Source: an uncultured bacterium
Lineage (GTDB): Bacteria > Verrucomicrobiota > Verrucomicrobiia > CAIQCK01
Assembly: GCA_903870275.1 (NCBI GenBank)
Contig: CAIQCK010000007.1
Location: forward strand, 1 to 49,279
Length of the DNA stretch: 49,279 nucleotides
Direction: 5' to 3'
Positions 1 through 49,279 of the stretch are shown one piece after another (position 1 is the stretch's first letter; each line of letters starts with the position of its first letter). Both the position numbers and the translations under genes were made by a program. Below the pieces are notes generated by a model that did not search any database, had not been told where the DNA came from, and saw nothing but the letters and a program-made list of their open reading frames with translations.

Positions 1-828
1 GGTGTTGGCGCTGGTGCCGGCGATGGCGTCGGTGAGTTGTTGGGCGGTGACTTCGCCGGGAGGGCCTTGCTGGCCCGGTGCGCCGTCGGCTCCGGGGAAA
101 CCTTGCGGGCCTTGATCTCCCTGCGGCCCCGGCGGACCTTGTGGGCCACCCGGATCGCCCTGCGGGCCTTGTGGCCCTTGCGGGCCGGGGTCGCCTTGAG
201 GACCGGGCGGGCCTTGTGCGCCTTCGTTGCCTTGGGGGCCTTGCGGGCCTTGATCTCCCTGCGGACCTTGGGGACCCTGAGGACCGCCCGGATCGCCCTG
301 CGGGCCTTGCGGCCCTTGAGGACCGGTGTCGCCTTGTGGGCCGGACGGGCCTTGAGCGCCGTCATTGCCCGGTGTGCCATCGGCACCGGGAAAACCTTGC
401 GGGCCTTGATCGCCTTGCGGACCGGGAGGGCCTTGTGGTCCGGGGTCACCCTGCGGGCCGGGAGGTCCGCCGGGATCGCCTTGCGGCCCCTGTGGACCGG
501 GTGCGCCGTCCGCGCCGGGCAACCCCGGCTCGCCCTGCAAGCCCTGCGGGCCGGTGTCGCCTTGCGGGCCGTCGGCGCCTGCTAAACCCGGTGTGCCGTT
601 GGCACCGGGCAAGCCTTGCGGCCCCTGCGGTCCCGGCGTGCCGTTGGCACCGGGCAACCCTTGCGGGCCTGTGTCGCCCTTGTCACCTTTATCGCCCTTG
701 GCACCGGGCGGGCCGACCGGGCCGGGAACGCCCGCGTCAATCAGCGCCTTGAGGGCGGTGAGCTGGCCGCGCATCTCCACCGAGCGCAGTGGCGAGTTGT
801 CGGCAGGAAGTGATGGATCGAACGACAT
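1..828 (-). CDS. collagen-like (Gly-X-Y) repeat protein, C-terminus cut by window edge
   Basis: The minus strand from the ATG at 826-828 is open for 276 codons to the window edge. It starts [20 protein letters not shown], then a short helix-like stretch ([13 protein letters not shown]), then about 75 uninterrupted Gly-X-Y triplets (about residues 33-259) such as [13 protein letters not shown] and [13 protein letters not shown]. After the collagen part a non-repetitive segment resumes ([14 protein letters not shown]). Collagen triplets in bacteria form trimeric stalks in surface adhesins, spore or phage-tail fibres. No signal peptide is visible at the N-terminus, which fits a fibre or tail component better than a classical secreted protein, but this is inference. 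It follows the fibronectin-type gene on the same strand with a 99-bp gap containing a palindromic element. Plus-strand reading frames here are shadows of the repeat. Confidence 0.85.
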
Positions 829-839
829 GATTTTCTTGG

Positions 840-901
840 CCCGCTAAACACGCTGAAGGCCGCTAAAGGGAAAACAAAAATCTTTTCGCGTGTTTAGCGG
901 G
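840..901. repeat. intergenic palindromic element, 14-bp perfect arms
   Basis: The arm CCCGCTAAACACGC at 840-853 is repeated in inverted orientation at 888-901, separated by 34 bases that contain a further partial copy (GGCCGCTAAAGGG). The element fills the gap between two minus-strand genes. There is no T-tract directly after the right arm on either strand, so it is a poor intrinsic terminator. It looks like a dispersed REP/MITE-like intergenic palindrome; only one copy is in the window, so the dispersed nature is inferred. Confidence 0.75.
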
Positions 902-927
902 CGATGTTTCACGTCTCTCCGGAACTG

Positions 928-1668
928 TCACAAACTCATGTGGCTGATGGGGTCGCTCCAATCGCTGTAGCCGGTGGAGCCGCCCACGGCGCGAACTTGC
1001 GCCTGATACATCGAGCCGGCGGTCAGGCCAATGAGCGGCATGGAGCGCGAGTTGGTGAACATGCCGGCGGATTGCATCGGGCCGGGCGCGCCGCCAGCGC
1101 CAACGAGGGCGAATCGCATCTCGTAGCACCGTGCGGTGGGAACAGGCGTAACCTTCACCAAGAGCTGGCCGGAGTTGCCGTTGTCCATGCTCGCGATGAC
1201 GGGCTTGGCGAGCGGGATTTGAGCGTGGGAGGTGGTCACGGCATCGAAGCCGCTGGCCAGCAGCGTGGGCATGTCGTTGTTGCAGTTTTGCTGCACGAAG
1301 GCGGCAAGCTGTCGGAGCATGCCCACCAGCGTGTCGCGTTTGCTATTCTTGTCCGCCGTGGACGCGGTGCCCCCGTGCTGCTGCGCCGCGATGGCGGCGG
1401 TGAAGCTGGTGAGGGCCGCCTGCAAGTCCGTCTTGGGCACGGGCGGAGTCGCGTAGGCGGCGTTGCCGTAGAGGCCGTTGATGACCGCGCCGGCCACTTC
1501 TTCCACGGAGTGGTCGGGCGCGTTGCTGAATCCTAGCTGCACTCGGAGGTATGCCATGGTTCTTCTTCTTTCCGGCACGAAGCCGTCCCAAGTCAGGCCG
1601 GGCGTGTCCCAAAGCAACGGTTTGCCTTGGGAGTCCTTGCCATCCCAGGTGATGGGTTTCGGTGCCAT
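928..1668 (-). CDS. fibronectin type III-like domain protein
   Basis: 246 residues from the ATG at 1668. The N-terminal ~38 residues contain a W-D-G/W-D-T motif run (ITWDG, LLWDTPG, LTWDG), then RRR, then MAYLRVQLGF. The middle is helical (residues ~45-140) and the last ~95 residues look like a fibronectin III module (KPVIASMDNGNSGQLLVKV..., ending YQAQVRAVGGSTGYSDWSDP). An alternative start is the internal ATG at 1557 (MAYLRVQ, 209 aa), which has a purine-rich GAAAGAAGAAGAA stretch just upstream, whereas the 1668 start has no clear Shine-Dalgarno. Two originally separate products (a small W-D repeat peptide and the FN3 protein) may therefore be read as one. It precedes the collagen-like gene on the same strand and may work with it in a surface or fibre structure. 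Function unknown. Confidence 0.75.
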   Translation of the reverse strand: MAPKPITWDGKDSQGKPLLWDTPGLTWDGFVPERRRTMAYLRVQLGFSNAPDHSVEEVAGAVINGLYGNAAYATPPVPKTDLQAALTSFTAAIAAQQHGGTASTADKNSKRDTLVGMLRQLAAFVQQNCNNDMPTLLASGFDAVTTSHAQIPLAKPVIASMDNGNSGQLLVKVTPVPTARCYEMRFALVGAGGAPGPMQSAGMFTNSRSMPLIGLTAGSMYQAQVRAVGGSTGYSDWSDPISHMSL

Positions 1669-1677
1669 TTTGTTGAT

Positions 1678-1710
1678 TTTAGGGTTTGGGTTGACGGTTT
1701 AGGGTTTGGG
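1678..1710. repeat. short telomere-like direct repeat
   Basis: TTTAGGGTTTGGG occurs at 1678-1690 and again at 1698-1710, just upstream of the fibronectin-like gene. It resembles the simple-sequence intergenic repeats seen in some Verrucomicrobia. No function can be assigned. Confidence 0.6.
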
Positions 1711-1785
1711 AGATGGGTGTCCGGATTTAGCCAGCCGGGGAATGGGAAACTGGTCTTGCGCTGAAAACTTCCTAAGTAGCTATAC

Positions 1786-2142
1786 AACAAGACCTTGTGC
1801 GGATTGGAAGCGGTTTTCGGCTCGTTGGACAAGACCTTGTTCGGCTTGGACAAGACCTTCTCCGTGACGGACAAGGGCTTATCTGACCCGGAGAAGACCT
1901 TCTCCAGCTTGGACAAGGTCTTGTCTGAGACCGACAAGGCTCTGTCTGGCTCTGAGAAAACCTCTTCCATGCCGGACAAGAGCTTCACTGAGGCGGTCAA
2001 GGTCTTGTCAGCTTTGGAGAAGGTCTTCTCGACGACGGACAAAGGCTTGCGCGGCTTGGAGAAGGTGTTCTCCGTGATGGACAAGGGCTTGCTTGATTCG
2101 AACAAGACCTCATCCGCAACGGACAAGCTCTCGTCGGGGATG
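1786..2142. repeat. 17-unit, 21-bp tandem array; heptapeptide-coding on both strands
   Basis: Seventeen degenerate units of exactly 21 bp without a single indel; a typical unit begins GACAAG and continues ACCTTCTCCGTGACG. On the plus strand the frame reads heptads such as LDKTFSV, TDKGLSD, PEKTFSS, LDKVLSE (open 1795-2295). On the minus strand another frame reads heptads such as SKLEKVF, SGSDKPL, SVTEKVL (open 1593-2309). The unit is partly self-complementary (AAGACCTT/AAGGTCTT), which explains similar peptides on both strands. The strict 21-bp phase and lack of stops suggest selection for coding, but neither open frame has a convincing start with ribosome-binding site, so no CDS is called. 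There are no spacers, so it is not a CRISPR array. Confidence 0.85.
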
Positions 2143-2162
2143 GCAGCGGATGCCGGGGAAAC

Positions 2163-2191
2163 AAAAAAGGCTGCCGTGACTGGCAGCCTTG
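2163..2191 (-). terminator. Rho-independent terminator reading leftward
   Basis: A perfect inverted repeat AAGGCTGCC / GGCAGCCTT (2168-2191, 6-nt loop) is followed on the minus strand by six T residues (plus-strand A run at 2163-2168). There is no T-run on the plus-strand side. It would stop a minus-strand transcript starting between here and the MFS gene, and lies just before the 21-bp array. Confidence 0.7.
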
Positions 2192-2310
2192 GAAAAATCT
2201 CTTGGGAATCAGGCGCGGCTACTGCCGCTTTGCGGCTCTTTACCCCGAACACATTCGGGGCTGCGCTCCTGCGCTCCTGCGCTCCTGCGCTGTAACAACT
2301 GGACATCATG
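2163..2310 (-). ncRNA. candidate structured small RNA
   Basis: Read on the minus strand from about 2310, this stretch contains a 9-bp tandem repeat (GCGCAGGAG-type, ~2270-2291), a 7-bp stem with tetraloop (CCCCGAA TGTG TTCGGGG, 2243-2260), then GCCGC-AAA-GCGGC-AGTA-GCCGC (2215-2236), in which the middle GCGGC can pair with either neighbour, and finally the terminator hairpin with T-tract. No known RNA family is recognised. An overlapping minus-strand open frame (1593-2309) exists but has no clear ribosome-binding site. The 5' end and promoter are not defined. Confidence 0.3.
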
Positions 2311-2467
2311 CTCGGCTCCTTTTCCCTGCGTCGGCTGTTGTAAATCTGACGCGCCCGTGGAGCAAGAACAATATGCGACAGAAAAATATGCGTAAGGAGT
2401 CACCCATTACCAACCGCCCATTAACGCCGTTGCTTCGCGCCGGCGTCGCGCGTTATAAAACCGCGGC

Positions 2468-3781
2468 ATGTCCGATCCCAAAAGTCTCGTTGCCGACGCG
2501 CCGGGCGACGCCGCCCCGGCGCCGACGCGGGCGCGCTACGCGGTGCTGGGTCTCACGCTCCTGCTGGCGGCGGTCGCCTATCTCGACCGCGTTTGCATTT
2601 CCACCGCGGCGCCGGTGATCCAATCGGATTTGCATCTGAGCGACACGCAACTCGGCTGGGTGTTCGGGGCGTTCACGTTCGCCTACGGGTTGTTCGAGGT
2701 GCCGAGCGGGTGGCTGGCGGACCGGTTCGGCGCGCGGCTGATGCTGACGCGGATTGTGCTGTGGTGGTCGCTGATGACAGCGGCGACGGGCTGGGTCGGC
2801 GGGTTTGCGTCGCTGTTCGCGGTGCGGCTGCTGTTCGGCATGGGCGAGGCGGGAACGTATCCGAGCGTTACGTATGTCTATGCGCGCTGGCTGCCGGAAC
2901 GGCTGCGCGGCCGCGCGTTTGGCGCGGTGGTGATGATCGGGCCGTTCGCCGGCGCGGTGACGCAGCCGCTGGTGGTGACGCTGCTCGCCGCAACAAGCTG
3001 GCGGCGCTGTTTTGAAATCTTCAGCGTTGTCGGCGTCGTATGGGCGGTGGCGTGGTATCGGTGGTTTCGCGACGACCCGCGTGGTCATCGCTCGGTGAAC
3101 GCCGCCGAAGTGGCATTGATCGGCGAGCCGAAGCCGGCAAGCGAACATCCCGCCGTGCCGTGGGCGCGGTTAGTGAGGAACCGCAATCTGGCGCTGCTGT
3201 GCGTGATGTATTTCACTATGATTTACGGCTGGTATTTCTACTTCACCTGGCTGCCGAAGTATCTGCAAGGGGCGCATGGTTTCGACCTGCTGCACGCCGG
3301 CTGGTTGTCGTCGCTGCCGTTGATCGGCGCCGGCACGGGCGTGATGGCGGGCGGCTGGCTGAGCGACGCGCTGCGGCGGCGCTGGGGCGCGCGCGTGGGC
3401 CGGCGGCTGCCCGCGTTGGTGGGACTGCCGCTGGCGGCGTGCGCCATCGTCGGCGTGATCGCCACGCCCTCGCCGCTCGGCGCGGTGGCGATGCTGGTGA
3501 CGGCCGGCTCGCTGGCGGCGATGGCGATGGCGCCGTCGTGGGCGGTGTGCCTGGACATCGGCAAGCGGCACGCGGGCGTGATCAGCGGGGCGATGAACAT
3601 GTTCGGCAACTTCGGCGGCGCGCTCAACGGCGTGGCGGTGGGGTGGTGCTTGGACCACTGGCATTCCTGGAATGTGCCGCTCTATTCGGTGGCCGCGCTC
3701 TATCTCGTGGCCGCCGCCTGCTGGCTCGGCATTGACCCGGAGAAGCCGGTTGCCGGCGAGACCGATGGTAAAGGAGGGTGA
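2468..3781 (+). CDS. MFS transporter, anion:cation symporter (ACS)-like
   Basis: 437 residues, the normal length for a 12-helix MFS carrier. The first helix carries LAAVAYLDRVCISTAAPVI, close to the ACS signature in hexuronate, glucarate and phthalate carriers. The loop 2/3 motif is GWLADRFGARL (canonical G-x-L-x-D-R-x-G-x-R) and helix 4 has RLLFGMGEAGTYPSV, another ACS hallmark. The second half repeats the loop motif (GGWLSDALRRRWGARVGRRL). It acts in the inner membrane; the substrate, probably an organic anion such as a sugar acid, cannot be read from sequence. It is a single gene on the plus strand, ending 38 bp before the convergent cytochrome gene. No clear promoter was identified upstream. 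Confidence 0.9.
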   Translation: MSDPKSLVADAPGDAAPAPTRARYAVLGLTLLLAAVAYLDRVCISTAAPVIQSDLHLSDTQLGWVFGAFTFAYGLFEVPSGWLADRFGARLMLTRIVLWWSLMTAATGWVGGFASLFAVRLLFGMGEAGTYPSVTYVYARWLPERLRGRAFGAVVMIGPFAGAVTQPLVVTLLAATSWRRCFEIFSVVGVVWAVAWYRWFRDDPRGHRSVNAAEVALIGEPKPASEHPAVPWARLVRNRNLALLCVMYFTMIYGWYFYFTWLPKYLQGAHGFDLLHAGWLSSLPLIGAGTGVMAGGWLSDALRRRWGARVGRRLPALVGLPLAACAIVGVIATPSPLGAVAMLVTAGSLAAMAMAPSWAVCLDIGKRHAGVISGAMNMFGNFGGALNGVAVGWCLDHWHSWNVPLYSVAALYLVAAACWLGIDPEKPVAGETDGKGG

Positions 3782-3819
3782 ACTATGGGCATCTGCTTTC
3801 GCTTGCGAAATGCGGAGGC

Positions 3820-5382
3820 CTATTTCCCGTAGCGGTTCTGATACTCCTTGCGGATGGCCTCGGCTTCCTCGGCGGTCATGCCTTTTTTCCAGCGATGGGC
3901 GTCGCCGGCGAGGAGAGCCTGCACCTTCTGCTCGTATTTCGTTTTCAGCTCCGGGCTTTTCGCGGCGGCGGTCTCGACGACCTTCGGGAGAAACTCGGTG
4001 TAGAAATGTTTGGCCACTTCATACATGCCGTGCCAATGCGTGTAGTCCGGCCCCATCATGCTCGCGCCGTGGCGGGCGCGGCGGCCTTCGTGGTGCCAGA
4101 GTTCGTAGAAGATCCATTGCAGTTCGTGGTCGAAAGGCGCCTTGGGGTTGAGCGCCCCGTCGGCGGTGAGGTCGTTCATCAACTGCTGCGCCGGCTTGGC
4201 GAACTTGTCGTTGTAGAGCGCGACGAGGTCGTCGAATTGTTGGTAGAAGTTGTCCACGTGGGAACTGGCGTGGCAGTTCAGACAGACGCCTTTCATGGCG
4301 TCGCGCCGCTCCTGCCATGAGGTGATCTTCGCCACGCGGCGCTGGACGGGCTTGCCGACCATGGCTTCGTGCTCAACGACTTTCTCGCTCGTCGTGACTT
4401 CATCGCCGACCTTTGGCAGCGGTTTGGTGTCGGGATAATCCTCCTTCGAGCCGTCCTCGAACGTCACGAGGTTCAGCTTGGTGCTGACGACGGGGCGGAG
4501 CGTCCAACTGATCCGTTCGCCGACGTCGTGGCTGTTGGCGACGGTCTTGCCCTTCGGCGTCATGTAGCTGCTGACGTGGCAGGTGGCGCAGGTCGGCGCG
4601 GCGGAGTAATCCTTGCCGAGCACCCACTCCGCCTTGTCCAACGCCATCTTGTCGCGGTTGGCGTGAAAGGCGATGCCGTGTTTGCTCTCGTTGTAAATCT
4701 CGATGTGCGGATGGTCGGGTCCCATGTGACACTTGCCGCAGTTCTCCGGCGCGCGCGCCAGTTTCGCCTCGAACGAATGGCGCGAGTGGCAGGCATGGCA
4801 GGAGCCTTTGGAACCGTCAGGGTTGAGCCGTCCGATGCCGCTGTTGGGCCATGTCGCCGGGTCCAGCAGCGGCTTGTTGTTGCCGGCGGAGCGCCGCACG
4901 TTGCCGCCGGCGTCGCGCTGGAGTTTGACGATGGTGCCGTGGCACTGCCAGCACCCGTTGACGGCGTCAGCGATGTTGCCCGGCATGCCGGCGGCCTTTT
5001 CCGCAAGGACGTTGTCGAGACTGGCGAGAATCTCCCCGGCGCGCGCGTGGTGGCTGCGGGAGAACTGTTGGTATTCGGCGTCGTGGCATTGCGAGCAATC
5101 CTTCGGCGTCACGATCGTCGAAATCCACACGCCACTGTGTTGCCAAGCCGTCGGCGCGCCGGGCTTGCTGCGGTGACAGTCGAGGCAGCCAATGCCATTC
5201 GCCGCGTGGCGCGAACGCTCCCACTCCATCACAAGCGCGGCCGATTGTGTGCGGTGACACTGCACGCACAGCTTGCTCTCATCGACGGCGGGCGGACCCG
5301 ATTTCTCGGCGGCAAAAACGGGCGTCATCAACAACACGCCGCACACCACAACCATCGCCTGTTGGCAAATGCTCGCTTTCAT
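3820..5382 (-). CDS. octaheme cytochrome c, hydroxylamine oxidoreductase (HAO)-like
   Basis: 520 residues from ATG 5382, preceded by CAGGGA. The N-terminal signal peptide (MVVVCGVLLMTPVFAAE) sends it to the periplasm. Eight CxxCH sites are present, in order CVQCH, CLDCH, CSQCH, CWQCH, CHACH, CGKCH, CATCH and CLNCH, from residue 39 to about 371, followed by an ~150-residue heme-free helical C-terminus with the conserved-looking stretch DYTHWHGMYEVAKHF. Eight hemes plus this tail fit the octaheme HAO family, whose members oxidise hydroxylamine or hydrazine, or reduce nitrite/hydroxylamine. Whether the active-site heme carries the covalent tyrosine crosslink (oxidative type) or not (reductive type) needs an alignment. 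It lies 140 bp downstream of the NO reductase on the same strand, so a joint role in NO/NH2OH metabolism is likely. Confidence 0.88.
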   Translation of the reverse strand: MKASICQQAMVVVCGVLLMTPVFAAEKSGPPAVDESKLCVQCHRTQSAALVMEWERSRHAANGIGCLDCHRSKPGAPTAWQHSGVWISTIVTPKDCSQCHDAEYQQFSRSHHARAGEILASLDNVLAEKAAGMPGNIADAVNGCWQCHGTIVKLQRDAGGNVRRSAGNNKPLLDPATWPNSGIGRLNPDGSKGSCHACHSRHSFEAKLARAPENCGKCHMGPDHPHIEIYNESKHGIAFHANRDKMALDKAEWVLGKDYSAAPTCATCHVSSYMTPKGKTVANSHDVGERISWTLRPVVSTKLNLVTFEDGSKEDYPDTKPLPKVGDEVTTSEKVVEHEAMVGKPVQRRVAKITSWQERRDAMKGVCLNCHASSHVDNFYQQFDDLVALYNDKFAKPAQQLMNDLTADGALNPKAPFDHELQWIFYELWHHEGRRARHGASMMGPDYTHWHGMYEVAKHFYTEFLPKVVETAAAKSPELKTKYEQKVQALLAGDAHRWKKGMTAEEAEAIRKEYQNRYGK

Positions 5383-5522
5383 GAGTTTGTTTCCCTGTTG
5401 TGCCGACCGCACGGCGCTTTGCATCCGCCGGCGCAGCCAACTCCTTTGCTTGTATTCGGTCCGCAGCCGGAATTCAACCCGCGCCTTGCCTTGTCCTCGA
5501 CTAGCGCCGCGCGAACAGCGGC

Positions 5523-7790
5523 CTATTCGCCGGACAACTGCTCGCGCTTGAGCGACCAGCCGGTTTTCAGGCCGAGGACAAACCAGCCGAGCGTGACGGC
5601 GCCTGCGGCAAAGATGGTATCGCCAATGACGCGCAGCCAGCGGATGTTGTTCAGCAACGGCGTTTGCATGAATTCGGCGGAGCGGGCATACCACATGCCG
5701 TGCTCGACGCTGGCCCACGTTTGCAACAGGCCCAGCGGCAGCAGGCTCAGCAGGATCATCAAGCTCAGGCCGATGTTCATGCTCCAGAAGGTGAAACTCA
5801 GCGCCCCGGTCTTCCAGACGCGGTGCGTCGTCAGCCCGCGCAGGCAGAAGAGCATCAGCCCGATGCCGAGCATGCCATACACGCCGAACAGCGCCGCGTG
5901 GCCGTGCACCGGCGTCGTGTTCAGCCCTTGCATGTAGTAGAGCGCGATCGGCGGATTGATGAGAAACCCGAACAGGCCCGCGCCGACGAGGTTCCAGAAC
6001 GCCACCGAGACGAAAAAGTAAATCGGCCACCGATACGCCTCCACCCATGGCTTCGCGCGCGTCAACGTCAGATTCTCGTAGCCCTCGAATCCGATGAGCA
6101 CCAGCGGCACCACCTCCAGGGCGCTGAACGACGCGCCCAGCGCCAGCACCGCCACGGGCGTGCCGGTGAAATACAGATGATGAAACGTTCCGATGATGCC
6201 GCCGGACAGGAAGATGATGGTGGAGAACAGCACCGCGCTCGTGGCGGTCGCAATCCGCAGCAGTCCCATCCGCGTAAACAGGAACGCGATGACCACCGTC
6301 GCGAACACCTCGAAGAAGCCTTCCACCCACAAGTGCACGACCCACCAGCGCCAGTATTCGATCATGGCGAGGTTGGTCTGGCGGTGCCACATCAGACCGG
6401 CGCCGTAGAACAACGCGATTGCCGCCGACGCGATGATGAACAGCGCCAGCAGATGCCGGTTCTCGCCCGGTTGCCGCAGCGCCGGCCACAACGCGCGCGC
6501 CATCAGGAACAGCCAAAGAAACAAGCCGACCAGGAGAAAAATCTGCCAGAACCGGCCGAGGTCCACGTATTCCAGGCCTTGATGGCCGAACCAGAAGTTC
6601 GCCGTCATGCCGAGTTTCTGCTGCACTCCAAACCATTGCCCCGCCAGCGAGCCGACGACGATGACGAGCAGGCAGACGAAGAGGAAATTGACGCCGAGCG
6701 TTTGGAACTTCGGCTCGCGCCCCGACACCGCCGGCGCGACGAACAAGCCCGTCGCCAGCCACGCCGTCGCGATCCAGAAAATGCCGAGTTGCGTGTGCCA
6801 CGTCCGCGCGACCGAGTAGGGCAGCCACTGGGACAGCGGGATGCCGTAGAAGCCGTTGCCTTCGACGCCGTAATGCGCCGTCACCGCCCCCAAGCCGATC
6901 TGCGCGACGATCAGCGCCGCCACGACCCAGAAATATTTCAGCGTCGCCTTCATCGAAGGCGTCGCCACCAACGCCCGCAGCGGGTCCTGTTCGGGAACCG
7001 CCGCCGGCTCCTCCGCCGCCAACCTGCGGTTGACGACGGCGAAATACCACGCCAGCGCGCCGACGCCCGCCAGCAACATGACGAAGCTCACCACCGACCA
7101 CACGACCGCCGCGCCCGTGGGATGATTGTCAATCAGCGGCTCCGAGGGCCAGTTCTGGGTGTAAGTCACGCTCTGCCCCGGCCGGTCCGTCGAGCACGCC
7201 CACGCCGCCCAGAAGAAAAACGCATTCATCGCCTTCTGCCGCTGCGGGTCCTTGATCGTGTCCGCCGGGATCGCGTAGGCGTCGCGCAACTTCGCCAGCG
7301 CCGGATCGTGGCCGAACAGCGCCGCGTAGTGCGCGTCCACCGCCGCGATGGCCTCTGCGCGCAACGGCGAGACCGTGAGCCTGCCCGTGGCCGCGTCGTA
7401 GGTATTGGCGCGGATTTCTTTTGTCAACCGCGCCTTCAGCGACGCCTGACTCTCGACGCCGAGCGCGTCAAACGATTTGACGTGCTCCGCCGTGGCCCAG
7501 CGGTCAAGCATCCGCACCGCCTCGCGGTGCAGCCGGTCCGCCGACCAGTCCGGCGCGACATAGGCGCCGTGGCCCCAGACCGTGCCGACCTCCTGGCCGC
7601 CGATGGATTGCCAGACGTTCTGGCCGTCCTTGATATCCTGGCCCGTGAACAGCACCGTGCCGTCCGTTGTGATCACGCTTTCGGGAATCGGAGGCGCTTG
7701 CTGGTAAATCTCGTGGCCGAAATAACCCAACACTCCGAACGACCCGGCGATGACCGCCGCCAATGCCAGCCATAAACGTTTGTAGTTCAT
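5523..7790 (-). CDS. norZ: quinol-dependent nitric oxide reductase (qNOR)
   Basis: 755 residues from ATG 7790 (GAGGG eight bases upstream), the usual length for the single-subunit qNOR. It reduces 2 NO to N2O with quinol electrons in the inner membrane. The N-terminus has one membrane segment and then a soluble domain lacking CxxCH (TGQDIKDGQNVWQSIGGQEVGTVWGHGAYVAPDW), equivalent to NorC without heme. The C-terminal part is NorB-like with about 12 helices. Metal-ligand histidines are visible in WHTQLGIFW, VVHLWVEGFFEVF, TFHHLYFTG and TPVHGHAALFG; the Glu in VEGFFEV is the NOR-type glutamate. A 14-bp FNR/NNR-type palindrome lies 35-48 bp upstream of the start. Followed by the HAO-like cytochrome gene. 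The symbol is used in the generic qNOR sense. Confidence 0.93.
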   Translation of the reverse strand: MNYKRLWLALAAVIAGSFGVLGYFGHEIYQQAPPIPESVITTDGTVLFTGQDIKDGQNVWQSIGGQEVGTVWGHGAYVAPDWSADRLHREAVRMLDRWATAEHVKSFDALGVESQASLKARLTKEIRANTYDAATGRLTVSPLRAEAIAAVDAHYAALFGHDPALAKLRDAYAIPADTIKDPQRQKAMNAFFFWAAWACSTDRPGQSVTYTQNWPSEPLIDNHPTGAAVVWSVVSFVMLLAGVGALAWYFAVVNRRLAAEEPAAVPEQDPLRALVATPSMKATLKYFWVVAALIVAQIGLGAVTAHYGVEGNGFYGIPLSQWLPYSVARTWHTQLGIFWIATAWLATGLFVAPAVSGREPKFQTLGVNFLFVCLLVIVVGSLAGQWFGVQQKLGMTANFWFGHQGLEYVDLGRFWQIFLLVGLFLWLFLMARALWPALRQPGENRHLLALFIIASAAIALFYGAGLMWHRQTNLAMIEYWRWWVVHLWVEGFFEVFATVVIAFLFTRMGLLRIATATSAVLFSTIIFLSGGIIGTFHHLYFTGTPVAVLALGASFSALEVVPLVLIGFEGYENLTLTRAKPWVEAYRWPIYFFVSVAFWNLVGAGLFGFLINPPIALYYMQGLNTTPVHGHAALFGVYGMLGIGLMLFCLRGLTTHRVWKTGALSFTFWSMNIGLSLMILLSLLPLGLLQTWASVEHGMWYARSAEFMQTPLLNNIRWLRVIGDTIFAAGAVTLGWFVLGLKTGWSLKREQLSGE

Positions 7791-7824
7791 GGAACTACCC
7801 TCGCATTTTCGCGCCAGCCGGGAA

Positions 7825-7838
7825 TTGACGCAGGTCAA
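7825..7838. promoter_or_regulatory. FNR/NNR-type palindrome upstream of qNOR
   Basis: TTGACGCAGGTCAA is a perfect TTGAC-N4-GTCAA dyad, the spacing and half-site type of CRP/FNR-family NO regulators (NNR/DNR). Its centre is 41.5 bp upstream of the first base of the qNOR start codon. If it acted at the usual -41.5 position, transcription would begin on the ATG itself, which conflicts with the Shine-Dalgarno visible upstream. The site may therefore overlap the promoter rather than sit at -41.5. Confidence 0.6.
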
Positions 7839-8003
7839 ACACCGTCCAAAAAAATTTGCGACCGCTGCGCCGCTTCTTCGCCGGCGTTCCAACAGTTCAG
7901 TCCGCTATTTCTATTTTAATCCAAACCGACAGCGGAAGCCAACGGGGGCATGAAGCACCGAGGTAGACAAGGCCGCAGGCGCTCCCGCGGCTTGGTTTCA
8001 AAC

Positions 8004-8501
8004 TCAAGACGAAGCTCGCGATGCATCGCGACGATGCGGGCAGACAACATCGCCTGTGCCGTCGTCGGTGACGCGTTTGACGACCAGCTCGCCGGCGATG
8101 TCGGCTTCGAGCGCCAGCTCGGTCTCGCCCACGCGCACGACGAACGACGGCCGCTTTTGTTGCAAGACGAGCCGGCAGCCCGGCACGAGGCCATAGACCA
8201 CCAGCGTGTTGCGGCGTGAAGCCTTCTCGCTCGTCAGCCGGACCAGCTCGGCGTGATCGCCCTCGTTCAGTTCGCGCAGCGAAAACAAATTCCCCGGCGG
8301 CTTGGCCGGCTCGCGGCAGCCGAACAGCCGCCGCCACCACGCCGTCATCCGCGTCTCCGGCGGAAACTCGTAGTGGCAACTGGGGCAGCAAACCAGTTTG
8401 CAGAGCTTGCTGAGCGGGCAACCCTGATGACACGGCGCCTGCTGCTTCACAAACTCGAAGCCGCACAGCGGGCAGTGCAGATAGTCGTTCGGCGCGCTCA
8501 T
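8004..8501 (-). CDS. FeoA-domain protein with Cys-rich N-terminus
   Basis: 165 residues. ATG 8501 overlaps the feoB stop as ATGA, so translation is probably coupled. The first ~50 residues are rich in cysteine (HCPLCGFEF, CHQGCPLSKLCKLVCCPSCHYEF) and look like a zinc ribbon or iron-sulfur-binding module. Residues ~75-150 form an SH3-like FeoA domain (SLRELNEGDHAELVRL, LVVYGLVPGCRLVL, ELALEADIAGELVVKRV). FeoA normally is a ~75-residue cytoplasmic partner of FeoB. This one is fused to a Cys-rich head that could take the role FeoC plays in enterobacteria; that is inference. It is the second gene of the feoB operon. Confidence 0.82.
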   Translation of the reverse strand: MSAPNDYLHCPLCGFEFVKQQAPCHQGCPLSKLCKLVCCPSCHYEFPPETRMTAWWRRLFGCREPAKPPGNLFSLRELNEGDHAELVRLTSEKASRRNTLVVYGLVPGCRLVLQQKRPSFVVRVGETELALEADIAGELVVKRVTDDGTGDVVCPHRRDASRASS

Positions 8502-10504
8502 AGTCCGATCCACCTCCCCAAGTGGTTCACCAGCCCGCCGACGACAAACGCGAACACAAACACGAACACGGTGATCGCCGCCGCCGTCTTCTTGCCCAGT
8601 TCGCGCGCGATCATGAACAGCGTCGCGATGCACGGCATGAACAGCGTGATCGTCACCATCGAAACCAGCACCTGATGCGCCGACAGCGTCGGGTTCGGCC
8701 CCGTCGCCGCGTTGAGCAGATAGACCGCGCCGTAGTCGCGCCGCAGAAAACCGATGAGGAACGCGCTCGCCGTCTCGCGCGGCAGGCCGAGCCAGCCGAT
8801 CACGACCGGCTCGCCGAGGCGCGTGATCTTCTCCAGCAGGTTCAGCTTGTCGAACAGGAACAGGATCGCCGTGCCGAGCACGAACAGCGGGATGACTTCC
8901 TTCAGATACCACTCCAGCCGCGCCAGCGTCTTGATGAAGACGTTGCCGATTTGCGGCCTGCGCATGGGCGGCAGTTCCAGGATGAAATCGCTCGACGCGC
9001 CACCGTGCAGTTTCGCCGCCAGCCAGCCGACGACAAACGCAATGGCGATCATCAGCACGACCCAAAACGCCGCCGCGCCCCACGATACGCGCGCCATCAT
9101 CGCCAACAACACGCCGAGTTGCGCCGAACACGGCACCGCCAGCGCCAGCAGCAGCGTGGTGATGACGCGCTCTTTGCGCGTCTCCAGGATGCGCGTCGTC
9201 ATCGTCGCCATCGTGTCGCAACCGAGGCCGAGCACCATCGGCAGCACCGCCTTGCCGTTGAGGCCCATCGCGCGGAAAACGCGGTTCACCATCACCGCCA
9301 ACCTCGACAGGTAGCCGGAATCCTCCAGCACGCTGAACAACAGGAAAAACGTCGTCACGATCGGCAGCACGATGGCGAAGCCGTAGCTCAGCGCCATCGT
9401 GAACACCCCGTATTCGCCGACAAGAAAATCGTGGATGAACCGCATGACGCGGCTCCACGCGCCGGGCGCCGCTTCCGGCTCGACCGTGTAGTCGGGCGAC
9501 AACACTTGTTGCGTGCTGGCGAACAACTCGATGCCCCGATGGGGCATCAACGGAATTGTCAGTTTGTATTCGGACGCCTTGTATTGGTGATGGTGCGGGA
9601 ACGGCAGCGCCGCGTCCACCAGACGAATCGCCACCGGGCTGATGTAGCGGCCGAACACCGCGTTCTCGAAAAAGTCCACGAACGTGCCGGCGCCGAGCAT
9701 CCCGACAAACCAGAACGTGAAGTAAAGCACCAGCGCCAGCAGCAGCGTGCCGCGCAATGGCTGCGTCGCCCACCAGCCGAGCCGCTGCGCGAACGTCGGC
9801 CGGCGCGGCCGCACGCGGGTGTAAATCTGCGCGACGATCTCGTTGACGCGGGCGAGCCGCTCGATGTTCTGCTGATAATCCTCTTCCTGACACGGCAGGT
9901 TGGCCGTGGCGGCCGGCGGTCCCTGTGTTTTCAGGCTGGCGACAAGCCGGGTCGGCACCGCGACCTCGCCAAACGATTTTTCCAACAAATGAATGCCGGT
10001 GCGCGCGATCGCGATGGTCGGCACAACCGGGATGCCGAGCAGTTCGCCGAGCTTGCGCACGTCAATGTGGCCGCCGACTTTGTCCAGCTCGTCCATCATG
10101 TTCAGGACGAGCACCATCGGCCGCTTCAACTCCGCAAGCTGCATCGTCAGCAGCAGCGCGCGGCGGAGGTTCTTGGCGTCGGCCACCTGCACCAGCGTCG
10201 CGTTCGGGTAATCGCGCAGCACGTCGCAGGTGACGCGCGCGTCCTCGGTGCGCGCCGCCAGTTCGTTGACGCCGGGCGAATCCACCACCGTGAACGTCTC
10301 GCCGCCGATGACCGCCGTGCCGCGCGTGATCTCAACCGTGGTGCCGGGATAGTTCGAGATGATGACGAACTTGCCGGTGAGTTTGCTGAACAGGACGCTT
10401 TTGCCGACATTGGGATTGCCGACGAGCAGAATGACGCGCTCTGCCGGCGGCGCTCCGGGCTGCGCGGACGCTGGCGGAGGGTCGGTGGTGTGGCCGGCGT
10501 TCAT
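8498..10504 (-). CDS. feoB: ferrous iron transporter FeoB
   Basis: 668 residues from ATG 10504; a TTG at 10537 would add 11 residues and cannot be excluded, since neither start has a strong ribosome-binding site. The N-terminal G-protein domain shows G1 GNPNVGKS, switch region NYPGTTVE, G3 DSPGVNEL and G4 NMMD. The membrane part has the two Gate modules with VLEDSGYLSRLAVM, GLGCDTMATM and AVPCSAQLGV, which carry the conserved cysteines. It imports Fe(II) across the inner membrane under low oxygen. It overlaps the FeoA-like gene by four bases. A DtxR-like operator lies about 40 bp upstream. Confidence 0.95.
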   Translation of the reverse strand: MNAGHTTDPPPASAQPGAPPAERVILLVGNPNVGKSVLFSKLTGKFVIISNYPGTTVEITRGTAVIGGETFTVVDSPGVNELAARTEDARVTCDVLRDYPNATLVQVADAKNLRRALLLTMQLAELKRPMVLVLNMMDELDKVGGHIDVRKLGELLGIPVVPTIAIARTGIHLLEKSFGEVAVPTRLVASLKTQGPPAATANLPCQEEDYQQNIERLARVNEIVAQIYTRVRPRRPTFAQRLGWWATQPLRGTLLLALVLYFTFWFVGMLGAGTFVDFFENAVFGRYISPVAIRLVDAALPFPHHHQYKASEYKLTIPLMPHRGIELFASTQQVLSPDYTVEPEAAPGAWSRVMRFIHDFLVGEYGVFTMALSYGFAIVLPIVTTFFLLFSVLEDSGYLSRLAVMVNRVFRAMGLNGKAVLPMVLGLGCDTMATMTTRILETRKERVITTLLLALAVPCSAQLGVLLAMMARVSWGAAAFWVVLMIAIAFVVGWLAAKLHGGASSDFILELPPMRRPQIGNVFIKTLARLEWYLKEVIPLFVLGTAILFLFDKLNLLEKITRLGEPVVIGWLGLPRETASAFLIGFLRRDYGAVYLLNAATGPNPTLSAHQVLVSMVTITLFMPCIATLFMIARELGKKTAAAITVFVFVFAFVVGGLVNHLGRWIGL

Positions 10505-10542
10505 GCAAGGAGTTGGGTAATCAGCGGCACGCCGCAAAACGG

Positions 10543-10561
10543 TAAGGTTATGTTAACCATT
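10543..10561. promoter_or_regulatory. DtxR/IdeR-like iron box upstream of feoB
   Basis: The core GGTTA-TGT-TAACC (10546-10558) is a perfect dyad with the arm and spacer lengths of the DtxR consensus (AGGTTAGCCTAACCT). Over the 19-bp window 10543-10561, 15 positions agree with the consensus. It lies about 40 bp before the feoB ATG. Iron-dependent repression of feoB is the expected role. Confidence 0.6.
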
Positions 10562-10635
10562 CAAAACGGACGGCGATGATGCCCGGGTTCGAGGCTTGCC
10601 GGGCGATTGTCTTCCACAGATGCATTTATGTTTGT

Positions 10636-10663
10636 ATTATGTATTATAAGTTTTATAAGTCAA
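10636..10663 (-). promoter_or_regulatory. candidate sigma-70-type promoter for feoB
   Basis: On the minus strand TTGACT (10658-10663) is followed after 16 bp by CATAAT (10636-10641) inside an AT-rich patch that stands out from the GC-rich surroundings. Transcription would start near 10629, placing the DtxR-like box in the leader. Confidence 0.4.
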
Positions 10664-10768
10664 ACAGTTGTTCTTTCCGTCGTGTGGCGGTGCGGGTTTT
10701 CCCGGCCTTTTGCACCCGTTCACGGCAGACGTCTTTCCGCCGCCGGGTTTTCAAATGTCGCCGCGCCG

Positions 10769-12622
10769 TCACTCCGGCAGCGCCAACTGGTCAATGAAAC
10801 GGTCTTCGAAGCCGGCGTCGAGATTCAACTCGACCACTTCAAGCCGCTTGGCGATGAGCGCCAGCGCGTCGAGCACGCCGCTGTCGAGCAGCGCCAGATA
10901 CGCGCCGGCCAGCGACGTGTTGCCGACCACCTGCACCTGCTCCGGCACGAAGCCCGGCAGCAAGCCGCAGGCGACGGCGGTGGGGATGTGGATGTGCATC
11001 CCGAAACCGCCTGCGAGATAGAGCCGCTGGATGTCGCCCGGCTGCAGCCCGGCGCGATGCAGCAACGTCAGCAAGCCGGCGGCGATGGCGGCCTTCGCTT
11101 GCAACAGCCGCGCGATGTCCAGTTCCGAGATGATGATGTCGCGGCCGCCCTGCCCGCGGGCGACGCGCAACGCGACGCCGTATTTGTTTTGCAAAAACAG
11201 CCCGCCCGCCTTTGACACGACATCGCGGTCATAGCGCCCCGTGCGGCTGATCAGCCCGACGCGGCGCGCCTCGGCAAGAAAATCCACGTAGGCTGAGCCG
11301 CAAATGCCCACCGGCGCGGCGCTGCCGATGACTTCCGTACGCACGGCCAGCGGCGCGGTGTCGAGGCCGATGTGGCTGATGGCGCCGTCGCCGGCACGGA
11401 TGCCGTTGGCGAGGCCGGAGCCTTCAAACGCCGGCCCCGCCGCCGTCGCGCAGCCGAGCAGGCGGTCGCCGTATTTGAGGATGATCTCGCCGTTGGTGCC
11501 GGCGTCCACCAGCAAGCTCGGCCCGTCGTCGTAAATCAACCCGCTCGCAAAAATCCCCGCCGTCAAATCCGCGCCGATGTAAGCCCCCGCGCCGGGCAGC
11601 AGGTGCAGCGTCGCGCCCGCGCCGTCCGCGCCGCGCAACGCGAGCCGGACCGCCGAGGCCGGCATCGCGCGGTGTTCGAGAAACACCGGCCGGAACGGCA
11701 CCATGCCCATCGACGAAGGGTCCACGCCGTCGAGCAGGTGCAGCATCGTGGTGTTGCCGGCGATGGAGATGCAGCGCAGTTGTTCGGCGGCGGCCTTGGC
11801 GGTGACGAGCGCGCTGGTCAGCAGCGGCAGGATCGTTTGCCCAACGACGGCATCCTGAAGCTGGCCGACCATCGTCGGATCGTTGGCGCAAAGGTTCATT
11901 CGCGTCACCACGTCTTCGCCAAAGTGAATCTGCGCGTTGAAATCCGCGCTGCGCGCAAGGATGCGGCCGTCGGTGAGGTCCACCAGCAACAGCGCGACCG
12001 TCGTGGTGCCGATGTCAATCGCCACGCCGAGCGGCGCGGCCTGCGTCTTGTCGCTGACATCCGTGATGAGCCAGTGGTCGTCGCGATATTCGGTGGTAAC
12101 GCGCAACGGCGGCCGGCCGGGCCCGGCCGCGGCGTCGGCCAGCCGCGCGTCAAGGCGGACGGGCCGGCGGCGTTTTTGTTTTTCGGCGACCAGGCGGCAG
12201 AGCTGCTCGGCGCTCGCGACGCCGTCGGTGATTTCAATCTGCTGCCACAGCGGATCGTGCGCGCGCGGCACGTTCGTCCGAAACTCGCTGACCACTTGCG
12301 GCTCGTAGGCCAGCAGCGAGCGCGGCGGAATGCGGATGCGCGCCCCATCGGCGTCGGCGAGTCGGTGCTCGCAGCCACGCACGGAGAGCGGCGCGTCGCC
12401 GGCGGTGACGGTCCTGCCGGTGGCGATGTGGACGAGCGAGCCGGCGAGCAGTTCCACGACGCACCCGTCGCAGAGACCGCGCTGGCCGCAGCGGGTGTTC
12501 AACGGCAGATGGTCGCAGCGCAGGATTTCCGCCAGCCGCTTGCCGCGCTGCGCCGGGGGCACGACGACGGCGCGCGCGCCTTTCGCGGTTTCGACTTCGA
12601 GAGGGTGGCGGGGCGCGGTCAT
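10769..12622 (-). CDS. reductive activator of corrinoid enzymes (RACE/DUF4445 type), 2Fe-2S plus ASKHA domains
   Basis: 617 residues from ATG 12622, overlapping the upstream gene's stop as ATGA. The N-terminal ~95 residues are a plant-type 2Fe-2S ferredoxin domain (NTRCGQRGLCDGC followed by VRGCEH). The remainder is an ASKHA ATPase: phosphate-1 motif GVAIDIGTTTVALLLVDL, SIAGNTTMLHLLDGVDP, VDAGTNGEIIL, AGPAFEGSGL and AGGFGMHIHIPTAVACGLLPG. Proteins of this layout use ATP to push an electron into an inactivated Co(II) corrinoid methyltransferase partner. No corrinoid protein or methyltransferase gene lies in the window, so the client must be elsewhere. The DUF1638 gene upstream is a known neighbour of corrinoid methyltransferase systems. 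Confidence 0.88.
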   Translation of the reverse strand: MTAPRHPLEVETAKGARAVVVPPAQRGKRLAEILRCDHLPLNTRCGQRGLCDGCVVELLAGSLVHIATGRTVTAGDAPLSVRGCEHRLADADGARIRIPPRSLLAYEPQVVSEFRTNVPRAHDPLWQQIEITDGVASAEQLCRLVAEKQKRRRPVRLDARLADAAAGPGRPPLRVTTEYRDDHWLITDVSDKTQAAPLGVAIDIGTTTVALLLVDLTDGRILARSADFNAQIHFGEDVVTRMNLCANDPTMVGQLQDAVVGQTILPLLTSALVTAKAAAEQLRCISIAGNTTMLHLLDGVDPSSMGMVPFRPVFLEHRAMPASAVRLALRGADGAGATLHLLPGAGAYIGADLTAGIFASGLIYDDGPSLLVDAGTNGEIILKYGDRLLGCATAAGPAFEGSGLANGIRAGDGAISHIGLDTAPLAVRTEVIGSAAPVGICGSAYVDFLAEARRVGLISRTGRYDRDVVSKAGGLFLQNKYGVALRVARGQGGRDIIISELDIARLLQAKAAIAAGLLTLLHRAGLQPGDIQRLYLAGGFGMHIHIPTAVACGLLPGFVPEQVQVVGNTSLAGAYLALLDSGVLDALALIAKRLEVVELNLDAGFEDRFIDQLALPE

Positions 12623-13413
12623 GGTGCTGTGGAGTCGTCGATCGGCTCGATCACGCGGTCGTCGGCGGTCATGCGGAACGTTTGACCCGGCTTGAGTACG
12701 ATGAACCGTTCGTTGTCCCAATCGCCGGCGAGCATGGCGCGCAGCAGGCCGGGGTCGCCGCACTGCCGGTCGAATTCCCAGCCGAGCCAGGCGGCGCATT
12801 GCTGCGTGTAGGCGATGTCCTCCGGCGTCGCGCCGACGCCAATGTCCACGTAGGTCGCGCGGTCGTAGCTCTTGAACCAGTGCTGCTCGGTCTCCATGAG
12901 GAACTGCGCGTTGTCCTCGCCGTGTTTTTCGCAATACTCCTTGTAAAGCTTGTCGTAGCGTTCCTTGCCCGGCGGTACAGCGTAGCGGTTCCAGCCGGGG
13001 CTATACCAATAGGTGCCGGGATGCTCGGCGACGTAGCGCGCGTAGCGTTCCTTGCTGCCGAGCAGGTGCGTGATGCAATCGTGCGCGCGGGCGATGACGA
13101 GTTTGCAGCGGCGCGTGCGCACGCCTTCCGAGCCGCGACTGCATATGCCGTAGCCCAGCACGATCGCCTCGGCATCGGTGCCGTCCTCGACGCGGTCAAT
13201 GGCCGCCTGCAACTCGCGCCGCAGCTTGTCCGGGTCCAGGTGGAGGCCCTGCTCCAGCACCTCGACTCGGACCACGTGGTCGAGCCCTTTTGCAAGCTGG
13301 TTGAACTCGATCTCCAGCACAGCGCAGGTGATGACGGCGATGCGGGGACGCCCCGGCGTTGGAACGCCGGGCGCGTTGGATTGTTCTGGCTGCGACGGGT
13401 TCATGTTGCGCAT
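12619..13413 (-). CDS. DUF1638 family protein
   Basis: 264 residues from ATG 13413 (GGAAG six bases upstream); ATG 13404 is an alternative. Recognised from IAVITCAVLEIE, IVLGYGICSRGSEGV, IARAHDCITHLLGSKERY and GTYWYSPGWNR, which match the DUF1638 pattern (glycine-rich segment, R-A-H-D-C-I, G-T-Y-x-x-S-P-G-W). Cytoplasmic, no signal peptide. The family has no proven reaction but is found beside corrinoid methyltransferases and their activators. Here it is translationally coupled (ATGA) to such an activator, so the two genes form one unit. It is divergent from the octaheme cytochrome gene with about 150 bp between starts. Confidence 0.85.
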   Translation of the reverse strand: MRNMNPSQPEQSNAPGVPTPGRPRIAVITCAVLEIEFNQLAKGLDHVVRVEVLEQGLHLDPDKLRRELQAAIDRVEDGTDAEAIVLGYGICSRGSEGVRTRRCKLVIARAHDCITHLLGSKERYARYVAEHPGTYWYSPGWNRYAVPPGKERYDKLYKEYCEKHGEDNAQFLMETEQHWFKSYDRATYVDIGVGATPEDIAYTQQCAAWLGWEFDRQCGDPGLLRAMLAGDWDNERFIVLKPGQTFRMTADDRVIEPIDDSTAP

Positions 13414-13565
13414 CTAACGCTTCCATCATACGAAACGCGGCGTCAAATGGAAAGCGACACAGTTTTTTCGCGGCACGCGCCCGAACTTTTTCCTTACCAG
13501 CCGCGGCGTTTGCCGATAACGTCACCGCCACGGCAGCGAGATTGCCGGCATGTGACAAAAGCGGC

Positions 13566-15953
13566 ATGAACAAAAGAGTTTTCTGGATCACAACGGCGGT
13601 CCTCGTCGCTACGGCGCTCGCAGCAACGGTGCGGGTGACGCAGCGGGCGGCCTCGAACGCCGCATTGTCCACTCCATCTTCTGCCGCGTTCACTGGCTCG
13701 TCCCCCTGCCGCGCGTGCCACGAAGCATTTCACCGGCTCTGGCGCACGTCGCATCACGGCCTGGCGATGCAGCCGTTCACGGCAGCGTTTGCGGAAAAGG
13801 AAATCCAGTTGCAACACGACGACGTCGTCATCCGCGGCTTCCACTACCGCGCCGAAAATGCCGGCGGCAAGTGGTGCGTCGTCGAGCGCGGGCCGGCCGG
13901 GGAGAAGCGATACCCGATGGTGGAGGTCATGGGCGGCAAGAACGTTTATTATTTTCTGACGCCGCTCGACCGCGGGCGGTTGCAGGTGCTGCCCGTGGCC
14001 TACGACGTGCGCCGCCGGCAGTGGTATGACACCACCGCCAGCGCGATGCGGCATTTCCAGGACGTGCCCAACGAGGCGCTCGACTGGCGCGAGTGGCCGC
14101 TGACGTTCAACACCGCCTGCTACAACTGCCACGTCAGCCAGCTCGAGAAAAACTTCGACCTCAAGACCGACACCTACCACACGACGTGGGCCGAGCCGGG
14201 CATCAATTGCGAAACCTGCCACGGCCCCTGCGGCGAACACATCCGCCTCTTCAAGCAGCTCGGCGACAAACCCGCGCCGAAGGACATCAAGCTCATCCGC
14301 ATGAGCACGATGGCGCCGCCGCGGCGCAACGACACCTGCGCGCCGTGCCACGCCAAGATGTCGCCGGTGACAACGACGTTCCAGCCCGGCGACCATTACT
14401 TCGACCATTTCGACCTCGGCACGCTGGAGGACCGCGATTTTTATCCCGACGCGCGCGACCTCGGCGAGAACTACACTTTCACGCTCTGGTGGACCAGTCC
14501 GTGCCTCAAGGACGCGACGTTCGACTGCACGCACTGCCACACGTCCAGCGGCCGCAACCGCTTCACCGGCGCAAACGCCAACCACGCCTGCCTTCCCTGC
14601 CACAAGACGCGCGTGGCCGATCCCGCCGCGCACTCGCACCACGCCGCCGGCAGCGAAGGCAGCCAGTGCGTCGCCTGCCACATGCCGATGACCGAGTTCG
14701 CGCGCATGCGGCGCACCGACCACTCCATGCGCCCGCCGACGCCCGCCGCGACGATTGCGTTCAAGTCGCCCAACGCCTGCAACCTCTGTCACGCCGACAA
14801 GGATGCCGCGTGGGCCGACCGCCACGTGCACCAATGGTATTCGCGTGATTATCAGGCGCCGGTGCTGCGGCTCGCCGGCATCATGGACGCGGCGCGCAAG
14901 CGCGACTGGTCGCATCTGCCGGACATGCTCGCGTGCATCGCCGCGCCGGACCGCAGCGAGATTCACGCGGCGTCGCTGCTCCGCCTTTTGGAAAACTGCC
15001 CGGATGAACGGAAGTGGCCGGTGATTTTGAAGGCGCTGAAAGATCCGTCGTCGCTCGTGCGCTCGCGCGCGGCCGAGGCGCTGGCAGAGAACCGGGCCTC
15101 CGAGGCGACCGCCGCGCTCGCCGCCGCCACGCGCGACCCGATCCGGCTCGTCCGCATCCGCGCCGCCGCCGCGCTCGCCGGCATCTCGGCGGATTATCTC
15201 GAACCCGCGGACCGCGAGAGCGTACAGAAGGCCATGGCGGAGTTCGAAGCGTCGCACCAGTCGCGGCCCGATGACGCCGCCACGCATTACAACCTCGGCA
15301 ACTTCTACATGGCCCGCCACGAGTATGAGCGGGCCGTCGCGTCGTTCGACACGGCCATCAAACTTCAACCGGACAATCTCGCCGCGCTGGTCAATGCCGC
15401 GCTCGCCCACAACCTCCTCGGCCAGAACGACCGCGCCGAGCAGTGCCTGCGCAGCGCCATCCAATCCGACGCCACCAACGCCGTCGCCAACCTCAATCTC
15501 GGCCTGTTGCTCGGCGAACTCGGACGCGCGCGCGACGCCGAAGCCGCGTTCCGCACGGCGCTCAAGAGCGATCCGCATTCCGCCGTCGCCGCCTACAACC
15601 TTGGCGTCATCGCCGCCCAAGCCGGCCGCCTTGACGAAGCGGTCGCGTTCTGCAGCCGTGCCAGCGAGGCGGCGCCGCGGGAGCCGAAATACGCCTACAC
15701 ATTGGCGTTCTATCAACGACAGCAAGACCACGTTGAAGCCGCGATTCTCACGCTGCGCCGGTTGCTCGGCGACCGGCCCGCTTATCCCGCCGCCTACGCG
15801 CTGCTAGCCGAAATTTACATGGAGCAGCGCAAGCCCGCCGAAGCCGTCCAAGTCTATCGCATGGCCGCCGACAATCCGAAACTGGCGGAATTGGACCGCG
15901 CCCAGTTTTTGCAACGGGCGCAGGCGCTGGCGTCCGGCGCGACGAGACCGTGA
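13566..15953 (+). CDS. octaheme cytochrome c with HEAT-like and TPR domains
   Basis: 795 residues from ATG 13566. An N-terminal hydrophobic segment (VFWITTAVLVATALAA) acts as signal or anchor. Eight CxxCH sites follow: CRACH, CYNCH, CETCH, CAPCH, CTHCH, CLPCH, CVACH, CNLCH (about residues 48-405). A HEAT-like stretch with repeated DPSSLVRSRAAEAL / DPIRLVRIRAAAAL comes next, and then about six TPR units, for example HYNLGNFYMARHEYERAVAS and YNLGVIAAQAGRLDEAVAF. It should act in the periplasm as an electron-transfer or multiheme oxidoreductase scaffold; the TPR tail implies a protein partner. Multiheme-TPR fusions are common in Verrucomicrobia, Acidobacteria and Planctomycetes but their reactions are largely unknown. 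It is a single gene, convergent with the esterase gene downstream. Confidence 0.87.
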   Translation: MNKRVFWITTAVLVATALAATVRVTQRAASNAALSTPSSAAFTGSSPCRACHEAFHRLWRTSHHGLAMQPFTAAFAEKEIQLQHDDVVIRGFHYRAENAGGKWCVVERGPAGEKRYPMVEVMGGKNVYYFLTPLDRGRLQVLPVAYDVRRRQWYDTTASAMRHFQDVPNEALDWREWPLTFNTACYNCHVSQLEKNFDLKTDTYHTTWAEPGINCETCHGPCGEHIRLFKQLGDKPAPKDIKLIRMSTMAPPRRNDTCAPCHAKMSPVTTTFQPGDHYFDHFDLGTLEDRDFYPDARDLGENYTFTLWWTSPCLKDATFDCTHCHTSSGRNRFTGANANHACLPCHKTRVADPAAHSHHAAGSEGSQCVACHMPMTEFARMRRTDHSMRPPTPAATIAFKSPNACNLCHADKDAAWADRHVHQWYSRDYQAPVLRLAGIMDAARKRDWSHLPDMLACIAAPDRSEIHAASLLRLLENCPDERKWPVILKALKDPSSLVRSRAAEALAENRASEATAALAAATRDPIRLVRIRAAAALAGISADYLEPADRESVQKAMAEFEASHQSRPDDAATHYNLGNFYMARHEYERAVASFDTAIKLQPDNLAALVNAALAHNLLGQNDRAEQCLRSAIQSDATNAVANLNLGLLLGELGRARDAEAAFRTALKSDPHSAVAAYNLGVIAAQAGRLDEAVAFCSRASEAAPREPKYAYTLAFYQRQQDHVEAAILTLRRLLGDRPAYPAAYALLAEIYMEQRKPAEAVQVYRMAADNPKLAELDRAQFLQRAQALASGATRP

Positions 15954-15994
15954 ACGGCGACGATGCAGGTGGAGTGGCGATAGGACGGAATTTC

Positions 15995-16058
15995 ACCGCA
16001 GAGGCGCAAAGGACGCAGAGCGGCGCAACGTCTCTGCGCTCTCTGCGTCTCTGCGGTT
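15995..16058. repeat. CCGCAGAG-type intergenic inverted repeat
   Basis: The left arm ACCGCAGAGGCGCAAAGGAC (15995 onward, to 16020) is mirrored with a few mismatches by the right arm (16031-16058, ending CTCTGCGGT). The pair forms a long imperfect hairpin between two convergent genes. The same hexanucleotide-like phasing (CGCAGAG) is known from dispersed elements that, when translated, give spurious AETQRAQR/LRLCG peptides. It may work as a bidirectional transcription end. Confidence 0.75.
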
Positions 16059-16095
16059 ATATCCATCTTGCGCTCGTTTACCACCAACCGCGCAA

Positions 16096-18057
16096 TCAAT
16101 TCGCCAGGAAGTTCACGATTCGCGCGGCGTGACCCTTGCTTTCGGCGTTCTTCTTGTCGCTGATGCGCAACGTCAGCTCGTGCGCGCCGTCGGCGAGCTC
16201 GGCGTCGAGCACATAAGCCCACGGGATGTGCAGGCCGCTGCTCCAGTGGGTAAACAGGTCCGTCGTCCGCCACGGGCCGCCGTCCACGCTGAACTCCAGC
16301 TCGCCCGCGTCGGGACCGGCGGCGACAAAAACGCCGACCGCACTGCCCGTGAACTTCAACGTCAGCGCCGCGCCCGGCTCCTCGGAAACAAGCATCGGGA
16401 CATTGACGAACCCTTTTCGCGTGCCGGCTTTGCCGGCCGATTTCCATGACGGGTCCAGCTTCCAACCGGCGGCGATTTGCGCCTCCCGTATGTCCACCAG
16501 CCGGCCGCGGAAATAACTCTTCGCGTCGAGCGGCTGCGGCGGCAACGGATAGGGCTGGATTTTCGCGCCGGCGTCGAGCGGCTGCGGCCACGCGGCGTCG
16601 AACAGGCGCGCGATGCTTTTGGCGTAGAGCTGGTGGCCGAACGGCGCGGGATGCAGGCCCTTGAAATCCTTCTCCCACGTGAACTCGCCGGCGTGGATGC
16701 GCTCGGTGACTTCGCGCGCGAGGTCAATCGAGGGGACGTTGTAATGTTTGGCGACCTTTTCGTGGTTTGTGATGACCACCGGCGTCTTGCCAGTGTTGAT
16801 CACCTTCATCTTGTCCGGGTCCACAAAATGCAACTGGACGATGTCGAGCGCGGGATTGACGAGCCGCGCGTGGCGGACGATGCCCTCCATGCCGCGCACC
16901 TGCTCGCGGTCGGCGAATCCGTTGGTCTCGTCGTTGACAGCGGCTTCCTCGAACAGCAAATCCACCGGTCCGCGGCCAAACACATCGCGCAGCAACCGGA
17001 ACGCGCCGGGCGTCGAGCCGGTGGAGGAGATGCCGGCGGCGATGAAATCGAACTTCGTGCCGGGGAACCGCCGCTGTAATTCCTCGCAGACCAGTTCGCG
17101 CCAGCCTTTCATTTCCGTGATCGAGCCACCCATGAACGCGACGCGGCCGGTCTTCCCGCGCTCAAACTTGACGCGGCAGTTGGCCAGACCGCCGCGCAGC
17201 GTGAAGTAGTCGTAGCCGTAAGGCGTCGCCGGCTCGGGCAGCAGTTCTTTCTCCATGCCGGGTGTGTGGCGGAGGATGAAATTCACGATTCGTGTCGGGT
17301 CCTTGAGGCTGTGCGGATGATGATCGCAATTGGGCTTGCAGATGATTTCGATTTCGCTGCCGAGTTCGCGGTAGCGCTTCGCAAGGATCGCGGTGTTTTC
17401 GTCGAACGGCACGACGCGGTCGGTCTCGCCGCAAACGGAGAGGATCGGAATCTTCGCCTTCGCCACCGGCTCGATGCGGTCGAGCGGATTGCCTTTGAAA
17501 CTCTTTGCGGTTTCCTCGGTGAGATTGAAGATCTTCAGACACTGGTCCCAGCAGGTTTTCGAGCCGGCACCCTTGCCCTTGCCGCCGGGCCAACTGCGAA
17601 CGTCGAGCACCGGCGCGTCGAGGTAGAGCGCGGCGACCTTGTCGGGATGGGTTGCCGCGTAGTTGAACGCATAAAGCCCGCCGCGGCTGAAACCCTCCAG
17701 CACCGCGCGCGGCGCGAGACCGAACTGGTGCTCGACATCATCCTGGAACTTCCGCATCCACTCGATGGCCTGCGGCGCGCCATACATGTCGCTGACCTTG
17801 TAGTAGGCGACGTGGAAACCCTTGCCGAGCAACGCGATGTCGCCCTGCGGCTCGTGGCCAAAAAACTCCGTACGCCACGCCCACGGCTTGTCGGGCGCGG
17901 CGGTCTTGGGTGCGACGACGAGGCCCGCGCGGCCGTCGAAAACGAAGTCGTAACGAACATAACCGTTCCAGTCGGATGTTTTGCCGGGCAGTTCGGCGGC
18001 GGTAAGATTGCCGGCCAACAGAGCCAGCGCCGTGGTGAGAAGGAGTCGGAGTCGCAT
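16096..18057 (-). CDS. secreted two-domain esterase: alpha/beta hydrolase plus SGNH/GDSL hydrolase
   Basis: 653 residues from ATG 18057 with a signal peptide (LRLLLTTALALLAGNLTAAE). The first half is an alpha/beta hydrolase: nucleophile elbow EGFSRGG, acid region GETDRVVPFDE, histidine region CDHHPHSLKD. The second half, from about residue 330, is an SGNH hydrolase: block I FMGGSITE, Asn region AAVNDETNG and C-terminal HPAPFGH. A further ~110-residue beta domain follows (LTLKFTGSAVGVFVAAGPDAGELEFSVDGGPWRTTDLF), as in carbohydrate esterases. The likely role is de-esterification of polysaccharides outside the cytoplasm; the fusion would supply two ester specificities. It is the last gene of a minus-strand run from 23628. 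Confidence 0.82.
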   Translation of the reverse strand: MRLRLLLTTALALLAGNLTAAELPGKTSDWNGYVRYDFVFDGRAGLVVAPKTAAPDKPWAWRTEFFGHEPQGDIALLGKGFHVAYYKVSDMYGAPQAIEWMRKFQDDVEHQFGLAPRAVLEGFSRGGLYAFNYAATHPDKVAALYLDAPVLDVRSWPGGKGKGAGSKTCWDQCLKIFNLTEETAKSFKGNPLDRIEPVAKAKIPILSVCGETDRVVPFDENTAILAKRYRELGSEIEIICKPNCDHHPHSLKDPTRIVNFILRHTPGMEKELLPEPATPYGYDYFTLRGGLANCRVKFERGKTGRVAFMGGSITEMKGWRELVCEELQRRFPGTKFDFIAAGISSTGSTPGAFRLLRDVFGRGPVDLLFEEAAVNDETNGFADREQVRGMEGIVRHARLVNPALDIVQLHFVDPDKMKVINTGKTPVVITNHEKVAKHYNVPSIDLAREVTERIHAGEFTWEKDFKGLHPAPFGHQLYAKSIARLFDAAWPQPLDAGAKIQPYPLPPQPLDAKSYFRGRLVDIREAQIAAGWKLDPSWKSAGKAGTRKGFVNVPMLVSEEPGAALTLKFTGSAVGVFVAAGPDAGELEFSVDGGPWRTTDLFTHWSSGLHIPWAYVLDAELADGAHELTLRISDKKNAESKGHAARIVNFLAN

Positions 18058-18155
18058 GTTGATTTGTCGGTGAATCAGGCCGGCGGCATTCTGGCCGACC
18101 GCCGGGGCGCGTGACAAGCCATCTTCGCCGGTGGAAACCATCCGGCGGCGGGAGA

Positions 18156-20498
18156 TCACTGCGAGACAATTTCGAAGGGGATGGCGGCAGAGGTGGCCAG
18201 CGGGTTGCGCGACGGCGCGGCGGACGATTTGGTTTTGCCGGAATCGCCGGGTTTTTCCGGGAAAGCGGCGACGGCCAGCGTACCTTTCAGGCCGGGTTTG
18301 ATCTTGGCGGCGTCGCACTCCAGCACCAGATCCGCGCCGTCGCGCGACGGCGCGAGGCTCTTGATGGTGAGGCCGTCGGGCGACTCGGTCAGTTCGAACC
18401 GGACTTTGCCGACAAAGAAGCGCGGCATCACGGCGACTCGAAGCGGGATGGTGCCACCGGAAGGGATTTTGACGGGAGTTCTGCCGACGACGCGCACGCT
18501 GGGCTTTTGCGCGGAGCGGCCGGCAATATCCACCTTCAATTCCCGGGAGGGAACGAGATGGCGGTATTCGAAGGCCTGCATCATGTCGTCCGCCGGCACG
18601 GCAGGGTGAACGACCTCGCGGCCCTCGATGGTGGCGCGGCCTTCCATGCTGAGACTGAGTGGCGCCTCCTGCGGGAGGGGCGGAATTTTCAGTGTGACCT
18701 TGGCCTGGTCCTGGCCGGCGGGAATGCTGCCGCCGCCCAGTTCGAATCCGAGCGGCGGGTCCTTCAGCGCCAGCGCGATCTCGCCGGCGAAGCCGTCTTT
18801 GCGAAGCGCGTGGACGGTGAGGGGAACGCTGGCATTGCCGCGAACGTTGATGTTGGAAGGCACGATGCGCAGATCGAAGTCGGGCCGCGGCGGGCTGATG
18901 CGGAGGCGGTAAGCATACTCCGGCCCGCCCTTGTGTTGCGCGTCGGTGATGTAAAGATAATAAACCCCGTCCTTCGGCAGCGTGGCGCGGAGCTGGGAAT
19001 CCGCGTGGTGCGTGGAGAGACCCGAACCCTTGTCCGGCAGATCGTCGTTGAACGCCAGTTGTTTGCCGGCGGCATCGGTGAGGCGGAGCGAGGAGTCCAG
19101 CGGCGAGTTCAGGCGGCGCGCCAGGACTTCCGCAACGATCTCGCCGCCGGCGCGGCCCTCGAACTGGAACACATCCGCGTCGCCCGGCGGGTCAATGCGG
19201 CCGTTCACGATCACCGGCAGCGCGACGCGCTGGGCGTGGTCGGCCTGGTTGTTGGGTTCCTGTTCCAGACATTCCGGCAGCGTATCCACGGCAAAGGGTG
19301 CGACGTTGGACTCGCGGCCGTCCTTGTTCACAGTGAGCTGGTAAATGCCCGGCGGTTTATCCCTGCCGTCCATCGTCAGACTGGCCGCCGGCAGGTTCCA
19401 GCCCTGGAGCGCGACGGTGGTCTGCGCGCCGGCCGGGCCGCCGAGCGGGAAGATGCCGGTCAGAAACGGCAGCACGCCGATGGTAACGCGATAGACAAAA
19501 TCCTCGCGGCCGCGATAGATGGAGTCCCGGATCGCCACGGTGTACTGGCCGTCCTCGGGGATTTCCACAAAGAGAACGGGATCGGGATGAAACCGGTAGT
19601 GGTCGGCATAGGCCAGTTCCTTGCCGCTGGCGTCGAAGAGCGCCAGCGTCGCCTGAAACCAGCCGGGCACGGCGTCGGGAATATACGGGATCACTTCACG
19701 CGCGTTGGCGACGACCACCAGCCTCTGGCCCTTGCGCGCCGTGAATTGAAACCGGTCCAGACCGCCCGGCATGATCTGACCGTTCACGGTGGCCGGCAGC
19801 GTGATGGCAATCGGCGGCGTGGGCGCACTGGCTTTCTGGTCCTCTTGGAACTTGAACTGTTTGTCGAAGATCACTTCCTCGTTGATGTTCGTCACCTCTT
19901 TGGAAAACTCCGCTAGTTGGCCGACCCAAAACGCGAGCGGATTCGTCAATCCCTTCGGCGTCTCCAGCCGGACTTCGTGTTTGCCGGGTTCTGCGTCGGG
20001 CGCCATGGTGATTTCGAGCGCAACGGTTTCGCCGATGGCGGGCACGGGGAGTTGTCCTCTCATCAGAATGCCGAGTTTCCGACGGACGTCGGCGAGCGAC
20101 CTTTCGTCCGCGGCGGTCCAGGCCGTCTTTAGCACGACGTTCGTCGAAGTCTGCAAGCCGTCCTGTCCACCGCGCTTGGAGACAGGTTGGGGCACCGGCG
20201 GGGCTGATTTTTTCTGCAAAAGCTGCTGAAGCCTGCCCTTCAGGCTGGAGAATTGCCCCCGCATGACCGGCTTGAAATAGTCTACCACCTTGGCTTCGAC
20301 ACCGTCGCCGGAAACAAATGCGCGCGTCACGCCGTCGAGGTATTGGCCGCCGACCATCACCTCAAAGGTCGTGCCCTGCCGCCCCCCGGCGGGACTGACG
20401 TAGCCGACGCGCGGCATGGCTTGCTGCGCCTGCGCGCTTGAGGCCGCCGCCAGACAAGCGGCGAGCGCAGGAATCGCGACCCATCGGGACAGATTCAT
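18156..20498 (-). CDS. secreted PPC-domain (pre-peptidase C-terminal) beta protein
   Basis: 780 residues from ATG 20498, with GGAG upstream. Signal peptide LAACLAAASSAQAQQAM. The protein is built of beta domains. One IPT/TIG-like domain follows the signal (VGYVSPAGGRQGTTFEVMVGG) and a second is at about residue 345 (FPLGGPAGAQTTVALQG). Two PPC-like modules are seen (NGQIMPGGLDRFQFTARKGQRL and NGRIDPPGDADVFQFEGRAGG), plus C-terminal Ig-like segments. No enzymatic motif is visible. Such proteins are typical of Planctomycetes and Verrucomicrobia, where they sit beside DUF1501 and DUF1549 genes exactly as here. Probably a periplasmic or surface binding protein; its ligand is unknown. Confidence 0.82.
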   Translation of the reverse strand: MNLSRWVAIPALAACLAAASSAQAQQAMPRVGYVSPAGGRQGTTFEVMVGGQYLDGVTRAFVSGDGVEAKVVDYFKPVMRGQFSSLKGRLQQLLQKKSAPPVPQPVSKRGGQDGLQTSTNVVLKTAWTAADERSLADVRRKLGILMRGQLPVPAIGETVALEITMAPDAEPGKHEVRLETPKGLTNPLAFWVGQLAEFSKEVTNINEEVIFDKQFKFQEDQKASAPTPPIAITLPATVNGQIMPGGLDRFQFTARKGQRLVVVANAREVIPYIPDAVPGWFQATLALFDASGKELAYADHYRFHPDPVLFVEIPEDGQYTVAIRDSIYRGREDFVYRVTIGVLPFLTGIFPLGGPAGAQTTVALQGWNLPAASLTMDGRDKPPGIYQLTVNKDGRESNVAPFAVDTLPECLEQEPNNQADHAQRVALPVIVNGRIDPPGDADVFQFEGRAGGEIVAEVLARRLNSPLDSSLRLTDAAGKQLAFNDDLPDKGSGLSTHHADSQLRATLPKDGVYYLYITDAQHKGGPEYAYRLRISPPRPDFDLRIVPSNINVRGNASVPLTVHALRKDGFAGEIALALKDPPLGFELGGGSIPAGQDQAKVTLKIPPLPQEAPLSLSMEGRATIEGREVVHPAVPADDMMQAFEYRHLVPSRELKVDIAGRSAQKPSVRVVGRTPVKIPSGGTIPLRVAVMPRFFVGKVRFELTESPDGLTIKSLAPSRDGADLVLECDAAKIKPGLKGTLAVAAFPEKPGDSGKTKSSAAPSRNPLATSAAIPFEIVSQ

Positions 20499-20564
20499 AA
20501 AACGCTCCAGTGCCCGGCGAGCGCCGGCGGCTGCCGTTGGCGGACGTTGCGCCGCGCAGATTGA

Positions 20565-21905
20565 CTACATGATTTCCTTCAAGCGGCCGGCGGTCTTCGC
20601 GCCGTCCTCGGCGGAAGCCAGCACGTGGACAACCTCGGCATGGGGCAATCTCGCTTCGGTATCGATGCCGAGCTGCTGGTAAATGCTGCCGATGAGGTCC
20701 ACCGGATAGACGGGCCGATCCTTGACTTCCTCGCCCTTGTCGTCGGACGACCCGACGACCTGGCCGCCTTTGAACCCGCCGCCGGCGACGACGTGGCAGA
20801 ACACCTTGCCGTAATGATTGCGTCCGCCGCTCCAAGGTGGTTCCCACTGGACCTTGGGCGTGCGGCCGAACTCGCCGCCCCACCAGACGATGGTGCTGTC
20901 GAGCAGGCCGTGATCGGACAAGTCCTGAAGCAGGCTGGCCATGCCCTTGTCCATCTCCCTCATCTTGCGGCCCAAGTTCTGGAAGATTTGCTTGTGCATG
21001 TCCCAACCCTGGTAGTTGATGGTGATGTAAGGCACGCCGCGCTCGACGAGCCGTCGCGCCACCAGACAAGACTGGCCGAACGTGGTGCGGCCATAACGGT
21101 CTCGTATCTCGTCCTTTTCCTGCGCGAGATCGAACACCTTGCCTGCGTCGCCGAGGATCAGGTCATACGCTTGTTTGTCGGCCTGATTCAAGGCGACCAT
21201 CTGCGGATCGTCCTTCGTGGCGTGTTCCAGCGAGTTCAGCTCGTGAAGGAACTTGCGCCGCGCTTGCTGCCGCTCGTCGGTGATGCCCTGGGCCACGACG
21301 CCTTCCACGGCGAACTTGCCCTGTGCGGGATCGCCGCCCGTGGCGAAGGGTTTGTAACGCGAACCGAGGAAACCGGATTCCGAGAAGCGCCCCTGCGGTT
21401 GGGTCAGCACGATGTAAGGCGGAATCAGGCCCTTGTATCCGGCCTTGTAACCTTTGAACAACGAGACGACGGCGCCGACGCCCGGATAAACTTTACCGTC
21501 GCCGGGTTTGCGGCCCGTCTGGACTTCGTAAGAGGCCGTTTCGTGGCCGTTCACGCCGTGAGTCATGCTGCGGATGATGGAATACTTGTCGGCTTGCTTG
21601 GCCGTTTCGGGAAGCAGTTCGCTGACTCGAATGCCAGAGACGTTGGTCTCGATCGGCTTGTTCAACGGGCCGGTGTAATCGGAGCCGGCGTCCGGCTTCG
21701 GGTCGAACGTGTCCAGATGCGTGGGTCCGCCCCACATCCAGATTTGGATGACCGATTTGGCTTTGGCCTTCGCCGGTTCGACGGTCGGGGCGGCAAAGCC
21801 CAAACGATCGGTCAGCCAGAGGCCGGCCGTGCAAACAAGGCCGCGCTTCACGGCTTCGCGCCTGGAGATGCGGCTTCCACTGTTGGAATTGTGTTTCTTG
21901 CTCAT
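20565..21905 (-). CDS. DUF1501 family protein
   Basis: 446 residues from ATG 21905 with AGGAG upstream. The N-terminus has a Tat-like signal (SRREAVKRG followed by LVCTAGLWLTDRLGFAA). The body shows the DUF1501 pattern: VIQIWMWGGPTHLDTFDPKPDAG, a metal-binding-like D/H cluster as in the alkaline phosphatase/sulfatase fold, then SMTHGVNGHETASYEVQTG, and DSTIVWWGGEFGRTP near the end. The family is related to sulfatase/phosphatase-fold hydrolases, but its reaction is unproven. It sits between the PPC gene (66 bp) and the DUF1549/DUF1553 gene (34 bp) in one operon, the usual arrangement. Confidence 0.9.
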   Translation of the reverse strand: MSKKHNSNSGSRISRREAVKRGLVCTAGLWLTDRLGFAAPTVEPAKAKAKSVIQIWMWGGPTHLDTFDPKPDAGSDYTGPLNKPIETNVSGIRVSELLPETAKQADKYSIIRSMTHGVNGHETASYEVQTGRKPGDGKVYPGVGAVVSLFKGYKAGYKGLIPPYIVLTQPQGRFSESGFLGSRYKPFATGGDPAQGKFAVEGVVAQGITDERQQARRKFLHELNSLEHATKDDPQMVALNQADKQAYDLILGDAGKVFDLAQEKDEIRDRYGRTTFGQSCLVARRLVERGVPYITINYQGWDMHKQIFQNLGRKMREMDKGMASLLQDLSDHGLLDSTIVWWGGEFGRTPKVQWEPPWSGGRNHYGKVFCHVVAGGGFKGGQVVGSSDDKGEEVKDRPVYPVDLIGSIYQQLGIDTEARLPHAEVVHVLASAEDGAKTAGRLKEIM

Positions 21906-21939
21906 AACTTCTCCTGTTCTTACGTTGCGATCTCTCTCA

Positions 21940-23628
21940 TCAATGCCTGTAAAGAAACTCCGCGCTGTTGATCAACGCCCATGCCAGGTCCCGTCCTCCC
22001 TCGCGCTTGGCCGAGGTGATTTGGAAATATTCTGTCACGGTCTTGAACTCCTCCGGCGTTGGGAGACGCGACAGGATGACCAGATAGAGCGAACCCACCA
22101 CTTCTCCCGGTTTTTTCTCGGTGACGTTGGCGGCATTGGACGCGTTGCCGCCGCCACCGCCGCCGCGCTTGCCATTCTTGCCGAACTTGCCGTAGCTGCC
22201 ATAGTTGCCGCCGCCGGCCGGATTCGTCCCCATGATGGCCGCCAGCTTCGGGCTGGTTTCGATCTTGCGCTGGATGTGACTCGAATTCAGAAGGTGCAAC
22301 CGCTGGTCGGCCGTGATTCGGGTGTAGCTTTCCGATTCCAAACCGGTGTCGCGCCCCGAACGCCCGAACATTTCCAGGAAGGCGCTGCTGATGCTGCCGT
22401 CGGGAAGTGTGATCGAGCGCTGGTCTTCGGGAATGAAGGTGAACGGCTCGGGGATGGCGCTGGAGTATTGCTCCGTCGTGCCTGTGATTTGATTCAGCGC
22501 GTCAATCAACACTTCCGCTTCCAGCCGGCGCAGCGGGTAGCGCGCGAAATTGGCGTCGGCTTCAGGCGACTTGGTCTTGGGAATGGAGGAGAGTTGATAC
22601 GTGGTCGAATTCAGGATTAGTTTGTAGAGGTGCTTCAGGTTGTAATGGTTCGCGACCAGTTCCTTCTCCAGATACGCCAGCAGTTCGGGATTTACCGGCG
22701 GATTGTCCGGCCGGATGTCGTCCGGTTCCTGGATGATGCCGCGCCCCACCAGCCACGACCAGACGCGGTTGGCGATGTTGCGCGTGAACCAGGGGTTCTG
22801 GGGAGTGATCAGCCAATCCGCAAAGATTTCGCGCGGGTCGCGGCCGGGCGTGAGTTGCGCCTTGTTGCCGTCGGGGAAAACCGCCGCTGCTTGCTGCACG
22901 GCGTTGCTAGTGACCGACGCCGTCTTGTCGGGATCGAAGAAAACGATTTCCTCCTTCCATTCCGCCGTCTGCTTGTAGCCGATCTGCGAGAAAAAGGCCG
23001 ACATGCCCGCGAGCCGCTCCTTCGACCACGTCTCCGCCCGCGCACCCATGAACGTCAAGGCCGCCGTTTGCGCGAGGGTCTGCGGGTCCTTGTTTTGGAC
23101 GGCGCGGTAGAAATTGACCTGGCCGACGCGGAAGTTGCTGCCGTTGGCCGTGAGCATCTCCCGGACAAACCGGTCATAGGGCATGTTCTGCCGGAGGCAG
23201 TCGTGAATCCAGCGGTGATAGGCTTGCGCTGCATTGGGCCAGAGGTTGATGGGGAACTCCGCCTTGACCCGGAGCAGTTCGCTCCACTTCATCGTCCAGT
23301 AATCCACGAACTCATCCCGCTCCAACAAGCGGTCAATCAATGCCTGCCGTTTGTTCGGGGTCTGGTCCTTGATGAACTCGTAGGCCTCCTTGCCCGTGGG
23401 CAGCGTGCCGATGACATCCAGATAAGCGCGCCGGATGAACACACCGTCCGAACACACATTGGCCGGCTCGGCGCCCATCTTCTGCAGTTTGGCGAACACC
23501 AGTTCGTCAATCCGGCCTTTCGGTTTCGGCGGAGCGTCGCTTTCAAAAAGGTTGGCCGCCGCGCCTGGCACCGGGATCCCGCCCAACGCCGCCCAGAGGA
23601 CTGTTGCCGCTGCGAAAAACGTCTTCAT
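21940..23628 (-). CDS. DUF1549/DUF1553 family protein
   Basis: 562 residues with signal peptide MKTFFAAATVLWAALGGIPVPGAAA. DUF1549 lies in the first half (RIDELVFAKLQKMG, FIRRAYLDVIGTLPT, YWTMKWSELLRVK, YHRWIHDCLRQNMPYDRFVREML). DUF1553 lies in the second half (FADWLITPQNPWFTRNIANRVWSWLVGRGI, HYNLKHLYKLILNSTTYQLS, RRLEAEVLIDALNQITG, LHLLNSSHIQRKI). Unlike many relatives it has no N-terminal cytochrome c domain. A Gly/Lys/Asn-rich insertion (GGGNYGSYGKFGKNGKRGGGGGG) interrupts the C-terminal part. It is the first gene of the operon reaching to 16096. Function unknown; the family is confined mainly to the PVC superphylum and Acidobacteria. Confidence 0.9.
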   Translation of the reverse strand: MKTFFAAATVLWAALGGIPVPGAAANLFESDAPPKPKGRIDELVFAKLQKMGAEPANVCSDGVFIRRAYLDVIGTLPTGKEAYEFIKDQTPNKRQALIDRLLERDEFVDYWTMKWSELLRVKAEFPINLWPNAAQAYHRWIHDCLRQNMPYDRFVREMLTANGSNFRVGQVNFYRAVQNKDPQTLAQTAALTFMGARAETWSKERLAGMSAFFSQIGYKQTAEWKEEIVFFDPDKTASVTSNAVQQAAAVFPDGNKAQLTPGRDPREIFADWLITPQNPWFTRNIANRVWSWLVGRGIIQEPDDIRPDNPPVNPELLAYLEKELVANHYNLKHLYKLILNSTTYQLSSIPKTKSPEADANFARYPLRRLEAEVLIDALNQITGTTEQYSSAIPEPFTFIPEDQRSITLPDGSISSAFLEMFGRSGRDTGLESESYTRITADQRLHLLNSSHIQRKIETSPKLAAIMGTNPAGGGNYGSYGKFGKNGKRGGGGGGNASNAANVTEKKPGEVVGSLYLVILSRLPTPEEFKTVTEYFQITSAKREGGRDLAWALINSAEFLYRH

Positions 23629-23777
23629 TCAGCTATCTCAGGTCTGCCTATACATCAAAACACGCCAGTAGAAAAGCACTTGTTCTCTCGTTCAGGAATA
23701 GAACATCGTCAAGCGGCAAAAGTTGCAGGGGTTGGCCAAAAAAAACGGGGGCGGGCGGGCAGGGAAGATGCAGGCGA

Positions 23778-24587
23778 TCAACCCGGCCCGTCGCGAAACT
23801 CCACCTTGTCCAGTTCCATCCAAACACTTCCAATGAAGACTTCCGCCTCCATTCGGAGCAACATCCGGTCGTTGTCGTCGGAGAACCACGCGAACGCCTC
23901 CTTGAACCGCTTTGATGACACCAGTTCCAATTGGTCGTTCACCTCGCGCGCCCGCAGCCGCACCTTGATCGCGGCGCGGTTTTTGACGGCAATGTCGAGT
24001 TTCTCCCTGCTGACGATCTTCAGTTCCGTCAGATACGCCGACGTGTCCGGGATCGCCAGGCAGCGATAGGTTTCGCCGACGGACAGGCGCTGGCTGCGCA
24101 GCCACATTAACGCCGTGGGCATGTCGAAAATGCCGGGAAGGTCCAGGCGCTTCGGCCGGGGCATTTCGTCGCTGCGGGTCGTGCGTGTCTGCGTCACGCC
24201 GGCGGCGTCGAAGTCGAGCCGGAGTTTGATCGTTTTATCATGATACACCTCGGTGATGACGTGGCTCACTGGCCTCAGCGTGTCGGGCTGCCAGAGCGCG
24301 CTGCTGACAGCGTCCATGCGCCACAAGCCTCGGACAATACCTATGGTGCCGCCTTTCACGTCGAGCCGCTGCAGGCCGTTCGTCCGTGAAAGCTCGGCCG
24401 TCGCCTCGGCCGCCACGAACAGCCCCCAGCCGAAACTGTAGGTCGCGCGCAGGGAACGCGGCGCCGGGAATGATCCCGGCTGCGGCGGCGAGAGTTGCTT
24501 TTGCCAATCCGCGGCGCCTGCCGACACGACGAGGAACGCAACGAGGATGGCGGCGGCGGTTCTCATGATTACATGAGTCGGTGACAT
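23778..24587 (-). CDS. DUF3108-like secreted protein
   Basis: 269 residues from ATG 24587; ATG 24566 (MRTAAAILVAFLVVSAGAADW) is an alternative that starts directly on the signal peptide. The body fits the DUF3108 beta-barrel-like pattern: LRATYSFGWGLFVAAEATAEL near the start, LDFDAAGVTQTRTT in the middle, and WFSDDNDRMLLRMEAEVFIGSVWMELDKVE at the end. A periplasmic or outer-membrane location is expected; the role is unknown. It begins six bases after the stop of the Gfo/Idh/MocA gene and is probably cotranscribed with it. Confidence 0.75.
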   Translation of the reverse strand: MSPTHVIMRTAAAILVAFLVVSAGAADWQKQLSPPQPGSFPAPRSLRATYSFGWGLFVAAEATAELSRTNGLQRLDVKGGTIGIVRGLWRMDAVSSALWQPDTLRPVSHVITEVYHDKTIKLRLDFDAAGVTQTRTTRSDEMPRPKRLDLPGIFDMPTALMWLRSQRLSVGETYRCLAIPDTSAYLTELKIVSREKLDIAVKNRAAIKVRLRAREVNDQLELVSSKRFKEAFAWFSDDNDRMLLRMEAEVFIGSVWMELDKVEFRDGPG

Positions 24588-24593
24588 CACCGC

Positions 24594-25883
24594 TCACCCG
24601 CGCCACGGATGCTGCCACGGCGCGCGGTAGTCGCGCTTGAGCAGCCGGCTGGCGGCGGCGTTGCCGGCGATCTGCTCGGAGGCGGCGTCCCACACGATCT
24701 TCGCGCCGGTGTCGTAGGCGATCATCGCCAGCTTCACGGTCGTCGTGGACTGATACGCATCTTCGATCAAGCAGCTCGGTTGTTGGCGGCTCCGCACGGC
24801 GTTAAGGAAGTCGGCCATGTGCAACGTGCCGGCGTCGGACTTGGTCTCGATGACTTTGCGTTCCTTGCCTTTGCCGCGCGGGATAATGATCCATTTGCTG
24901 TCGGTGACGAAGACCGTTTCCTTTTCGCCGTAGAAAAAGATCCCGTTGGAGATTTCCGGCGCATATTCCGCCGCGCCCCAGATGCGGTGCCGCCAAGTGA
25001 CGGGACATTTCTCAAATTCGAAGTGCGCGGCGAGCACGTCGGGCGTGGTGATCTTGTCCTTGAAGTAATAGATGCCGCCGGCGGCGGTGACCGCCCGCGG
25101 CGTCGTCTCGCCGAGTATCCACCGCGTGGCGTCCATCAAGTGGATGCCCCAGTCCACGAGATGGCCCTGGCCGCTGGTTTTCTCCAACCGCCACGCAAAG
25201 TGGCCCACCTGCGGGCTGTAGGGAATTCTCGGTCCCGGTCCGCACCAGAGGTCCCAGTCCAGCGAGGCCGGCGGCGCCTGCGGCGTCGGGTCCTTGAGGC
25301 CGGCGGTGTAGTGGATTTGCGCGTCAACGCAGACGATGCGGCCGGCGTTGCCCTCATGGATATACTTGCGCGCTTCGACGACCGCGGCGGCGTGGCGTCG
25401 CTGGAAACCGATCTGCACAATCCGCCCGCTCTTCTTCGCCGCGTCCACCATCGCGCGGCCTTCGCGGATGTCGTAGGCGATCGGCTTTTCGCAGTAAATG
25501 TCGAGGCCCTTGTCCAACGCGGCGATAAACTGCAACGCGTGCCAGTGCGGCGGCGTGCCGATGATCACCACTTCCAGGCCGGGCGTCTTCAGCAGCTCTT
25601 CGTAGAGCTTGAACGTCTGCGGGCGTTTGCCCTGGAGCTTCTCGATCTCGTCGGCGCTCTTGGCCAAATGCTCGCTGTCTATGTCGCACAACGCGATGAC
25701 CTCGACGCCACCCACCTTCAACGAGGCCCGGGCGTCCACCATGCCATACCAGCCGCAGCCGATGACGCCGATTTTGAGCTTCTTGCCGTCGCCCGCGTTT
25801 TCGGCCGCCCGGCCGACGATGCTGAAGAGCGCGGCGCCCGCAGCCGCCGTGGTGAGGAATGTCCGACGATTGATCTTGTTCAT
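24594..25883 (-). CDS. Gfo/Idh/MocA family oxidoreductase, Tat-exported
   Basis: 429 residues from ATG 25883. A twin-arginine signal (NRRTFLTTAAAGAALFSIVG) targets it to the periplasm. The Rossmann motif IGVIGCGWYG comes next, followed by ALCDIDSEHL and the family signature EKPIAYDIREG. The C-terminal alpha/beta domain contains DWGIHLMDATRWILG. Members oxidise or isomerise sugars and cyclitols with bound NAD(P). Tat-exported forms are very numerous in Planctomycetes and Verrucomicrobia and often act on plant or algal sugars. The substrate cannot be read from the sequence. The DUF3108-like gene follows at once. Confidence 0.92.
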   Translation of the reverse strand: MNKINRRTFLTTAAAGAALFSIVGRAAENAGDGKKLKIGVIGCGWYGMVDARASLKVGGVEVIALCDIDSEHLAKSADEIEKLQGKRPQTFKLYEELLKTPGLEVVIIGTPPHWHALQFIAALDKGLDIYCEKPIAYDIREGRAMVDAAKKSGRIVQIGFQRRHAAAVVEARKYIHEGNAGRIVCVDAQIHYTAGLKDPTPQAPPASLDWDLWCGPGPRIPYSPQVGHFAWRLEKTSGQGHLVDWGIHLMDATRWILGETTPRAVTAAGGIYYFKDKITTPDVLAAHFEFEKCPVTWRHRIWGAAEYAPEISNGIFFYGEKETVFVTDSKWIIIPRGKGKERKVIETKSDAGTLHMADFLNAVRSRQQPSCLIEDAYQSTTTVKLAMIAYDTGAKIVWDAASEQIAGNAAASRLLKRDYRAPWQHPWRG

Positions 25884-25993
25884 GACGCGTTGCCTTTCGT
25901 TGGTTGACACCGCTGTTTGTGCCAAATCGCGCCCGCCAGGTCGAGCCTTTCGGCAATGCCGACCACGCTCCACGCTTCACGCTCAACGGCGTC

Positions 25994-26800
25994 CTACGCG
26001 GGCGGTGGTTTTTGCGCCATGGCGTAGAGCAGCGTCTTGATCTCGAACGGTTTCAGGCGCGGCCATTTCGAGAGCAGCAAGGCGCAGATGGCGGTGATGT
26101 GCGGCGCGGCGAAACTGCTGCCGATTTCGTAGATGTAACCGCCGCCGGGCTGCGGCACTTTGACATAGCTGCCGTTGGCGATGAACTCGGTGAACGTCTT
26201 GGGCTTGAGTTGGTAGGCAAACTGCAACGCGTCCTTGAACGACGCCCAATAGACCTTGATCAGGTTCGAGAAGATGGACGGAAAACTCGGCAGCCCCTCG
26301 TTTTCACCGGCGGCCACGAGGATGCGGTCGCGATAGTAGGCCTTCTCCACCAGCTTGTGGAAGGTCTCGAAATAGGCGCTGCCTTCGCTGACGAGCAGGC
26401 CGTTACTGAGATTGATGACCTGGCAGTTTTCGATGGCCCAGTCCGTACCGACGATCATGTGTTTCGGTTTGCCGCCGGCGTATTTGTAGCCGTCCGAGCC
26501 GACGCCGATGCAAGAAAGCACGCGCACGCTGTAAATCTCCGCCTCCGGCGCGAGCCGCGCGATCACGCCCGCGCAACCGGTGCCGTGCCCCGCGGCGTCC
26601 TGGCCGTCGTAGGGCTTCATCGCGATCTGGCCGCCGCCCTCGTCCACGATGACGCCGCCCTTGACGTGGCCAGCGAGGTCGGGATGCTTGTTGTCCACGC
26701 CGCTGTCCACGACGGCGACCTTGACGCCTTTGCCGGTCGCGCCTTGGAGCAGTTCGGCGACGCTGAGTTGGCCGAACGGCGATGGAAGAGAATCAGGCAT
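25994..26800 (-). CDS. cytoplasmic subtilisin-like serine protease (S8), possible leader peptidase
   Basis: 268 residues. Catalytic residues are visible: Asp32 in VAVVDSGVD, His72 in AAGHGTGCAGV, and Ser229 in EIGSSFAAPH. The oxyanion region is VAAGENEG rather than the canonical AAAGNxG. There is no signal peptide and no propeptide; the catalytic Asp comes only 32 residues in, so the enzyme should stay in the cytoplasm. Small prodomain-free subtilases process precursor peptides in some RiPP pathways, and this one closes the run that contains three putative precursors, so leader removal is a reasonable guess. A repeat element lies directly upstream and the start (ATG 26800) lacks a clear ribosome-binding site. 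Confidence 0.85.
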   Translation of the reverse strand: MPDSLPSPFGQLSVAELLQGATGKGVKVAVVDSGVDNKHPDLAGHVKGGVIVDEGGGQIAMKPYDGQDAAGHGTGCAGVIARLAPEAEIYSVRVLSCIGVGSDGYKYAGGKPKHMIVGTDWAIENCQVINLSNGLLVSEGSAYFETFHKLVEKAYYRDRILVAAGENEGLPSFPSIFSNLIKVYWASFKDALQFAYQLKPKTFTEFIANGSYVKVPQPGGGYIYEIGSSFAAPHITAICALLLSKWPRLKPFEIKTLLYAMAQKPPPA

Positions 26801-26985
26801 GGAGCTATGGAGTAGTGGAGAAATGGAATGTTGGAGTAACGGAGTGCTGGAGAGTTGGGTATTGGGGTGTCGGGGCGTTGGAATGTTGGAGTAATGGCGT
26901 CATGAGACAACCTCGGCGAAATTCATCATTCTACATGTCCATTTTTCCAATACTCCAATACTCCAACACTCCATTGCTCCTTTTC
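26801..26985. repeat. TGGAGTA-type degenerate repeat with inverted half
   Basis: From 26801 to about 26895 the plus strand has many degenerate copies of TGGAGTANNGGAGT spaced 9-10 bp. From about 26941 to 26980 the complementary version appears (TCCAATACTCCAATACTCC). The element fills the whole gap between the response regulator and the subtilase. Low-complexity elements of this kind recur in Verrucomicrobia intergenic regions; the extent here is approximate. Confidence 0.7.
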
Positions 26986-26992
26986 CTTCGGT

Positions 26993-28189
26993 TCACATCT
27001 TGATCTCGGGCAACGACTCGCGCTGGCTCTTGAACATGGTCAAAAGGTTGGCGAGCAACTTTTCGCAAAAATCCATCGCCGGCGGGCCGAACCGGGACAG
27101 CTCGCGGATTTGTGCGGCGAGGACCGCGGCGCGTTCGCCGCTGCCGACGAGGTCGAGTTGCTTCACGGTTTCCGCCATGCCGCTTAACGCTTGTTGAGCA
27201 GCCTCGCCTTTCTGGCCGGGCGCGCCGGAGGCGGCGTCGGTGGCGAGCTTGAGCGCGCGCAGCAGGAGGTTGTCGGCCATCTGGGTGGCGTTGAGCAGAT
27301 CCAGCGTGGAAGCGCACAGCGCGCCGAGCCGCGAGAGCAATTCGATGTCCTGCGGCTCGTAGTGTTCCTTGTCGAAAATTTCGAGCACACCGATGCAGGT
27401 GTTCTGCGCCACCAGCGGCACGCCGAGTCCCGACTTCCGGCCGGCCTCGACGGAGCCGCTGATTTCGTCGCCGGGCCATGTGCCGCCTTCGGCGCGTGAG
27501 AGCGCGAGGAGCCGGCCCGATTGGGCGACGCGGCCGGCAAATCCACGGCCCAGCGGGATGGGCGTCGGGTTTGGTTCGGCGCCGACCGCGCAACGCGCGG
27601 CGAGCGACTGCCCGCCGGCCTCCAACAGCAGCACCGCCGCCACAGGCGCTTGCGACATCCGCGCGGCCAGGTCGGCGAAGCTGTGCAACGACGTCGCCAA
27701 CTCCGGCGCGCGAGAGAGGCTGGCGACGGATTGTACCGTGGACATGATTTCCTGGATGGTCTTGTGAAACGCCGCGAGCCGGGTCTGCAATACACCGGTC
27801 TGGCGGCGGAGGCTGACAATCTGGACCTGGTTGTCAATCGCTTGCAGGAGCGTTTGCGCGGAGAACTCGGCTTTGAACAGGAAGTCGTGCGCGCCGAGTT
27901 TCAGGAAATGAATCGGCGCATCCTGGCCGGCGAAACCGGTGATGACGATGCAACGGATGTCGGGCAGGGATTTTTTGATTTCGGCGAACATCTCGTCGCC
28001 GCACTTGCCTGGCATGCGGACGTCGGTGAGCAACACGTCGAAGCGTTCCTTCTGGCAAAGCGCGATCGCCTCGGCGCTGCTGTCCACCGCGCGAACCGCG
28101 TGGTCGGTGAGTTGTTTGATGATGCCTTCGTATTCGACCAGGTTCTCGCGCTGGTCGTCCACGAGCAGAATTTTGATGTCGCTGGGCAT
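26993..28189 (-). CDS. REC-GAF response regulator without DNA-binding domain
   Basis: 398 residues from ATG 28189, with GAGAGG upstream. The receiver domain covers residues 1-120 (ILLVDDQ with the acidic pair D11-D12, phosphoacceptor D56 in VLLTDVRMPG, and lysine in DFLFKAEF). A coiled region follows, then a GAF domain at about 165-310 (PTPIPLGRGFAGRVAQSGRLL, GVPLVAQNTCIGVLEIFDKEHY). The C-terminus is helical. No HTH or GGDEF/EAL output domain is visible, so it probably acts through protein contacts. It lies downstream of a membrane histidine kinase on the same strand, separated by 660 bp that carry a small opposite-strand gene remnant. Confidence 0.85.
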   Translation of the reverse strand: MPSDIKILLVDDQRENLVEYEGIIKQLTDHAVRAVDSSAEAIALCQKERFDVLLTDVRMPGKCGDEMFAEIKKSLPDIRCIVITGFAGQDAPIHFLKLGAHDFLFKAEFSAQTLLQAIDNQVQIVSLRRQTGVLQTRLAAFHKTIQEIMSTVQSVASLSRAPELATSLHSFADLAARMSQAPVAAVLLLEAGGQSLAARCAVGAEPNPTPIPLGRGFAGRVAQSGRLLALSRAEGGTWPGDEISGSVEAGRKSGLGVPLVAQNTCIGVLEIFDKEHYEPQDIELLSRLGALCASTLDLLNATQMADNLLLRALKLATDAASGAPGQKGEAAQQALSGMAETVKQLDLVGSGERAAVLAAQIRELSRFGPPAMDFCEKLLANLLTMFKSQRESLPEIKM

Positions 28190-28420
28190 AAGAACCTCTC
28201 CCGGCTGGGTCACAGCCGTCAACGCCGGCATATTGGCAACATCAGCCTCGCCTGTCGAGCCAATGAAACATGGCTTGTGGATTGTTTCAAGCGACGCCGG
28301 CGCGCGGCGCGCCGCGGTCGTGGTTCCCGCCCGCGCTCATGCGGAAACACATTGCATGGAGGGCGAACGCAAGGCATCATCGGCACCGGCTCAACCAGCA
28401 ATTCAACAGATAGAAACCCA

Positions 28421-28792
28421 ATGAAAAAACTCACACCAGCCGCGTGGCTCGTGATGGTCATGCTCATCTGGGCTGTTGGCACTCCCATCGTCAAGGGTGG
28501 GTGAGGCCTCAGCCCTGCCTCGCCGGCAGCTGCCACAATCAGCAGTCCGGTCCGGGGCGAGGTGGTCAGTTTGACCACCAACACACTGAGCGTCAAACAA
28601 GCAAACACGTTCATGGCCGTCACCATTGACTTCACGATCCCGGCCGAGGCGAAAGTCGTGCGTGACGGCAAGACGTGCAAGGTTCAGGACATCAAGAAGG
28701 GCGATTCGGTTGCGGTGGCGTTCTCGTCCAAGTCCGACGGCATGGGCATTTGCGTCACGCAAGTTGAAATCTGCAAGCCCGCTGCGCAGTGA
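28421..28792 (+). pseudogene. small secreted protein interrupted by an in-frame TGA
   Basis: ATG 28421 starts MKKLTPAAWLVMVMLIWAVG, a signal-peptide-like segment, but TGA at 28502-28504 stops it after 27 residues. The same frame continues without a break as GLSPASPAAATISSPVRGE, VVSLTTNTLSVKQ and on through DIKKGDSVAVAFSSKSDGMG to 28792. The downstream part looks like a small beta-barrel domain (GEVVSLTTN, KVQDIKKGDSVAVAF), resembling DUF5666-type periplasmic proteins. The simplest reading is a nonsense mutation (TGG to TGA would restore it) or a sequencing error; a GTG at 28562 could still start a short cytoplasmic form. The rest of the 28190-28849 gap shows no other gene. Confidence 0.5.
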
Positions 28793-28849
28793 TCTGAACG
28801 CGGCCGGCGCGTAGCCCGACACGTTTGCCTCGCCGCCGCCGGTGCCGGA

Positions 28850-31006
28850 TTACGTGATTATCGGCCTTCCGAAAACCGTGGTGGAGGCCGAGGATTTCAC
28901 CGGCGGGCCGGAGAGGGGAAAACCGATGATGATGGTGGTGCCTTGGCCCGCCTGGCTCTCGACGCGCAGATCGGCGCCGTGCGCCCGGAGGATGCCGTGA
29001 CTGATGCCCATGCCGAGGCCGGTGCCTTTGCCTGGCTCCTTGGTGGTGAAGAACGGGACAAAAATCTTTTTCTTCACCTCGTCGCTCATGCCGCAGCCGT
29101 CGTCGGCGATCTTCAGGACGATGAACTCACCCTCCTTGGCGGTGCTAACGGTGATGTTGCCGCCCTCGCGCCCGGTCTTGGCGCAGACTTCCTGGATGGC
29201 GTCCTTGCTGTTGAGCATGAAGTTCATCAGCGCCTGCTGGATTTCCTTCGGGTTGCCCTTCAGGCGCGGCAGTTCGCCAAGCTGGGTGGCGACCTTGATC
29301 CGGGCGTTGATGAGCACGTCGTTGCTGATGGCCAGAGCGTCGCGGATCGTGTCGTTGAGATCGAACGGGAAGAACGACCCGACGTCGGCGGGCCGGGCGA
29401 AGGTGCTGAGTTTGTTCGAAATCTCCGCGCAGCGGGCGACGCTTTGGATGATGAGGTCGAGACCCTCTTCCAGGCCAACATCGCGATTCATGCGGTGCGC
29501 CATCAGCATCCGCTCGGCGCGGAGTTTGACGGGATTGAGGGCGTTCTTGATTTCGTGGGCGACGCCGGCGGCCACCACGCCCAACAAGGACTGGCGCTGG
29601 GAGGCGAAGAGTTGCTTGTCCTTGCTCTCCAGCGCCGCGAAGGCGTCATCCTTCTCCTTGAGCGTTTGCTGGATGACGCCGACCATTTGCGCGTAGGCTG
29701 TGGACAATTCGTGCGATTCCCGCGAGTAATGCTTTGCGGCGGCCAGCGTCTCGGCGCGCTGCCGGTGGGCGGGATCGGTGGGCGTGCCGCTTACGAAGGC
29801 AAGGGCCGCCTGGGCGATTTGCTCCAGCGGCTGCGCGATGCGATGTCGCAGCCGCACGGCCATGTAAACGCTGGCCAGGATCATCACCACGGTCAACGCG
29901 ATGATCGTGTTGGTCATGAACCGGCGGACGGAATGGACCGTATTGCGGAACGCGCCGAGCATGGGTGCCTGCCCGCGCAACTGGAACGCGACCATGCCGC
30001 GCAAAGCGCCATGATGGAACACCGGCGTGAACACATCGTAAGCCTGTGGCGCGGCCGATGCCGCCGGCCCGTTGCCGGAGGCCAGTTCGCGCTGACGCAC
30101 GTGGGCCGTCATGCGCACCAGCGACGGGTCGCCCTTGAGACCGCGCGTAAACCGGAACGCGGGGTCGGTTTGCAGTTCGCTGAGAAACGGCAGGCCGTTC
30201 TGGTCGAAGAAAGTGATGCTCAGGAGATTGACCGTGCCTTTCTTGACATCCGCCAGATAGAGCACCAGGTCGCGCATCTCGAAGGAATACCGCACCAACG
30301 ATGCGCTCCCGGCCAGCACACGGCCGGAGGGCCAGCCCTCGACAATCTTCGTGCCGGGTATGATCTGGCGGCTGATGCAGCTCTCCGCGAGGCGGTCGGC
30401 TTCCTCGATGGACGCGGGCATCTTGTTGAAGGCCACCGTCAACACCGCGATCGGGGTAATCCGCCCGAAGCTCTCACGGTAAAGCAGCAACCGCCGCTCG
30501 TAGAACGTATGCCGGGCGCCGGCCACCGGCTGGACCATCTCATAGGCCATCTGGTTCAACAGCCGGGGCGGATAGACCGCGCTGTCCCACGCCAGCTTCT
30601 GCGGTTCGGGCAAATCCTGGAACGTCAGCCCGTCACGATACACGGTGGCAACCTCGCCGTTGACGGTGTTGAAAATCCGCGCGTAGGCCAGCTCGGGATG
30701 GCTGCGCAACGCAGCCCACATCACCACTTGTTGTTCGGCGGCGAGGTCGAACAAACCCAGCACCTGAGTCGTCAACACTGCGGCGTCCAGTCCGCCGATG
30801 GAACGAATCGCTGCGCGTTCGCGGCTCGTCCAGTCCTCTTCCAGTTTCACCACCACCGGATGGAAAAACCGGAACGCCACCACGATCAACAACGCCGCCA
30901 CCACGCCGAAGATCACACTCAGGCCGATGAAATGGCGTGACAGCCGCCGGCTCAGGGAAATTTCCGGCCGCGAAGACGGAGCGGGTTGGGAGGAGGGCGT
31001 GGTCAT
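28850..31006 (-). CDS. membrane sensor histidine kinase
   Basis: 718 residues from ATG 31006, which overlaps the stop of the upstream lipoprotein gene as ATGA. A first membrane helix at ~27-49 ([19 protein letters not shown]) and a second ([20 protein letters not shown]) flank a ~300-residue periplasmic sensor region. A HAMP-like linker and coiled coil follow. The HisKA box is [19 protein letters not shown] with the phosphorylated His near residue 484. The ATPase domain shows the N box ([10 protein letters not shown]), G1 (IADDGCGM) and G2 ([10 protein letters not shown]). Translational coupling to a solute-binding lipoprotein suggests the two act together in sensing. The probable partner is the REC-GAF protein downstream. 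Confidence 0.92.
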
Positions 31007-32649
31007 GGCGAGACAGCGGAAGCGCCCGGCGCGGCAGCGCGCGGAACCATGAAACGTTGCTCGGCCTCCAGGAGCACCTGGAGACCCGCCAGCGAATCCT
31101 GGGCCGAGGCGCCCGTTTCCACCACGGCCGCCGTCTCAGGCAGGCCCGGCGGTTCCTCGCCGGGCACAAGCGGCTTGGGGGCAAGCACCGTGTGCAGGAA
31201 ACCGTCGAGCAGAGCGCCACGGTTGATCGAAAATGGATTCGGCCGCACCGTCAGGCGCGCGGGGTCGTTTAAAATCGCCTCGATCTCACGCATGACCACC
31301 AGTGTCTGGCGGCCAAGCTGCAAACTCCGCTCGTCCATCTGGCGCGTGCCGGCGCGCACCTCGGCAAGGTAATCTTCGTAAGCGCACCACTCGCGGCGGG
31401 AGCCGAACACGGCGGCGACCTCCTGCTCTGTCAGCGATTGCAGCAGGCCGCGCCGCGCGGGAACCTCGAATTGGTCGAAGAACATCGCGCGCTGGCCCGC
31501 CTCCGACAGCAGGTAGCGCACCAGTTCCTGCGCCACCTCGCGGGCCGCCTGCGCGCCCGGATCGTTGGAGGCGATTTGCCGGCTGCAGATGATGCACTTG
31601 CCGCCGAGCAATGAAAAACCCGGCGCGGCCGCGTTGGGGGAAATCGAGAGCGGCATGATGCCGATGTCGTCCAACGGCGCCGGTGGTCCCCATGGCGAGA
31701 TCAGAATGCGCTGCCCCCAGAGGGAGAGTAGCCACGCTGAGGAGAACCCCGCGCCGGCCTGCCCCACCAACGGCACGTTCGTGAAACGGCGCATGTGCTG
31801 TTTCCATTCCGCGAGGAATTCCATGCGCGTCGCCGCCGTTGCCCAGGTCTCGATTTGCATGGATTGCCCCAACGTGTCGAGCACCTGTCTCGCCGCCGGC
31901 GTATCCACGGCGAATGTTCCATTCGTCTGCCGCGGCCAATCCGGCTCCAGACTCCAGATCAGCGGGAGGAAAAAGCGAAAAAACTCCTGCCCGTCTGTCT
32001 CGACGGAGGAAAGCGGCAGGCCCGAGGATTGGGCGTCGCGCGCTTTGGATTGAAACAACGACACCCATGCCTGGCGCGCCTCGTCGGCGCTGTTGAAGTA
32101 GCTCTTCCGATAGAAGAGCAGGTCCGCGGCGCGTGAGATCGGGACGCCGTAGATGCGCGGGGAATTCGGGTCGTCGCCAGGACCCACGGCGCGGATCGGC
32201 TCAACACCCGCCGCGCGCAACATCGGGCCGACGACCGCTTCGTCGTAGGGCGCCAGCCAGCCGTTGCGCGCAAACTCTTCGACCCACGCCGTGTTGGACA
32301 CCGCCACGTCCATCGGCTGCAACATTTCCGACGAGCGAGCGCCGAACGACAACTCCGTCATCGGATAGACGGATGACAGCGTCCCCGCGAGTTCCTGGTA
32401 GAGTTCGGAAGGCAGCGGATCGAAATCGGGCAGCCGGACCAGTTCATAACGCCGCGGCTGGCCGTCCGGATTGACGGCCTTATGGAAACGCGTGGCGAGG
32501 TCTTGGAACCAAAACCCGCAACCGCGATAGAACGCCTGCTTCGGCCGCGACGCCGGAGCCGGCGGCGCCTCGGAGCAGCCGGCAGACAGGAGCGCGGCGG
32601 CGACGAGAACGCCGCCGAGCCGCACGCACGCTTTGATCCGATCGCTCAC
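31003..32649 (-). CDS. extracellular solute-binding protein-like lipoprotein
   Basis: 548 residues if the GTG at 32649 is the start. This places a short signal and lipobox LLSAGC at the N-terminus, 28 bp after the exporter gene; no ATG lies nearby. The mature part resembles family 1 (sugar-type) binding proteins (VSNTAWVEEFARNGWLAPYDEAV, YGVPISRAADLLFYRKSYFNS, FSLLGGKCIICSRQ, VRYLLSEAGQRAMFFD). No ABC importer permease is present. With the histidine kinase overlapping its 3' end (ATGA), it is more likely to present a ligand to the sensor than to feed an importer. The ligand is unknown. Confidence 0.78.
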   Translation of the reverse strand: MSDRIKACVRLGGVLVAAALLSAGCSEAPPAPASRPKQAFYRGCGFWFQDLATRFHKAVNPDGQPRRYELVRLPDFDPLPSELYQELAGTLSSVYPMTELSFGARSSEMLQPMDVAVSNTAWVEEFARNGWLAPYDEAVVGPMLRAAGVEPIRAVGPGDDPNSPRIYGVPISRAADLLFYRKSYFNSADEARQAWVSLFQSKARDAQSSGLPLSSVETDGQEFFRFFLPLIWSLEPDWPRQTNGTFAVDTPAARQVLDTLGQSMQIETWATAATRMEFLAEWKQHMRRFTNVPLVGQAGAGFSSAWLLSLWGQRILISPWGPPAPLDDIGIMPLSISPNAAAPGFSLLGGKCIICSRQIASNDPGAQAAREVAQELVRYLLSEAGQRAMFFDQFEVPARRGLLQSLTEQEVAAVFGSRREWCAYEDYLAEVRAGTRQMDERSLQLGRQTLVVMREIEAILNDPARLTVRPNPFSINRGALLDGFLHTVLAPKPLVPGEEPPGLPETAAVVETGASAQDSLAGLQVLLEAEQRFMVPRAAAPGASAVSP

Positions 32650-32677
32650 GGTCAGGTTGATAACCCAAGGCCGGCGT

Positions 32678-34555
32678 TTAGTAAACGCTGAGGATTTGCT
32701 TCTCGTAAAGCTCGTGGTAATAACCGGGTTGATTCTTGAGTTCCTGGTGCGTGCCTTGTTGCACCAGCCGGCCACGACGGTCGCCCGCGTGGCCCAAAAC
32801 AAAAATCTGGTCCACGTCGGCCACGGCCTGCAACGCGTGCGAGATGACGATGCAGGTGCGACCGTGAATGAGTTTCTTCAGGCTGACTAGGAGGTCGCTG
32901 GCCACGTCGGCGCTGAGCGACGCCAGCGGCTCGTCGAGCAGGATGATGGAAGGCTGGCGCAGGTAGCAGCGCGCGATGGCGATGCTGACCTGCTCGCCGC
33001 CGCTGAAGGCGTTGATGTTCGTCTCGTAGCCGGAGCAAACGCCGTCATTCTTGCGCTGGATGACGTCGTGAATCTGCGCGTCCTGGCAGGCGCGGATGAT
33101 CTGCTCCTCGGTCGCGTCCGGCTTGGCCAGCAGGAGGTTTTCCCTCACGCTCGCCTGTTTGAAAAACGGCTTTTGCGTGACCATGCCGAACTGCGCACGC
33201 AGGCTGGCCATCGTGTAGTGGCGGATGTCCACGCCGTCAATCTCGATGACGCCCCGGCCGTCCTCGGTTTCCAGGAAACGGCAAAGCAGGTTGAAGATGG
33301 TGCTCTTGCCGCAGCCGCGCCGGCCCACGAGCGCCACACGCTGGCCGGCCTTGATTTCGAAACCGAGATCGTTCAACACCGACGGCGCACCGGGCGAGTA
33401 GGCGAAGGTGACGTTGCGGAACGCGATCCTGTCGCGCAACGGCGGCATCGGTTTCGCGTCGGGCCGGTCCACCACGCGGGGCGGCGTTTCCAGAATCTGG
33501 AAGCCTTCGCCGATCTGCGGCCGCAGTTCGGTGTAGTGCGCCGCGGTGCTGCAAAGCGACACCAGCAACGAGAACACGCTCGGCACCAGCGTGTAGAAAA
33601 CGAACAGCTCCGACCAGCCGCCGGCGAGCTTGCCGGTTTGCACCAGCCAACTGCCCGCCCCCAGAATGACCAGCAAGGTGACCGTGCCGATGAGCGCGGT
33701 GGTCTGGCTGTTGATGCCCTGCCACCGCTCGACGCGCAGGTTCAGGCGGATGAGTTCATCGCTCAGGTCGCGCATGGCGTGGATAATCCAGCCCTGGGCG
33801 TTGTTGAGCTGGATTTCCTTCACGCCGATGATGCCCTCGAACATTTTGCCGCCATAGACGTTGTCCATCTCATTGCGCTCAAACGAGACGCGCTCCAGCG
33901 TCGGATAAATGAACCAGACGATGACGAACGGGATCGCGCTGACCGCCGCCAGCAGCAGCAACGTCAGATGCCAGTTCAGACTGAAGAGGTAGCCCACGTA
34001 GGCGACGAGGAAGATCGCATCAGCGCCGGCCAGCACCACGGTGTCGCAGAGCAGAAACTGGACCGCCGTGGCCACTTTGCTCAACTGCCGCATCAATTCG
34101 CCCGGATTGCGGCCCATGAAAAAGTCCACCGACTGCGCCTGCATGAACTCGAAGACGCGGAATTGAAACAGCCGGCTCAGCCGCTCCCGCAACGCCGCGG
34201 CCCAGTAGGTCTGGTAAAACTCCAGCGGCACGCGCAGCAGCGTGAGCGCCACAAACACCCCAAACGCCGTCGCCCACGGGCTGGATTGCATCAGCGCCTG
34301 GGTGAGCACGCCGGATTGACGGGCCATCACAACCAGCAGGATGCCCGCCATCAACCGCGCGGCCAGCAACTCCCACATCGTGACACGCACGACGCGCCTC
34401 TCATCCTCGGTAAGGATGCGCCACGAACCGCGCAAAAAGTATAAGAGCGACCGTTGGGGCAACGGCGGCTCCGGCGGAGGACCCATCATCTCCGGCGGCG
34501 GTGACTGTGGACCGGCTTGCGGACCGGGAGATGGGCCGGGAGGTGGAGTATTCAC
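32678..34555 (-). CDS. ABC exporter (fused membrane and ATPase domains)
   Basis: 625 residues from GTG 34555; ATG 34489 is an alternative, because the first ~35 residues are Pro-rich (NTPPPGPSPGPQAGPQ) and may not be translated. A six-helix exporter membrane domain occupies about 60-340. The ATPase follows: Walker A VGRRGCGKST near residue 410, Q-loop MVTQKPFF, signature FSGGEQVSIA (FSGGE instead of LSGGQ), Walker B SIILLDEPLAS and switch histidine VISHAL. There is no N-terminal C39 peptidase domain, so it does not cleave leaders itself. Directly downstream of the three precursor genes, it is the likely exporter of the modified peptides. Inner membrane. Confidence 0.9.
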   Translation of the reverse strand: MNTPPPGPSPGPQAGPQSPPPEMMGPPPEPPLPQRSLLYFLRGSWRILTEDERRVVRVTMWELLAARLMAGILLVVMARQSGVLTQALMQSSPWATAFGVFVALTLLRVPLEFYQTYWAAALRERLSRLFQFRVFEFMQAQSVDFFMGRNPGELMRQLSKVATAVQFLLCDTVVLAGADAIFLVAYVGYLFSLNWHLTLLLLAAVSAIPFVIVWFIYPTLERVSFERNEMDNVYGGKMFEGIIGVKEIQLNNAQGWIIHAMRDLSDELIRLNLRVERWQGINSQTTALIGTVTLLVILGAGSWLVQTGKLAGGWSELFVFYTLVPSVFSLLVSLCSTAAHYTELRPQIGEGFQILETPPRVVDRPDAKPMPPLRDRIAFRNVTFAYSPGAPSVLNDLGFEIKAGQRVALVGRRGCGKSTIFNLLCRFLETEDGRGVIEIDGVDIRHYTMASLRAQFGMVTQKPFFKQASVRENLLLAKPDATEEQIIRACQDAQIHDVIQRKNDGVCSGYETNINAFSGGEQVSIAIARCYLRQPSIILLDEPLASLSADVASDLLVSLKKLIHGRTCIVISHALQAVADVDQIFVLGHAGDRRGRLVQQGTHQELKNQPGYYHELYEKQILSVY

Positions 34556-34612
34556 AAGAACAAGCGGAGAGAAACCCGATTCAGATCGTTCGGACGCGAA
34601 TGGTGCTTGCGC

Positions 34613-34651
34613 TCCTCCCCGGCCGGCGTTTCGCGGCGCGGCCGGGGAGGA
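34613..34651. other. 13-bp perfect hairpin after precursor gene A
   Basis: TCCTCCCCGGCCG (34613-34625) pairs perfectly with 34639-34651 around a 13-nt loop. It begins 22 nt downstream of the stop of the 34674 gene on the minus strand. There is no T-tract, so it is a weak terminator at best; it may stabilise the precursor mRNA or attenuate read-through into the exporter gene. Confidence 0.7.
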
Positions 34652-34673
34652 ATCCGCAAGACAAGGGCATGTC

Positions 34674-35114
34674 CTACCAGCCGTAATGGTTCATGTAGTT
34701 CTGGTAGTTGTAATAGTTATTGTAGTTGGGATAGGAAGCGGCCGCCAAGGCGCCCAAGCCCACGCCGATGCCGAATCCCGCCCATCCGCCGCCATGCCAC
34801 CCGCCGCCGTGTCCGCCTCCGCCATGAGGGCCACCGTGGTAGGCTTGCACCTGGCCCTGAGGACCGGCGCCCGCCTGCATGACCTGCGGAGGACCGCCCC
34901 CGCCGACGTAGATGATGACGCTGGGCGTGTTGAGTGCCATCGGGCTGCCCGCCGGCGCGCCCGGCGCACAACAGGGCTGCTGTTGCTGGGATTGCTGCGC
35001 GACGCCGGCGCCACGCAGTGTTTCCTCCACTTTATCGGCCGGCACGAGGAACTTTTCGGCGTCCTCGTCCGGTATCTGGTAGAATTGACCGTTGATGCTT
35101 TGCAGAATTGCCAT
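34674..35114 (-). CDS. putative RiPP precursor peptide A, five YxN repeats
   Basis: 146 residues from ATG 35114, with AGGAAGGG upstream. The first ~38 residues form a leader-like block shared with two paralogues (SINGQFYQIPDEDAEKFLVP, ADKVEETLRGAG). A low-complexity Gln/Gly/Pro linker follows, containing CC at 48-49, and then QVQAYH and a Gly/His/Trp-rich stretch. The C-terminus is five contiguous tripeptides, YPN, YNN, YYN, YQN, YMN at residues 128-142, closed by HYGW. No signal peptide. The constant leader, variable linker and repeated aromatic-X-Asn core next to a radical SAM/SPASM enzyme fit a ribosomally made, post-translationally modified peptide. The modification is not known. Confidence 0.8.
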   Translation of the reverse strand: MAILQSINGQFYQIPDEDAEKFLVPADKVEETLRGAGVAQQSQQQQPCCAPGAPAGSPMALNTPSVIIYVGGGGPPQVMQAGAGPQGQVQAYHGGPHGGGGHGGGWHGGGWAGFGIGVGLGALAAASYPNYNNYYNYQNYMNHYGW

Positions 35115-35206
35115 GGCTTTTCCCTTCCTGAATCTATCGGTTGAACAACCGCCGTGAGTCCCATGAACACTTCGCGCAGCCGTGGCGGTTCCGGTTGCCG
35201 AGGCGG

Positions 35207-35235
35207 TTCCTTCCCGGCAGCGTGCCGGGGAGGAA
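35207..35235. other. hairpin after precursor gene B
   Basis: TTCCTTCCCGGCA (35207-35219) pairs with 35223-35235 at 12 of 13 positions around a GCG loop. It lies 21 nt after the stop of the 35257 gene. The right arm CCGGGGAGGAATC is the same as in the hairpin at 34613-34651, so the hairpin was duplicated together with the precursor gene. Confidence 0.7.
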
Positions 35236-35256
35236 TCAGCGACACCGAGTCGCGGC

Positions 35257-35535
35257 TTACCAGCCGTAATGGTTCATGTAGTTCTGGTAATTATAATAGT
35301 TGTTGTAGGGAGCGACGAATGGACCACCCCAACCACCCCAGTTATGATAATGATGGCCCCAGTGGTAGGCTTGGACCTGGCCGGTTTGTTGCGGCGCCTG
35401 CCCGGCTCCTGCGGGCGCGCCGACACCGGCTGCCTTCAGGGTTTCGGCAACCTTGTCCGCAGGGATCAAGTATGCCGTTGCTTGCTCATCCGGCACGTTA
35501 TAGAGCCGGCCGTCTATGCTTTTCATCAGTGGCAT
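35257..35535 (-). CDS. putative RiPP precursor peptide B, four YxN repeats
   Basis: 92 residues from ATG 35535, with AAAGGA upstream. The leader block is KSIDGRLYNVPDEQATAYLI then PADKVAETLKAAG, colinear with peptides A and C. A short linker leads to QVQAYHWGHHYHNWGGWGG and then YNN, YYN, YQN, YMN (residues 77-88) and HYGW. The last 15 residues are identical to those of peptide A, and the DNA is nearly identical too, so A and B are a recent tandem duplication. It is the shortest of the three and the best guess for the minimal precursor. No signal peptide, so export needs the ABC transporter. Confidence 0.8.
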   Translation of the reverse strand: MPLMKSIDGRLYNVPDEQATAYLIPADKVAETLKAAGVGAPAGAGQAPQQTGQVQAYHWGHHYHNWGGWGGPFVAPYNNYYNYQNYMNHYGW

Positions 35536-35570
35536 GTGTGTTTGTCCTTTCTCTGAGTTGGGCTGGGTTT

Positions 35571-35936
35571 CTACCAGCCAAAATAATTGCGGTAGTTGGC
35601 GTAGTTGTAATAGTTGTAGTAACCGCCCCACCACCCATGCGGGCCGTGGTGCCAGTGGTAGGCTTGCACCTGGCTTGGCCCTGGCTGAGCCGCCGAGGGT
35701 TGCTGGGGGCCGCCCATCGGCATGCCTTGTGGCGCACCACCGCCGGCGACGATGACGACCGCTGGCGCGCTGGCGCCCATGGAAGCGCAACTGGCGGCTG
35801 GCGCGGCAGCCTGGGGTTGCACGGCACCCGCGTCGCGCAAGGTTTCTTCCACCTTGTCGGCCGGCACGAGGAACTTTCCTGCCTCCTCGTCCGGTATCTG
35901 GTAGAAACGTCCATCTATGCTTCGCAGAATGACCAT
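35571..35936 (-). CDS. putative RiPP precursor peptide C, four YxN repeats
   Basis: 121 residues from ATG 35936 behind a strong AAAGGAG. The leader block is RSIDGRFYQIPDEEAGKFLV then PADKVEETLRDAG, very close to peptide A. An Ala/Pro/Gly/Gln-rich linker follows (one Cys at residue 50), then QVQAYHWHHGPHGWWGG and YYN, YYN, YAN, YRN at residues 106-117, ending YFGW. It is the first precursor after the radical SAM gene (110-bp gap) and is 35 bp from peptide B. The X residues differ from A and B while every Tyr and Asn in the triplets is kept, so Tyr and Asn are the constrained positions. Confidence 0.8.
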   Translation of the reverse strand: MVILRSIDGRFYQIPDEEAGKFLVPADKVEETLRDAGAVQPQAAAPAASCASMGASAPAVVIVAGGGAPQGMPMGGPQQPSAAQPGPSQVQAYHWHHGPHGWWGGYYNYYNYANYRNYFGW

Positions 35937-36045
35937 GCTGGTTCTCCTTTCTTGATCAGCCGGTTGAGTTGCTGGTTCTGGCATCAGGCCAACCTTCCTG
36001 GCCTTGCCTGAAATCTTCCTGCCTTTCGACGTTTTCATGGCTGTC

Positions 36046-37398
36046 TTATTCGATGGTTTGTGGAATGGGGGCCAAGTCCGTGCCGTCCGGTTGGACGAGA
36101 TTGAGACCGACCTGAGCGGAAAGTTCGATCATGGCTGCGGCTGGCTGGCCGGGCGCCGGCACGCCGGCGCGGGCCATGCCGCTGCACGGGTGATTGCCGG
36201 TGTGCATTGGCAGAAACGGCGGCGTGAGTTTTCCCTCGCGCGCCTCGGAGGCCATTTTTTCCGTGGCGGCCTGGAAACGCATGACCAGCCGCTGGACGAG
36301 GTCCGGATGACACCACAGGTATTGGTGGAGCAACTGGGTGGCGTGGCACTCAATCTCGCGGGTGGGGATGGAGTTCTTGTCAAAGGCCGTGCAGCCGAAC
36401 AAACAGATGAGTTTGGCCTGACAGCCGAAACAGCGCAGATACCACAAATCCTTCTCGTGGAACGTCCGCAAAATGGACGGGCACTGACTGAGGCTGCCGG
36501 GATCGTTGACGTTGCCGAGCTTGCCCAAGTCGGCGTCCGAGGAGCGGCCACAGGGCCACACGTCGCCGTTGGGGTCCACGCCGATCAGCGACACGCCGGC
36601 ACCGCAATTGTAAGTGTGACAGTTGCGCTCGGTCATATCGCGCTGGCCGGTGAAGAAGTAAAAGAGCTGGCGGATCAGGTCGGGGCCGAGAAGGCGCACG
36701 TTGCCGGATTGGTCGGCGCGTTCGAGCAACTGGCGTTTGGCGTTGTAGAGTTCGTCGCCCGTCAGGTTGTCCACGTTCATGCCGCGGCCGGTGGGGCACG
36801 TCGCGTTGAACATGACCGCGAACCCTTTCTGGTCGAAGTAATCCACCACTTCGTCCATGTGGGCGATGGTGTTCTTGTTGATTTGCGCGATCACGCCCGG
36901 CGGCGCCCCTTCGCGCATCAGGAGTTCGATGGTTTCCTCCACGCGCTTGCCGGCCTGGCGATGGACATCGCTGAGTCGCGGCGGCCCGTCGAGACTGGTG
37001 CCGATCTGGATACGATATTTCTTGACGAGCTGCAAAAACTCGGGCGTCAGCCGGGTGAGGTTGCTCTGCATGCCGATGGCGAGTCGTTTCAGGCGCGGGT
37101 TGGCCTCGCCGGCGCTGATGCAAAACTCGATCGCCTCTTCATACCACGGAATCGGCAACAACATCGGCTCGCCGCCGTGGAAGATCCACTGAAGCTCCGG
37201 CGACTCCGTGTCGCCGATCAGCAACGTGGCGGCGCGCTTGTGGGTCTCCATCGTCATCGTGGCGCCCGGTTGGGAGACCGGGATGGCGTCGGCGCAACAA
37301 TAGCTGCAACGCAGGTTGCAACTGCTGGTCACCTTGGCGATGACCATGCGGATTTGACGAAAGTCCGCCGCTGGTTTCCTTTGGACACCTTGCTGCAT
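36046..37398 (-). CDS. radical SAM/SPASM peptide maturase
   Basis: 450 residues from ATG 37398 (GGAG upstream); the next Met, residue 18, is an alternative. The radical SAM cluster motif CNLRCSYC gives Cys27, Cys31 and Cys34, followed by the SAM-binding HGGEPML and later GTSLDGP. The C-terminal SPASM region is NCGAGVSLIGVDPNGDVWPCG plus CFGCQAKLICLFGC and a last pair of cysteines, enough for auxiliary iron-sulfur clusters. Such enzymes make C-C, C-S or C-O crosslinks in ribosomal peptides. Three putative precursors with tandem Tyr-X-Asn cores follow on the same strand, so they are the obvious substrates. Divergent from a GT-C-type gene. Confidence 0.93.
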   Translation of the reverse strand: MQQGVQRKPAADFRQIRMVIAKVTSSCNLRCSYCCADAIPVSQPGATMTMETHKRAATLLIGDTESPELQWIFHGGEPMLLPIPWYEEAIEFCISAGEANPRLKRLAIGMQSNLTRLTPEFLQLVKKYRIQIGTSLDGPPRLSDVHRQAGKRVEETIELLMREGAPPGVIAQINKNTIAHMDEVVDYFDQKGFAVMFNATCPTGRGMNVDNLTGDELYNAKRQLLERADQSGNVRLLGPDLIRQLFYFFTGQRDMTERNCHTYNCGAGVSLIGVDPNGDVWPCGRSSDADLGKLGNVNDPGSLSQCPSILRTFHEKDLWYLRCFGCQAKLICLFGCTAFDKNSIPTREIECHATQLLHQYLWCHPDLVQRLVMRFQAATEKMASEAREGKLTPPFLPMHTGNHPCSGMARAGVPAPGQPAAAMIELSAQVGLNLVQPDGTDLAPIPQTIE

Positions 37399-37399
37399 C

Positions 37400-37414
37400 G
37401 TTGGACACTCCAAC
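37400..37414 (-). promoter_or_regulatory. hairpin enclosing the maturase ribosome-binding site
   Basis: On the minus strand GTTGGA-GTG-TCCAAC forms a 6-bp stem ending two bases before the ATG. The only Shine-Dalgarno-like sequence (GGAG) is partly in this stem, so initiation may be limited or regulated by folding. Confidence 0.4.
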
Positions 37415-37535
37415 TTCCGGCAAACTGCGCGAAAGTTCTTTGCCGCAACAGCCCTTGGTTGTGCTGCGAAGAATTCGGATCTATGAACCTCTATCGGTTG
37501 AGCTTTGAAGGGGAATCTGCTATCGCAACCCGTGT

Positions 37536-37549
37536 AAGTCAAGTGACTT
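37536..37549. promoter_or_regulatory. 14-bp dyad overlapping a -35-like element in the divergent intergenic region
   Basis: AAGTCA-AG-TGACTT is a perfect dyad. Its minus-strand bases include TTGACT (37537-37542), a plausible -35 of the RiPP operon, with a weak -10 (CAGATT) 17 bp on. It is the only clear palindrome of this size between the divergent starts apart from the hairpin next to the ATG. A repressor or activator site is possible. Confidence 0.35.
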
Positions 37550-37605
37550 CCTTGTCGAAACCGGCGTGGAGGGTTGCGTCGCTGGCGCAAGCGGATATAC
37601 TTGCG

Positions 37606-39129
37606 ATGAAAATCCAGTTCGCTGTGACCTCAACTTTCAAACCGAGTCCCGCTGTCCAACGCTGGCTGATGCCCGATTTCAGCTTCTGCCTCTGGCTGGC
37701 GTTGCTGCTGGTGCTGTTGGCGGAGCCGTCGCGCACGTCGCTGGTGGCCACCGACGGCGACGCGTGCATGCACTGGCGGGTCGGCGAAGACATGCTGCGG
37801 AGCGGGCGGATTGTTCGCACCGACACCTACTCGCACACGATGGCGGGCGCGCCGGTGATCACCAAGGAATGGCTGACGGAAATTTTCTTCGCGGCGGCGG
37901 GCCGGCTCGGCGGCCTCTTCGGTCTCGGCGTCGCGGGCGCGCTGGTGATCGCCACGACGTTCTGGCTGTTGCACCGCCGGTTGCTGCGGGACGGCAACGA
38001 CCTCCTGGTGGCGACCTTGGTGACGTTGCTGGCCGCGTGGGCGGGCGTCATCCACTGGCTCGCGCGGCCGCACGTGTTCACGTTCCTGATAGTCGTTTTG
38101 TGGAACGACGAATTGCGGCGGTTTGAAACCCACGGGCACGCAGGGCGGCTGGCCGCAGCGCTAGCCGTGCTGATGCTGTTCTGGGTGAACCTGCACGGCG
38201 CCTTTCTCGCCGGGTTCATCATTCTTGGCGCTTACTGGTTGGGTGCGGTGGTTGAGTTTGTCCGGCCGCCGGCAACCGTGCCGCGCGAAACATCGCAGCG
38301 GAGGATTGTTGTGCTGACGCTCGTTGGGTTGTTGGCGCTTGCCGTGTCGTTGATCAACCCGAATGGCTGGCATCTGCATCTGCACAATCTTCAATTCATG
38401 AGGTCGTCGTATCTGACCAGCCTGTTGTTCGAGCACCGGCCGATTAATTTCCATTCTCCCAGCGCGCTCGGATTCGTGGTCTGGCTCGGCGCGGTGGCCG
38501 CGGCGCTGGCGGTCCGCCAACGGCCGCGTTTGCCCGCGTCGGCGGTCATCCTCGTCACCGGCTGGACCTGCCTCGCACTTTACGCCGTGCGGAACATCCC
38601 GCTGATGGCCCTCGTCACTGCGCCCATCGTCGCCCCGGCGTTTTCCGCGTGTGTCCGCAGAGGTTGGCAAGATTTGTCGCGACGGCTGGGCGCTGTGAAC
38701 GCCGCCAGCAATGGCTGGCCGGTCGTGGCGATGGCGGCGATGATTGCCATCGTATGTGTGCCGCGTCCGACGGCAATGCCGCCGAACCGGTGGCCGGTGA
38801 ACGCGGTCAAGTTCATCCAGCAACATCCGGAACAGTTTGGCGGCAACATGCTCAACCAGCATGTCTGGGGCGGCTATCTCATGCACGCGTTGCCGGACCA
38901 CAAGGTTTACGTGGACGGACGGACGGATTTCTACGGCGAGGCATTCATTCGCGACTTCCTGGACATGGCGGAACTGCGCCCCGGCTGGCGCGAAAAGCTG
39001 GACGCGAGCCGCGTGAACTGGACGCTGCTGTCCACCGACACTCCGCTCACCCAGGCGCTGGCGCTGCTGCCGGGGTGGAGGCGGATTTACAGCGATGCGC
39101 TCGTGACGATTTTCCGCCGCGACTCATGA
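37606..39129 (+). CDS. GT-C-type polytopic membrane protein
   Basis: 507 residues from ATG 37606. About ten hydrophobic helices occupy residues 20-400, starting with FCLWLALLLVLLAEPS. The first external loop has the DGDACMHWRVGEDMLR segment, reminiscent of the catalytic acidic loop of GT-C glycosyltransferases. The C-terminal ~110 residues are soluble (NMLNQHVWGGYLMHALPDHK, YVDGRTDFYGEAFIRDFLDM). The pattern fits polyprenyl-phosphate-dependent transferases of the PMT/ArnT superfamily, but acceptor and donor are unknown. Its stop overlaps the start of the next GT-C gene as ATGA. Divergent from the radical SAM gene. Confidence 0.75.
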   Translation: MKIQFAVTSTFKPSPAVQRWLMPDFSFCLWLALLLVLLAEPSRTSLVATDGDACMHWRVGEDMLRSGRIVRTDTYSHTMAGAPVITKEWLTEIFFAAAGRLGGLFGLGVAGALVIATTFWLLHRRLLRDGNDLLVATLVTLLAAWAGVIHWLARPHVFTFLIVVLWNDELRRFETHGHAGRLAAALAVLMLFWVNLHGAFLAGFIILGAYWLGAVVEFVRPPATVPRETSQRRIVVLTLVGLLALAVSLINPNGWHLHLHNLQFMRSSYLTSLLFEHRPINFHSPSALGFVVWLGAVAAALAVRQRPRLPASAVILVTGWTCLALYAVRNIPLMALVTAPIVAPAFSACVRRGWQDLSRRLGAVNAASNGWPVVAMAAMIAIVCVPRPTAMPPNRWPVNAVKFIQQHPEQFGGNMLNQHVWGGYLMHALPDHKVYVDGRTDFYGEAFIRDFLDMAELRPGWREKLDASRVNWTLLSTDTPLTQALALLPGWRRIYSDALVTIFRRDS

Positions 39130-40829
39130 ACCGCATCGCTTCATCGCCGTCATCCGCATGGGGCGCGTGGTTGCACCAACAAATGGAGGCTCACCCGTTT
39201 GTTGTGCTGGGACTGCTCGCACTCGCGTTGCGGCTGGCAACGATGTCTTTCGTGCCCGCGCCGGGTTATTTCGACACCTACTATCATTATGGAGTCGCCA
39301 GCCGGCTTTACCACGGCCACGGTTTCACAGAGACCATTACATGGTATTACTTCACCCTCCCGGCGGCTTTGGAGCATCCGACGAGTTCTTTCTGGATGTC
39401 GCTCCATGCCGTCTTCATCTGGCTGTCGTTCCTGGTGTTTGGCGAAAACCTGCGCGCGGCGCAAGTTCCTGCGATGCTTTTCAGCAGCGCTCTGGCGATG
39501 CTCGCCGCCTGGTTCGCGTGGGATCTGACGCGGTCGCGGCGTTATCTTTGGTGGACGGGTTTGTTCACCCTCTTCGGCGGCTTCTGGTTTCCTTATTGGG
39601 TGGGCGTTGACTATTTCGCGCTCTACGGACTGGCTGGCGCGGGGTCGTTGGTGATGACGTATCGCGCGGTACGCGACGATCCGCGGTGGTTTGTGCCGGC
39701 CGGCGTGTGCGGCGCGCTGGCTTACCTGACGCGCGCACACGGCCAATTGTTCGTCTTGACGATGGTGTTGTGCTGGGCCTGTGCCGTGTGGCGCGGCCGC
39801 GTTCGCGCCGTGCGCAGCAGTCTTTGGCTCGCCGCCGGACTGTTGGCGGCGTTACTGACGGTATCGCCGTGGGTGTTGCTTTTGCAACGGCACCAAGGCA
39901 CACCGCTTTCCGGAGGCTTTTCGAAGCTCTTGTTTCTGCGCGAACTCAACGATGTTTACCTCTGGGACTCGCAACGTTTGAACTGGCGCTACTACCTGAA
40001 CCTCGCCGATCCGTCGGCAGCGTGGGGATTATGGCCGCTGGTGATATCCAAACTGACGGCGCTGTGGTTGAACCTTGGTCTTTGGGCGCGACCGGCGTTT
40101 TTTTTCATGACCCCTCTGCTTCTGTTGGGATTGTTCGGACGACGCGACGGCGCGTCAAAGCCGCTGCTTGGCTTTCGCGTGGAATTCTGGCCGTTCTGGA
40201 TTTACAGCGTGATGCTTTACTCGTTGATCTCGCTGGTCTTCACCTTCCAGGGGTATCTCGGCACCACATTCCACGCCGCCACCGCACTGTTGCCGTTCGT
40301 CCTGCCGCCTGCGCTGGTCGGCCTCGACAACGCGCTGGATTGGCTTGGCCACCGGTGGCGGCCCGAGGCGCGCGAGGAACGCCGCCGGATTTATCCCGCC
40401 CTGGCGTTTGCCATCGTCGTAGGCCTCAGCGTTGTCTGGATGGTGGGCACCACGCGATTGTGGCGGGACTACCACCATGCGCATGTGGCCGTCGCCGCAG
40501 CTGTCGCGCCGCAAGTGCCGGCCGGAGCAGCGGTGATGATCGTGGACCAACCGGCTTATTATCACCTCACCGGCCAGCCTGCGGTGGCGATTCCGAGCGA
40601 AGGCCCGGCGGCTGCGGCCATGGCCGCGCGCCGCTATCGGGTGGCGTTCCTCATTTTGGAAGCCCGTGTTGTGCCGCCGTCGTTCATCCGTTTCTATGAA
40701 ATCAACGGCGCCGGTTCCGCCGACTGGACGCTCGCGTCCCAGCCGCTGCCCGGCGTGAAACTATTCAAGCTGTCCGCGCGGCAAAACAACCGCACCGCAT
40801 CCGCCGCGCCGGGGACGGCTAGTAACTGA
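39126..40829 (+). CDS. GT-C-type glycosyltransferase (PMT/ArnT-like membrane protein)
   Basis: 567 residues from ATG 39126, overlapping the previous gene by four bases. About eleven membrane helices. The first luminal loop contains APGYFDTYYHYGVASRLYHGHGF, with the acidic and aromatic residues seen after helix 1 in PMT-type enzymes. YLTRAHGQLFVL follows helix 6. The C-terminal part has a soluble segment (AAVMIVDQPAYYHLTGQPAVAIP). Likely transfers a sugar from a lipid carrier to a glycan, lipid or protein on the outer face of the inner membrane. It is cotranscribed with the preceding GT-C gene. Its last 11 bases overlap the end of the convergent glycoside hydrolase gene. Confidence 0.78.
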   Translation: MNRIASSPSSAWGAWLHQQMEAHPFVVLGLLALALRLATMSFVPAPGYFDTYYHYGVASRLYHGHGFTETITWYYFTLPAALEHPTSSFWMSLHAVFIWLSFLVFGENLRAAQVPAMLFSSALAMLAAWFAWDLTRSRRYLWWTGLFTLFGGFWFPYWVGVDYFALYGLAGAGSLVMTYRAVRDDPRWFVPAGVCGALAYLTRAHGQLFVLTMVLCWACAVWRGRVRAVRSSLWLAAGLLAALLTVSPWVLLLQRHQGTPLSGGFSKLLFLRELNDVYLWDSQRLNWRYYLNLADPSAAWGLWPLVISKLTALWLNLGLWARPAFFFMTPLLLLGLFGRRDGASKPLLGFRVEFWPFWIYSVMLYSLISLVFTFQGYLGTTFHAATALLPFVLPPALVGLDNALDWLGHRWRPEAREERRRIYPALAFAIVVGLSVVWMVGTTRLWRDYHHAHVAVAAAVAPQVPAGAAVMIVDQPAYYHLTGQPAVAIPSEGPAAAAMAARRYRVAFLILEARVVPPSFIRFYEINGAGSADWTLASQPLPGVKLFKLSARQNNRTASAAPGTASN

Positions 40830-43425
40830 ACACGCGCGTATCGCCGCGCTTCAGCGGCAGCATGAGCCGGGGCCTCTGCCCAACCGTTTCGCCGCTCAAC
40901 GCATCCTTCACCGGCCCCGTCCCGCCGAGGTCGAGCCACAGCGGCCGATCCTGCGACGCGTGCACGGCGACGAAGCCGCCGTTTGCATAAACGTTGCAGT
41001 CGGTGTCCGTGAAAAGGTGAACCTCCGCCTCGCGCGCGACCAGCCGCAACAGCTCGGAGGTCAATCCCGGCGCTCCGACAAAAATGTCCGGCCCGTCCGG
41101 CGTGCGGCGCATCGCCACCGCCACGGAGCCGTCGGGATATGTCGCGAGAATCTCATCCTTGGCCGCGTCGGCGACGGCGAACAATGGTGTCACCGGTTTT
41201 TCCACGCCGAACGGCTGCTCCAAACCGATCCGGCGGCCCAGTTCCGTCGGCGTCGCCCACGCTTTCGCCGGCGCGACTTTCTTGAACTCGAATCCGGTCA
41301 ATTGCCGCATCGCCTCCAGCGACTCGTGGTCGCCGTCGAACCAGCCCGGCGCGTAACACCACACGCGCGCCGCGGGCCGTGCCGTCCGCCGGAGCCGTGC
41401 GCGCTCGTCGCGCGTAAGGCGCCACGCGTCCAGAAACACAACCATCTTCGCGCGCACGCGTCCGCGCACCACGTCGTCGAGCAGGTATTGGCCGTAAGGC
41501 GCGCCCATGCGGCCCAGCGGCGCACGCGCTTCGTAGATGCCCGGCCGCGTCACGAGCGTGCCGCCGGCGGCGACGCGCAGCATCGCGCGCTCGTCAATAA
41601 CGGCGGCGACCTCCGGCCGGAACGGCGTCGGCTTTTTCAAGAATGCCTCGTCGAGGGCGTGCAGCCGTTTCATCTCTGCCCACATGCCGGCGTCGTTGAA
41701 CCAGCCAGTGGCTCCGAGATCCATCCACCAGGTGCCGAAATTCCGCATCGCCTCCTGTGCGACGTTGCGGACCAGTTCCTTGTTCGTGTCCACCAGCGTG
41801 TCAACCGCGTCATACCAGCCGGGCGCGTTGCCGGTGCCGAGGTAGGTGCGCGTATCGTCTTCGTAGAGCCACATCTTTCGCGCGAGCGCGACGCTCTCGG
41901 CGGCGGTCATCGCCGGCGCGCTCTGGCCGACGCCGCGGTCGAAATAGGAGATCGGCGAGCAGAGGACGTCAATGTCCGGGCAGTTCAGCGCGCGGCGGAG
42001 CGCATAGTGTCCCGCCACGGACGGACCGGTCGAGACCGCGGCGAACTCGAATATGTAGCCATAGAAAAACACCACGAGTTTGCGACCGTGCGACGCGCTA
42101 CGCACCGCATGAGCGAGGTCGCAAACGCAGTCGGCCATCGCCTCCTGCTGAAACTCGGCCCAATCAATCAGCGCGTGCTCCGTCGCCGGGTCGCGGAAGA
42201 TTCCCGCCGGCGCGGCGTGGCGCGCGGCGGGCGTCGGCACGGCGGTCGTCTCACGTGTCACCGCCGGATCGTTCCACGCGCGGCGCAACGCGGCGTCGTT
42301 TTCATAGCGTTTCTTGAGCCAGAACCGCCACGCGGCGAGGTCGGCCGGCGCGTAACCGTTCAGAGGCCGTTTCCACGTCGCCTCGTAAAACCACTCGCCG
42401 GTGTTCTGGCCGCACGGATGATAGCCGGCGACGTGGTCGCCAAGTTTTTCCTCGATGTGCGCCACCAGCGCCGCGAGCCGCTCCGCCGCGTCGCGCCGAT
42501 ACTGCGGCGACGCCGGGACGGCGTGGCTGCGCGAACCGTCCTCCCATTGCATGACGTCGTCGGGATGCGCCTCGCGCCACCACGCCGGCGGGTCCATGCC
42601 AATGCGCGGCAGCAACAGCGCGTTCGGGTTGGCGCGCAGGACCGTCTCGCATGCCGCGTCCACGCCGGACCAATCCACCGCGACGCCGGGTTTCGGCCAC
42701 GGCGTACCGATGGGAAAACTGACGAAGTTCACGCCCGCGTTCGCCGCCAACTTGATCTGACTTTCAAACACATCCGCCGGCCCGCCGAGATGAACGAACG
42801 TCTGGCCGGGCTGGTAAAAACCAATGATCAAATTGCGCGCCGGCTCCGACTGCGCCCAGAAGCTGACGCGGTACCGGTGGCCCTTTGCAAGCGCGAGGTT
42901 CGCGTGATGGTAGATATGGAAGTCAGGCCAGTGACCGTTGGGCGGCGCATGGAGCCTCACGCACAACGCCGCCGAGCCATCGCGGCCCGCGCCCGGAGCG
43001 ACCTCGATGCGGGCAACGGTGTTCGTGGCGTCCGCCGGCCAGAACGTCCAGTCGCGCTTGAAGCTGGCCGGTCCGCTTTCGAAATCGCAGCGCGGCACGA
43101 TATCGCGGCCCGCGTCGAGATCGGTGACCTGGATGTCGTCGAGGATAATTTCACCGGCCGTTGGACCGAAACGGAAGTGCATCGTGCCGGTGCTCGCGTT
43201 GTCGCGGGCGGTGAAGTCAAAATGGATTTCCTTCCACGCCGGCGCGACTGGAATCGGCGCGGAGCCGGGCGCGCCCCAGAACATCCGCGCCCGCACCGGT
43301 TCGCCGTTGACGACCAGCCGCGGCGCGCCGCCCGCCGGGTCCACGCGGACGGTGAGCGGTGAAGCGAACGTTGAAACGGATGCGGCAATGATGACGACAG
43401 AGACAGCGAAGGTTCGGGATGTCAT
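40819..43425 (-). CDS. secreted GH42-like glycoside hydrolase
   Basis: 868 residues from ATG 43425 with signal peptide FAVSVVIIAASVSTFASP. An N-terminal beta-sandwich (residues ~50-190, carbohydrate-binding-like: IHFDFTARDNASTGTMHFRFG, IILDDIQVTDLDAG) precedes a TIM-barrel region. The barrel shows NAGVNFVSFPIG, LLPRIGMDPPAWW, HVAGYHPCGQNTGEWFYE (candidate acid/base Glu) and PDIDVLCSPISYFDRG. A Rossmann-like C-terminal domain resembling the GH42 trimerisation domain follows (KMVVFLDAWRLTRDERARL). Family GH42 enzymes cleave beta-galactosides, but divergent secreted relatives are common in Verrucomicrobia and have unknown substrates. Confidence 0.78.
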   Translation of the reverse strand: MTSRTFAVSVVIIAASVSTFASPLTVRVDPAGGAPRLVVNGEPVRARMFWGAPGSAPIPVAPAWKEIHFDFTARDNASTGTMHFRFGPTAGEIILDDIQVTDLDAGRDIVPRCDFESGPASFKRDWTFWPADATNTVARIEVAPGAGRDGSAALCVRLHAPPNGHWPDFHIYHHANLALAKGHRYRVSFWAQSEPARNLIIGFYQPGQTFVHLGGPADVFESQIKLAANAGVNFVSFPIGTPWPKPGVAVDWSGVDAACETVLRANPNALLLPRIGMDPPAWWREAHPDDVMQWEDGSRSHAVPASPQYRRDAAERLAALVAHIEEKLGDHVAGYHPCGQNTGEWFYEATWKRPLNGYAPADLAAWRFWLKKRYENDAALRRAWNDPAVTRETTAVPTPAARHAAPAGIFRDPATEHALIDWAEFQQEAMADCVCDLAHAVRSASHGRKLVVFFYGYIFEFAAVSTGPSVAGHYALRRALNCPDIDVLCSPISYFDRGVGQSAPAMTAAESVALARKMWLYEDDTRTYLGTGNAPGWYDAVDTLVDTNKELVRNVAQEAMRNFGTWWMDLGATGWFNDAGMWAEMKRLHALDEAFLKKPTPFRPEVAAVIDERAMLRVAAGGTLVTRPGIYEARAPLGRMGAPYGQYLLDDVVRGRVRAKMVVFLDAWRLTRDERARLRRTARPAARVWCYAPGWFDGDHESLEAMRQLTGFEFKKVAPAKAWATPTELGRRIGLEQPFGVEKPVTPLFAVADAAKDEILATYPDGSVAVAMRRTPDGPDIFVGAPGLTSELLRLVAREAEVHLFTDTDCNVYANGGFVAVHASQDRPLWLDLGGTGPVKDALSGETVGQRPRLMLPLKRGDTRVFSY

Positions 43426-43509
43426 GACCGCGATATTATCCGCAAACCGCCGCCAACGGAAGTTGCGAATCTGAAAACGGAGTTTCAAATCTGCGGGCGA
43501 ACGCCGGAA

Positions 43510-44841
43510 TCACTTCGATTTCGTCTGCACCAAGCCGGCGCCGACGCGATCGGGAGGCTGGCTCAGCGGCAGCGCATCTTCTTTGAGCCAGGTCAATCCG
43601 TTGGCCGGCGTGGTCGCGCCGTTGGAGATTCCGTAGGCGAGCACACCGGAAGTGATGGCGGCGGCCTGCGAGGTGCCGTCGCCGAGGACAAGCTGGTTGG
43701 CGCCGTAAGCCGACTGGATGCCGACACCCGGCGCGGAGATGTCGAGTCCAGAGCCGGAGTTGGAATAATAAGCCTGCTGCAATTTCGCATCCACGCCGCC
43801 GACGGAGATGACCGAGGGAATCGCGGCAGGAAAGGCAAGTTGGTTGACCGTCTCATCGTTGCCGGCGGCGGCGACCACCGTCGCGCCCCGGCTTTCGGCG
43901 TAGCTCACGGCGTCGCGCACGGACTGTGAGTCACCGTAGGAGCCGAGGCTGATGTTAATGACCTGCGCGCCGGCATTCGCCGCCTGCACGATGCCGGCAG
44001 CCAGCGTGAAACTGTCGCTCACGCCATTGCTGTCGGCGACACGCACGTCGAGGATGTGGCTCGCGGGCGCGACGCCGGGCGCTTGCGGGTCCTGCCCGGC
44101 AATGAGGCTGGCTATGGCAGTGCCGTGGCCATCGAATGGCTGGCCGCCGCCCACCAGATCGTAATGCGTGACCTGGTTCTCCGCGAACGTCGGATGATTT
44201 TCCACGCCGCTGTCCACCACCGCCACGGTCACGCCCATTCCCCACGTCGAGCGGTCGCCGCCGGCGCCGATGGCATCGAGAAAACCGAGTCCGCCGAACG
44301 ACGCGCTGCCGACGCCGGCGGGGCGGTCTTCCTCCTGCAGGAAGTCGGGGGTTTTGACCACGTAGTTGGCGTCGAGATTGTCGTAAACAGTCACGCCCGT
44401 TCCGACCGCGTCGCGCAACGATTCCAAGTCCTTGAAACCAACGCGCATCGCCGACAATGCATCGAGCCGGCCCAGCACGACGATTTTCCTGCTGGCCGCG
44501 CGCCGCATAAAATCGCGCATCGCCGCGGCGGACTGAAATCGGATCACCACCTCGTGGGGAATGGCGTTGTCGCGCTGAACGCGGCGGCGGAGCTGTTGCA
44601 ACTGCCGGTCCTCGCTGTCCGGCGCCGGTGGAACGACGCTCGAAGGCCGCGACCCGGCGGCGTCCTTCGGGGCGCGCGAGGCGCCGCGGGCGGACCGGGC
44701 GGCGGCGATTCCAGATTGGGAAAGGGGAGAAAGTTTATCCGGACTCGACCCGCCCCGGTCGCGCGCCAGCACGACCCACAGCAGCGCCGCGAGCGCAAAG
44801 CCGCTCGCTAACCACAGAAGTCGGAATCGGAACAAGTTCAT
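43510..44841 (-). CDS. secreted or membrane-anchored subtilisin-like protease (S8)
   Basis: 443 residues from ATG 44841. An N-terminal hydrophobic segment (LLWLASGFALAALLWVVLA) is followed by a Ser/Pro/Arg-rich linker and a ~75-residue I9-like prodomain (HEVVIRFQSAAAMRDFMRRA). The catalytic triad is clear: Asp in VAVVDSGVE, His in DGHGTAIASLIAG, Ser in DGTSQAAAITSG; the oxyanion Asn is in VVAAAGNDE. It is therefore a conventional extracytoplasmic subtilase, unlike the prodomain-free enzyme at 25994. It stands between two secreted TIM-barrel proteins on the same strand; no specific substrate is implied. Confidence 0.88.
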   Translation of the reverse strand: MNLFRFRLLWLASGFALAALLWVVLARDRGGSSPDKLSPLSQSGIAAARSARGASRAPKDAAGSRPSSVVPPAPDSEDRQLQQLRRRVQRDNAIPHEVVIRFQSAAAMRDFMRRAASRKIVVLGRLDALSAMRVGFKDLESLRDAVGTGVTVYDNLDANYVVKTPDFLQEEDRPAGVGSASFGGLGFLDAIGAGGDRSTWGMGVTVAVVDSGVENHPTFAENQVTHYDLVGGGQPFDGHGTAIASLIAGQDPQAPGVAPASHILDVRVADSNGVSDSFTLAAGIVQAANAGAQVINISLGSYGDSQSVRDAVSYAESRGATVVAAAGNDETVNQLAFPAAIPSVISVGGVDAKLQQAYYSNSGSGLDISAPGVGIQSAYGANQLVLGDGTSQAAAITSGVLAYGISNGATTPANGLTWLKEDALPLSQPPDRVGAGLVQTKSK

Positions 44842-44917
44842 GCCACTCTCTTCAACGACGACAATATCCTGAAGTCTCGTCGCAAACCATCCGTTTTTCA
44901 ACTGCAAGTGACGATCA

Positions 44918-46261
44918 TCATTTCGTCTGGGGCGGTGGCTGGCCCGGCACGGTGTTGTATTCCTTTCGCACGGCGTCGAACACGGCGCTGCGCCGCGATT
45001 TTTCGAGGCAATACATCACCACGCCGTCGCATTGACCCTCGCGCCACGCGCGCAGCGACATCCGCACCCACTCCGCAATCCGTTCAGGCGACGCCGGCTC
45101 GCCGTGCCGCATCTTGAACTCGCCGCGCTCGCCCGATGTCATCACGATAAACGGCACATGAAACCGCCGCTTGCCTTCCTGCGAGTTGGCGTCGAAGCCT
45201 GACTGAAACGCTCCGCGGCTGCGCACCGTCCATTTTTTCGGCTCGCGGAAATCCGCCGCCACCCGCAAACCCTCCGCGCGCAGGTCGCGCAGTTGCCAGC
45301 GCACGCCGAAGTTGCTCACGCCCTTCTTGTCGAACAACCGGAACGCCAGCGTGACGTTCTCTTTGCCGCGCACCGCGTCCGTCACGTCCACCTCCACGTT
45401 CTGCCACGCCGGGTCGCCGCCCGCCACGTCCTGCTCCCATACCACCGCGTCGTCCACGAGCAGTTGCTTGAAATGATAGCCCGCCGTCGGCCCGCGGAAA
45501 TCATCCTTCTCGCGGAAACGCACCTTCGCCCGCGCCGCCGTCTGCACCACGGCCGTCTGCGCCGCCTGGATGAAATCGCCCGTGCGCGACGGCGTTGACC
45601 ACGGGTAACTCAACTCGCCGGCGTTGGCCGTGCGCACGTCGTTGAGGATTTCCCACGCCGCCGTGATCTCGTCGCGGTCATTCGGATACGCTGCCACCAC
45701 ACCGTCCACGATGTCGCGATAGTCGTCCACGAACTTGCGCGTGATTTCGCCGTAATACATCAGCGGCAGAAACGCGAGCCGGGGATTGATCGCTTTCGCC
45801 CGCGCCTGCATCGTGCGCACGTAGGCCGGCGTCAGCAGCTTCGCGGTGTTCGCATAGAAATCATCAATGGACCACCCCTTCAGATTCGGGTGCTGCTGCG
45901 ACAGCTTCGCGATCTCCTCGCCCCATCGCGCAAAATCGAGACCGAACGGCGCGGACGGCGGCGGCTCCGACGGCGGCACCAGATACACCCACACATCAAT
46001 CCCCGCCTCCGCCGCTTTCGGCAGGAATCGCTGCAAATCCTCCCAGTCCGTGGGCTGATGCCAGACGAGCCAGAGATACGTGTTGACGCGCAACTCCTTC
46101 AGCCTCGCCAGCAAGAAATCAATGTCCACGCGTTTGTCCGCCAGTCGCGGCTCGGCGTTGTAATCGCCGAGGATGCCGTGCACCGCATCGCGTTTCGGGG
46201 TTTGCGCCAGCGCGCCCGCCGTCAACACCAGCGCCGTCAGCGTCAGGATCAGTTTCTTCAT
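44918..46261 (-). CDS. secreted TIM-barrel protein, possible glycoside hydrolase
   Basis: 447 residues from ATG 46261 with signal peptide KKLILTLTALVLTAGALAQ. The first ~230 residues look like a TIM barrel: VDIDFLLARLKELRVNTYLW, GIDVWVYLVPPSEPPP, LKGWSIDDFYANT (acidic pair after a strand), AFLPLMYYGEI and DGVVAAYPN. A beta domain of about 150 residues follows (FKQLLVDDAVVWEQDVAGGD, VTLAFRLFDKKGVSNFGVRW). The layout suggests a glycoside hydrolase-like enzyme, but no family can be named with confidence. Divergent from recN. Confidence 0.65.
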   Translation of the reverse strand: MKKLILTLTALVLTAGALAQTPKRDAVHGILGDYNAEPRLADKRVDIDFLLARLKELRVNTYLWLVWHQPTDWEDLQRFLPKAAEAGIDVWVYLVPPSEPPPSAPFGLDFARWGEEIAKLSQQHPNLKGWSIDDFYANTAKLLTPAYVRTMQARAKAINPRLAFLPLMYYGEITRKFVDDYRDIVDGVVAAYPNDRDEITAAWEILNDVRTANAGELSYPWSTPSRTGDFIQAAQTAVVQTAARAKVRFREKDDFRGPTAGYHFKQLLVDDAVVWEQDVAGGDPAWQNVEVDVTDAVRGKENVTLAFRLFDKKGVSNFGVRWQLRDLRAEGLRVAADFREPKKWTVRSRGAFQSGFDANSQEGKRRFHVPFIVMTSGERGEFKMRHGEPASPERIAEWVRMSLRAWREGQCDGVVMYCLEKSRRSAVFDAVRKEYNTVPGQPPPQTK

Positions 46262-46442
46262 CGGTTTCCTTCTCTGGATACGGCGGAGTGTAACTGAAGG
46301 CGGCGCAAGCTTCCAGCCAGCAAATCTTGTTCACCACCCACCACCGCGAGCCGAAAGCTCACGCCACTTTTCTCCGCTGCCGCAAAAAAACGTTTTGCGG
46401 AATTCGTCCGCGCACTGCAAACTCCGTGCGGAGCCAAACGCC

Positions 46443-48155
46443 ATGCTGACGACGCTGCGCATCAAAAACCTGGCCCTTGTGGCCGACCTCACGCTGGAAC
46501 TCCAGCCAGGCTACAACGTCATCACCGGCGAGACCGGCGCGGGCAAGTCCATCCTCATCGGCGCGCTCAACCTCCTGCTCGGCGAACGCGCCGACCGCAC
46601 GCTCATCCGCAGCGGCGAGGAAAGTTGCTCCGTGGAGGCGGCGTTCGACGTGTCGCGCTTGCGCGCGCCGATCAAGTCGTTCCTCGACGACAACGGCTTG
46701 GAACCGTGCGAAGACGGCCAGCTTGTCGTCAAACGCGTCTTCACCGCCGCCGGTTCGAACCGCCAGTTCGTCAACGGCTCGCCGACCACGCTCAACATCC
46801 TCGCCGCGCTCGGCGAATGGCTCGTGGACATTCATGGCCCGCACGATCACCAGTCGCTGCTCCATCCGGCGCGCCAGCTCGACATTCTCGACGCGTTCGG
46901 CAACCTCGGCGAGCCGCGAGCCGCTTTTTCCGAACTCGTCCACCGCCGCGCCACCATCGAGGCGGAGAAGGCCGCGCTGATCGTAGACGAGAAAACCTAC
47001 GCGCAGCAGCTCGACCTGCTGCGATTCCAAGTCCGCGAAATTTCCGAGGCCGGGCTCCAACCGGACGAGGAGGCGCGCGTCGAGCAGGATTATCGCCGCG
47101 CCAGCAACGCCGCCAAGCTCATCGAGTTCGGCCAGACCGCGCTCGCGTTGATCGGCGAAGCCGACGACGCCGTGCTGACGCGCACCGGCGAAATCGGCCG
47201 CATGTTGCGCGAATTGCAACGGCTCGACCCCGCCGCCGCGCCACTGGTCGCCGGCCAGGAGCAGGCGGTGACGGCGCTACGCGAGCTACAGGGTGAACTG
47301 GCGCATTATCTTGAACGGATCGAACTGGATCCGGCGCGCCTGAGGGAACTCGAAGAACGGTTGAACCTGATTCAGTCGCTGCGCCGCAAATACGGCGCGA
47401 CATTAGGCGACGTCATCGCCTTCGGCGAGGAGGCGAGGAAGAAACTGCACAGCCTCGAAGAACGCGACGCCGAACTGGCCCGCCTAAACGCCGCGCTCCA
47501 GAAACTGGACGCCGACCTAAGTCGCGTTGGCAAAGAACTTTCCACTAAACGCCGACAGGTAATTCCAAAGCTCAGCAAGGCCGTGATGAACGAACTGAGT
47601 TCACTCGGATTCCGTCAATGCCGTTTTGATATTACGATAACTACTGAATCTATAGATAGTTCTGATAATTCACAATCTTTATTAGGATTACAGGCGGGCA
47701 CGGTCCGAATTCCGCATTCGTCCGGCTTCGACACGATCGAGTTCCAGTTCGCGCCAAACATCGGCGAGCCGGCGCGACCGTTGCGCGCCATCGCGTCCTC
47801 AGGCGAAATGGCGCGTGTGATGCTTGCGCTGAAAACCGTGCTCGCCGTTGAGGACGATATTCCAGTGCTGGTATTCGACGAGGTGGATGCCAACGTCGGC
47901 GGGGAAACCGCGCACGCCGTCGGCGGTAAGATGCGGCAGATCGCGGACCGGCACCAGGTACTTTGCATCACCCACCTCGCACCTGTCGCCGCACAAGCCA
48001 CTGCTCATTTCGTTGTCAGCAAGGAACTCAAAGGTGGCCGTACCATCTCCGACTTCGCGCTGCTCGACCGCCCTGGTCGCGTCGCCGAGCTGACCCGTAT
48101 GCTCGGCGGACAATCCGACGCTGCCCGTAAACACGCCGAATCGCTGCTGAAGTAA
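46443..48155 (+). CDS. recN: DNA repair protein RecN
   Basis: 570 residues from ATG 46443, the normal RecN length. The N-terminus MLTTLRIKNLALVADLTLEL leads to Walker A TGETGAGKSI. It continues with VKRVFTAAGSNRQFVNGSP and WLVDIHGPHDHQSLLHP, both RecN hallmarks. A long coiled-coil region covers ~170-380. The C-terminal ATPase half has IASSGEMARVMLALK (signature) and PVLVFDEVDANVGG (Walker B and D-loop), then CITHLAPVAAQATAHFVV. It is an SMC-like ATPase in double-strand break repair. A stretch at about 47560-47710 (ITITTESIDSSDNSQSLLG) is unusually AT-rich compared with the rest of the gene. No clear terminator follows. Confidence 0.96.
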   Translation: MLTTLRIKNLALVADLTLELQPGYNVITGETGAGKSILIGALNLLLGERADRTLIRSGEESCSVEAAFDVSRLRAPIKSFLDDNGLEPCEDGQLVVKRVFTAAGSNRQFVNGSPTTLNILAALGEWLVDIHGPHDHQSLLHPARQLDILDAFGNLGEPRAAFSELVHRRATIEAEKAALIVDEKTYAQQLDLLRFQVREISEAGLQPDEEARVEQDYRRASNAAKLIEFGQTALALIGEADDAVLTRTGEIGRMLRELQRLDPAAAPLVAGQEQAVTALRELQGELAHYLERIELDPARLRELEERLNLIQSLRRKYGATLGDVIAFGEEARKKLHSLEERDAELARLNAALQKLDADLSRVGKELSTKRRQVIPKLSKAVMNELSSLGFRQCRFDITITTESIDSSDNSQSLLGLQAGTVRIPHSSGFDTIEFQFAPNIGEPARPLRAIASSGEMARVMLALKTVLAVEDDIPVLVFDEVDANVGGETAHAVGGKMRQIADRHQVLCITHLAPVAAQATAHFVVSKELKGGRTISDFALLDRPGRVAELTRMLGGQSDAARKHAESLLK

Positions 48156-48366
48156 TAGCCGGTGTGTGGATGGGGATGTTGGCGTAAAAGCTCGCCACGA
48201 CGCAGTAAAGCATCCATACAAAGATTGAATTGGTGAAATAAGGCGGACTATCACGGCCTATTGAATCCACTGATAGGCAAAGCAGGTTTACTTGGCTTCA
48301 CCGTTGATAATGAGGTGTGCGGCGCGCTGTAGCGTGTCGCAAAAACTCTATCGTGCGGTCTGGTAG

Positions 48367-48382
48367 TGTTCCACGTGGAACA
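48367..48382. promoter_or_regulatory. parS: parS-like centromere site 1
   Basis: TGTTCCACGTGGAACA is a perfect 16-bp palindrome that differs from the general parS sequence (TGTTTCACGTGAAACA) only at one symmetric pair, and contains the GTTCCACGTGGAAC core known from Pseudomonas parS. A ParB-binding site is the expected role. Confidence 0.75.
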
Positions 48383-48528
48383 GACGCTGTGCTGGAGCGA
48401 ACGGCTGATATTATGGATCGGCACCAATCCGGCTAGGACAGTCATGATCGAGATGCCACCAGTAGATCGATGCAGCAGTAATCAGTACAGACTGTTTTGA
48501 TTCGGATGGAGCGTCAGCGACACACGCG

Positions 48529-48543
48529 GTCGATAGTATCGAC
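48529..48543. repeat. 15-bp perfect palindrome
   Basis: GTCGATA-G-TATCGAC lies between the two parS-like sites. No known binding protein is recognised for it. Confidence 0.5.
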
Positions 48544-48800
48544 GGTGATCGTTTGGACGTTTGTATTCGTGGATAATAGTTGTCTAGGTATTGACAGGCG
48601 TTCAGTCGCCGTCTCGTGGACACGGTCATCTTGGACTGGACGCAATGAAACCGCCTTTGCCTGTCAGCATACATACTCCATTACTGGAGCTGTGTGTCTG
48701 CATGAGAATTTTCGAACAAAGACAGACATTCCACTTCGCATTCATGAATTTCACAGAATCACCATTGATGATTAACAAGATACATTTTTTGAAGACCAAA

Positions 48801-48816
48801 TGTTCCATGTGGAACA
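48801..48816. promoter_or_regulatory. parS: parS-like centromere site 2 (one central mismatch)
   Basis: TGTTCCATGTGGAACA matches site 1 at 15 of 16 positions; the one change breaks the central symmetry. Found 434 bp from site 1. Clusters of parS sites are typical of origin-proximal DNA. Confidence 0.6.
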
Positions 48817-48958
48817 TAACGCCGGCCAAGAACAGTATCGCGTATGACATTTGTCCTTTGATTATTCGTGACATGAACAAGAACTCAAATCAACGTTGAT
48901 TCAAAACCGTTTTTATTAATCATAAATAATTATCATTACGTAATTAATCTAATATGAT

Positions 48959-49145
48959 CTATTTCGGCCTATGTTCAAATTGGGCCGAAATTGAAACTCG
49001 ACTTATTTCATCCTGCGGATCAGGTCCGATTTCAGCCGTATTCTGACAGATCTCTAAACGCGGCGCGTCACGAAGCGATGTGACTACTCCAGGTTCGAAT
49101 GCCTGTAGGTTTTTCCACAGAATAGACCTTTCTGAGGACTGCGCT
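48959..49145 (-). pseudogene. possible gene 3' fragment cut by an IS element
   Basis: The minus-strand frame ending at 48959 reads without stops from at least 49145 (SERSILWKNLQAFEPGVV through PQDEISRVSISAQFEHRPK). It runs into the presumed left end of the IS630-type element, so the upstream part would be missing. No protein family is recognised and the coding status is uncertain. The stretch includes TTTTCCACA, one base off a DnaA box. Confidence 0.25.
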
Positions 49146-49200
49146 AGTGTAGTGTCCCACAAATAAATGCACATACCCGCTGGCTGGTTAGCATGGCGGG

Positions 49201-49279
49201 ATGTCACGCAAAAGTCTTCCTGTCGTTCTTTCGGAAGCGGAGATCCTCCGTTTGGAACAATGGATTCGCGCAGGCTCGA
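49201..49279 (+). mobile_element. IS630-type transposase, N-terminal start only
   Basis: The first 26 codons before the window edge, beginning MSRKSLPVVLSEAEILRL and continuing EQWIRAGS, match the start of the helix-turn-helix domain of IS630-family transposases (basic start, L/V-x-L-x-x-x-E, then W-x-R-x-G-S/T). The element's left end may be near 49145, where a TA dinucleotide is followed by GTGTAGTGTCCCACAAA; this boundary is a guess. The rest of the transposase lies outside the window. Confidence 0.6.

Follow-up and report, generated by a model that had tools for sequence, protein, structure and literature searches.

SPASM radical SAM enzymes that form three-residue cyclophanes bond an aromatic ring to the third residue at its beta carbon. 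In the Grr system a Gly-rich precursor and an orphan binding protein lie beside GrrM/OscB, and spliceotides arise through a Tyr-Gly-specific splicing reaction. Among the triceptide enzymes, OscB acts on Trp/Phe-x-Asn and Trp-x-Asp and YxdB on Tyr-x-Asp (PMC11002830). In the Qhp pathway the order is action of QhpD, cytoplasmic removal of the leader by QhpE and then export by QhpF (PMC7876137), and PapB joins Cys to Asp/Glu in a thioether (PMC9413430).

We analyzed a window of 49,279 nucleotides from an uncultured verrucomicrobial bacterium and found in it a minus-strand operon of nine genes (25994-37398) encoding a radical SAM/SPASM maturase, three small paralogous proteins, an ABC exporter, a binding-protein-like lipoprotein, a histidine kinase, a REC-GAF protein and a subtilase. 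Every gene listed in the preliminary description was recovered on this strand and within these bounds. The complete gene order is also present in three other genomes (loci L021, L023 and L027), of which the L027 locus belongs to a different family and has two precursors, and at L022 the order is kept up to the contig end. Each conserved operon encodes two to three small proteins with repeated Tyr-x-Asn (YxN) triplets. No tRNA was found in the window and all seven genomes examined from the window's family carry both the maturase and the precursors; because of the missing tRNA and the constant presence of the maturase, recent mobile cargo looks unlikely for the operon.

The three precursors share a leader, a VxAY-type motif, four or five in-phase YxN triplets and an aromatic end, and a Shine-Dalgarno-like purine stretch precedes the ATG of each. 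In precursor 1 (121 residues, 35571..35936) the leader is followed by QVQAY, a His/Gly/Trp stretch, (YxN)4 and YFGW. Precursor 2 (92 residues, calculated unmodified monoisotopic mass 10236.80, 35257..35535) has QVQAY, a His/Trp/Gly stretch, (YxN)4 and HYGW after its leader, and precursor 3 (146 residues, 34674..35114) has a linker containing SVIIYVGGGG, then QVQAY, a Gly/His stretch, (YxN)5 and HYGW. The core first proposed, (YxN)n-HYGW, thus describes precursors 2 and 3 but not precursor 1, which ends YRN-YFGW, and the proposed leader end ADKVEETL has to be amended for precursor 2, which reads ADKVAETL. Shuffling of the last 30 residues reached the observed YxN runs only 0, 1 and 0 times in 20000 for precursors 3, 2 and 1 respectively, so these runs are not due to chance.

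The same pattern was seen beyond the window. Three to five in-phase YxN triplets are present in 41 of the 45 unique precursors collected, the [VI]x[AG]Y motif in all 45 and the exact QVQAY in 38. The four precursors without such a run are L026:41-367, which reads YFN-YQD-YRN and so provides one natural triplet variant (YQD), and three tail-less fragments from contigs of 603-1064 bases. In the 30-row precursor alignment, which does not contain these fragments, columns Y134, N136, Y137, Y140 and N142 are invariant and Y131, N133 and N139 are conserved in at least 90% of rows. Across 169 triplets Tyr and Asn are nearly fixed and the x position takes 12 kinds of residue. All 124 (YxN)3+ runs in the loci collected lie inside leader-bearing frames, a set that includes duplicates and came largely from searches for such sequences. 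A count of synonymous changes at the Tyr and Asn positions was left unused, as it is not independent, the runs having been chosen by their YxN pattern.

The maturase (450 residues, 36046..37398) carries the CxxxCxxC motif at C27/C31/C34 and seven SPASM cysteines in canonical spacing; all of these are invariant among 12 aligned relatives. Pfam Radical_SAM passes its cut-off (46.6 bits against 29.5) and Pfam SPASM scores below its own (15.4 against 21.5). Only about 20 residues precede the core, too few to hold a recognition domain at the N terminus. A structure predicted from a 47-row alignment (pLDDT 85.5, pTM 0.84; a 12-row model, pLDDT 48.9, was unusable) has anSME, CteB, the ChlB-leader complex, TigE, SkfB and SuiB as its nearest solved folds. 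The highest NCBIfam radical SAM scores are those of PapB (NF047865, 117.6 bits, cut-off 340) and DynA (98.8 bits). None of the NCBIfam maturase or precursor models shown passes its cut-off, with queries that for the maturase and precursors 1 and 2 included some residues upstream of the starts; the search against RiPP class models that the preliminary description had called for therefore leaves both partners unclaimed by any model shown. At E values up to 1, no NCBIfam model matched the binding protein or precursors 2 and 3, and the only match of precursor 1 was EspB (E 0.059), far under cut-off.

Among 384 genomes of the class, those with a maturase of at least 67% identity are exactly those with the precursors, 8 in all; the other 376 gave no precursor match at E<=1e-4. 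It had been proposed that a maturase clade consistently found away from YxN proteins would speak against the system; precursors instead adjoin this maturase in 8 of 8 genomes, and together with the conserved gene order this supports the precursor-maturase partnership. More distant maturase relatives in G157, G025 and G052, at 29-34% identity, lack an adjoining YxN precursor, and no precursor was recognised on reading the frames of L029 and L030. When 387 genomes of the phylum were searched with the L028 maturase, the sole hit was the genome of the window. The leader and VxAY motif are also found on ankyrin-repeat proteins that have no YxN tail and are therefore not solely a maturase signal. 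No verrucomicrobial YxN RiPP was found in the open-licence papers searched, a scope that excludes subscription papers and bioRxiv itself.

The reading we favor, and consider somewhat more probable than not, is that the maturase joins each Tyr ring, predictably through its C3, to the beta carbon of Asn, after which the product would be trimmed, exported and perhaps sensed. Three-residue cyclophanes between Tyr and Asn are suggested because Tyr and Asn are nearly fixed while x varies, as expected for such rings. In the cytoplasm the leader would guide the precursor to the maturase, which would link each Tyr to the Asn two residues on and so give a ladder of three-residue rings. Cleavage close to the VxAY-type motif may then fall to the prodomain-free subtilase, much as QhpE takes off the QhpC leader, and the ABC protein (32678..34555; PF00664 and PF00005, with no peptidase domain matched in Pfam or NCBIfam) would export the His/Gly-rich crosslinked tail.

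Removal of the leader is a less secure step than the preliminary description implied. The subtilase (25994..26800) has the DSG, GHGT and GSSFA motifs and neither signal nor prodomain. Its best NCBIfam model is mycosin (105.3 bits, cut-off 278.75), and the QhpE model (NF049966) gives 68.7 bits against a cut-off of 165. A subtilase and a GAF protein are paired in 26 of the 30 loci examined, and 16 of these pairs belong neither to the YxN operons nor to the two further radical SAM loci. In a wider set of 18 loci, four (L101, L103, L108 and L114) gave no subtilase frame and were dropped. In the loci examined this is thus a widespread verrucomicrobial pair that usually occurs without such a maturase, so the subtilase is not specific evidence for leader removal. 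Of the make-process-export-sense system of the preliminary description, it is the partnership of precursors and maturase that stands.

A sensing role is suggested by gene content and order, and is the most speculative part. The lipoprotein (31003..32649; PF01547/PF13416) probably starts at the GTG at 32649, giving 548 residues, since two of four relatives have an in-frame stop upstream; in the window and all four relatives a Cys follows the hydrophobic N-terminal segment. Its PDB matches are weak and are to sugar-binding proteins (best E 0.008). The histidine kinase (28850..31006; HisKA and HATPase_c) has hydrophobic segments at 22-56 and 362-387 flanking a large region likely to lie outside the membrane. 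Lipoprotein and kinase could sense the exported product or its ligand, and the kinase could signal through the receiver (REC) domain to the GAF protein (26993..28231, Pfam domains), whose relatives usually neighbour a subtilase. As no DNA-binding domain is recognised by Pfam in this REC-GAF protein, the step gated by outside sensing might be maturation or export and not transcription. We counted several observations against the favored reading: the top maturase score belongs to a thioether and not to a cyclophane model, the subtilase scores mycosin ahead of QhpE, subtilase-GAF pairs are mostly found elsewhere, ankyrin-repeat proteins bear the leader, some precursor pairs lack a maturase and the binding-protein matches are of sugar type.

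Possible, if less than probable, is that the precursors serve as envelope or matrix proteins, rich in Gly, His and Tyr, which the radical SAM enzyme hardens, the operon serving core physiology and not a signal or antibiotic; this is compatible with the crosslink chemistry. The presence of the maturase throughout the family, the up to 56 Gly- and His-rich residues after VxAY and the leader on ankyrin-repeat proteins would fit such a role, while the kinase, REC-GAF protein and binding protein speak against it. So do the x residues, whose identity is 0.44 among paralogues of one genome, 0.39 among precursors of the same type and 0.29 where neither applies (17 precursors, 6 genomes); the paralogue value was reached in 39 of 5000 permutations, a modest signal that looks more like specificity than structure.

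It is rather unlikely that a different radical chemistry acts on the tails (epimerisation, formation of a Tyr ether or C-N bond, or a change at the aromatic C terminus only) with YxN as a binding platform or structural repeat. This would agree with the two highest scores, PapB (thioether) and DynA (C-C/C-N), and with the aromatic end of all tailed precursors, which recurs as FGW in a distant cluster built on another repeat, WFHRD. The strict three-residue period with Tyr and Asn fixed and x free is, in contrast, what an i/i+2 crosslink predicts. Thioether chemistry in the window was rejected because its three precursors have no Cys after VxAY (some relatives have one or two), and Tyr-Gly-specific splicing because the C-terminal end varies (YGW, FGF, WGW, WCW, GGGW). 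A metal-binding peptide, in which a His-rich arm and Tyr/Asn rings hold a metal and the lipoprotein and kinase report the loaded form, is also compatible with the crosslink chemistry and is distinctly improbable: arms of the HHGHHGGHHGG type with up to 12 His and the solute-binding lipoprotein adjoining the kinase suit it, but no import permease is present in the operon and in both L026 precursors the arm is rich in Pro and contains only 1-2 His. That the tails stay unmodified, with the enzyme next to them working on another substrate, is very improbable. Precursor pairs lacking a maturase within the 20 kb read, present in two genomes, would fit this reading; those genomes also carry the maturase, however, and the 8/8 co-occurrence, adjacency and peptide-maturase fold class argue against it.

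If the crosslinked ladder is correct, predicted losses are 2.016 Da per triplet, or 8.06 Da for each of precursors 1 and 2 and 10.08 Da for precursor 3. It would add a maturase clade and a contiguous Tyr-x-Asn substrate pattern outside the NCBIfam cyclophane families compared, supply rigid crosslinked peptides from a phylum that has been little studied and present a testable two-component system with a maturation protease module as its output. A fuller version, which we advance tentatively and which is unlikely to hold in all its parts, would be a new verrucomicrobial RiPP class: as many as five Tyr-Asn cyclophanes in an uninterrupted ladder, carried by an arm rich in His and Gly, a subtilase cutting under a GAF partner that has gained a receiver domain, an outer-surface binding protein and kinase gating maturation and export directly by phosphotransfer in place of transcription, and a leader that also addresses ankyrin-repeat proteins to the machinery.

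Compared with known systems, the window maturase was rejected as a member of the GrrM/OscB, PapB and Qhp groups, all scores being under the NCBIfam cut-offs. PapB ranthipeptide maturases are its best NCBIfam match, but the core pairs of Cys and Asp/Glu are absent from the window precursors. The Grr system is alike in its Gly-rich precursor, SPASM maturase and orphan binding protein; here the maturase reaches only 73.7 bits on the GrrM/OscB model (TIGR04261, cut-off 310), and neither precursors nor binding protein pass any NCBIfam model. The Qhp pathway shares a radical SAM enzyme, a subtilisin-like protease and an ABC exporter. In contrast to it, the window scores under the QhpD (TIGR03906, 97.9 bits, cut-off 453) and QhpE cut-offs, its nine genes include no dehydrogenase-subunit or QhpG-type gene, its tails lack Cys, and a kinase and REC-GAF protein are added. 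Gene content leads us to infer the Qhp order of crosslinking, cytoplasmic leader cleavage and ABC export here. With the triceptide enzymes (OscB, XncB, MscB, YxdB, YhhB and HaaB) the locus shares a SPASM radical SAM enzyme and aromatic-x-x triplets in the core. It differs in a maturase far under the cyclophane cut-offs (GrrM/OscB, AmcB, YhhB, FxsB, XyeB), contiguous Tyr-x-Asn arrays of three to five with a predicted crosslink, its own leader and other operon partners. A conserved leader, a variable patterned core and an adjoining enzyme of peptide-maturase type, as expected of a RiPP, are found together, and the operon likely represents a new RiPP family with triceptide-like chemistry and a Qhp-like pathway order.

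All nine genes named in the preliminary description were found on the minus strand between positions 25994 and 37398. The maturase is a 450-residue protein in which the radical SAM motif reads CNLRCSYC and the SPASM cysteines are C265-x12-G-x4-C283, C323-x2-C326-x5-C332-x3-C336 and C351; motif and cysteine pattern are invariant across 12 aligned relatives. The subtilase was correctly described as lacking a prodomain, the catalytic domain forming the protein start, and a signal is absent as well. The gap between the kinase and REC-GAF genes is 618 bases long in the window and 441, 111 and 40 bases long in the related loci L021, L023 and L027, respectively. On the opposite strand of this gap (28417-28792, plus strand) we observed a signal-peptide-like stretch, a stop and then an open stretch in the same frame. 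Two short 16-base tandem-repeat arrays (26807-26980) separate REC-GAF from the subtilase, and tandem DNA repeats with periods of 9 to 138 lie near the window start (101-580, possibly collagen-like coding repeats, and 1827-2006).

The sequences of the three small proteins bear out the common leader block and aromatic repeat tails attributed to them. The N-terminal block (for example MAILQSINGQFYQIPDEDAEKFLVPADKVEETL) is followed by a variable linker, QVQAY, a His/Gly/Trp-rich stretch, Tyr-x-Asn (YxN) triplets and an aromatic-Gly-Trp end. Precursors 1, 2 and 3 carry 4, 4 and 5 in-phase triplets, and the observed run was matched by 0, 1 and 0 of 20000 shuffles of the last 30 residues for precursors 3, 2 and 1, respectively. 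Tail statistics were based on 45 unique precursors (from 49), 41 of which contain a run of 3 (2 precursors), 4 (32) or 5 (7) triplets; one precursor without such a run, L026:41-367, has the tail YFN-YQD-YRN, and three from short contigs have no tail. Position x is filled by 12 residue kinds in 169 triplets, and in a 30-row alignment, which excludes the three tail-less proteins, five Y/N columns are invariant and three further ones are at least 90% conserved. A VxAY-type motif ([VI]x[AG]Y) is present in all 45 unique precursors, as exact QVQAY in 38. Across all loci examined, 124 of 124 runs of at least three YxN lie in leader-bearing frames, a count that includes overlapping loci repeatedly and loci collected largely through searches for such sequences. 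Among 17 precursors from 6 genomes, identity at x was 0.44 within a genome, 0.39 within a type and 0.29 for neither, the first value being reached by 39 of 5000 label permutations; leader identity was 0.65, 0.84 and 0.65, respectively. Paralogue tails within a genome are more alike than the leaders predict, a modest sign of concerted change or common selection.

The protein search with the maturase gave 59 matches among the best 7997 word-sharing candidates scored; 13 of these form a compact group of 63-98% identity, the remaining matches reaching at most 36%. Where an organism is given for the group (5 of 13), it is Verrucomicrobia, Verrucomicrobiia or Verrucomicrobiae. At E<=1e-30, 10 of 384 genomes of the class have a match, 8 of them at 67-100% identity; G157 (34% and 30%) and G025 (29%) hold distant relatives, and G052, one of the eight, has a second match at 29%. 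A profile of YxN precursors found precursors at E<=1e-4 in exactly these eight genomes and in none of the other 376. Because the profile was built partly from the eight, detection there is not independent, and the informative half of this result is the absence from the other 376. The association of YxN proteins with this maturase clade, named in the preliminary description as a check, held throughout: precursors adjoin the maturase in all eight genomes. The maturase occurs in 7 of 7 genomes examined of the window's family and in 1 of 2 of G052's family, where an extended match crosses one TGA (none in the 384-genome search). A 27% relative was also seen at L038, labelled WWE3.

The full order maturase-precursors-ABC exporter-binding protein-kinase-REC-GAF-subtilase recurs in L021, L023 and L027, the last from another family and with two precursors, not three. 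L022 keeps it as far as REC-GAF, at a contig end, and the short contigs L024, L025 and L026 hold maturase and precursors only. In four genomes with incomplete loci (G003, G029, G020 and G047) the subtilase is on another contig, immediately preceded by a relative of the GAF region found in the window. In the window an oxidoreductase gene comes after the subtilase, but we place it outside the operon unit, since L021, L023 and L027 have no match to it in that position; L021 has a 33% match at the opposite end of the stretch. More distant clusters were also seen. L028:236-6697 (G157) encodes two radical SAM enzymes (34% and 30% to the maturase), a subtilase, a GAF-like protein just under the Pfam cut-off, a protein matching sigma-70 region 2 weakly, and a 111-residue precursor-like protein with a similar leader (GKFFEIDEE) and the C-terminal end WFHRDVWFHRDIVWFHRDFGW. 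L029:5326-14004 and L030:3157-11671 contain genes for an ABC exporter, a relative of the maturase at 29% identity, a GAF protein, a subtilase and a 490-residue protein, for which Pfam gave no match in L029, together with two further genes resembling radical SAM enzymes by eye; no precursor was recognised in these two clusters.

A precursor-type leader and VxAYHWGH, followed by ankyrin repeats and no YxN tail, were found in one genome (L068:9170-9850, G029) and two metagenome proteins (P0094 and P0095). Because ankyrin-repeat proteins also carry it, the leader-VxAY unit likely has another reader in addition to the YxN reaction, the protease or the exporter being the simplest candidates. Second loci at L066:8048-9891 (G000) and L067:10167-12045 (G003) each encode two more precursors and, after them, a paralogue of the operon histidine kinase that is shorter at its N terminus, with no maturase within the 20 kb examined; on the G000 contig a radical SAM match containing one stop lies about 14 kb away.

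For processing and export the best precedent is the Qhp pathway, in which, as outlined in PMC7876137, radical SAM crosslinking is followed by removal of a 28-residue leader in the cytoplasm by a subtilisin-like protease and then by ABC export. By analogy, the YxN precursors would be crosslinked, cut by the subtilase in the cytoplasm and exported by the ABC transporter. However, the window's subtilase scores the mycosin model above QhpE, both under cut-off, which counts against a simple transfer of Qhp logic, and so does the distribution of its relatives. These gave 37 matches in 32 of 384 genomes (E<=1e-22), and a GAF frame lies directly upstream in 26 of 30 loci retrieved, with a GAF profile that included proteins from 6 of the 26; eight are YxN operons, two are other radical SAM loci and 16 lie elsewhere. 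Among 14 wider loci (18, 4 dropped), a protein related to the maturase of the window was seen within 6.5 kb in one. Being widespread and mostly away from the maturase, the pair is likely a general verrucomicrobial module recruited into the YxN operon. Some loci of this recurrent pair adjoin ABC or CobW-type genes. The GAF protein of the window also seems to have gained its receiver domain secondarily, and on this basis, together with the apparent recruitment of the pair, we propose that phosphotransfer may gate the subtilase.

Among the best 25 of 60 NCBIfam models matched, the maturase exceeds no cut-off; PapB scores highest (117.6 bits, cut-off 340), followed by DynA, QhpD and others, and GrrM/OscB gives 73.7 of 310 bits, below cut-off. 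The predicted fold is nearest to anSME, CteB, ChlB with leader, TigE, SkfB and SuiB, neighbours that do not reveal the reaction. Known enzymes described in PMC11002830 link an aromatic ring to the beta carbon of the second residue after it: OscB acts on Trp/Phe-x-Asn and YxdB on Tyr-x-Asp. The constant Y and N, the free x and the one natural N-to-D change are compatible with such a reaction, and by analogy with OscB and YxdB the maturase would crosslink the Tyr ring to the Asn beta carbon in each Tyr-x-Asn triplet.
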